A stretch of DNA of 34,221 nt from Bacteroidaceae bacterium (GTDB lineage Bacteria; Bacteroidota; Bacteroidia; Bacteroidales; Bacteroidaceae): assembly GCA_017628845.1 (NCBI GenBank), contig JAGBYI010000030.1, positions 1 through 34,221 of the forward strand, read 5' to 3'. Shown piece after piece: positions 1 to 34,221 of this stretch; position 1 is the first letter of the stretch, and every line of letters begins with the position of its first letter. The translations under genes were made by a program, and so were the position numbers. Under the pieces are notes generated by a model. That model had not been told where the DNA came from. It searched no databases and saw nothing but the letters and a program-made list of their open reading frames with translations.

Positions 1-7
1 ATATTGC

Positions 8-37
8 TTGCAGTATCGGAAAAATGTTATACCTTTG
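8..37 (+). promoter_or_regulatory. Bacteroidetes-type promoter of the tRNA pair
   Basis: TTG at 8-10, 19 nt, then TACCTTTG at 30-37 matches the Bacteroidetes sigma consensus (TTTG / TAnnTTTG). It lies 28 bp upstream of tRNA-Met and should transcribe both tRNAs. Confidence 0.8.
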
Positions 38-65
38 CACTCGCTAAGGAGAAATCCGAAGGCTC

Positions 66-139
66 GGACTTGTAGCTCAGTTGGTTAGAGCAACAGACTC
101 ATAATCTGGAGGTCCCTGGTTCAAGCCCAGGCTGGTCCA
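66..139 (+). tRNA. tRNA-Met (CAT anticodon)
   Basis: The cloverleaf can be read directly: acceptor GGACTTG/CTGGTCC, D arm GCTC..GAGC, anticodon loop CTCATAA with CAT at 100-102, T arm CCTGG TTCAAGC CCAGG, discriminator A139. CCA is not encoded. CAT could in principle also be a lysidine-modified tRNA-Ile2. The GGACTTG acceptor resembles Bacteroidetes elongator tRNA-Met as I remember it, so Met is preferred. The gene is the first of a two-tRNA transcript, 23 nt before tRNA-Leu. Confidence 0.9.
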
Positions 140-162
140 CAAAAAGAAGCAAAAGCAAATAA

Positions 163-244
163 GCCCAGATGGCGGAATAGGTAGACGCGTTGGTCTCAAA
201 CACCAATACCGCAAGGTGTGCCGGTTCGATCCCGGCTCTGGGTA
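163..244 (+). tRNA. tRNA-Leu (CAA anticodon), target of an integrated element
   Basis: This is a class II tRNA with a long variable arm. Acceptor strands are GCCCAGA and TCTGGGT, the anticodon stem is TTGGT/ACCAA with loop CTCAAAC (CAA at 197-199), and the T arm is GCCGG TTCGATC CCGGC. The T stem is fully paired, so this copy should be functional. Its last 32 bases plus 3 following bases (213-247) recur at 3481-3515 with one mismatch, the signature of an element that integrated in the tRNA 3' end and restored the gene. Confidence 0.95.
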
Positions 245-247
245 CAA
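213..247 (+). repeat. attL-like direct repeat (tRNA-Leu 3' end)
   Basis: The 35-bp sequence from AAGGTGTGCCGG to TCTGGGTACAA matches 3481-3515 at 34 of 35 positions. The only difference is C236 here against G in the distal copy. It covers the variable-arm end, T arm, acceptor strand and discriminator of tRNA-Leu. Confidence 0.85.
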
Positions 248-277
248 AGCGGAAGAGCAGAAATGCTTTTCCGCTTT
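246..277 (+). terminator. Terminator after tRNA-Leu
   Basis: Hairpin with AAAGCGGAA (246-254) pairing TTCCGCTTT (269-277) and an inner AGCA/TGCT stem. It begins two bases after the tRNA discriminator. Confidence 0.8.
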
Positions 278-360
278 CACTTTATATATACTTCGACTAT
301 ACCTTTATAATATATAGGCACAGCCGTCAGACAAAATAACCTTTTGCCCTTTTAGGCCTT

Positions 361-729
361 TTGGGCTTTTTAAGGCTCAGGTTCATATTCAAGTTCCTGT
401 TCTATGCATTGATATACATCACCGTTCTTATCGCACCCATTGCAGCAGTGTATGCAACAACCAAAGGCATCATTGACAATCATTCACACTATGAAGCATC
501 CATTTTCTTCAGAGATCTGATAGGAACATTCGCACTCTTCTATTACGCTCCATGGGCATTGATAATATTGATTGAGTTGCTGGTTATTGCAGGCAAGTAC
601 GGCTTTGTCATCCTTAAATACCTGTTCTTACCCATCATCGTATTCTACAAATTCCTCAGCTACCTTGCCAACAAGTGCAAGTACAAGGCCGAGAAGTACG
701 AGAAGAACAGCAAGGAACTCAACAAATAA
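361..729 (+). CDS. Small membrane protein of unknown function
   Basis: I recognise no family. The frame encodes up to 122 residues from a TTG codon at 361; no in-frame ATG exists downstream, and a stop at 337-339 limits upstream extension, so the true start is uncertain (TTG 361 or TTG 409). The product is strongly hydrophobic, with segments at about residues 8-32, 54-78 and 82-102, and ends in a lysine-rich tail (KCKYKAEKYEKNSKELNK), suggesting an integral membrane protein with a basic cytoplasmic C-terminus. It is the first gene inside the tRNA-Leu island. The missing ATG may mean a damaged 5' end. Confidence 0.5.
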   Translation: MGFLRLRFIFKFLFYALIYITVLIAPIAAVYATTKGIIDNHSHYEASIFFRDLIGTFALFYYAPWALIILIELLVIAGKYGFVILKYLFLPIIVFYKFLSYLANKCKYKAEKYEKNSKELNK

Positions 730-763
730 CAAACCAACATATTACAAAACCTACCCCAATGGC

Positions 764-836
764 ATTAAATTAAGGGCGCTTACGGCTGTAACTTGTTGAG
801 TTATGGGGTGTGGGGAGGGGTGTGCCCCAATTTAAT
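764..836. repeat. Inverted repeat before the candidate RNA
   Basis: ATTAAATT at 764-771 is the reverse complement of AATTTAAT at 829-836. The enclosed stretch includes G-rich runs and TGGGG/CCCCA pairs. It might end the upstream transcript, but there is no T-tract. Function is unknown. Confidence 0.35.
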
Positions 837-844
837 TAGTGAGC

Positions 845-1035
845 ATGCCCCATTCCAAGGTGTTGAAAATACCTCCAAACCATTGATTATCGTATTACCA
901 ATGTAGGATTAGATGGGTCGGGGACGATGGTTCTCAATTCCCAAAGACGAGATAAGTCTCTTAGAAATTCGTTCGAAAATAGAACGTCATGGGGTACTGC
1001 GAAACCCTTGTAGAACTACTCTACGAGGGTTTTTC
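845..1035 (+). ncRNA. Candidate structured small RNA ending in a strong terminator
   Basis: The 438-nt gap between two island genes has no convincing ORF but is rich in pairing. GCCCCAT (847-853) can close with ATGGGGT (989-995). Inside lie hairpins AGGTGT/ATACCT (858-863/869-874), CATTG/CAATG (881-885/899-903), AGAC/GTCT (945-948/956-959) and CGTTC/GAACG (970-974/982-986). A 12-bp terminator hairpin with a T-run follows at 1002-1035. A terminator without a preceding ORF suggests an RNA gene. I cannot assign a class: a 6S-like rod does not fit well, and a retron RNA would need a reverse transcriptase that is absent. A long 3' UTR of the 361-729 gene is the alternative. Confidence 0.35.
1002..1035 (+). 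terminator. Rho-independent terminator
   Basis: AAACCCTTGTAG (1002-1013) pairs with CTACGAGGGTTT (1021-1032) including one G-U pair; the loop is 7 nt and a T-rich tail follows. No ORF ends just before it. Confidence 0.8.
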
Positions 1036-1093
1036 TTTGGTTGGAGCCTTAAAATGGATTATTGTGGTTGCTTTTTTAATGTGGGGTGAATAG

Positions 1094-1123
1094 TTGTGTG
1101 TATCTCTCTTTTTGCTAACTTTG
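1094..1123 (+). promoter_or_regulatory. Promoter of the secreted-protein gene at 1168
   Basis: TTG (1094-1096), 19 nt, TAACTTTG (1116-1123). It implies a transcript start near 1130, which decides for the ATG at 1168 over a GTG at 1096 upstream in the same frame. Confidence 0.7.
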
Positions 1124-1167
1124 CAGTAGCATTGTCGAATATTGAGTATATATTAGACCAAACTTTC

Positions 1168-1755
1168 ATGGAAAAGATTCTGTTATTTATTGCATTTGTT
1201 CTGCTAACAATGAGCGTGTCTGCCGAGAAAATTGTTGCAACATACACTATGTCAGGCACGAAACGAAATATTGAAGCCGGAGTAGATAGTAAGGGGGCTT
1301 TGAATGTGTTTATTCAAGTGGTTGGCGAAAGCAGTGAATATGTTATGATACAAGTGGCAGGGGAAGAGGATATCAAAAAATTCAGAACTCAGTTAGCATA
1401 CTGCAAAAATAAATTTACAGAATGGGAACAAGTGGCAAAAAGCAATAAAATTTCTGACTTCAAAAAGAAAATTGACGCAACATTTCCAGATGTTGAGGTT
1501 TGGTGGGTAGGTCTCGAATGGTATTCAAGCAATAAAGGGAATCTCATAAAGCCATTATTTGTGGTTAATAATGGAGATGCTGCATTTGGAGCCACTGGAG
1601 GGGTGACACATTGGTCCAATGAGTTTATCGGCCAAGTGTTTTATATGCTTTTTGAGACGGCAAACGAAATTCAGAGCTTAATTGATGCATTGGATGTAAA
1701 ACAGATTAAGAACAATTTGAAGCAAGAGGCTGAAACAAACGCTTTATTTCGGTAA
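1168..1755 (+). CDS. Secreted protein of unknown function
   Basis: I do not recognise the family. The 195-residue product starts with a clear signal peptide (MEKILLFIAFVLLTMSVSA, cleavage likely after residue 19), so it is probably periplasmic or surface-exposed. The mature part is mixed polar and aromatic, with one cysteine and a tryptophan-rich stretch (EVWWVGLEWY, about residue 113), and no repeats or membrane segments. The start was placed at ATG 1168 because the promoter at 1094-1123 overlaps the longer frame. It lies in the AT-rich tRNA-Leu island, 125 bp upstream of a lipoprotein gene that has its own probable promoter. Both look like transferred envelope cargo. Confidence 0.75.
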   Translation: MEKILLFIAFVLLTMSVSAEKIVATYTMSGTKRNIEAGVDSKGALNVFIQVVGESSEYVMIQVAGEEDIKKFRTQLAYCKNKFTEWEQVAKSNKISDFKKKIDATFPDVEVWWVGLEWYSSNKGNLIKPLFVVNNGDAAFGATGGVTHWSNEFIGQVFYMLFETANEIQSLIDALDVKQIKNNLKQEAETNALFR

Positions 1756-1756
1756 C

Positions 1757-1790
1757 TTTGCATAAAATCAGAAAAGTTTTGCTACATTTG
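1757..1790 (+). promoter_or_regulatory. Probable promoter of the SH3 lipoprotein gene
   Basis: TACATTTG at 1783-1790 fits the -7 consensus; TTTG at 1757-1760 is 22 nt upstream, slightly long. The following leader has GGGGTTCTA near 1824 pairing imperfectly with TAGAACTCCCC near 1853. Confidence 0.5.
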
Positions 1791-1880
1791 CAGAGTCAAA
1801 ATCATATTAGTGGTAGCCTTATGGGGTTCTAGCTACTAACTAATCGAATTTATAGAACTCCCCTTAATTTATTAACACGT

Positions 1881-2783
1881 ATGAATGTGAGATTTATTTT
1901 CTTTAAAGCATTTGCACTGTGTGCAATTCTTGTTTTGTCTTCTTGTCAATCAAAAGAAGAAAAGCTTATTAGTAAAATTAACGATTTGGCAGAGCAAATC
2001 GAAAAGAATGGTAAAGATTGGGATGCGCAAGATTGGATGGAAGTTAGCAATGAATATGCTCAAATCTGCATGGTTGCGTCCAAATGTGAATTTTCTGAAG
2101 AACAACAAGAAGAATTTATTAAGGCAGGTGTAAATCTAACTGCAGCCTTTACCGCTAATGCACCAAATGCGTATTCAAATGTATTAGCCGAAGGAGTGGA
2201 GGCATATTCGAAAGAACTTGCCAAAGGAATGGAAGCATTGTCGGATGAATTAGTTGACGACGAAGAAGATATGGATGATGAAGAAGATATGGATGATGAA
2301 GATTCAGATGATGAAATAGAAGATAATGGGCAGCTTAAGGTATATTCAAATTGTTACGACGGCTATCTCAACATTCGTGCAGAGCCTACAAGCAAGTCTA
2401 AGATTTTAGGTACACTACCAAACGGTCCTGAAGGTGCTGAATTGCTCGGCGTAGAAGGAAAGTGGAGCAAGGTGCGTGTGAATGGCGTTGTTGGCTATAT
2501 TTGGAGTGCCGATGTTCAGTCAACACCTACTGAACCTGTATTTATCAGCGCTTCTGATGTTGTTGGCGAATGGGCGTTACACAATGAATTCAGTTATCGA
2601 GTTAAGAGCAATGGTAAGTTCGAGTTTTATGACGCAGAAATAGATGAAACCCGTCAAGGAACTTGGTATCTCTCTCGTAATTCAATTGTTTTCAAGTTTG
2701 TTGATGGCGATGGTCTTCCTACTGCTACTGTTAGTGGTAGGGAGATGAATTTTGGTCATGGTGCTATCTACAGGAAGAAGTAA
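1881..2783 (+). CDS. Lipoprotein with acidic repeat, bacterial SH3 domain and lipocalin-like tail
   Basis: The 300-residue product has a lipoprotein signal with lipobox LSSC (Cys at residue 22). Residues about 25-115 look helical. A very acidic linker follows at about 126-147, built from DDEEDM repeated twice (18-bp in-frame units at 2256-2291). Residues about 153-213 resemble an SH3_3 domain (LNIRAEPTSKSKILGTL..WSKVRVNGVVGYIWSADV), a fold that often binds peptidoglycan. The C-terminal ~75 residues (VVGEW..GTWYLSRNSIVF) look like a small beta-barrel of the lipocalin-like type. Likely membrane-anchored and facing the periplasm or cell surface. It lies in the tRNA-Leu island and is followed by a 19-bp hairpin. 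The exact role is unknown. Confidence 0.85.
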   Translation: MNVRFIFFKAFALCAILVLSSCQSKEEKLISKINDLAEQIEKNGKDWDAQDWMEVSNEYAQICMVASKCEFSEEQQEEFIKAGVNLTAAFTANAPNAYSNVLAEGVEAYSKELAKGMEALSDELVDDEEDMDDEEDMDDEDSDDEIEDNGQLKVYSNCYDGYLNIRAEPTSKSKILGTLPNGPEGAELLGVEGKWSKVRVNGVVGYIWSADVQSTPTEPVFISASDVVGEWALHNEFSYRVKSNGKFEFYDAEIDETRQGTWYLSRNSIVFKFVDGDGLPTATVSGREMNFGHGAIYRKK

Positions 2784-2793
2784 TCTTAAGACT

Positions 2794-2847
2794 GTTTGAT
2801 ATTGAAGGTCTGTCGGTGAAAATGCTGGCAGACCTTCAATATCAAAC
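2794..2847 (+). terminator. Hairpin after the SH3 lipoprotein gene
   Basis: A perfect 19-bp inverted repeat, GTTTGATATTGAAGGTCTG (2794-2812) against 2829-2847. There is no T-tract; IS-like sequence (TATTGGTGTCCGG) begins at once, so the IS may have inserted at the base of the stem. Confidence 0.65.
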
Positions 2848-2888
2848 TATTGGTGTCCGGTAAAACTTTTTTTGCCAGAATAAAAATT

Positions 2889-2924
2889 AGGGCTGTTTCC
2901 ATTTGCAGGATTCAGCCCTTTTTC
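2889..2924 (+). terminator. Terminator-like hairpin in the IS leader
   Basis: AGGGCTG (2889-2895) pairs with CAGCCCT (2913-2919), followed by TTTT. It lies upstream of the transposase start and could block read-through into the IS. Confidence 0.4.
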
Positions 2925-2960
2925 GTTATTTAGCGGTTACCACACCAAATCCAAATAACT

Positions 2961-3491
2961 ATGGGCAAAAGTACACATTTTATCGGACAGCCGTTGTATT
3001 CTCAGGTAATAAAACTGCTCTGCAAGTCAAAAATTCTTCAAATCAGCGAAGATTTAGGTGGTGAACGCTACACAAAACGCTTTAACGTTTGGATTCATCT
3101 GGTGGTAATGCTCTATGCCGTAATCAAGCGTTTTGACTCTCTGCGTGAGATTACGACATCCCTATTGGCAGACACCCATAAGCTGGCGCATATAGGGATA
3201 ACGTTCAAAATCGGCTGCAGTACGCTTGCCGATGCCAACAGACGTCGTCCGCAAGCCATATTTGAAACCGTATATCGCGATCTGTACTCCCGTTACAGGC
3301 ATGAGCTTATATCGGACAGCCGACGCCGCAAGCATCCCAAATGGATGGACAAACTCCAGATCATTGACTCTACAACCATAACATTGTTTTCCAGCCTCAT
3401 ATTCAAAGGCGTGGGCAGGCACCCTAAGAGCGGCAAGAAAAAAGGCGGCATAAAGGTGCATACTGTCATTCATGCCAATGAAGGTGTGCCG
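2961..3491 (+). pseudogene. IS4-family transposase, 3' part lost
   Basis: The first 177 codons match Bacteroidetes IS4-family transposases: an N-terminal DUF4372-like region (FIGQPLYSQVIKLL), then the start of the DDE domain with the first catalytic Asp in IIDSTTI, and the KGGIKVHTVIHANEGVP segment. At NEGVP the sequence switches to the tRNA-Leu 3' end (3481 onward), so the second Asp and the Glu are gone. The frame stays open to 3767 only by chance, through the tRNA fragment, its terminator and antisense of the pullulanase gene. The shared 11 bases AAGGTGTGCCG sit exactly at the junction. It cannot be active. Confidence 0.85.
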
Positions 3492-3515
3492 GTTCGATCC
3501 CGGGTCTGGGTACAA
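3481..3515 (+). repeat. attR-like fragment of the tRNA-Leu 3' end
   Basis: Matches 213-247 at 34 of 35 positions. The single change (G3504 for C236) makes the T stem GCCGG/CCGGG and would mispair, consistent with a non-functional displaced copy. Confidence 0.85.
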
Positions 3516-3552
3516 GATGAAAGGGTATGTTCAAGCATACCCTTTCATCTTG
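3513..3552 (+). terminator. Terminator, probably the ancestral one of tRNA-Leu
   Basis: A perfect 17-bp stem, CAAGATGAAAGGGTATG (3513-3529) against 3536-3552, with loop TTCAAG, directly after the displaced tRNA end. It may also work for the convergent pullulanase gene. 3553-3628 shows nothing else. Confidence 0.8.
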
Positions 3553-3628
3553 TATATATACACCATATTGTCAGAGTGGCAAGGCGAATAAATTATACTT
3601 CCTTAGCAAGATGCACCATGCTGGTTTA

Positions 3629-5605
3629 TTATACCTTATATATTATTAAGGCAGATTGCGGAGCAACAGTAACCTTACCGCCTTTTATTTTTCCCAAGCC
3701 ATCAGCACATACCATGCCGTCATGGCACACTACTGTGTACATCCCCTCGGGAACATCCACCTGCTGAGGTGTCTTGTTGCTGTTCATCACACACGCAATC
3801 TCCTTCCACGTATCTCCTACAGCCTCGCCATTCAGAGTGAATGCTATCACGCAGGAGGGAGCATCCAGAAAATGGAGGTTCTGGCGAACCAGACCGGCAT
3901 CGCCCATACGGAAGGCCTTGTGCTGCTTGCGTATGTCTATCAGACCACGGTAGTACATGAACAGTTCGGGATGTTCCTTCAGTCGTGACCAATCTATCTG
4001 GTTGATGGAGTCGGGCTGGTTGTAGCTGTTGTGCACACCTTTCTTGTCGCGGAAAGCCTCTTCACCTGCCCACAGAAAGGGAACGCCCTGGGAGATCAGG
4101 ACAAATGTCTGTGCCAACTGGCTCAAACGCGCTACCTCCTTGTCGGAAATGCCAGGTATACTGGTACGCAGACGGTCCACCAGACTCATATCGTCATGGC
4201 AACTCGCATAGCTCACGTGCTGTGAAGGCTGTGCCGCCCAGGCTTCCCTGCTGTAGTTTACCTTTGACATGTCCACACCGCTATGTGCGATACCACCCAC
4301 CAAACCGAACTTCACACTCTCCTCATGACCGGGCTTGCCGGCAAGATAGGCAGACTGTGTGTCGTCCGAGAAGGGACCGCGAAGAGCATCACGCATCTCA
4401 TCGGCAAAAGCACCTATACCAGGCATGCGGTATGTATGCGCCTTCATGGCACAAAGGCTATAGTCTATGGCAGGAGAACCGGCGGCCCATCCTTCACCAT
4501 AGATGGTGATGGACGGGTCTATCTTGTCCAGTTCCTTGCGTATCAGGTTCATTGTCTCTATGTCATGTATGCCCATCAGGTCAAAGCGGAAACCGTCTAT
4601 GTGGTACTCCTCCACCCAGTAGCGCACGCTCTCGAGCATGAACTGGCGCATCAGCGGACGCTCGCTGGCTGTCTCGTTGCCACAACCCGAAGCATTGGCA
4701 TAGTCACCACCCGTTGTGCCGATATCGCCACTGGCTCCCTGCCCAGGAGCAGTCTTGCGATAGTAGTCGTCAGGGAAGGTCAGTTGGAAGTTACTGCCGT
4801 CTATGTTCATGCAATGATTATACACCACATCCAGAATAACACGGATGCCAGCATCGTGCAGCGCCTGCACCATCTGCTTGAATTCACGTATTCTCACCTC
4901 GGGAGTCCTTGCATCGGTACTGTAACTTCCCTCGGGCACATTGTAGTTCAAGGGATCATATCCCCAGTTGTACTGCGGTTTCTCAGGTTGGGACTCGTCC
5001 ACGGAGCCGAAATCAAAACTTGGCATTATCTGCACAGCATTCACACCCAAAGTCTTCAAGTACCAGATGTTGTGCGGTTCTGTCAAGGCCAGGAACTTGC
5101 CGGGATAACGGCTCTTGCTGGAGGGGTGAATACTGAAATCGCGATGATGCATCTCATAGACAATCATGTCCGATGCGTTTTCCAACTTGGGGCGCACATC
5201 CTCGCTCCATCCGTCGGGATCCGTGTCCTCCATCCTTACAATGGCTGCTCGTTTCCCGTTAACTCCTACAGCCTTGGCAAAGGTACCAGGACATTCTCCC
5301 CTGCCTATATCAAAAGTATAGAAATATCCCGCCCAGTCGCCCGTAAGGCTTGCACACCACCGGTCCAGACCATTGCGTTTCATTTTCAGCACATGCAGCG
5401 GTTTCTCAGCTTCGGCACTCTCGTATATCCTCACTCGCACTGAAATGGCACTGCTGGGTGCATTCAGGTTGAACACACACTCCTCCTTACTGTACTGCAA
5501 CTCGTCAAATTTCTGTCTGGCAAATACACTCATGGTGCTTAAAAGGGCGTGAACCAGTACGCCTTCCATGACAAATATAGCATTTTTAATCCGTACAAGA
5601 CACAT
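3629..5605 (-). CDS. pulA: Type I pullulanase (GH13)
   Basis: Hydrolyses alpha-1,6 branches in pullulan, glycogen or starch. From ATG 5605 it has 658 residues. Visible are an N-terminal beta domain (about 40-115), the type I pullulanase motif YNWGYDP (212-218), DVVYNH (259-264), the nucleophile in DGFRFD (Asp342), the acid/base in YGEGW (Glu371), SCHDD (His470/Asp471) and a C-terminal beta domain ending ALIIYKV. The start is doubtful: a promoter-like TATATTTG (minus, 5572-5579) lies inside the first codons, favouring ATG 5533 (MSVFARQKFDEL). The first 30 residues contain a weak hydrophobic stretch ending SVFA, possibly a decayed signal peptide, so location (cytoplasm or periplasm) is open. 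Divergent from oxyR. Confidence 0.93.
   Translation of the reverse strand: MCLVRIKNAIFVMEGVLVHALLSTMSVFARQKFDELQYSKEECVFNLNAPSSAISVRVRIYESAEAEKPLHVLKMKRNGLDRWCASLTGDWAGYFYTFDIGRGECPGTFAKAVGVNGKRAAIVRMEDTDPDGWSEDVRPKLENASDMIVYEMHHRDFSIHPSSKSRYPGKFLALTEPHNIWYLKTLGVNAVQIMPSFDFGSVDESQPEKPQYNWGYDPLNYNVPEGSYSTDARTPEVRIREFKQMVQALHDAGIRVILDVVYNHCMNIDGSNFQLTFPDDYYRKTAPGQGASGDIGTTGGDYANASGCGNETASERPLMRQFMLESVRYWVEEYHIDGFRFDLMGIHDIETMNLIRKELDKIDPSITIYGEGWAAGSPAIDYSLCAMKAHTYRMPGIGAFADEMRDALRGPFSDDTQSAYLAGKPGHEESVKFGLVGGIAHSGVDMSKVNYSREAWAAQPSQHVSYASCHDDMSLVDRLRTSIPGISDKEVARLSQLAQTFVLISQGVPFLWAGEEAFRDKKGVHNSYNQPDSINQIDWSRLKEHPELFMYYRGLIDIRKQHKAFRMGDAGLVRQNLHFLDAPSCVIAFTLNGEAVGDTWKEIACVMNSNKTPQQVDVPEGMYTVVCHDGMVCADGLGKIKGGKVTVAPQSALIIYKV
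5572..5598 (-). promoter_or_regulatory. Possible pulA promoter
   Basis: On the minus strand TATATTTG (5572-5579) matches TAnnTTTG, with TTG at 5596-5598 only 16 nt upstream. It overlaps the 5' end of the longest pulA frame, suggesting translation from ATG 5533. Confidence 0.4.
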
Positions 5606-5632
5606 ATTTAGATAGATTTTTTCCCTTTTCCC

Positions 5633-5662
5633 TTGCTACTTTCTTATTGATTCCTTACCTTT
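5633..5662 (+). promoter_or_regulatory. oxyR promoter
   Basis: TTG (5633-5635), 19 nt, TACCTTTG (5655-5662); 20 bp upstream of the oxyR ATG. It rules out the in-frame TTG at 5647 as start. Confidence 0.75.
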
Positions 5663-5682
5663 GGTATAGAAATCACACAACT

Positions 5683-6612
5683 ATGACCCTGCAACAATTT
5701 GAATATATCCTGGCTGTTGCCCGATACGGCCACTTCGGACGGGCTGCCGATGCTTGCAATGTTACCCAACCCACGCTCAGTGCCATGATAGGAAAACTGG
5801 AGGAGGAGGTGGGGGCAAAACTGTTCGACCGCAACCGTCAGCCCATTCGTCCCACACCAGTTGGAGAGAAGGTCATACTCCGTGCACGCGAAGTGCTGGA
5901 GCAGGCAGAAAGCATCAAGGACATTATCCTGGAGGAGCAGCAGTCTTTGCAGGGCACATTCCGCCTGGGCATCCTGCCTACCATAGCCCCTTACCTGCTT
6001 CCGCGTTTCTTTCCTCAACTGATGAAGAAGTATCCTTCTTTGGATATCAGGGTGAAGGAAATGAAGACGCACGAGATAAAGGCTGCCTTGCTACAGGGCG
6101 ACATAGATGCTGGCATACTTGCCGCCATTGACGGTTTGGAGGACTATGCTAAAACCCCGCTCTTCTATGAAAGGTACGTGGGTTATGTTTCACGAGAAGA
6201 CTCTTTGTTTGCCAGGGAATCCATCCGCACCTCCGATGTGGCCGCCAGCGGACAGCTGTGGTTGCTGGACGAGGGGCATTGCTTCCGCGACCAGATGGTG
6301 CGCTTCTGCCAGATGAAGGCTTCACAAACCAGTCAGTTGGCGTATGGTCTGGGCAGCATGGAAACCTTCATGCGAATGGTGGAGAGCGGCATGGGCATCA
6401 CGTTCATACCCGAACTTGCCTCCCTGCAGCTAAGCGATTCGCAAAAGGAACTGGTTCGCCCATTTGCTATTCCCATACCCACCCGAGAGTTGGTATTGCT
6501 TACCAACCGCAATTTCATACGCCAGACGCTACTCAATGTGCTCGTCAGCGAAATACAGGCATGCATACCCAAGAGCATGCTAAAACTTAATGCTGGGCAA
6601 ACGCTGGTGTAG
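5683..6612 (+). CDS. oxyR: OxyR, peroxide-sensing LysR-type regulator
   Basis: A 309-residue LysR-family regulator that senses hydrogen peroxide and activates defence genes. The N-terminal helix-turn-helix spans about residues 1-60 (MTLQQFEYILAVARYGHFGRAA..TQPTLSAMIGKLE). The effector domain carries the redox cysteines in EGHCFRDQMVRFC (Cys200 and Cys209), the same motif as enterobacterial OxyR. The start at 5683 follows a clear promoter at 5633-5662. It lies upstream of ahpC and ahpF in the same direction, its usual targets, but is separated from them by a repeat-filled 530-bp gap, and it is divergent from pulA. Length is normal for the family. Confidence 0.96.
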   Translation: MTLQQFEYILAVARYGHFGRAADACNVTQPTLSAMIGKLEEEVGAKLFDRNRQPIRPTPVGEKVILRAREVLEQAESIKDIILEEQQSLQGTFRLGILPTIAPYLLPRFFPQLMKKYPSLDIRVKEMKTHEIKAALLQGDIDAGILAAIDGLEDYAKTPLFYERYVGYVSREDSLFARESIRTSDVAASGQLWLLDEGHCFRDQMVRFCQMKASQTSQLAYGLGSMETFMRMVESGMGITFIPELASLQLSDSQKELVRPFAIPIPTRELVLLTNRNFIRQTLLNVLVSEIQACIPKSMLKLNAGQTLV

Positions 6613-7081
6613 ATTAACGGTGAGCGGTGAGCGTTGACTTGCGTAGCTTGATGAACCGAAGGCGAATAAGCACAGGTCGACGCCCGCAGGGACTGAACCA
6701 AAGGTCGACGATAAGTCAAACCAAAAAGGAAAACTATCCACCACCTCCCCCTACGGGTACTCTCTCTGAGCCCGACGTTAAACTGGGGAGTTTAACCCTC
6801 ATAAGGCACAAAATGACATTGAGTCATTTTTCTAAAGGCCTTATTCGCCCTGTCTCAGGGGTAGAGTCAGTTACAGCCAACTTATGCCCACATCGGTAGT
6901 ACATTATATTCCTCATACCCCAGTACTATATACTCCCCTCCATACAGGGAGGGGTAAGGGGGAGGGTCCTCTACCCAAACACCAAGCTGAAAACCATCAG
7001 GTTACACCACGTTATAGACGCCATCTATCGACCCATAAAATCGTTCAATCGTTTTTCTTTCTTTAGTCGGAAATATTGCTA
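6613..7081 (+). other. Repeat-filled gap between oxyR and ahpC
   Basis: No convincing gene. It holds several short palindromes: GTTAAACT/AGTTTAAC around a GGGG loop (near 6778), AAATGAC/GTCATTT (near 6815) nested in ATAAGG/CCTTAT, and CCCCTCC/GGAGGGG (near 6940). Pieces recur in the 23.9-24.6 kb gap: AGGTCGACGCCCG (6674-6686 and 24043-24055), CTATCCACC..GGGTACT (6734-6761) and CCCTGTCTCAGGGGTAGA (6848-6865). Confidence 0.6.
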
Positions 7082-7089
7082 TACTTTTG
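7082..7089 (+). promoter_or_regulatory. ahpC promoter -7 element
   Basis: TACTTTTG fits TAnnTTTG, 54 bp before the ahpC ATG. No good -33 element is visible, which would suit a promoter that needs an activator such as OxyR; that is inference. Confidence 0.5.
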
Positions 7090-7142
7090 CATCGAGAAAA
7101 CAAAACAAATAGCAATTAACAACTAAAAATAAGAAAACGATT

Positions 7143-7709
7143 ATGACACCTATTATCAATTCTCTTCTCCCCGAGTTCAACGTACAGGCTTTCCACAACG
7201 GCAGCTTCACCACAGTATCCAGCAACGATGTAAAGGGCAAATGGGCAGTGTTCTTCTTCTATCCTGCCGACTTCACCTTCGTGTGCCCCACCGAATTGGT
7301 TGACCTGGCAGAGCAGTACGACAAACTCAAGAGCCTGGGCGTGGAGGTATATTCCGTTAGCACCGACTCTCACTTCGTTCACAAGGCATGGCACGATGCT
7401 TCCGAGAGCATCCGCAAGATCAACTACCCCATGCTGGCCGACCCCACCGGCGTTCTCTCTCGCGGCTTCGGCGTGATGATCGAGGAGGATGGCATGGCAT
7501 ACCGTGGCACCTTCCTGGTAAACCCCGAGGGCAAGATAAAGATTGCCGAGATTCAGGACAACAGCATAGGTCGCAATGCCGAGGAACTTGTACGCAAGGT
7601 TGAGGCAGCCCTCTTCGTTGCCAACCATCCCGGCGAGGTTTGCCCCGCCAAGTGGAAGCAGGGTGCCGATACTCTGAAACCCAGCATCGACCTTGTAGGC
7701 AAACTATAA
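7143..7709 (+). CDS. ahpC: AhpC, alkyl hydroperoxide reductase peroxidase subunit
   Basis: A typical 2-Cys peroxiredoxin of 188 residues that reduces hydrogen peroxide, organic peroxides and peroxynitrite in the cytoplasm. The peroxidatic cysteine is in FYPADFTFVCPTE (Cys48) and the resolving cysteine in GEVCPAKW (Cys167). It is a full-length AhpC1-type protein. Its oxidised form is recycled by AhpF, encoded 73 bp downstream. An imperfect hairpin lies between the two genes (7725-7751). The upstream oxyR gene suggests control by OxyR. Confidence 0.98.
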   Translation: MTPIINSLLPEFNVQAFHNGSFTTVSSNDVKGKWAVFFFYPADFTFVCPTELVDLAEQYDKLKSLGVEVYSVSTDSHFVHKAWHDASESIRKINYPMLADPTGVLSRGFGVMIEEDGMAYRGTFLVNPEGKIKIAEIQDNSIGRNAEELVRKVEAALFVANHPGEVCPAKWKQGADTLKPSIDLVGKL

Positions 7710-7724
7710 ATCTAATACATTCGG

Positions 7725-7751
7725 TAGGGGGCGGACAGATGTCTGCCCCTA
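7725..7751 (+). repeat. Hairpin between ahpC and ahpF
   Basis: TAGGGGGCGGACA pairs with TGTCTGCCCCTA, with one bulge and one G-U pair. There is no T-tract. It could stabilise the ahpC transcript or end part of transcription, giving more AhpC than AhpF. Confidence 0.5.
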
Positions 7752-7782
7752 ACTTAAACCAACCCTTAAACACAGATTCAAT

Positions 7783-9351
7783 ATGTTAGATACCTCCATT
7801 CTCCAACAAGTTACCGACGTCTTCCGCACTCTGGAAGCCCACTATACCCTTCGCATCAGCCATTCTCCCCAAAGAGAGGAAAGCAAGCAGCTGATAGAGT
7901 TCCTAAACGACTTTCAGGGTACATCCTCCCACCTCAATGTGGAGGTTCACGAAACCGATGGCGACACCTTTGGCTTTGCCCTGCTGAAAAATGGCGAAGA
8001 AACCGGCATTTCCTTCCGTGGCATACCCAACGGGCACGAGTTTACCTCCCTGCTCCTGGCCATACTGAATGCCGATGGCAAGGGCAAGAACCTGCCCGAC
8101 GAGGGAGTGGCAAGGCGCATCCGTGCCCTGAAGGGCGACATACATCTGCAGACCTTCGTGTCGCTTACCTGTACCAATTGCCCCGATGTGGTGCAGACAC
8201 TAAACATCTTTGCCCTGCTCAACCCCAACATCCGTCACGAAATGGTGGACGGCGCACTCTTCCAGAGCGAGGTGGACAAACTGGGCGTACAGGCAGTTCC
8301 TGCCGTCTTCTGCAAAGGCAAGATGATACACGTGGGACGTGGTTCCCTGGGAGAACTGCTGGAGAAACTGGAGGAGGCATTTCCGCCATCACAAGAAAGC
8401 GAAAGCGATGAAAACACCCCGTTACACCGACATTTCGATGTCATTGTACTTGGTGGAGGCCCTGCTGGTGCATCGGCGGCTATATACTCTGCACGCAAGG
8501 GACTGAAGGTGGCAATGGTGGCAGAGCGTATTGGCGGACAGGTGAAGGACACCGTGGGCATAGAGAACCTGATATCCATACCATATACCACGGGTAGCGA
8601 ACTGGCCGACAACCTGCGCACCCATCTTGCCCACTACCCCACCATAGAGTTGTTCGAGAACCGCCGCATCGAGAGCACCTCCCTGCTTGGCAAGGAGAAG
8701 GAAATCATGGTAAAGGGTGGCGAGGTATTCTCTGCTCCTGCCGTAATCATAGCCACAGGTGCCGGTTGGCGCCGACTTAATGTGGAGGGCGAAGCGGAAT
8801 ACATCGGTCGCGGAGTAGCATTCTGTCCGCATTGCGACGGTCCTTTCTATGCCGGACGCGAGGTTGCCGTGGTGGGTGGCGGCAATTCGGGCGTCGAAGC
8901 AGCAATAGACCTGGCAGGAATCTGCAAGAAGGTTACCGTCCTCGAGTTCATGGACACACTGAAGGCCGACCAGGTTCTGCAGGACAAGGCCAGGAGTCTG
9001 CCCAATGTGGAGATTCTCACCTCAACCCAAACCCTGCAGGTCATTGGCAATGGCGAAAAGGTAACTGCCCTCCGCCTGAAGAACCGCACAACCGATGCCG
9101 AGCACAACCTGCCCCTGGACGGAGTATTCGTACAGATAGGCCTCAGCGCCAACAGCCAGCCTTTCGGTGAATTGGAGAAATCCCGCATCGGAGAGATCAT
9201 CATCGACACCCATTGCCGCACAAGCATCCCAGGCGTCTATGCCGCCGGCGATGTCTCCTCCGTCCCCTACAAGCAGATTATAATCTCCATGGGCGAAGGC
9301 GCCAAAGCCGCCCTCTCCGCCTTCGATGACAAGGTACGCGGAGTGATTTAA
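7783..9351 (+). CDS. ahpF: AhpF, NADH-dependent peroxiredoxin reductase
   Basis: A 522-residue flavoprotein that passes electrons from NADH through FAD and two disulfides to AhpC. Order of domains: tandem thioredoxin folds (about 1-200) with the active CTNC (Cys130, Cys133); FAD-binding GGGPAGASAA (from about 224); the thioredoxin-reductase-like domain with CPHC (Cys348, Cys351); the NADH-binding GGGNSG (about 365-370); and a C-terminal FAD segment ending near GVYAAGDVSSVPYKQ. It is full length and forms a unit with ahpC. It is followed by a hairpin terminator at 9386-9424. Confidence 0.98.
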   Translation: MLDTSILQQVTDVFRTLEAHYTLRISHSPQREESKQLIEFLNDFQGTSSHLNVEVHETDGDTFGFALLKNGEETGISFRGIPNGHEFTSLLLAILNADGKGKNLPDEGVARRIRALKGDIHLQTFVSLTCTNCPDVVQTLNIFALLNPNIRHEMVDGALFQSEVDKLGVQAVPAVFCKGKMIHVGRGSLGELLEKLEEAFPPSQESESDENTPLHRHFDVIVLGGGPAGASAAIYSARKGLKVAMVAERIGGQVKDTVGIENLISIPYTTGSELADNLRTHLAHYPTIELFENRRIESTSLLGKEKEIMVKGGEVFSAPAVIIATGAGWRRLNVEGEAEYIGRGVAFCPHCDGPFYAGREVAVVGGGNSGVEAAIDLAGICKKVTVLEFMDTLKADQVLQDKARSLPNVEILTSTQTLQVIGNGEKVTALRLKNRTTDAEHNLPLDGVFVQIGLSANSQPFGELEKSRIGEIIIDTHCRTSIPGVYAAGDVSSVPYKQIIISMGEGAKAALSAFDDKVRGVI

Positions 9352-9385
9352 ACATCATTACTACCCCCACACCAAATGCTAATAA

Positions 9386-9424
9386 ATCCAACCTATCTCT
9401 GTAGCGAGGTAGGTTGGATATATT
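9386..9424 (+). terminator. Terminator after ahpF
   Basis: ATCCAACCTA (9386-9395) pairs perfectly with TAGGTTGGAT (9410-9419), followed by ATATTTAA. It lies between convergent genes and could serve both. Confidence 0.7.
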
Positions 9425-9488
9425 TAAGTAATGCTGAACAAAAAGGCAGAGGTCTGGAAATATTTTATAATTCTGCCATAATGGCTTC

Positions 9489-10263
9489 TTACAGCATATG
9501 AATTATGTCGTATCCAATCTCAGAAAGTATGTACCTCTGTTTTTTGCTGGTTGGTTTGTCAGGTATTGTCATTGAAATTGCGCCCATCTCAAGTAACTTA
9601 TCAAGGTACTTTCGTCTCTTCTGCTTAAAAGAAACCCGGTCTATACCATTCAGCATGTCCTGAGCAGAAATTTCTTCTTGAGCTCTCAGTAGACAAATTG
9701 CCAATAAGCCTAATTCGTTCATGGACATATCTTGGACACATCTTGGACACATTGAGCTTAATCCGCTCTATATCAGACTCTCTTATCTTATCCGCATCTT
9801 GGACAAAATCCTTCCTTGCAGGAATATCAATGAGAAAATATGAACGTGAATCGTCAGTTTCTATTGTTGCCTTAGGCGAACCATTTTCTCTGAGTTTCTT
9901 TTGTATAGTAGGGATACCAGTAGCTCTTCCTTCTGTCAGGTCTAACTCTTTGAGAAAATCTCCTAACCTACGGTTGCGGTATCTGCGAGATCTGAGCATA
10001 TTGGCCTCTTTTAGTGACTCCAAACTTATAGAACGGTCAGGACCAGAATAACTGAGTATGCTGATTCTATCTGGTTCAATAGTAATTTCCACTGGTTCAC
10101 GTTCCTTGTAATCTCTGTGATATAAGGCGTTGACAACAGCTTCTTCCAATGCTTGGAATGGATAATTGAAAACTTTTAGCGATCGTTCATCATCAGTAGG
10201 TTTGGTTATACGCTCCTTAATGATGTTGGTACGCAGATATTCCAGAGAATTGCGTATCATCAT
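9489..10263 (-). pseudogene. Decayed AlbA_2-type ATP-binding protein, N-truncated and frameshifted
   Basis: The first frame (10263 downward, about 170 meaningful residues) carries the C-terminal half of the family of ATP-binding proteins with a Schlafen AlbA_2 domain: EALEEAVVNALYHRDY, EPDRISILSYSGPDRSI, RYRNRRLGDFLKELDLTEGRATGIP. The usual N-terminal domain is absent, and a TAG codon lies 9 bases upstream of the ATG. Near 9740 the frame shifts: the natural continuation (MSMNELGLLAICLLRAQEEIS..) is in another frame down to 9489. The shift falls in an 11-bp tandem repeat (ATGTGTCCAAG, two copies plus a partial); a third copy would restore the frame. Members are thought to be regulators. This one is probably inactive. 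Confidence 0.7.
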
Positions 10264-10362
10264 AAATACCTACACCATTGAACATATCCAAGCATATATG
10301 TATGAAATGCTGTGATTTATGTATGAATTTACAAATCAAACCTAAAACTAGGCCTTCAAAAC

Positions 10363-10401
10363 AAAAAAACGCTAACTGACTATCACAAAGCAGTTAGCGT
10401 T
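10363..10401 (-). terminator. Terminator of the C1 peptidase gene
   Basis: AACGCTAACTG (10368-10378) pairs perfectly with CAGTTAGCGTT (10391-10401). On the minus strand it is followed by a run of seven T. Confidence 0.85.
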
Positions 10402-10423
10402 CTTTTTAGGTACTACGGACGTA

Positions 10424-11824
10424 TTACTTCTCTTCCATGAACATGGGGTCCCATGCAGGAAGCAGAGTGGGTTTCTGCTCCATGAGCTTCATGAGTTTCT
10501 TGGGCATGTACTTCTTGTGAACAACAACGCGGAACATGTACTCGTTGAACCACTCATTGGTCATGATCAGATAACCGTTGTGACCGCTGGCTGCGCCCCA
10601 GGAGTTCTCCACCTTCCACTTGATGGGGTTGCCCTTTTCATCCAGGTCCACCGCCATGAGAGTCATGGCATGAGAGGAACCAGAATCGCGTGTCTGTATG
10701 CGCTGCTTTTTGTTCATGCCGAAGGTTGTGCCAAGCAGAGAGTTGTAATCCCAAGCCTGGATGTCCAGAATGCCCTTCTTGCTATCCAGGAACTTGCCCA
10801 CGTCGCAAGAGAAATACATCTGCGTGCTGTCCTGAAGTGAAGCAATGGCAATGGGAGCCAGGTCCTTTATATCAAGGTTCAGGTACAGCCAGTTGTGCCC
10901 CTCATGCATGTGGCGGTCCATGTCTATCTCATATACCTTATTATATGGACGCGAGGGATCGTTCATGAGCATAACGTAGTCCTTCTGCAGGTCTCCTGCC
11001 TCTGCACAGTACTCGCGATAGAACTCCAGAGGAGTGTACTTCTTCAGTTCGGAGAGCAGCTTGCCGTCGTTGCCACGTGGTGCCCAAAGGAACTCCTGAA
11101 CGGGTTCGCCGTATGCCAGTACAAGCATCTGGTAGATGGTCTTCATCTGCTCCACCTTGTAGGCCTGCAGTTCTGCCTCGCTCTTGCCAGCCGCGGCCTG
11201 CTCACGCAGGTTGATGGCTATCTCGCGGAGCTTGCGCTTCAGGTGTCCGTCTATCTCGCTGGTATTGTTGCTCGCCCAAGTCTCGGCCTGCACTTCAGCA
11301 GGCACCAGACCATACTTGCTCACCAGGTCAGCCACACCGGTGTATGTACCGCCGTCGGACAAGGGGTTCTGCATGAGCCACTGCACCTTCTGGTGGTCGA
11401 TACTCTCGCTACGGGTGTCTATTATGCCCTGCAGGAACAGGTTGGACTTCTCCAGCTGGTCGTAGAAGAACAGATAGATGTGGCTGAACTGAAAACCGTT
11501 CACACCCATCTTCTTCATGGCCTTGTTGCGTAGAACGTTCAAACCTGTGAACATCCAGCAACGACCGCTGCTCTGCTGATCAGAGATGCCAGTATTGCGT
11601 ATGTCTACAGAGAAGTGTGTGTTAGCGCCAGTAGTATTCACCTCGGGGCGCATGGCCAGTTTGCGGAAACTGCCGTTGCTCACCACGCTCTGGCGTGCAC
11701 GGTCAGCGGAATTGCCGGCATAGCTCTGCTTCAGAGAAGAGAGGACCTCGGGGGTGATATTCTGCTGGCCAGATGCTGCCAGTGCGATGGCACTGGCAGC
11801 AAGGAGGGAAAATATTTTCTTCAT
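10424..11824 (-). CDS. Secreted C1-family aminopeptidase (bleomycin hydrolase / PepC type)
   Basis: A 466-residue papain-fold cysteine peptidase of the C1B family, which trims amino acids from peptide N-termini. Unlike the cytoplasmic PepC it has a signal peptide (MKKIFSLLAASAIALAASGQ), so it should be periplasmic or surface-exposed. Catalytic residues are visible: Cys89 in QQSSGRCWMF, His385 in GSSHAMTLM, Asn407 in VENSWG. The length fits the family. It lies 68 bp downstream of the GH84 gene on the same strand, with a 9-bp repeat array but no terminator between them, so the two may be co-transcribed. A strong terminator follows. Confidence 0.93.
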   Translation of the reverse strand: MKKIFSLLAASAIALAASGQQNITPEVLSSLKQSYAGNSADRARQSVVSNGSFRKLAMRPEVNTTGANTHFSVDIRNTGISDQQSSGRCWMFTGLNVLRNKAMKKMGVNGFQFSHIYLFFYDQLEKSNLFLQGIIDTRSESIDHQKVQWLMQNPLSDGGTYTGVADLVSKYGLVPAEVQAETWASNNTSEIDGHLKRKLREIAINLREQAAAGKSEAELQAYKVEQMKTIYQMLVLAYGEPVQEFLWAPRGNDGKLLSELKKYTPLEFYREYCAEAGDLQKDYVMLMNDPSRPYNKVYEIDMDRHMHEGHNWLYLNLDIKDLAPIAIASLQDSTQMYFSCDVGKFLDSKKGILDIQAWDYNSLLGTTFGMNKKQRIQTRDSGSSHAMTLMAVDLDEKGNPIKWKVENSWGAASGHNGYLIMTNEWFNEYMFRVVVHKKYMPKKLMKLMEQKPTLLPAWDPMFMEEK

Positions 11825-11832
11825 TTGGGGTT

Positions 11833-11886
11833 TTAGGGTCTTTAGAAAGTTTAGGGTCCTTATGGACTATAGAGGCTTTAGGGACG
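11833..11886. repeat. Six-unit 9-bp degenerate array
   Basis: On the plus strand the units are TTAGGGTCT, TTAGAAAGT, TTAGGGTCC, TTATGGACT, ATAGAGGCT and TTAGGGACG at a strict 9-bp spacing. It occupies most of the gap between the GH84 and peptidase genes. Compare the 10-bp arrays at 24598 and 30053. Confidence 0.6.
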
Positions 11887-11892
11887 AGGCGG

Positions 11893-14115
11893 TTAGTTTA
11901 CCTTTTCGATTTCGAAGATGAACTCGCCTGCACCCTTGTTGCCCAGGCGATTGCCTTCACGCTGCCAATAGCCGTTGCCACCGGCACCGCCATTCTGGAT
12001 GCTCCACTTGCCTTCCTGCTTCACAAGCAGATAGGTGTGCCATTGTGCATCAAACGGATTGCGTTCCTTATTGAACCAGAATGCACCAGTCTCATTGATG
12101 TAACGGCCGTCCTGCTTGTTGTAGATCTTGTAACGGCCGGTCTTGCTGTTCTGCTCAATAATCCACTGCTGACGCTGGGGATTGATAACATCGCGCTCTG
12201 CCTGGAACACTGGGAAGTCGCCCACGCGGTCGGCACCAGCCTGAGCATTGGTCAGGTACTCGCCGTTCACCTTAATGAAATATTCACCATCCTCGATGGC
12301 CTGTACGGGGAAGTATTCCAGTCCGTAGGTGTGCTGTTTCTTGTAGACCTTGACCAGTTCTGCCAAATTCTCGTTCAGCCATGGAGTGATGACATCACCA
12401 CTCACCACGGGCTTTGCCTTGACGATAGAACCCTCATAGTCACGGCTTATGATAGCCTTCTGCTTCTGCTCCAACTGCAACTGTGCACGATAATGGCCTA
12501 TGAAGGCAACGCTATCCATGTTCATCATGTCGCAAGCCATACTTACAAACATTTGGCCGCGCTGGCCCAACAGGCGCATGCTCTCTACCCAGGGCTTTAT
12601 TTCTGCCAGCATCTCGGGGTTGTTCACCTCGTCAGCAAGCAGATTGTCGGCAGCCCATACAAGCTGCTGGAAACTTTCTGCCAGACCGGCTATAGTTTCA
12701 GCACTTGCCATGAAAGCAGGACTCTCGCCCTCGCGGCGCAGACCATGACCGGTACGGCCCAGGTCGACATTGTTCTCACAGAACACACGGAAAGCATCAG
12801 CGCTGGTAGGCATCAGAGCAGCCAAGGCACGCTCCCAGGACCTTACAGCATCGTATGCCGGCATGTTCCAGGTGTAGTCAGCGATGCTGTACAGGCTTAC
12901 CTTTGAAGCCTCGGCATACTCCATGGGGTTAGAGCAGAAACCGCTCACCATGTCGTTGATGTTGAGGCCGTTGCCATAGGTCTTGCCCATGAGAATGCGG
13001 CTCTGGCAGTAGTCGTTTACAGGATAGTTGAGCCAGATGTAGGCCTTGCGCTTAATCTGGTCGTTAATCCACTGCATATCGTTCTCCTCAATCATGTCTA
13101 CCACGGAGTTACCAGTCCACATGATGCGAACCTCGGGATACATCTTGGTGCCCAAGGTATTGAGATAGTCGCCGCTGGTCCAACCCTTGTTGTACTGAGA
13201 GGGACACATTATCAAAGGCTCCACGTCCTTGTGCTTGCGCACGAAGTTGTCTGTCAGATAGTTGAGCAGTCCTGCCTGCTTGTCGCCACGTGCACCCTCG
13301 CCCCAAACATCGTCGAAGAACACGGCGAAGGAGCGGATACCGAGGTCGTACATGAGGTCCAGTTTCTTTGCCACGTTGATGGAGTCCTCCAGGCACCACT
13401 TGATGTCGCCGGCAGGATGGATGGCCCAAACGAATTTCACCTTGTTCTTATGGGCGGCATCTACCAATTCCTTCAATTTTGCAGCCTCATCGGCGGGATA
13501 AGGCTCACGCCAGCGTGCACGGTGGTATGGATCGTCCTTGGGACCGAACACATAGGTATTCATCTTGTACTGGCCATAGAAATCGAACTGGCGCAGGCGG
13601 TCCTTGTGGCTCCATGGGTTGCCGTAGAAACCCTCGATAACGCCACGGTCTGTTACGCTGGGGAAGTCGCTGATTTCGCATGCCATAACATCGGGCTGGC
13701 TCATTATCTGCACCAAAGTCTGAACAGCATAGAATGTACCGCTGTTGTCACGACCGGCAACAACAACCTGATCAGCACCTACCTTCAAATAGTAGCCTTC
13801 TGCCTGTGACGGAACAAGTTTCTTAAACTTCTTTACGGCTTTGTCGTTTGCCTCGCCAATGATGATGGGAGTTGCACCAGGGAACTTCTTGGCATCAACC
13901 TTTTCGCTGGTACCAATCACATTCACCTTGGAAGAAAGGAGCTCTACAGCATCGGTATCGGCCATACTTGCGCCGACAAGATAGAATTTCTCCGAATTGG
14001 CAAAGGCTCTGTCTCCCCAAGAAACCTGCTGAGGCAGGGGAGAAATGGTCACTGTCTGAGCGCTGGCTCCGAGTACGGCCAAGCATGATAGAAGTGTTGT
14101 GAATAGTTTCTTCAT
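11893..14115 (-). CDS. GH84 beta-N-acetylglucosaminidase (O-GlcNAcase-like)
   Basis: A 740-residue secreted enzyme of glycoside hydrolase family 84, which releases terminal GlcNAc from host glycoproteins or related glycans. Visible are a signal peptide (cleavage after ..LGASA), an N-terminal GH20b-like domain (about 22-150), and the catalytic barrel beginning DRGVIEGFYGNPWS, with YVFGPKDDPYHRARWREPYP and the paired catalytic aspartates in FAVFFDDVWGEG (Asp268, Asp269). A helical domain and a C-terminal beta domain (about 610-740) follow. The same family includes a Bacteroides O-GlcNAcase model enzyme. A minus-strand TATCTTTG element at 14167-14174 is its likely promoter. Probably works in mucin or glycoprotein use together with the downstream peptidase. 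Confidence 0.95.
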   Translation of the reverse strand: MKKLFTTLLSCLAVLGASAQTVTISPLPQQVSWGDRAFANSEKFYLVGASMADTDAVELLSSKVNVIGTSEKVDAKKFPGATPIIIGEANDKAVKKFKKLVPSQAEGYYLKVGADQVVVAGRDNSGTFYAVQTLVQIMSQPDVMACEISDFPSVTDRGVIEGFYGNPWSHKDRLRQFDFYGQYKMNTYVFGPKDDPYHRARWREPYPADEAAKLKELVDAAHKNKVKFVWAIHPAGDIKWCLEDSINVAKKLDLMYDLGIRSFAVFFDDVWGEGARGDKQAGLLNYLTDNFVRKHKDVEPLIMCPSQYNKGWTSGDYLNTLGTKMYPEVRIMWTGNSVVDMIEENDMQWINDQIKRKAYIWLNYPVNDYCQSRILMGKTYGNGLNINDMVSGFCSNPMEYAEASKVSLYSIADYTWNMPAYDAVRSWERALAALMPTSADAFRVFCENNVDLGRTGHGLRREGESPAFMASAETIAGLAESFQQLVWAADNLLADEVNNPEMLAEIKPWVESMRLLGQRGQMFVSMACDMMNMDSVAFIGHYRAQLQLEQKQKAIISRDYEGSIVKAKPVVSGDVITPWLNENLAELVKVYKKQHTYGLEYFPVQAIEDGEYFIKVNGEYLTNAQAGADRVGDFPVFQAERDVINPQRQQWIIEQNSKTGRYKIYNKQDGRYINETGAFWFNKERNPFDAQWHTYLLVKQEGKWSIQNGGAGGNGYWQREGNRLGNKGAGEFIFEIEKVN

Positions 14116-14166
14116 AGTAAAGGTTGATTTGTATTGTAATTATCTTGAATTAGCGCTATATGTGCA

Positions 14167-14174
14167 CAAAGATA
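14167..14174 (-). promoter_or_regulatory. Likely -7 element of the GH84 gene
   Basis: The minus strand reads TATCTTTG (TAnnTTTG), 52 bp before the ATG. No well-spaced -33 element is seen. Confidence 0.5.
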
Positions 14175-14242
14175 CAGAATAAATTGACAAAAACACAGGT
14201 TTGCCATAGTTTTCTTGGTCAACGGTCTTTTTATGCCACGGT

Positions 14243-15442
14243 TTATCGCCTTCTTGTCGCCCATGCGACACTGACACCGCCGACAAACAGGATAGTAAGC
14301 AGAATGATTAGCAAATCCGTCGCCTCCAATACCACCGGATAGACATCAACGATAAAACTTCCTTCGCTTTGTCCGAGTCTGATGAGACCAAACTGCTGTT
14401 GCGCCACACATAGCCCAACTGCAAGGAGCATACCCACAAGTGCACCGCCCATGATAATCAGCATTCCCTCATAGATGAATATCCTTTGAATCTGCACATC
14501 TGTGGAACCGATAGCGGAAAGCGTCCGCAGGTCATCCTTCTTTTCTATCATGAGCATACTCAGGCTGCCCATGATGTTCAGACAGGCTACAAACAAAATA
14601 AAGCACAGGAAGGCATACGAAAGGAGTTTCTCTATTTCCATAATGCGGAAGATGTCCCTTTGCTGCTCATAACGGTCCTGTATCTGGAAAGAATCGCCAA
14701 GCAAAGCCTCTATTGCCGTCCGGCTGCCGTCTGGTGCAAGCTTTATCTCTATCGCCGAAGCCTGACCTTGTTTCTCGAATATCCTTTGTGCAAACCCTAT
14801 GGAACACAGGATGTACTCGGAGTCGTATTTTGCCTGCTGGACATTGAACACGAGTCCGGAGGACATCAGTTCGTCCTGATTGAAGCTTGCCCTCGGGTTG
14901 CCAGGGTTTACGCGCTCACCGCGCTTGGGAGCATATATCTGCAGCGGTTCTACAAAATTGAGCGGCAGTTCCAGTTGGTTGCAGAGACTAATGCCGGGAA
15001 TACAGTACTCGAGGACATCGACACAAAGAACCGGATCCGCATCTCCGTAAAGCGTATGGACCATGTTGGACTGTTGCAGGAAGTTGTCCGAAACTCCCTT
15101 CAGCATTACAACCTTCTGTGTCCTTCCCGCCACAGCAAGGGCCTGCCCCTCCAGCACAGGAGTAAAGACAGCTACATGCTCCGACTCTGCCAGTGAGGCA
15201 ATCCTCTCATCCTCCAAATCTATTGCATTTCCCTGTCGTGGGGTTATGCGCAGTTCGGGATCAAATCCTGTAAAGAGTGTTGCCACCAGTCCCTGAAACC
15301 CGTTGAATACGCTCATGACAATCACCATCGCCATAGTTGCCACAGCAACACCCACAACAGCAATCAGCGATATTATGTTGATTGCATTGTGGCTCTTCTT
15401 CGAGAAAAGATAGCGGCGTGATATCAGAAGCTCGTATTTCAT
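14243..15442 (-). CDS. ABC transporter permease, LolC/LolE-FtsX type
   Basis: A 399-residue inner-membrane permease. It starts YELLISRRYLFSKKSHNAINIIS, the typical beginning of LolC/LolE-type proteins, with one N-terminal membrane helix (about 21-45), a large periplasmic domain (about 46-275), and three C-terminal helices (about 278-305, 325-355, 368-392) forming an FtsX domain with SAIGSTDVQIQRIFIYEG. Such permeases work with a LolD-type ATPase to release lipoproteins from the inner membrane; no ATPase gene is in this window. It is the last gene of a three-gene unit (spacing 15 bp) whose first two products are themselves lipoproteins. A MacB-type role cannot be excluded. Confidence 0.9.
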   Translation of the reverse strand: MKYELLISRRYLFSKKSHNAINIISLIAVVGVAVATMAMVIVMSVFNGFQGLVATLFTGFDPELRITPRQGNAIDLEDERIASLAESEHVAVFTPVLEGQALAVAGRTQKVVMLKGVSDNFLQQSNMVHTLYGDADPVLCVDVLEYCIPGISLCNQLELPLNFVEPLQIYAPKRGERVNPGNPRASFNQDELMSSGLVFNVQQAKYDSEYILCSIGFAQRIFEKQGQASAIEIKLAPDGSRTAIEALLGDSFQIQDRYEQQRDIFRIMEIEKLLSYAFLCFILFVACLNIMGSLSMLMIEKKDDLRTLSAIGSTDVQIQRIFIYEGMLIIMGGALVGMLLAVGLCVAQQQFGLIRLGQSEGSFIVDVYPVVLEATDLLIILLTILFVGGVSVAWATRRR

Positions 15443-15457
15443 TGTTTGTTTAAAATA

Positions 15458-16402
15458 TCAGTCCTTGGTGTCTAATTCTTTTATTATATCAGTCAACGCC
15501 GGCTCTATATCCTTCTGCCAGTCTCTGCCTGCAGCGATTATACATGCGGCAGTGTCGGCAAGGATATAAAATGGTATATCGCGGATACCCAGACGGGAAA
15601 CGAGGTCCGACTGGAAGGCCTTCTGGTCGCAATAACTGTGCCACGTTACGGTATCGTTACGTTCTATGTAATTCAGGACATTGTCTCCCACGTCCAGATT
15701 ATAAGAGATGCACTCCAGCTTGTTTTTAGTCTGGCGACGCAGTCTTCTGATTCTCGTGTTCATGGTACTGGTGCCGCCGCGCCAGTTGGACCAGAAAGTC
15801 ATTAAAGTGTATTTCCCCTTCAACGAGTCGGTCGTTATGGTATCACCTTTGCGCATTACAAGTGAAAATGGAGGAAGTTCCTCTCCTGCCTTCAATGTGC
15901 CGGGTGTTTGTCTGGAAAGTTCGTCCAATTGCAAGAATCTCGTTACTGCCGACTCCGGATTATTCTGGATAAAGGCCTTTATCAGCCTGGACTTTTCCTC
16001 TGCCGTAGCATTCTCCATCTGTTCGCGCAACATAGTATATGCCTCGTTATCGGCATTGCCGCTAACCTTGGTGGCACTCAGATGTTTGGCATCGCCCTCT
16101 ATCCTGATTACATCTCCACTGCTTCCAAAGACCGTGAGGGTGGAATATGTCGGATAGACGATAGTCAGGGTTCCATGGTTCTTCGTATAGCTGCAGGACC
16201 AGTCTATCTTGCCGTTGCGGATATGCAGGGTATCAATGCCGGATATTACTCCGTCGCGGCTGTAGATGGTAAGGTCCGTGTTGTTTAGTCCCTTGAACTC
16301 TCCCTTTATACGCAGTTCACCCTTTCTGCCTCCGCATGACACGAGGGCAAAAAGGGTGATGATAACAACTATGCAAGTTCTGATGCTTAAAGCATGATGC
16401 AT
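15458..16402 (-). CDS. Lipoprotein with DUF4369-like and cysteine-less thioredoxin-like domains
   Basis: A 314-residue lipoprotein (lipobox LVSC, Cys23). Residues about 28-120 resemble the DUF4369 beta domain common in Bacteroidetes (LRIKGEFKGLNNTDLTIYSRDG). Residues about 170-310 have the AhpC/TSA-thioredoxin pattern (GEELPPFSLVMRKGDTITTDSLKGKYTLMTFWSNWRGG). The active-site CxxC expected right after FWxxW is absent: the sequence reads WRGGTST. It therefore cannot do dithiol exchange in the usual way and may act as a binding or scaffold protein. It lies 13 bp after the OmpA/TPR lipoprotein gene and 15 bp before the permease gene, clearly one operon. Confidence 0.85.
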   Translation of the reverse strand: MHHALSIRTCIVVIITLFALVSCGGRKGELRIKGEFKGLNNTDLTIYSRDGVISGIDTLHIRNGKIDWSCSYTKNHGTLTIVYPTYSTLTVFGSSGDVIRIEGDAKHLSATKVSGNADNEAYTMLREQMENATAEEKSRLIKAFIQNNPESAVTRFLQLDELSRQTPGTLKAGEELPPFSLVMRKGDTITTDSLKGKYTLMTFWSNWRGGTSTMNTRIRRLRRQTKNKLECISYNLDVGDNVLNYIERNDTVTWHSYCDQKAFQSDLVSRLGIRDIPFYILADTAACIIAAGRDWQKDIEPALTDIIKELDTKD

Positions 16403-16415
16403 GATTCTTGTAATA

Positions 16416-18107
16416 TTACTTTACCAAGTCAGCAATGGTGTTCTGGTACTTAGCGAACTCCAGATCGTTGGCAGCACGCTCCTTCAGTGATGAGTCGCTT
16501 GCAATGGCAACCTTCAGATTGCTCTTCAAGGCTCCTGTGTCGCTTGTACGCGCAGCCAGTACAGCCTTCAGATAGCTGGTAGTGGCATCTGGGGTCTTGA
16601 TTGCAGCAAGGGTCTTCTGTGCAGCAGCGTAGTCCTTGTTCAGGATTTGTGACAGTGCGGCACTATTGGTCTGTGTCTGTGCCAGATTCTGCTGTGCCTG
16701 TGCAAAGTTGCCCTTGGCGATGTTCAGGTTGCCAAGCACCTCATTGAAGGTGTCACTGCCACTTGCCTGTCCCATCAAAGTCTCTGCCTTCTGGATGTCG
16801 TCGTTCTTAATGGCGATGATTGCCATATTGGCATTAACCTCTGATGCCTTGGCATTCACAGCCTTTGCCTTCTGCAGCCAGTTCTGTGCTGTAGTGAGGT
16901 TGCCCTCCATGATGGCGAGCTGAGCCAAGTTGTTGTAGGCACGGTAGTCGTTGGGATAAATCTCAATGGTCTTCTCGTACCACTGCTTGCGTGTTGTGGC
17001 ATCCTCTACAAGCATGTTGCCGCCATAGAGCAGTTCCTCTACGCTCAACTTGCTTGCATCCTGAGCAAACTGTTCGATAATCTGCTCATCGCTACGGCCA
17101 ATAACCTCATAGTTCACGATCAGGCGTGCACGACGCAGCTCGGGCAGGATACCATCAGCAATCTCGGTGAACACGCTGCTCATGTTGCGAATCTGCTGTT
17201 CACGCTCCTCGGGATCCTGATACATAGAGAGGACACGCAGAATTACGTCCTTGTCCTGCAGGTTGCTCTTGCTTACCAGCTCCTGGAAACCCTCCCAGTC
17301 CTCGGCGGTGAACTTGGTGTCAACCTCTGCATCCATGTTGATTTTCTTCAACTGCTTGCCCAGATAGTTTGAGGAAACATCCTGACGCTTCTCTGCCAGC
17401 TTCTCGTTCAGGTCGAAGCTGCCGTCGGGACTTGCATAGGCACTTACCTCAATGCTCTGCAAGGCACGCTCTTCCTGCATGTCGTTGATTTCCTTCAGTA
17501 TCTTCACCAGATCCTGGATGCTCACACTTGACAGTTCGCTTGTACGCAGGTTGGCCTGGCCGATAAGGAACTTGATGTTTGCCTCCTGCTTCTGCTCTAT
17601 TACGCGCTGGAATGCGTCGGGAGCAGTGCTGGCGGTAATGGTGCAACGGCCAAGCAGTTCGCTGGTAGAGAGAACACCATAACCAATCTTCACCTCGGGA
17701 ACGGATACGGTCTTCTTGCCCAACTTTGCCTCAAAACGTGCATACAGGTCACTCTTGATCATAGCAGGCACGTACTTGAAGTTTGTCTTCATAGTATATG
17801 TTCCGCCAACCTTGTAGCTTATTTCCGTTCCGTTGCCTTCAACCTTTTCGCCCTGGAAGGTAGCGCTCTGGCCTACAGCCTCTCCTCCTTCGTACTTCAG
17901 TACAGGAGTAACAGTAACAACGGCCTTTTTCTTCATGTACTTCTCGGGGAAGACGCCGTTGATGGTAGCGGCAACATCACCGCCCACAGCCTCCAGAGGA
18001 GTGGGGGTTACCTTGAAGTTGTCCGCACTGAGGTCGCCCAACTTGCTGCATGAACTCATGATTGCTGCACAGCCTAATACTGATGCAATAAGATAACTCT
18101 TTCTCAT
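16416..18107 (-). CDS. Lipoprotein with OmpA-like and TPR regions
   Basis: A 563-residue lipoprotein (MRKSYLIASVLGCAAIMSSC, Cys20 as anchor). A beta-rich N-terminal half (about 25-210) is followed by an OmpA-like segment (IEVSAYASPDGSFDLNEKLAEKRQDVSSNYL), usually a peptidoglycan-binding fold. A C-terminal helical part of about 200 residues has tetratricopeptide-like repeats (YPNDYRAYNNLAQLAIMEGNLTTAQNWLQKA). I know such proteins in Bacteroidales only as envelope lipoproteins without a proven role; a link between outer membrane and cell wall, or a scaffold, is likely. First gene of the operon; a minus-strand TATCTTTG lies at 18182-18189. Confidence 0.88.
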   Translation of the reverse strand: MRKSYLIASVLGCAAIMSSCSKLGDLSADNFKVTPTPLEAVGGDVAATINGVFPEKYMKKKAVVTVTPVLKYEGGEAVGQSATFQGEKVEGNGTEISYKVGGTYTMKTNFKYVPAMIKSDLYARFEAKLGKKTVSVPEVKIGYGVLSTSELLGRCTITASTAPDAFQRVIEQKQEANIKFLIGQANLRTSELSSVSIQDLVKILKEINDMQEERALQSIEVSAYASPDGSFDLNEKLAEKRQDVSSNYLGKQLKKINMDAEVDTKFTAEDWEGFQELVSKSNLQDKDVILRVLSMYQDPEEREQQIRNMSSVFTEIADGILPELRRARLIVNYEVIGRSDEQIIEQFAQDASKLSVEELLYGGNMLVEDATTRKQWYEKTIEIYPNDYRAYNNLAQLAIMEGNLTTAQNWLQKAKAVNAKASEVNANMAIIAIKNDDIQKAETLMGQASGSDTFNEVLGNLNIAKGNFAQAQQNLAQTQTNSAALSQILNKDYAAAQKTLAAIKTPDATTSYLKAVLAARTSDTGALKSNLKVAIASDSSLKERAANDLEFAKYQNTIADLVK

Positions 18108-18181
18108 GTCTTTGGTTTATATAATTTGATTATTGTTGCTTTGCATTTTGTGTCTGCAAGACACTTTACTTAATTTGCGTG

Positions 18182-18189
18182 CAAAGATA
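18182..18189 (-). promoter_or_regulatory. Likely -7 element of the envelope operon
   Basis: The minus strand reads TATCTTTG, 75 bp before the ATG at 18107. The -33 region is not convincing. Confidence 0.5.
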
Positions 18190-18258
18190 CGAAAAAAATA
18201 CCAATAACGTCATACAAACGCCATGCTCCCCTCCCTTGATATAGCATTTTATTCTTTT

Positions 18259-19224
18259 TTAAGTATTCTGCACCTGTTTTTTCTTGCTCCTTGGATGGTA
18301 AGCGAGTATCTGCTCGCGCAAATGTGTGGTATCCAGATGCATGTATATTTCCGTTGTGCCAAGGTTTTCGTGCCCAAGCATCTCCTGTATTGCACGCAGG
18401 TTGGCACCGCCCTGAACCAGATGGGTGGCAAAACTGTGACGGAACGTATGTGGCGATATCTCCTTCGTGATTCCGGCATTGGCGGCATAGTTTTGGATGA
18501 AGACAAAAAGCGATATGCGCGACAGGGCCTTCCCCCTGGTCCGAGACACAAAGACGTGGTCCTCATAACCTCGCTTTATGTCTATATGCCTGCGCACCTC
18601 AAACCAATTATGCAATTCCCTGATTGCTCTTGGCGAGATGGGCACCAGCCTCTCTTTTTTGCCCTTTCCATGTATTCGTATGAACCCTTCATCAAGGAAA
18701 AGGTTGGAGATGCGCAAATCTATGAGTTCGCTGATGCGCAGGCCGCAGCTGTACAGCACCTCTATGATACAATGGTCCCGGGTTCCCTCGGGCTTGCTCA
18801 GGTCTATGGCATCAAGAATCTGGTCTATCTCATCCACCGTAAGCACCTGTGGCAGATGCTTCCCTATCTTGGGCGACTCCATCAATTCCGTGGGGTCCTG
18901 CTCTATTTCCTTCTCTAAAGACAGGAAGCGGTAAAAGGAACGCACTCCGCTCAGTATTCTGGCTATGCTGCGCGCCGCTATGCCCTTGTCCCTCAGGCTC
19001 CCGGCAAACAGGTCCAGTTCATTCAGGGTGACATTGCGGAACTCTATGCCGTTGTCCGAGTAGAAGTTGAAGAGTTTCTGTAGGTCCCGGCAATATGCAT
19101 CGAGCGTGTGCGTGCTGTACGAACGTTCAAGGCGCAGGTACTGCATGTATCTCTTTATTATATCCTGCGATACGTTTCCTGTGTTGCATATATTGGGCAT
19201 TGTATTGTTCTTATGTTTTGCCAT
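18259..19224 (-). CDS. xerD: Tyrosine recombinase XerD
   Basis: A site-specific recombinase that, with XerC, resolves chromosome dimers at dif. From ATG 19224 it has 321 residues: a SAM-like N-terminal core-binding domain (about 15-105) and a catalytic domain with Arg163 (GLRISEL), Lys187 (HGKGKKER), His259/Arg262 (HTFRHSFATHL), His285 (LGHENLGTT) and nucleophile Tyr294 (TEIYMH). All catalytic residues are present. The frame is open upstream to 19761, but that part is antisense of aroQ. ATG 19200 is an alternative start. The promoter at 19318-19348 overlaps that of aroQ. It is chromosomal XerD rather than the island integrase: it lies 15 kb from tRNA-Leu, among housekeeping genes. Confidence 0.95.
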   Translation of the reverse strand: MAKHKNNTMPNICNTGNVSQDIIKRYMQYLRLERSYSTHTLDAYCRDLQKLFNFYSDNGIEFRNVTLNELDLFAGSLRDKGIAARSIARILSGVRSFYRFLSLEKEIEQDPTELMESPKIGKHLPQVLTVDEIDQILDAIDLSKPEGTRDHCIIEVLYSCGLRISELIDLRISNLFLDEGFIRIHGKGKKERLVPISPRAIRELHNWFEVRRHIDIKRGYEDHVFVSRTRGKALSRISLFVFIQNYAANAGITKEISPHTFRHSFATHLVQGGANLRAIQEMLGHENLGTTEIYMHLDTTHLREQILAYHPRSKKKQVQNT

Positions 19225-19280
19225 GCAAATGCCGTGAGGGCAACAATGTTGCGTTTTTGCGCCATCACCTGCAGAAATGC

Positions 19281-19311
19281 TTGGCGTTAGTTGTTTTTTT
19301 TTGTACCTTTG
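19281..19311 (+). promoter_or_regulatory. aroQ promoter
   Basis: TTG (19281-19283), 20 nt, TACCTTTG (19304-19311), 24 bp before the aroQ ATG. Confidence 0.75.
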
Positions 19312-19317
19312 AGCACG

Positions 19318-19348
19318 CAAATATACGTCTTTATTATGAGAATCCAAA
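19318..19348 (-). promoter_or_regulatory. xerD promoter, reaching into aroQ
   Basis: On the minus strand TTTG (19345-19348), 19 nt, TATATTTG (19318-19325). The -33 element lies inside the first codons of aroQ, and the two -7 elements are 6 bp apart, back to back. Confidence 0.7.
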
Positions 19349-19758
19349 TTATCAACGGACCCAATCTTAACCTGCTGGGCACCCGAGAACCCGAAATATA
19401 CGGCAAGAAAGGGTTTGAGGAGTATCTGAATGTGTTGCGCAACGCATTCCCCAACATCCGCATAGACTACTACCAGAGCAATGTGGAGGGCGAACTGATA
19501 AACAAGATACACGAAGTTGGCTTTGAAGCGGACGGTATAGTGCTGAATGCCGGAGCATACACCCACTACAGCCTGGCGCTGATGGATGCCATCAAGTGCG
19601 TTAGCACTCCAGTGGTGGAGGTGCATATCAGCAATGTGCACCAGCGCGAGGAGTTCCGCCACCATAGTGTCATCAGCCCTGCCTGCAAGGGAGTAATCTG
19701 CGGTTTCGGACTTAACAGCTACCGCCTGGCTATAGAGGCTTTGCTGCACATGAAATAA
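19336..19758 (+). CDS. aroQ: Type II 3-dehydroquinate dehydratase
   Basis: Catalyses the third step of the shikimate pathway, 3-dehydroquinate to 3-dehydroshikimate. At 140 residues it has the normal length of the dodecameric type II enzyme. Diagnostic motifs are INGPNLNLLGTREPEIYG (lid loop with the catalytic Arg and Tyr), LNAGAYTHYSLALMDAI and VEVHISNVHQREEFRHHS (catalytic His). ATG 19336 was chosen because the promoter ends at 19311. Another shikimate gene, aroK, lies at 33275. It heads a plus-strand series with the methyltransferase gene 23 bp downstream. Confidence 0.97.
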   Translation: MRIQIINGPNLNLLGTREPEIYGKKGFEEYLNVLRNAFPNIRIDYYQSNVEGELINKIHEVGFEADGIVLNAGAYTHYSLALMDAIKCVSTPVVEVHISNVHQREEFRHHSVISPACKGVICGFGLNSYRLAIEALLHMK

Positions 19759-19781
19759 CATACAATTTAAAAAAGAAACGT

Positions 19782-20411
19782 TTGAACGATCTTGATTCTT
19801 ACATACTCTCCCACATAGATGCCGAGGGGGATTATCTGCACAGACTTTGGCGCGACACCCAGCTGAAACTGTCCTATGGTCAGATGGCCAGCGGACATTT
19901 GCAGGGTCGTCTACTGAAGATGCTCGTGCAGATGATACGGCCGCAACGGGTCCTGGAGTTGGGCATGTTCAGCGGATACTCCGCCCTGAGCATGGCAGAG
20001 GGGTTGGAGGAGGGTGCGGAGCTGCATACCTTCGAGGTCTTTGACGAGATGGAGGACTTTGCCCGCCCGTGGATAGAGGGCAGTCCCTATGGGCACTTTG
20101 TTCATATTCACATCGGCGATGCCAAGGAACTCGTGCCGCAGATGGACGTGGAGTGGGACATGGCCTTCATAGATGCCGACAAGAGGGAGTATGTGGAATA
20201 CTACGAAATGATTCTGCCACGCCTGCGCCCAGGAGGCTATATCCTGGCAGACAACACCCTGTGGTACGGCCGCATAACCGAACTGGCTCGGGAAAGCGAC
20301 CTCCAGACTCTGGGCTTGCAGAAGTTCAACGACCTTGTGGCCAAGGACAACAGAGTGGAAAAGGTCATCCTGCCACTAAGGGATGGCCTGACGATAATCA
20401 GAAAGAAATAA
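19782..20411 (+). CDS. SAM-dependent O-methyltransferase, caffeoyl-CoA OMT-like family
   Basis: A 209-residue class I methyltransferase of family 3. The SAM motif is VLELGMFSGYSALSMAEGL (about 57-75). The metal and SAM site DMAFIDADKREYVEYYE and the segment LRPGGYILADNTLWYGRI are typical of bacterial members with unknown substrate. The frame starts at TTG 19782; no in-frame ATG fits before the conserved LWRDTQLKLSYGQM region, so a TTG start is likely. It lies between aroQ (23 bp) and rbfA (15 bp), suggesting one transcript. Confidence 0.9.
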   Translation: MNDLDSYILSHIDAEGDYLHRLWRDTQLKLSYGQMASGHLQGRLLKMLVQMIRPQRVLELGMFSGYSALSMAEGLEEGAELHTFEVFDEMEDFARPWIEGSPYGHFVHIHIGDAKELVPQMDVEWDMAFIDADKREYVEYYEMILPRLRPGGYILADNTLWYGRITELARESDLQTLGLQKFNDLVAKDNRVEKVILPLRDGLTIIRKK

Positions 20412-20426
20412 CACATTATATATTAT

Positions 20427-20759
20427 ATGGAAACAACAAGACAACAGAAGATAGCACGACTGATACAGAAGGAACTGAGCGACATGTTCCAGAAGCAGAC
20501 TGCCGGCATGCGTGGCGTACTGGTCAGTGTCAGCGCCTGCCGCATCAGCCCCGACATGAGCATCTGCCGTGCATACCTGAGCGTTTTCCCCAGCGACAAG
20601 GCCGAGGAAATCGTGGGCAACATCAATGCCAACGTGAAGTCCGTGCGCTACGAACTGGGCAACCGGGTGCGCATGCAGTTGCGCATCATCCCCGAACTGA
20701 AGTTCTTCGTGGACGACAGCCTCGACTATGACGAGCGCATAGGCGAACTGCTCAAGTAA
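20427..20759 (+). CDS. rbfA: Ribosome-binding factor A
   Basis: A 110-residue cytoplasmic factor that binds the immature 30S subunit and helps 16S rRNA 5'-end maturation, notably in the cold. The KH-like fold pattern is visible: RQQKIARLIQKELSDMF at the start, then SVSACRISPDMSICRAYLSVFP and IIPELKFFVDDSLDYDERIGELL. Length is normal. It follows the methyltransferase gene by 15 bp and precedes yifB by 22 bp. Confidence 0.96.
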   Translation: METTRQQKIARLIQKELSDMFQKQTAGMRGVLVSVSACRISPDMSICRAYLSVFPSDKAEEIVGNINANVKSVRYELGNRVRMQLRIIPELKFFVDDSLDYDERIGELLK

Positions 20760-20781
20760 CCTCTTTCCTAACTCGTAAATC

Positions 20782-22356
20782 ATGCTTGCCAAAGTCTATA
20801 GTGCATCGGTTCAGGGATTGGATGCCCAGCAGGTAACAATCGAAGTGAACAGTTCCAGAGGCATACGGTTCGTGCTCGTAGGCCTGCCGGACAATGCCGT
20901 CAAGGAGAGTCACGAGCGCATAACGGCAGCCATGGAGAACAGCGGGTTCCCCTTCCCATGCAAGCAGATAACCGTTAACCTCGCTCCGGCCAACGTACGC
21001 AAGGTGGGAAGCGGCTTCGACCTGCCCATAGCCATAGGCATACTCGCCACTTGCGAGAAGGTGGATGCCAGCCGCCTGGACAAGGTCATGATGGTGGGCG
21101 AACTCAGTCTGGATGGTTCCCTGCAGCCCATCTGTGGTGCACTGCCCATTGCCATCAAGGCACGTGCCCTTGGCTACGAATCACTGTTCGTACCCATGCA
21201 GAACATCCAGGAAGCCGCCGTGGTGGACAAACTCCGTGTCTATGGCGTCAACAACCTGTCCGAAGTGGTGGGATTCCTTAACGGCACACACCATCTTGAG
21301 CCTGTACAGATTGATACCCGCAAGGATTTCTACGAGCGTCAGTCACATTTCGACCTTGACTTTGCCGATGTGAAAGGACAGGAAAGCGTGAAGCGTGCCA
21401 TAGAAGTTGCGGCGGCAGGCGGTCACAACCTCATCATGATAGGCCCTCCGGGCAGCGGCAAGAGCATGATGGCAAAGCGTTTGCCCAGCATCCTGCCTCC
21501 ACTTACCTTGCAGGAGAGTCTGGAAACCACACAGATACATAGCGTAGCAGGCAAACTCCAGGTTCCGCCTGTCGGTGCCGACGGAGTGCGCCATTGCTCG
21601 CTTATCGCCACACGTCCCTTCCGCAGTCCTCACCATACCATCAGCCAGACGGCACTCGTTGGTGGCGGAGCCAATCCGCAACCCGGCGAGATTTCCCTGG
21701 CCCACAATGGTGTGCTTTTTGCCGACGAGTTGCCGGAATTCCAGCGCCAGGCCCTGGAGGTCTTGCGCCAGCCTTTGGAAGACCGCCACATCACCGTCAG
21801 CCGCATACAGGGCACAGTGGACTATCCCTGCAATTTCATGTTCGTGGCATCCATGAACCCCTGCCCTTGCGGTTACTACAATCATCCCACCAAGGCATGT
21901 GTATGCACCCCTGGGCAGATTTCACGCTACCTGAACAAAATCAGCGGTCCCCTACTCGACCGCATAGACATACAGTGCGAGATATTGCCTCTCTCCTTCC
22001 AGGAAATCTCCACGGCAGCACCGGGAGAACCCAGTTCCGTCATCCGCGAACGTGTCCTGCGTGCCAGAAACATCCAAGCCCAGCGCTTTGCCTCCATCCC
22101 AGGCGTGCACTGCAATGCCCAGATGTCGGAAAAGCACCTGAAAGAATATTGTGCCTTGGACACGGAGAGCAGCGAACTCCTGCGCCTTGCCATGGAACGT
22201 CTGCAGCTTTCCGCCCGTGCCTACAGCCGTATCCTGAAGGTTGCCAGAACCATTGCCGACCTTGAGGGGGCAGAATCCATACAGAGCCACCATGTTGCCG
22301 AGGCCATAGGATACAGAAACCTTGACCGAAGCGACTGGGCAGAGAGAAGAGGGTAG
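20782..22356 (+). CDS. yifB: YifB/ComM-family AAA ATPase (Mg-chelatase-like)
   Basis: A 524-residue member of the YifB/ComM family. The N-terminal ChlI-like domain (about 1-170) contains VLVGLPDNAVKESHERI and NLAPANVRKVGSGFDLPIA. The AAA domain has Walker A GPPGSGKS (221-228) and Walker B VLFADE (311-316). A cysteine cluster (CPCG at 361-364, CVC at 373-375) probably binds zinc. ComM is a helicase that extends branch migration during natural transformation; many bacteria without known competence keep the gene. It is full length and not related to metal chelation here, since no cobalamin or chlorophyll genes are nearby. Confidence 0.95.
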   Translation: MLAKVYSASVQGLDAQQVTIEVNSSRGIRFVLVGLPDNAVKESHERITAAMENSGFPFPCKQITVNLAPANVRKVGSGFDLPIAIGILATCEKVDASRLDKVMMVGELSLDGSLQPICGALPIAIKARALGYESLFVPMQNIQEAAVVDKLRVYGVNNLSEVVGFLNGTHHLEPVQIDTRKDFYERQSHFDLDFADVKGQESVKRAIEVAAAGGHNLIMIGPPGSGKSMMAKRLPSILPPLTLQESLETTQIHSVAGKLQVPPVGADGVRHCSLIATRPFRSPHHTISQTALVGGGANPQPGEISLAHNGVLFADELPEFQRQALEVLRQPLEDRHITVSRIQGTVDYPCNFMFVASMNPCPCGYYNHPTKACVCTPGQISRYLNKISGPLLDRIDIQCEILPLSFQEISTAAPGEPSSVIRERVLRARNIQAQRFASIPGVHCNAQMSEKHLKEYCALDTESSELLRLAMERLQLSARAYSRILKVARTIADLEGAESIQSHHVAEAIGYRNLDRSDWAERRG

Positions 22357-22378
22357 AACCATCATAAAATACACATAT

Positions 22379-22702
22379 ATGGCACACATTCACATTAAAT
22401 TGAACGTTTCGGAGTGGGATATCGGTGGTAAGAGCGATACCACGTCCTACGTTTTGGACAGTGAGGTTACAAAGGTGGGCGAGGAACTCGTCGTGAACAA
22501 GGTATTCCCAGAGCGTTATACATTCATCGTCAAGGAAATCTCCGACACGGAGATATGCCTGAGTTGCGAATGTCCTCCTCAGTACATACACCTGAAGAAG
22601 GGAGAACCCCATTATGCCGAATACAATATTGAGGGTTACGAAGACCACGAAGGCTGTGTATGGAACGGGGAGGATGAGTACCTGACCATAGAGTGGCAGT
22701 AG
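22379..22702 (+). CDS. Small acidic protein of unknown function
   Basis: I do not recognise it. ATG 22379 gives 107 residues; the frame is open further back to 22322 but that would overlap yifB. There is no signal peptide or membrane segment. The sequence alternates beta-like stretches (HIHIKLNVSEWDI, YTFIVKEISDTEICLSCECP) and ends in an acidic, aromatic tail (EDHEGCVWNGEDEYLTIEWQ). CECP plus a later Cys hints at possible metal binding, but nothing proves it. It follows yifB by 22 bp and may share its transcript; tdh downstream has its own promoter. Confidence 0.75.
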   Translation: MAHIHIKLNVSEWDIGGKSDTTSYVLDSEVTKVGEELVVNKVFPERYTFIVKEISDTEICLSCECPPQYIHLKKGEPHYAEYNIEGYEDHEGCVWNGEDEYLTIEWQ

Positions 22703-22750
22703 ACAATGCTGCTTCACATCAGTGCTAAGAGCAAAAAAGACAGAAACTCC

Positions 22751-22781
22751 TTTGCCGTAAACCAAAAAAAGCGTAAATTTG
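22751..22781 (+). promoter_or_regulatory. tdh promoter
   Basis: TTTG (22751-22754), 19 nt, TAAATTTG (22774-22781): a full match to the Bacteroidetes consensus, 43 bp before the ATG. Confidence 0.85.
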
Positions 22782-22824
22782 CTAACGGAAAGAATATATA
22801 ACCAATCCAATAAGACATAACACA

Positions 22825-23850
22825 ATGAAAGCATTAGTAAAGAAACTGCCCGAGAAAGGCATTTGGATGGAAGAAGTGCCCATGCCCGAGGTTGGCGTGA
22901 ACGATGTACTTATCAAGATCAAGAAGACTGCTATCTGTGGTACAGACCTGCATATCTACAAGTGGGACGAGTGGAGCCAGAAGACCATCAAGACCCCAAT
23001 GACCATCGGTCATGAGTATGTGGGTGTTGTAGAGCAGGTTGGTCCCGGTGTGCGCAACATCAAGGTGGGCGACCGCGTAACAGGTGAGGGCCACATCGCT
23101 TGCGGACACTGCCGTAACTGCCGCCGTGGCTTGCAGCACATCTGCGAGAACAGTATCGGCGTTGGTGTAAACCGCGATGGTGCCTTTGCAGAATACCTGT
23201 CTATCCCCGAGAGCAACGTGGTGAAGCTGGACGAGCGCATCAGCGACGACATGGCCGCCATCATGGACCCCTTCGGCAACGCTACCCACACTGCCCTGTC
23301 ATTCCCCCTGCTGGGCGAGGACGTCCTCATCACAGGTGCCGGCCTGATTGGTACCATGGCCACTGCCATTGCCAAGTTTGCAGGTGCCAAGAATATTGTT
23401 GTTACCGACCTGAGCGACTACCGTCTGGATATTGCCAAGAAGATGGGCGCTACCTGCACCGTTAATGCTTCCAAGGGCGAGACCGTGGCACAAGCTATGG
23501 AGAAACTCGGCATCCGTGGTTTCGACGTAGGTCTGGAAATGTCTGGTTCTCCCATCGCTTTCCGCGACATGGTTGCCAACATGTACAACGGCTCCAAGAT
23601 TGCCCAGCTGGGCATCCTGCCTCCCTCAACTACCGTTGACTGGAGCGAGATTATCTTCAAGGCCCTTACCATCAAGGGTATCTACGGCCGCGAGATGTGG
23701 GAGACCTGGTACAAGATGGAGCAGATGCTCATCTCCGGTTTGGACCTGAGCCCCGTTATCACACACCGTTTCCCCATTGCCGACTTCCAGAAGGGCTTCG
23801 ACATCATGGAGTCTGGCCAGTGTGGCAAGGTTGTCCTGGAATGGGACTGA
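22825..23850 (+). CDS. tdh: L-threonine 3-dehydrogenase
   Basis: A zinc-dependent medium-chain dehydrogenase that oxidises L-threonine to 2-amino-3-ketobutyrate with NAD, the first step of threonine breakdown to glycine. At 341 residues it equals the E. coli enzyme. Zinc ligands are visible: catalytic Cys38, His63 and Glu64 ([19 protein letters not shown]), and structural Cys93, Cys96, Cys99 and Cys107. The NAD fold has GAGLIGTMA (about 171-179). The partner 2-amino-3-ketobutyrate ligase gene (kbl) is not adjacent. It has its own strong promoter. Confidence 0.97.
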
Positions 23851-23880
23851 TTCCAATGCTCTAACTAATACTCTTTCAAT

Positions 23881-23904
23881 CTCGGACACCTCCCCGTGTC
23901 CGAG
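23881..23904 (+). terminator. Hairpin after tdh
   Basis: CTCGGACAC (23881-23889) pairs perfectly with GTGTCCGAG (23896-23904). There is no T-tract, so it may be a 3'-end stabiliser rather than a true terminator. Confidence 0.5.
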
Positions 23905-23916
23905 AAACAATACCCT

Positions 23917-24001
23917 CGCTGCACGCAGCCTCCCTACATTACCATTCAACCCAAATCTGCCGATTGGGGTTCAAATTCGGGTAGGGACGCTGCGTGCAGC
24001 G
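23917..24001. repeat. Long imperfect palindrome
   Basis: CGCTGCACGCAGC..TCCCTAC (23917-23937) pairs with GTAGGGA..GCTGCGTGCAGCG (23981-24001), with inner ATTCAACCC/GGGGTTCAAAT pairing. It looks like a REP-type intergenic element. The sequence from here to 24880 has no convincing gene. Confidence 0.65.
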
Positions 24002-24123
24002 TCCGTAAACACCACCCCCTGACGAACGGAAAGGTGAACCAAAGGTCGACGCCCGAAGGGGCTGAAGTCAAAACGGGAAACGGAAAACTGTTCACCCATG
24101 ACGAACGGAAAACGGAAACACCC

Positions 24124-24177
24124 ACTTTCTACCCCTGAGACAGGGGTAGTACCCCGCAGGGGGGAGGGGGTGGATAG
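24124..24177 (+). repeat. 54-bp inverted repeat, left arm
   Basis: Exact reverse complement of 24495-24548. It contains its own 9-bp palindrome (CTACCCCTG AGA CAGGGGTAG) and a G-rich run. A degenerate relative lies at 6734-6865. Confidence 0.85.
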
Positions 24178-24358
24178 TTTTCCGATTTAATTCCGCTTCG
24201 CGGTCTTGAACCTGCTCACGCTCGGCAATTCAAACAAATTTGATTGCCCTCGCTTACTCGCAGTTTTCCGTTTTCCGCTTGTCTACGCCTCTGCGTCCTC
24301 TGTCGTGCGTAGCAGCGACTACTCCAGCGAAAGCGTAGTTTACCATGGAACTTTGCGT

Positions 24359-24432
24359 ACTCTGCGCTCTTTGCGTGAGATTAAGAATAAGATATTGTTT
24401 TTTGCACGCAGAGCACGCAAAGAGCGCAGAGT
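24359..24432. repeat. Perfect 19-bp inverted repeat
   Basis: ACTCTGCGCTCTTTGCGTG (24359-24377) is the reverse complement of 24414-24432. It is nested in the centre of the 54-bp inverted repeat. Confidence 0.75.
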
Positions 24433-24494
24433 TTTATTTCGTGCTTCACGCTGGCGCTGGAGAGGTCGCAAACTTCGTTACGACCTGTCATTTC

Positions 24495-24548
24495 CTATCC
24501 ACCCCCTCCCCCCTGCGGGGTACTACCCCTGTCTCAGGGGTAGAAAGT
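24495..24548 (-). repeat. 54-bp inverted repeat, right arm
   Basis: Exact reverse complement of 24124-24177. The 317 bp between the arms hold no convincing gene. Confidence 0.85.
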
Positions 24549-24597
24549 AGGTGGTTGCGTTAGTCAGTTTTCCGTTTTCCCGCCCTACTATAGAACT

Positions 24598-24663
24598 CCT
24601 AAATTCTCATAGGCCTTCCTAGGACATCCTAGGTCTTCCTATAACCTCTTATGCTCTCCTAAG
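24598..24663. repeat. 10-bp periodic array, CCTAGG type
   Basis: CCTAAA, CATAGG, CCTAGG, CCTAGG, CCTATA, CTTATG and CCTAAG start at 24598, 24608, 24618, 24628, 24638, 24648 and 24658: strict 10-bp spacing. Its reverse complement resembles the array at 30053. Confidence 0.7.
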
Positions 24664-24673
24664 CCCCCCCTTT

Positions 24674-24736
24674 CGGTCCTCCCGAGGACCGAGGCGAAAG
24701 AACCGGGAACTCTCGGGTCGGTCCTCGGGAGGACCG
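24674..24736. repeat. Pair of inverted palindromes
   Basis: CGGTCCTCCCGAGGACCG (24674-24691) and CGGTCCTCGGGAGGACCG (24719-24736) are each nearly self-complementary and are exact reverse complements of each other. Confidence 0.7.
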
Positions 24737-24779
24737 AGGTCCGGGCTCGGGAGGGCTAAAATTACACCTCTTATAAATG

Positions 24780-24823
24780 CAGCAGCCGCTATGGCGTTAT
24801 GCCACGGCGGCTGCTGTGTTTTA
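24780..24823 (+). terminator. Hairpin terminator
   Basis: CAGCAGCCGC (24780-24789) pairs with GCGGCTGCTG (24807-24816), with an inner TGGC/GCCA stem. The T-rich tail is better on the plus strand (TGTTTTAT), but by position it can also end the minus-strand peptide gene at 24885. Confidence 0.65.
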
Positions 24824-24884
24824 TCCTTAATTGTGGTTTGGGGTAATGTGCTCCGTCGGGATTGCTATGGAGTACATCCATGGT

Positions 24885-25055
24885 TTACCAGCTCTGGTCC
24901 CACAGGTTGGGAGTACTGGGGGTGTTGTCCTCACGGCCAAGCTGGTCGGTTTCGGTATCTACCTCTTTGTCGTTAATTCCCATGCTTGCTGCCAGCATGC
25001 TGATGGCACCTACCTTTATAACCTCTACTGAGGGGGCGATATATGTCTTTTTCAT
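24885..25055 (-). CDS. Small 'MKKTY' peptide of a Prevotella-type family
   Basis: A 56-residue product from ATG 25055. The start MKKTYIAPSVEVIKV, a short hydrophobic middle (ISMLAASMG), then an acidic tail ending LWDQSW resembles numerous small proteins I recall from Prevotella and Bacteroides genomes, annotated as hypothetical and often lying beside large surface-protein genes. There is no classical signal peptide. The role is unknown; a conserved head with an acidic tail also fits a precursor peptide, but no modification enzyme is in this window. It lies 275 bp downstream of the 963-residue surface-protein gene on the same strand. The upstream in-frame ATGs (25121, 25064) look like chance extensions. 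Confidence 0.7.
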   Translation of the reverse strand: MKKTYIAPSVEVIKVGAISMLAASMGINDKEVDTETDQLGREDNTPSTPNLWDQSW

Positions 25056-25231
25056 TGTCGTCATTCGTTGTTTATGTTCCGATTTATGTTTCTGTCCTTT
25101 CCGCCCTGTCCCGTGCCTCACGGCAAGGGAGCAGGGGGAGGTGGGACATGGAGTCCGAAGACACCATCCAATAAACTATAAATCAAAACAATTATAAAAA
25201 AACTTTACTTTATCTCTTTTCTTCGTTGTCA

Positions 25232-25342
25232 TTAACGCACAACATTAACTTCTCGCTAACGCACAACCTTAACTTCGTTTAAGTTGTTTGCGTTCGGCAT
25301 AATCAAAGCTAACTTTGCTTCTGCTCTCGCTTAACGTACAAC
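25232..25342 (-). repeat. Three decayed copies of the surface-protein gene end
   Basis: On the plus strand TCTCGCTTAACGTACAAC (25325-25342, covering the stop region of the gene), TCTCGCTAACGCACAAC (25251-25267) and TTAACGCACAAC (25232-25243) are related direct repeats. The rest of the 275-bp gap shows no gene. Confidence 0.5.
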
Positions 25343-28222
25343 TTTTTTGCCATTCACGATGAAGATACCCTTCTGGGCACCCTGAACACGGCGGCCACTA
25401 AGGTCGTATACCTCAGTGTTTTCCGTTTTCACATTTCCGTTTTCCGTTTCTGTGATGCCTGTCTCCTCACCATCGCCGAAACCGAAGAGGAAGAAGCGAC
25501 TTTCTGCTGCCTCGGCACTAAGAGCACTTGCAGGGAGGTAAGCCTTACCGGCGTTGTTCTTGAAGTGGGTTGTGCCTGCCTCACCGTTTTCATTCTTGTT
25601 CAACATTGCCTTGTAGAGACCAACGCTCTCTACACCATCAGGGGCAGACAATACGTATGCGTCGCCTTGAACGTAGGTGTTAGTGAAAGAGCCACGCAAA
25701 AGATTAGTTGACCAGTCACCTATAACCCAACTATCATCGGTCTTTGAGAATGCAATCTTACCACTTCCCTTAAGTATGCAACCCTGATTTGCAGGAATGA
25801 CATTCCACGATTCAAGTTTTGTCAGAGTCACTTTATTGTTCTCAGAGGTTGTTGCATCTGTAATGGCATATATATCTACCTCTTTTCCTTCTTCTGGGAT
25901 GGCGACTACTGTAATTGGGGAGTAGAGTGTGGTATAGCCTACTTCACCAATAGTAACTTGGAAACTGTTAAATTCTGGGAAAGCGATAGTCTTTCGGGTA
26001 TCATCAGCCTCAGCACTTACACCCAAAGGCAAATTAAAACTCTCATTAGTAGGAACTGACAAGTAAAGTGTATTAACACCATCGGTATAAGCAAACTTTG
26101 AGTCTGCGAAATCAAAGGCAGTACCATCTGCGTTGAGCACAACGGGATATTCCTCGCTGGCACCATTTGGCTTAGCATAGATATATGTTTCTGTGGCGAT
26201 GTTCTTAATCTTGAAGCCTATCATGTTTCCAGAAAATGCAGGATAGATAGTCCACTGACCATAGCCTAATTCGGGTTCCTCGTTTGAAGCAGTTACATGT
26301 ACGTACCTATCTGCGCTACTGGGTAGTTTTTTTGCAACAAGAGTCTTCTTTACATCATTGTCAATGGCAATAACTAATGGATTGAGTGTTGTTCCTGTTG
26401 ACACGAATTCGGGCCATGTTGTGCTTTCCATATAATCTGGGAAAGTTACTGCTGTGCCATAGTGAGTGTCATAAGTTCCAACAGTTTGTATTTTATCTGC
26501 GGGGTTTGGGTCAGATGTGTTTACAGACAACCTCTTTCCAAAACTATTTATGAACTCCGCACCTTCGCTACCACGTTTACCTACAGTGAAGTCTGTAGCC
26601 TCACTTGATAGCACAACTGTAGATTCATCGTCATGTCCATTACCGCTAACAGAACTATTAACAAATAAGCCTGTTGCCACATTCTTTATTTGGAAAGTAA
26701 ATGCTCCATTGTTGAACTTAGGATAAATAAGCCATAGATGTGAGGCTATGGAAGAATAGTCAATTTCTTCTCCTTCCTTTACTTTTATCTTGTTATCGGA
26801 AGCACACCATTTGAATTGGTCTGGGGCTTGCTTATTATAATTATATGAACTAATCATCGTAGGATTAGATACGGTTTCGCTTGATACGAGGAAGGGGAAG
26901 GTGATGGTGGCGGTAAACGTATTGCCATCCCAAACTTTATCTGTAAGGGTATATCCTTCTGCACCTGTAAATGTAGGTTCGGGTTGCAATTCGGACCAAC
27001 CCTCATATTCGCCAGTATAACTATTACCTGCTTTGTCTGTCAGATTGTAGTTCAGTTTGCAAGAAATATTGGTTATACTCGTACCCACATGTTGATAGGT
27101 ATTTACACCGACATGTTGCGTGCCACTACCACTACTACCTACAGAAAGATACAAATAAGTTTCTCCCGATTTTGTGAAGAAGGAGTAATACTCTTTGTTA
27201 TCTTTATTTGGTGAACTTAAATTAAAAACCGAAGCCTTTTCTTCCGATAAAACAAGCGCTCCTGAAGCATGATTTGATGATGTTTGGTCTGTATATATAT
27301 ATGTATTGCTATCAAAGTTTTTAATCTTAAAAGAGAACTCACCGTCCTTGAACTCATCAATATGTACAGTCCAAAGATAACGCTTTATGTTTTCAAGTGT
27401 TGGATCTTGGCCGTGTGTAATTTTTATGTTGGCACCGTCTGCATACCATTTTCTTATATTTTCTGTCCATGATTTCTCTCCGGCACTAATAATCATGGGA
27501 TTAGCATTATCTGCATCTGATACAGCAAATGGAAAAGTAATATCTGCCTTAAATACAGAACCATCCCATTGCTCATTGCATATTATATAGTTGGTATTTA
27601 ACAAAGGTTTTCCTAAATATTCAATTTCACCTTCATGTAATGTACCCAATTCATCTTTCAACACACACTCCACTACAGGCAAACCACTAATTCTAAAAAG
27701 ATTGCTATATGAGGATTCCCAAGCAATATTATTGCTATAATTGTCAAAAAAGTCGGAACCAGATTTATTTTTATTATATATTAGAGTACCAGCATCACCA
27801 TTATTACGTTTTGAACAGATAAAGAAAGTCCCTGGCTCATGATGAATATCGCGAGTTAAACTCCAGTCACAATAGGTACTGTTATATTCATCTGTTAATC
27901 CAGTATTACCATTGTATCCTCCACTGGAACCACGCCAAATCATATATTTGCTTGTAGATTCATTGTAAAAGGCAACCTTACCTCCATCCTTGGTAATTGC
28001 TCTAAATTGAGCATAACCACCCAATTCATTTAAAGTCGCTTCTACCGATTCCTCAACAGTTCTGAACTTCAACTTTTGTGAAGCATGATCAACATACAAA
28101 ATATGCTCTGTACCATCCTTTTGCACATTAGTGAAAGTCACAATAGGATTACTTAAATCAATCTGTGCCCATGCCCCTACCACTCCGAGGAGCATTGCGA
28201 ATAAAAGTAATGTTTTCTTCAT
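25331..28222 (-). CDS. Large secreted repeat protein with a C-terminal sorting tail
   Basis: A 963-residue protein with a signal peptide (cleavage near AWA-QID, residue 19). At least three related modules follow, at about 185-390, 395-590 and 600-750. The first two share a WDGxxFxAxITFPFxVS..NPxMIS segment; all three share an (L/Q)W..(H/Y)..F..G.(F/I).FKIKN-type segment (LWTVHIDEF.., LWLIYPKF.., QWTIYPAF..). The repeated KIKN..TYIY pattern recalls carbohydrate-binding beta-trefoil folds, but I cannot prove it. Residues about 755-920 resemble a domain common in Prevotella surface proteins. The end (VYDLSGRRVQGAQKGIFIVNGKKVV) resembles type IX secretion sorting tails. No catalytic motif is seen; an adhesin or glycan binder is likely. 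It has an unusual leader and is AT-richer than the core. Confidence 0.85.
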   Translation of the reverse strand: MKKTLLLFAMLLGVVGAWAQIDLSNPIVTFTNVQKDGTEHILYVDHASQKLKFRTVEESVEATLNELGGYAQFRAITKDGGKVAFYNESTSKYMIWRGSSGGYNGNTGLTDEYNSTYCDWSLTRDIHHEPGTFFICSKRNNGDAGTLIYNKNKSGSDFFDNYSNNIAWESSYSNLFRISGLPVVECVLKDELGTLHEGEIEYLGKPLLNTNYIICNEQWDGSVFKADITFPFAVSDADNANPMIISAGEKSWTENIRKWYADGANIKITHGQDPTLENIKRYLWTVHIDEFKDGEFSFKIKNFDSNTYIYTDQTSSNHASGALVLSEEKASVFNLSSPNKDNKEYYSFFTKSGETYLYLSVGSSGSGTQHVGVNTYQHVGTSITNISCKLNYNLTDKAGNSYTGEYEGWSELQPEPTFTGAEGYTLTDKVWDGNTFTATITFPFLVSSETVSNPTMISSYNYNKQAPDQFKWCASDNKIKVKEGEEIDYSSIASHLWLIYPKFNNGAFTFQIKNVATGLFVNSSVSGNGHDDESTVVLSSEATDFTVGKRGSEGAEFINSFGKRLSVNTSDPNPADKIQTVGTYDTHYGTAVTFPDYMESTTWPEFVSTGTTLNPLVIAIDNDVKKTLVAKKLPSSADRYVHVTASNEEPELGYGQWTIYPAFSGNMIGFKIKNIATETYIYAKPNGASEEYPVVLNADGTAFDFADSKFAYTDGVNTLYLSVPTNESFNLPLGVSAEADDTRKTIAFPEFNSFQVTIGEVGYTTLYSPITVVAIPEEGKEVDIYAITDATTSENNKVTLTKLESWNVIPANQGCILKGSGKIAFSKTDDSWVIGDWSTNLLRGSFTNTYVQGDAYVLSAPDGVESVGLYKAMLNKNENGEAGTTHFKNNAGKAYLPASALSAEAAESRFFLFGFGDGEETGITETENGNVKTENTEVYDLSGRRVQGAQKGIFIVNGKKVVR

Positions 28223-28268
28223 AAGTTTTAATCTATTTGTTGTATTGTTATTAGTTAGTTATAGTGAT

Positions 28269-28283
28269 GTCCTTGGGAAGGAC
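28269..28283 (-). promoter_or_regulatory. Short hairpin before the surface-protein start
   Basis: GTCCTT/AAGGAC around a 3-nt loop, 47 bp before the ATG. Together with the hairpin at 28300-28341 it structures the leader. Confidence 0.4.
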
Positions 28284-28299
28284 TATGATACAAACGCAA

Positions 28300-28341
28300 A
28301 AGGTTCATGCCAGCGCCACGTGGGACGATGACATGAACCTT
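28300..28341 (-). terminator. Terminator-like attenuator hairpin in the leader of the surface-protein gene
   Basis: AAGGTTCATG (28300-28309) pairs perfectly with CATGAACCTT (28332-28341). On the minus strand it is followed by TTTTGCG. It lies between the promoter (28524-28555) and the start codon (28222), so termination here would silence the gene. A second hairpin, CTGCC/GGCAG, lies just upstream in the transcript (28357-28369). Confidence 0.55.
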
Positions 28342-28496
28342 GTATGTTTATCGCTTCTGCCAATGGCAGGAGACGAGGTTATTCCGTAGAAATAGGGGGG
28401 GGTAAATGATTGATTATCAGCACGTAAAGCCCCAACATGCGTGATAGGGCCGCAAGGCATGGGCATAGTGGTGGTTGTTACGTTATGCTGAGTCAT
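28305..28496 (-). CDS. Possible leader ORF with a Thr tetrad
   Basis: An ATG at 28496, about 20 nt after the predicted transcript start, opens a 63-codon frame whose codons 7-10 are four consecutive threonines (MTQHNVTTTTMPMPCGP). It ends with TGA inside the 3' arm of the hairpin at 28300-28341. Clustered identical codons ahead of a terminator are typical of amino-acid attenuators such as thrL. Against this, 63 codons is long for a leader and the downstream gene is not a threonine gene. The frame may be open by chance. Confidence 0.35.
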   Translation of the reverse strand: MTQHNVTTTTMPMPCGPITHVGALRADNQSFTPPYFYGITSSPAIGRSDKHTRFMSSSHVALA

Positions 28497-28523
28497 GGTG
28501 TGTTGTTATTGCTTTTAGCGGTG

Positions 28524-28555
28524 CAAAGGTATGCATTTTCTGCCTAACTACCAAA
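28524..28555 (-). promoter_or_regulatory. Promoter of the leader and surface-protein gene
   Basis: On the minus strand TTTG (28552-28555), 20 nt, TACCTTTG (28524-28531). It is about 300 bp before the start codon at 28222; no closer TAnnTTTG was seen. Confidence 0.75.
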
Positions 28556-28565
28556 GGATTAGGCA

Positions 28566-28610
28566 AGAAAAACAGCACGTGCATTCCATCACTCGGAATG
28601 CCCGTGCTGT
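28566..28610 (-). terminator. Terminator of the flotillin-like gene
   Basis: ACAGCACGTGCATTCC (28572-28587) pairs with GGAATGCCCGTGCTGT (28595-28610) with one mismatch, followed on the minus strand by TTTTTCTT. It ends 11 bp before the next promoter. Confidence 0.85.
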
Positions 28611-28635
28611 GAAATATTATAAAGGCAGGTCCTGC

Positions 28636-30009
28636 TTACTTGGCGGCAGGAGCGTCTTTCTCTTCGTCCTTCTTCTTGGCAAGGTACTCGGGAAGTGCCA
28701 TGCCAGCCTGGTCGAACAGGTCGTTCAGGGGAGGAACAGACTTCATGAGACCAGACAGGAAGTTGGCGGTAGAGGTCTGGCCATTGGCATTGCCAGCACC
28801 ACCGTCCCAAACGGTAACCTTGTCGATATTGATTCCCTTGATGGCATCCACCTGAGTCTTGACAAGTTCGGGCAGCTTCTCCAGCAGGAGCAGGGTGTAT
28901 GCCTTGGTGGCATCGCCTCCGGCTGCCTTGATCATGCGGTCGTAACCATCGGCCTGCTTGGTAAGGATCTCGTACAGACCCTTAGCCTCTGCCTCCATCT
29001 TGGCGTAGATGGCATCAGCCTCACCCTTGGCGTTCACGCGCTTTTGCTCTGCCTCTGCCTCTGCGGCGATGACCAGACGGCGCTTTTCTATTTCCTGAGC
29101 CACGATGACATTGGCATTCTGGCTGGCACGGTCGCGGTCGGCACGAGCATCCTCGGCCTTCTGCTCGGCAGCATAAGCCTCCTCCAGAGCCTGAGCCTGG
29201 GCAACCTTCTCGGCAGCTATCGCCTTGCGCTGAGCCTCAGCCTCACGCTCACGACGGTTGGCATCAGAGTTGGCAATGGTAATCTTTGCCTCGTTCTCAC
29301 CCTGCACTGCCTGGGCATTGGCCTCGGCGGTACGGATACGGGTTTCGCGGACAGCCTCGGCACGGCCAATCTCACCCACCTTCTCCTGCTCGGCAACACG
29401 AACCTTGGCCTCGTTGATAGCCTTGGCGGCAGCCTCCTGACCGAGAGCCTCGATGTAGCCGCTCTCGTCCTTGATGTCGGTCACGTTCACGTTGATAAGG
29501 CGAAGACCAATCTTCTTCAATTCCACCTCCACGTTGGCGGTGATGGCCTCCAGGAACTTGTCACGGTCGGAGTTCAGTTCCTCGATGCTCATGGTGGCGA
29601 TAACCAGACGCAACTGACCGAACAGGATATCACGAGCCATTTCCTGAATCTGTGAAGACTGAAGGCCCAGCAGGCGCTCGGCAGCAGCCAGCATGGAATC
29701 GGGCTCGGTGCTGATACCCACGGTGAAACGGCAGGGAACGTCCACACGGATGTTCTGGCGAGACAGGGCATTGGTAAGGTTGGCATCAATGCCGATGGGG
29801 GTCAGTGACAGGTAGGCATAGTCCTGGATGACGGGCCACACGAAGGTACCGCCACCATGGACGCACTTGGCAGAGCCACGGTCGCCAGTGGTGCCATACA
29901 CAACAAGGATCTTGTCCGAGGGACAACGACGGTAGCGGTTCAGTATGGCCATAACGAGCATAACGAACACTACTACGCCTACGATAATCAAATAAATGGG
30001 TTCAATCAT
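28636..30009 (-). CDS. Flotillin-like SPFH protein
   Basis: A 457-residue membrane-associated scaffold of the SPFH/Band 7 class. The N-terminal membrane helix is at about 5-24 (YLIIVGVVVFVMLVMAIL). The SPFH domain follows (about 30-190, with GGGTFVWPVIQDYAYLSLTPIGI). A long alanine- and glutamate-rich coiled coil (about 190-350, repeated EAEA and AEAN patterns) precedes a C-terminal ALPEYLAKKKDEEK segment. Flotillins organise membrane microdomains and usually pair with an NfeD protein, which is encoded just upstream (30148-30768). A strong terminator follows. The plus-strand leucine-rich frame across it is an antisense shadow. Confidence 0.95.
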   Translation of the reverse strand: MIEPIYLIIVGVVVFVMLVMAILNRYRRCPSDKILVVYGTTGDRGSAKCVHGGGTFVWPVIQDYAYLSLTPIGIDANLTNALSRQNIRVDVPCRFTVGISTEPDSMLAAAERLLGLQSSQIQEMARDILFGQLRLVIATMSIEELNSDRDKFLEAITANVEVELKKIGLRLINVNVTDIKDESGYIEALGQEAAAKAINEAKVRVAEQEKVGEIGRAEAVRETRIRTAEANAQAVQGENEAKITIANSDANRREREAEAQRKAIAAEKVAQAQALEEAYAAEQKAEDARADRDRASQNANVIVAQEIEKRRLVIAAEAEAEQKRVNAKGEADAIYAKMEAEAKGLYEILTKQADGYDRMIKAAGGDATKAYTLLLLEKLPELVKTQVDAIKGINIDKVTVWDGGAGNANGQTSTANFLSGLMKSVPPLNDLFDQAGMALPEYLAKKKDEEKDAPAAK

Positions 30010-30052
30010 AATGGGTATGTTTTAGGTTGTTTGTTATTGGGGGGGGAGAAAG

Positions 30053-30118
30053 CCTAGGAGGGCCTAGGAAGACCTAGGATATCCTAGGAAGACCTAGGAA
30101 GTCATAGGAGGAGCTATG
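30053..30118. repeat. 10-bp periodic array, CCTAGG type
   Basis: CCTAGG at 30053, 30063, 30073, 30083 and 30093, then CATAGG at 30103, at exact 10-bp spacing, in the gap between the NfeD-like and flotillin genes. A GGGGCC/GGCCCC hairpin (30121-30139) adjoins it. It shares the GGAAGACCTAGGAT motif with the reverse complement of the array at 24598. Confidence 0.8.
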
Positions 30119-30147
30119 AGGGGGCCTAAAAGTGGCCCCAGGGGGAG

Positions 30148-30768
30148 CTACAGCTTCTCCACCAGTACGGTGGTGCTGTCTATAATCTCGAGGACGCGCA
30201 CCTTGGAACCGGAGCGCAGAGGTTCTTCGGAGTCTGTCAGAGCGGCAAGCTCCTGCACGGAACCGGAGAAGCTGATCTGCACCTTGCCCTTGCCGGAGCG
30301 GCTGGCAGGGACGGTGAGATACACGTCCACGGTCTGGCCAACGCAGTCATCAATGTGGTAGGCGCCGTTTCTTTCCAGCTTGCGCAGCTGCTTATATATA
30401 ATAAGGAATATATACACGAAGAGCAAACCCACCAGTATGGCCACGAGGGACAGGACTATGGTGTTGGGAATGACCGAGTAAAGGCATACACCGCCCCAAC
30501 CCAAGCCGAGGAGGAAGTTGATGAGGTTGCGGATGGTGAACAGTTGCATGGCACCGCCGGTGTCCAGGGTGTCGCCATCGGAAAAGTCGGCATCCCCGCC
30601 AAAGTCGGCATCGCCCCCGAAGTCCATGTCGGAATCAGCATCGCCAATGCCGATGAAGGTAAGCACCATCTGGATCAGGAAGACCAAAGAGGTAATCAAT
30701 GCTATCACCCAGTACACCTGCAGAGGGGAGGGCAGGGCATTGTACCATTCGTAGAAAGCGTTTGTCAT
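30148..30768 (-). CDS. NfeD-like membrane protein, partner of the flotillin
   Basis: A 206-residue protein with membrane helices at about 19-40, 78-98 and 103-126, an acidic Asp/Gly-rich stretch between the first two (GDADSDMDFGGDADFGGDAD, about 42-70), and a C-terminal OB-fold-like domain (about 135-206: DCVGQTVDVYLTVPASRSGKGKVQISFSG..LRSGSKVRVLEIIDSTTVLVEKL). This is the layout of YuaF/YqiJ NfeD proteins that act with flotillins. The strand and the 138-bp spacing to the flotillin gene fit co-transcription. The acidic DFGGDAD repeats are encoded by near-identical codon runs. The promoter is at 30818-30848. Confidence 0.88.
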   Translation of the reverse strand: MTNAFYEWYNALPSPLQVYWVIALITSLVFLIQMVLTFIGIGDADSDMDFGGDADFGGDADFSDGDTLDTGGAMQLFTIRNLINFLLGLGWGGVCLYSVIPNTIVLSLVAILVGLLFVYIFLIIYKQLRKLERNGAYHIDDCVGQTVDVYLTVPASRSGKGKVQISFSGSVQELAALTDSEEPLRSGSKVRVLEIIDSTTVLVEKL

Positions 30769-30817
30769 AGGTATAAGAGTTGTTTTGTTGGAATACGATA
30801 TTTTCTTTTGTCATAGA

Positions 30818-30848
30818 CAAAGGTATATAAAAGGAAAGAAAGTGCAAA
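30818..30848 (-). promoter_or_regulatory. Promoter of the NfeD-flotillin unit
   Basis: On the minus strand TTTG (30845-30848), 19 nt, TACCTTTG (30818-30825): full consensus. Confidence 0.85.
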
Positions 30849-30883
30849 ATGTTGGGGAACTTTTTTAATAATTAAATAAGGTA

Positions 30884-30909
30884 TTTGTGGGAAAAATAAC
30901 TTATCTTTG
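30884..30909 (+). promoter_or_regulatory. topA promoter
   Basis: TATCTTTG at 30902-30909 matches the -7 consensus, 28 bp before the ATG. TTTG at 30884-30887 is only 14 nt upstream, so the -33 element is uncertain. Confidence 0.6.
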
Positions 30910-30937
30910 CGCTCAGCATCGTTAAAAAGCACGTATA

Positions 30938-33268
30938 ATGAACAAGAATCTTGTAATTGTGGAGAGCCCTGCCAAGGCAAAGACTATAGAAAAGTTTCTT
31001 GGCGAGGAATACAAGGTACAGTCCTCCTATGGGCACATCCGTGATTTGAAGAAGAAGAACTTCAGCATAGACACCAATACCTTTGCTCCCCAGTACGAAA
31101 TACCTGCCGACAAGCAGAAGATAGTACAGACACTGAAGAAGATGGCAACCGAATCGGAGACCGTATGGCTGGCTTCCGATGAGGACCGCGAAGGAGAAGC
31201 CATCTCATGGCACCTTCAGCAGGTATTGGAACTGGACCCCACACGCACAAAGCGCATAGTGTTCCACGAGATTACAAAGAATGCCATACTGGAGGCCATA
31301 GAGAATCCACGCACTATAGACGAGAACCTGGTGAATGCACAGCAGGCACGCCGTCTGCTGGACCGCATTGTGGGCTTCAAGCTGAGCCCCGTTCTGTGGC
31401 GCAAGGTGAAGCCAGCCCTGTCAGCAGGCCGCGTGCAGAGCGTGGCTGTCCGCCTGATAGTGGAGCGCGAGAGAGAGGTGATGGCCTTCCAGAGCGAAGC
31501 ATCGTACCGTGTCACCGCCCTGTTCCAAACAGAGAAGGGCGAGGAGGTGAAGGCAGAACTGTCGCGCCGTTTCCAGACCAAGGAAGAGGCAGTGGCATTC
31601 CTGGAGCAGTGCAAGGGTGCTACATATACCATACAGGAAGTGACGAAGAAACCGGCAAAAAGAACTCCGGCGCCTCCATTCACCACCTCCACACTGCAGC
31701 AGGAGGCCGCACATCGCCTGGGCCTGAGCGTGGCACAGACCATGATGATAGCACAGCGCCTGTATGAAAGCGGTATGATTACCTACATGCGTACCGACAG
31801 CGTGAACCTGTCCAAACTGTGCCTGGCAGCCAGCAAGGCGCACATTACCGAAACCATGGGCAAGGAGTATGCGCAGACACGCCAGTACCACACCAGCAGC
31901 AAGGGTGCACAGGAGGCACACGAGGCCATCCGCCCCACCTACATGGACAAGACCGAGATCCAGGGTTCGGCACAGGAAAAGAGACTGTACGAACTGATAT
32001 GGAAGCGCACCATAGCATGCCAGATGGCAGATGCACAGATAGAGCGCACACAGGCCGTCATCTCCATTAGCGGAGTGGACGACTGCCAGTTTGTGGCATC
32101 GGGCGAGGTGATTACCTTTGACGGTTTCCTGAAGGTGTACCAGTCGCAGAACCTGTCTGCCGAGGACGAGGAGAACGAGGCAGGCGAGAACCTGCTGCCA
32201 GCCCTGGCAAACGGACAGGTGCTTGCAGGCAGCGAGATCCTTGCCACACAGCGCTTCAGCCAGCGTCCGCCAAGATACAACGAGGCCTCTCTGGTAAAGA
32301 AGCTGGAGGAACTGGGCATAGGCCGTCCCTCAACATACGCCACCACCATAACCACCATCCAGGACCGCGAGTACGTGCAGAAGGGTGACAAGCAGGGCGA
32401 AACCGTCCCCTACACCACCATAGCGCTGAACGGCGGCAACATCACCGAGACGGAAAAGGAAATAACCATAGGTGCCGAGAGAGGCAAACTGCTGCCCACC
32501 GACACCGGCATAGTGGTGAACGACTTCCTGCAGGTCAGCTTCCCCGAGATTATGGACTACAACTTCACCGCCGAGGTGGAGAAGGAGTTTGACGACATTG
32601 CCGAGGGCAAGGCCGAGTGGACACAGGTGATACGCAAGTTCTATGAGGATTTTGAGCCCAAGGTGGAGCAGAGCATGAACAGCCGTAGCGAGCGCAGGGT
32701 AGGCGAGCGCATCCTGGGCACAGATCCCAAGAGCGGAGAGCCCGTGATGGTGAAGATAGGACGCTTCGGTCCCGTGGCACAGATAGGCAGCACGGACAGC
32801 GAGGAGAAACCCCGCTTTGCCCAGCTGAAGAAGGAGCAGAGCCTGGAGACAATAACCCTGGAGGAGGCACTGGAACTCTTCCGTCTGCCACGCGAACTGG
32901 GAGAATACGACGATTCCATCGTGAAGATAGGCGCCGGAAAGTTCGGACCTTATATAAATATAGGCAAGACCTACATTTCCATACCCAAGGAGACAGACCC
33001 CCTGAGCATCACACTGGAACAGGCTGTACAGATTATCCTACAATACCGTTTGGACGAGGCCAGGAAGCACCTGAAGACCTTTGAAGAGGACGCCGACCTG
33101 GAGGTAATGAACGGCAGATATGGTCCATACCTCTCGTACAAGCAGCAGAACTACAAACTGCCCAAGAACATGCACGACAGGGCAGAGTCGCTGACCTACG
33201 AGGAGTGCATGGAGATAATAAACAATGCACCTGCACCGGCTGCCAAGCCTGTCAGAAGAAAGAAGTAG
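30938..33268 (+). CDS. topA: DNA topoisomerase I
   Basis: A 776-residue type IA topoisomerase that relaxes negative supercoils. The TOPRIM domain has VESPAKAKTIEKFLG (Glu9) and DEDREGEAISWHL (81-85 acidic cluster). The nucleophile is Tyr283 in SGMITYMRTDSVNLS; RPSTYATTITTIQDREYV follows later. Instead of the C-terminal zinc fingers of E. coli TopA, the last ~190 residues carry repeated FGPY/YGPYL-type modules (IGRFGPVAQIG, KFGPYINIGKTYISIP, RYGPYLSYKQQNYKLP), as in many non-proteobacterial enzymes. aroK starts 6 bp after the stop, so the two are co-transcribed. Confidence 0.98.
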   Translation: MNKNLVIVESPAKAKTIEKFLGEEYKVQSSYGHIRDLKKKNFSIDTNTFAPQYEIPADKQKIVQTLKKMATESETVWLASDEDREGEAISWHLQQVLELDPTRTKRIVFHEITKNAILEAIENPRTIDENLVNAQQARRLLDRIVGFKLSPVLWRKVKPALSAGRVQSVAVRLIVEREREVMAFQSEASYRVTALFQTEKGEEVKAELSRRFQTKEEAVAFLEQCKGATYTIQEVTKKPAKRTPAPPFTTSTLQQEAAHRLGLSVAQTMMIAQRLYESGMITYMRTDSVNLSKLCLAASKAHITETMGKEYAQTRQYHTSSKGAQEAHEAIRPTYMDKTEIQGSAQEKRLYELIWKRTIACQMADAQIERTQAVISISGVDDCQFVASGEVITFDGFLKVYQSQNLSAEDEENEAGENLLPALANGQVLAGSEILATQRFSQRPPRYNEASLVKKLEELGIGRPSTYATTITTIQDREYVQKGDKQGETVPYTTIALNGGNITETEKEITIGAERGKLLPTDTGIVVNDFLQVSFPEIMDYNFTAEVEKEFDDIAEGKAEWTQVIRKFYEDFEPKVEQSMNSRSERRVGERILGTDPKSGEPVMVKIGRFGPVAQIGSTDSEEKPRFAQLKKEQSLETITLEEALELFRLPRELGEYDDSIVKIGAGKFGPYINIGKTYISIPKETDPLSITLEQAVQIILQYRLDEARKHLKTFEEDADLEVMNGRYGPYLSYKQQNYKLPKNMHDRAESLTYEECMEIINNAPAPAAKPVRRKK

Positions 33269-33274
33269 GCAGAG

Positions 33275-33802
33275 ATGAAGAGCATTGTCCTGTTGGGGTA
33301 CATGGGTGCAGGAAAGACCACCGTGGGTCATGCACTTGCCAAGGAGATGGGAGTGCAGTTCTACGACCTTGACTGGTACATAGAGATGCGTTTCCACCGT
33401 AGCGTGGCACAAATCTTTGAGGAACGTGGCGAAGAGGGGTTCCGCGAGATGGAACGCAACATGCTACACGAGGTGGCGGAGTTTGAGAACGTCATCATCT
33501 CATGCGGAGGCGGCACGCCATGCTTCTACGACAACATGGACTACATGAACTCGCTCTGCGAAACCATATACCTGAAAGCATCGGCAGAGGTGCTGGCAGC
33601 CCACCTGAAGATGGGCAAGGTGGTACGCCCCCTCATCCTGGGCAAGACCGACGAGGAACTTACCGCCTATATCCAGGGCATGCTTGACCAGCGCGAACCT
33701 TACTATATGAAGGCCAAGCACATCTTCAACGTGGACCTGCTGAATTCCAGAGAGAAGGTGGCGGAAAGCGTGAAACTGCTCAGGGAGGCAACCGGCATAT
33801 AG
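33275..33802 (+). CDS. aroK: Shikimate kinase
   Basis: Phosphorylates shikimate at the 3-hydroxyl with ATP, the fifth step of chorismate synthesis. At 175 residues it is full length. Visible are Walker A GYMGAGKTT (8-16), the shikimate-binding FYDLDWYIEM and GEEGFREMER, SCGGGTP (about 76-82), the lid with VRPLI, and the adenine-binding region near REPYYMKAKH. It starts 6 bp after topA. The gap to speA (90 bp) shows no clear promoter or terminator, so speA may also belong to this unit. Confidence 0.97.
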   Translation: MKSIVLLGYMGAGKTTVGHALAKEMGVQFYDLDWYIEMRFHRSVAQIFEERGEEGFREMERNMLHEVAEFENVIISCGGGTPCFYDNMDYMNSLCETIYLKASAEVLAAHLKMGKVVRPLILGKTDEELTAYIQGMLDQREPYYMKAKHIFNVDLLNSREKVAESVKLLREATGI

Positions 33803-33892
33803 GCCGGCAGACTTGCATATTATCAATAATATTTATCATACAGACTAATCATAACAACAACAACCGCCTTTGGCAATAATCCTGTCATATAA

Positions 33893-34221
33893 ATGAAAAA
33901 GTGGCGTATTGAGGACTCGGAAGAGCTTTACAACATCAAGGGATGGGGTGTAAATTTCTTTGGTATCAACGACAAGGGACATGTCTATGTGGAGCCCAAG
34001 AAGAACGGAGCACGCATAGACCTGAAGGAAGTGGTGGACCGCCTTGCCACCAAGCATGTTGCAGCACCTATGCTTCTGCGCTTTCCAGATATCCTGGACA
34101 GCCGTATTCAGAAGACCGATGCCTGTTTCCGCACAGCCGGCAAGGAATACAACTATCAGGGAGAGCACTTCATCATATTCCCCATTAAGGTGAACCAGAT
34201 GCGTCCCGTGGTTGAAGAGAT
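33893..34221 (+). CDS. speA: Biosynthetic arginine decarboxylase, 5' part
   Basis: The window ends inside this gene; 109 codons are visible. The start MKKWRIEDSEELYNIKGWGVNFFGINDKGHVYVEP and the later FIIFPIKVNQMRPVVEE match biosynthetic arginine decarboxylase, whose PLP-binding lysine lies in the PIKVNQ motif (about residue 99). The enzyme converts arginine to agmatine for putrescine and spermidine synthesis. The ATG at 33893 fits the usual start of Bacteroidetes SpeA proteins. The rest lies beyond the right edge. Confidence 0.95.
   Translation, partial: MKKWRIEDSEELYNIKGWGVNFFGINDKGHVYVEPKKNGARIDLKEVVDRLATKHVAAPMLLRFPDILDSRIQKTDACFRTAGKEYNYQGEHFIIFPIKVNQMRPVVEE

Follow-up and report, generated by a model that had tools for sequence, protein, structure and literature searches.

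The locus studied here raises the question of whether a short interval bounded by two copies of the 3′ end of a tRNA-Leu(CAA) gene is an integrated element and, if so, what is left of it. The window, that is, the whole stretch of DNA analysed (34,221 nt), is one entire contig of a 223-contig draft assembly from a gut bacterium of the rumen type, denoted G000; other G numbers refer to relatives of the same genus. The following features define the left part of the locus and the two edges of the interval.

66..140, + strand: tRNA-Met (CAU), from tRNA calling and Rfam
163..245, + strand: intact tRNA-Leu (CAA), from tRNA calling and Rfam
213..247, + strand: tRNA-proximal copy of a 35-bp repeat, from self-comparison
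246..277, + strand: terminator-like hairpin 3′ of tRNA-Leu, native type, from folding and matches to relatives
3481..3515, + strand: distal copy of the 35-bp repeat (displaced tRNA-Leu 3′ end; position 3504 is G), from self-comparison
3511..3554, + strand: second terminator-like hairpin with 19-bp perfect arms, from folding and inverted-repeat search

The two copies form a direct repeat with 34 of 35 bases identical and a spacing of 3268, the displaced end lying downstream of the intact tRNA-Leu in the same orientation. A reading made from the sequence alone (hereafter, the sequence-only reading) had described this repeat, a mispairing change in its distal copy and a different strong hairpin directly after each copy, all of which we could reproduce: the single mismatch, C236 against G3504, disrupts the pair that closes the T stem of the distal copy, and the two folds are strong (236-290, -22.5 kcal/mol, z -5.85; 3504-3560, -32.9 kcal/mol, z -9.93). 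In G032, G125, G037 and G141, each with a single tRNA-Leu end, that end has a CCGGG arm like the distal copy's, there paired with CCCGG. When the 26-nt tRNA-Leu(CAA) 3′ end was sought in 139 genomes of the genus, it was present in 112, once in 111 of them and twice in G000 alone. The second end thus exceeds chance, being unique among 112 genomes; none of the 111 others has a displaced tRNA-Leu 3′ end, even where element-like repeats follow the tRNA gene.

The left flank of the interval looks native, because, when the 246-277 hairpin was compared with 92 terminator-like hairpins, the top three places went to the tRNA-Leu terminators of G032, G110 and G058. The tRNA-Leu region itself (160-245) is 100% identical to that of G126, and the hairpin shows no similarity to the tRNA-Leu terminator of that genome. 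Of 41 tRNA-Leu flanks of relatives, seven show tandem repeats resembling element arms after the tRNA gene (two of the seven being of low complexity), against 0.7 expected, suggesting that integration at tRNA-Leu probably occurs in the genus. No arm-like repeats were detected near either copy of the tRNA-Leu end in the window. Their absence on the left is weak evidence, since a tRNA-Met unit of G154, discussed below, also has no left repeats. Two further resemblances were set aside. For the stretches after the two hairpins (CTTTCA-CTT-TATATATAC), 0 of 2000 shuffles reached the score of their proposed homology, but the stretches are short, AT-rich and picked post hoc. The derivation of 298-354 from the 3′ end of the flanking gene pulA is unproven: its score of 52 was reached by 3 of 2000 shuffles, and unrelated segments of other loci (5975 scored) reached 48.

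Between the repeats lies a cargo that is AT-rich, as had been claimed (40.2% GC for the interval versus 50.5% in 3516-34221).

361..729, + strand: ORF of 122 aa resembling a membrane protein and starting at TTG, with no family assigned, from the ORF list and profile searches
1168..1755, + strand: 195-aa protein with a signal-peptide-like start (by eye), from the ORF and a genus search
1881..2783, + strand: putative lipoprotein of 300 aa carrying a single SH3_3 domain (lipobox seen by eye), from profile search
2794..2847, + strand: inverted repeat with perfect 19-bp arms, lying between the lipoprotein gene and the end of an insertion sequence (IS), which it directly adjoins, from inverted-repeat search

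The cargo consists of three small envelope-type proteins with no assigned role. When the 138 other genomes of the genus were searched, 2 had relatives of the 195-aa protein (29-31% identity) and 5 had relatives of the lipoprotein, none of either being in G126 or G110; a wider scan of genome contigs placed the 195-aa family in two Bacteroidales MAGs, taken as G001:C46 and G154:C21. Comparison with solved structures returned short SH3-type stretches for the lipoprotein and no convincing match for the 195-aa family. Scans of viral contigs with the 195-aa, 300-aa and transposase proteins, of plasmids with the IS DNA and the 300-aa protein, and of phages with the transposase and 195-aa proteins gave no cargo match, one viral contig carrying a 55% relative of the transposase, and a phage or plasmid origin of the cargo was therefore dropped. 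The structured RNA candidate of the sequence-only reading found no support either: at gathering level Rfam reports two tRNAs and nothing else; of six sub-threshold matches at E<=1 the relevant one is rnk_leader (931-1041, 27.4 bits against a gathering value of 50, E 0.093); the fold of 730-860 is no better than shuffles (z -0.37), and that of 940-1060 (z -2.32) is mostly a single terminator-like hairpin. A known structured RNA in 730-1060 was accordingly rejected. No integrase remains in the interval, as that reading had stated, with no PF00589 match in a six-frame genome search or in the four ORFs. The sole match on the contig (18325-18846) lies in a 298-aa ORF inside blocks common to G126 and G110, and G000 has 11 tyrosine-recombinase matches besides this one. 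Apart from a truncated IS transposase, the interval contains no recombination or mobilisation genes.

This IS, which the sequence-only reading had not listed, occupies the right part of the interval.

2848..3491, + strand: IS4-family insertion sequence, left portion (reaching 3491 at most), from DUF4372 (PF14294) and the start of DDE_Tnp_1; transposase ORF from 2961
3481..3491, + strand: AAGGTGTGCCG, transposase EGVP codons coinciding with tRNA-Leu bases, from IS and tRNA comparison

The left end of the IS is common to relatives' copies from 2845-2848, whereas its right end is absent, the sequence departing from the IS by 3491, and the assembly holds no further copy. The transposase gene is broken off at residue 174-177, and its DDE_Tnp_1 and NF033592 matches are below cut-off, as expected for a truncated protein. 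Its final codons, GAA GGT GTG CCG (EGVP), also make up the initial 11 bases of the distal repeat copy; EGVP is kept in four of five relatives' transposase copies, and beyond it four relatives' copies stay open, their ORFs measuring 374-442 aa from stop to stop. Because the last transposase codons coincide with the start of the tRNA repeat, the right edge of the interval is read as an IS/tRNA junction within 3481..3491, with microhomology of at most 11 bp, in which case the right end of the putative element is gone. The description of 3481-3515 as a tRNA copy thus holds for the repeat as such, but its first 11 bases are equally transposase; the left limit of the distal copy is set by IS similarity, and the extent of the att core is therefore not fixed by the repeat.

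The tRNA-Met locus of the genus serves as a positive control. Displaced tRNA-Met ends amount to ten copies in 9 of 57 genomes with a match, and four of the ten copies (G110, G116, G119, G128) have an integrase-like ORF at a distance of 175-245 bp, whereas a second complete tRNA-Met gene is rarer, occurring in G158 alone (1/57). In three complete tRNA-Met units, of 1.9, 2.1 and 2.9 kb (G154, G127 and G032), no integrase was found. These patterns mark tRNA-Met as an integration hotspot, with islands both with and without an integrase, and the displaced tRNA 3′ end as a normal island footprint in the genus, which keeps an island remnant that has lost its integrase as the leading reading at tRNA-Leu. 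At both loci, a copy of the tRNA 3′ half is directly followed by a terminator-like hairpin; GC is low (36.6-41.4% in four measured tRNA-Met units) and the cargo is small in three of these four. In contrast, paired 8-9-bp tandem repeats precede all ten displaced tRNA-Met copies (by eye), where the tRNA-Leu interval has the truncated IS, and in several units such repeats also follow the left core, where the tRNA-Leu locus has none, nor does the G154 unit. With integrase-bearing elements beside tiny integrase-less units, this hotspot lends itself naturally to testing whether units move in trans.

The surroundings of the interval have themselves been rearranged, as is apparent from three additional features.

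28..41, + strand: TAnnTTTG-type promoter before tRNA-Met (motif at 30), the sole such motif seen ahead of tRNA-Leu
3629..5605, - strand: pulA, pullulanase-type GH13 gene in the flank, from the ORF list
28510..28555, - strand: TAnnTTTG promoter downstream of the flotillin gene, from motif search and locus comparison

In 34 of 35 relatives' genes, tRNA-Leu has its own TAnnTTTG promoter within 60 bp, whereas no such motif lies between tRNA-Met and tRNA-Leu in the window. Judged from these motifs, tRNA-Leu has lost its own promoter and now lies behind tRNA-Met, through a rearrangement of unclear path, and thus represents a tRNA switching transcription unit. The position downstream of flotillin is held by tRNA-Leu in 7 of 21 relatives' loci, and 28510..28555 is possibly the stranded tRNA-Leu promoter, an assignment kept tentative because a small ORF follows. 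Blocks of the window are scattered to different places in G126 and G110. A single inversion of ~28 kb behind the tRNA-Met/tRNA-Leu unit fits G126, where tRNA-Met is followed by ahpF-ahpC-LysR in reverse order and flotillin adjoins tRNA-Leu, but fails to explain G030, G031, G032, G034 and G110, in which tRNA-Met is on the topoisomerase side of flotillin, and was demoted to one possibility. The PulA proteins of G126 and G110 are 93% and 92% identical to that of the window. Thirteen other genomes have a pulA relative, and in all 11 of those that also have the tRNA-Leu end the two are on separate contigs; the predicted empty site, joining tRNA-Leu to the 3513-3552 hairpin and pulA, was not found among these relatives, whose gene order is too scrambled for a clear comparison.

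Collectively, we give a probability of roughly 0.5 to the interval being a decayed, non-autonomous, integrase-less remnant of an integrative element, comparable to a CIME and now a rearrangement scar. An element would have integrated into the 3′ part of tRNA-Leu(CAA), resulting in an intact tRNA and a displaced 3′ end (attR). An IS4-family element would then have inserted beside the lipoprotein gene, its left end being visible at 2848. Illegitimate recombination at AAGGTGTGCCG, common to the transposase gene and attR, may subsequently have deleted the right half of the IS and the remainder of the element with any integrase it carried; the observation itself is that the transposase frame stops exactly within the tRNA-matching bases. 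The promoter loss and relocation of tRNA-Leu behind tRNA-Met are a separate event. The remnant has att-like ends and cargo and no recombinase; lacking its right end, it can probably no longer move. Counted in favour of this reading were the 34/35 repeat, the second copy unique among 112 genomes, the transposase cut at EGVP, the DUF4372 and IS4 models, the tRNA-Met displaced ends and units, the few relatives of two cargo proteins, the GC of 40.2% and the 7/41 arm-like flanks. Counted against it were the left hairpin, which is of native type and similar to the terminators that follow tRNA-Leu in relatives lacking element-like repeats, the absence of an arm-like repeat by either copy, the 0/111 other displaced tRNA-Leu ends, and the fact that neither an empty site nor a filled homologue was found in any relative. 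The integration footprint proposed by the sequence-only reading gains from the normality of displaced ends at tRNA-Met and is qualified by the IS/tRNA junction and the native-type left flank.

The main competing explanation, which we regard as unlikely though worth serious attention, involves no integration: tRNA-Leu and its hairpin would be native, the cargo would have arrived downstream through ordinary gene-order change, and the IS would have been joined illegitimately to part of another tRNA-Leu gene, a second or a foreign one, whose 3′ half and own terminator lie beside pulA. The native-type hairpin, the missing arm-like repeats, the scrambled gene order relative to G126 and G110 and the distal CCGGG arm, shared with four relatives, all accord with such a join, but no other genome (0/111) has two tRNA-Leu(CAA) 3′ ends and, at tRNA-Met, second complete genes are rarer than displaced ends. 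Rather improbable is a cassette moved in trans by the integrase of another element, which would suit the 3.3-kb size close to that of the 1.9-2.9-kb tRNA-Met units, the lack of an integrase and the 11 further recombinase matches in G000; however, the left paired repeats are missing (as in the G154 unit) and, the right end being a broken IS, the repeats expected before a displaced core cannot be there. We would give only a slim chance to the proposal of a genus-wide stock of small, tRNA-anchored cassettes that lack an integrase, each bringing a tRNA 3′ half and a terminator of its own and relying on the integrases of companion elements to move it in trans; the interval would be a frozen representative, its cassette at tRNA-Leu having been captured and disabled by an IS.

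A working defence or competition module, as once proposed, is very improbable. Three adjoining envelope-type genes of unassigned function and the ATPases carried by tRNA-Met islands of relatives (in G143, an AAA_21 ATPase with RloB) speak for it, but PADLOC returned 0 families at E<=0.1 for all four interval proteins, PHROGs had no match for the cargo, and NCBIfam gave the lipoprotein only sub-cut-off matches, three at the SH3 stretch and a further one to BREX_PglZ_3 (15.6 bits against a cut-off of 250, E 0.0037). With a broken transposase gene fused to the tRNA copy at its far edge, the interval is therefore most likely the leftover of a decayed island. We attach equally little weight to the possibility that the IS/tRNA junction is an artefact of assembly. 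In its favour, the window comprises an entire draft contig, and its first 141 bases are the final 141 bases of contig C197, an overlap that is a probable branch in the assembly graph. Against it, the junction lies 3.5 kb inside the contig, and identities of 11 or 35 bp fall short of the word sizes usual in assembly, the smallest excepted.

Among known systems, the IS4 family (NF033592, PF14294) accounts for the first ~174 transposase residues and for a left end like that of relatives' copies, the interval's copy differing in that its 3′ half and right end are missing. In its passages on classical CIMEs, PMC7563491 gives a size range of 1.2-13 kb, within which the 3.3-kb interval falls, and the likeness extends to flanking att-like repeats around a cargo without recombination or transfer genes. 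Unlike the CIMEs described there, the interval has no identified parent ICE or IME and is not in tandem with one; moreover, its right boundary is an IS fusion, the distal copy starting inside the IS/tRNA overlap, and attR may therefore be incomplete. The Islander catalogue of tRNA-gene islands, as outlined in PMC4383910, applies a 2-kb minimum and an integrase filter; the interval exceeds the former and shares with the islands an intact tRNA gene and a displaced 3′ fragment in the same orientation, but does not pass the latter. A clean-looking tRNA-island footprint can conceal an IS/tRNA recombination junction, and displaced tRNA ends taken alone may therefore overcall mobile islands.

The two copies of the tRNA-Leu 3′ end that had been taken to bracket an island are confirmed as a direct repeat (213-247 versus 3481-3515, 34 of 35 positions identical), and each is followed by a hairpin with a fold stability far above that of shuffled sequences. 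The genes relevant here are:

66-140, tRNA-Met (ARAGORN and Rfam)
163-245, plus strand, tRNA-Leu(CAA) (ARAGORN and Rfam)
28639-30009, minus strand, flotillin gene

The window is the complete contig C190 of a draft genome, G000 (84.6% complete, 223 contigs), and 139 genomes of the genus, G000 included, were searched. Searching them for a 26-nt stretch from the tRNA-Leu 3′ end (up to two mismatches) gave hits in 112, one each in 111 and two in G000 only, these being drafts in which copies shorter than this stretch or on lost contigs escape. The duplication in G000 is a real and unusual feature.

The gene content assigned to the interval between the two copies by the sequence-only reading needs one amendment, in that an IS4-family transposase stretch was overlooked: 2961-3482 codes for its first 174 residues (DUF4372, E = 1.6e-21; NF033592, E = 2e-15, under that model's cut-off). 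Alignment with insertion sequence (IS) copies of relatives begins at 2845-2848 wherever their left end exists, and five such copies stay aligned up to 3487-3491. At the break, the peptide is HANEGVPSDIRF in three of these copies, HANEGVHCDVKF in one and ANEGVPP in the fifth (locus L009, read from its DNA); the window encodes HANEGVP, with tRNA sequence thereafter. The opening 11 bases of the distal repeat, AAGGTGTGCCG, lie inside the codons GAA GGT GTG CCG. Since none of the five relatives' copies contains these exact bases, the nearest being GAGGGTGTGCCT (L011), and no further copy of the IS is found elsewhere in the G000 assembly, we state the microhomology as up to 11 bp; only 3492-3515 of the distal copy is of unambiguous tRNA origin. 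Genome G012 carries a short MITE-like element derived from this IS (L055:4722-4856), which runs from the left end through TTTTATCGGACA into an apparent right inverted repeat.

Within the cargo, the 122-aa membrane-type ORF matches no family, the 195-aa secreted-type protein has relatives in 2 of the 138 other genomes (29-31% identity), and the 300-aa lipoprotein, with a single SH3_3 domain (E = 2.1e-10), has partial relatives in five. The proposed defence module is unsupported: PADLOC and PHROGs models gave zero matches to the cargo, and the four NCBIfam matches of the lipoprotein were all below cut-off, BREX_PglZ_3 at 15.6 bits (cut-off 250) among them.

Both hairpins were compared with 92 terminator-like hairpins from the fetched loci (relatives and the end of contig C197 of G000), tRNA-Leu terminators included. 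Because its three best matches are all tRNA-Leu terminators (G032, G110, and G058), the proximal hairpin (246-277) suggests a native flank, the reverse of the earlier prediction, which made the distal hairpin the original one; however, G126 is a nearest relative, and the terminator of its tRNA-Leu is dissimilar. The distal hairpin (3511-3554) has weak matches only among those compared. The base change in the distal copy yields a T-stem arm, CCGGG, also present in tRNA-Leu ends of G032, G125, G037, and G141, and fits either a mutated copy or another tRNA-Leu source.

A positive control comes from tRNA-Met, which is a hotspot for integration within this genus (loci L120, L181-L195). Its 43-nt end (up to three mismatches) occurs in 57 of the 139 genomes and in more than one copy in 11, of which G000 reflects a contig overlap and G158 two complete genes; the remaining nine hold 10 displaced ends, displacement having been assessed in multi-copy genomes. 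Their matches start at CTCATAATC or a few bases upstream, and by eye every displaced end is followed by a terminator-like hairpin and preceded by paired 8-9-bp repeats. Such repeats also lie downstream of the left core in several units but not in that of G154. Of 41 tRNA-Leu flanks in relatives, seven have comparable tandem repeats after the tRNA gene (0.7 expected; two of these seven are low-complexity), and neither copy of the tRNA-Leu end in the window is followed by them. On the right, the interval holds the broken IS only. With 12 recombinases as queries, 4 of the 10 displaced ends were seen to have, 175-245 bp away, an ORF with similarity to the G110 integrase: those of G110 (an integrase by PHROGs, without a Pfam match), G119 (Phage_integrase by Pfam), and G116 and G128, assigned via similarity to the G110 integrase, the last extending off its contig end. 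No integrase was found in three complete units, in G154 (1923 bp), G127 (2060 bp), and G032 (2859 bp), whose main ORFs encode AAA ATPases in the former two and two unassigned proteins in G032. In G143, an AAA_21 ATPase gene and an RloB gene (L187:2865-4792), a defence-type pair, lie ~0.5 kb before the displaced end.

The neighbourhood is rearranged. In 7 of 21 tRNA-Leu loci examined, the flotillin gene is followed by tRNA-Leu within 300 bp; in the window, 28 kb separate them. A TAnnTTTG motif occurs within 60 bp of tRNA-Leu in 34 of 35 relatives (the exception is G051). The window tRNA-Leu lacks such a motif; it comes after tRNA-Met, which has one at position 30. The flotillin side (28510-28555) retains one at 28531 with no tRNA behind, its leader GCTAAAAGCAATAA resembling the GCAAAAGCAAATAA that precedes tRNA-Leu. 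By rearrangement, tRNA-Leu appears to have been separated from its own promoter; it is currently part of a tRNA-Met/tRNA-Leu unit (141-162 / 28510-28555). Alternatively, the motif at 28531 could be the promoter of a small ORF behind it. Gene order in G126 is compatible with a single inversion. Several events are likely, because a single inversion misfits five genomes with tRNA-Met on the topoisomerase side of flotillin (G030, G031, G032, G034, and G110) and other window blocks lie at different places in G126 and G110. These two genomes share 93-97% DNA identity near tRNA-Met (L118/L119, L094/L095), with gene order differing within ~8 kb and differing tRNA-Leu neighbours. Window positions 1-141 are identical to the end of contig C197 (G000:C197:78681-78821), 141 bp ending one base past tRNA-Met, which probably marks an assembly-graph branch just after this gene; the population may carry an alternative neighbour of tRNA-Met. 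A nest of dispersed intergenic repeats at 24026-25624 includes a 67-bp inverted repeat (24111-24177 / 24495-24561), and pieces of it occur at dozens of sites in G126 and G110.

We put at roughly 0.5 the probability that the interval is a decayed island, the right half of which would have been removed by recombination between the IS and attR, the displaced tRNA end of this model. This reading is favoured by the footprint of a displaced end, the low GC, the sporadic occurrence of the cargo, and the precedent at tRNA-Met, and weakened by a left flank that looks native and by the absence of displaced tRNA-Leu ends from the other genomes searched. An illegitimate join of IS and tRNA, involving no integration at all, is a distinctly less probable account. 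That the interval is a cassette moved in trans seems improbable, and the small remainder is left to minor readings. Returning to the decayed island, and as a likeness rather than an established membership, the interval behaves like a cis-mobilizable element (CIME).
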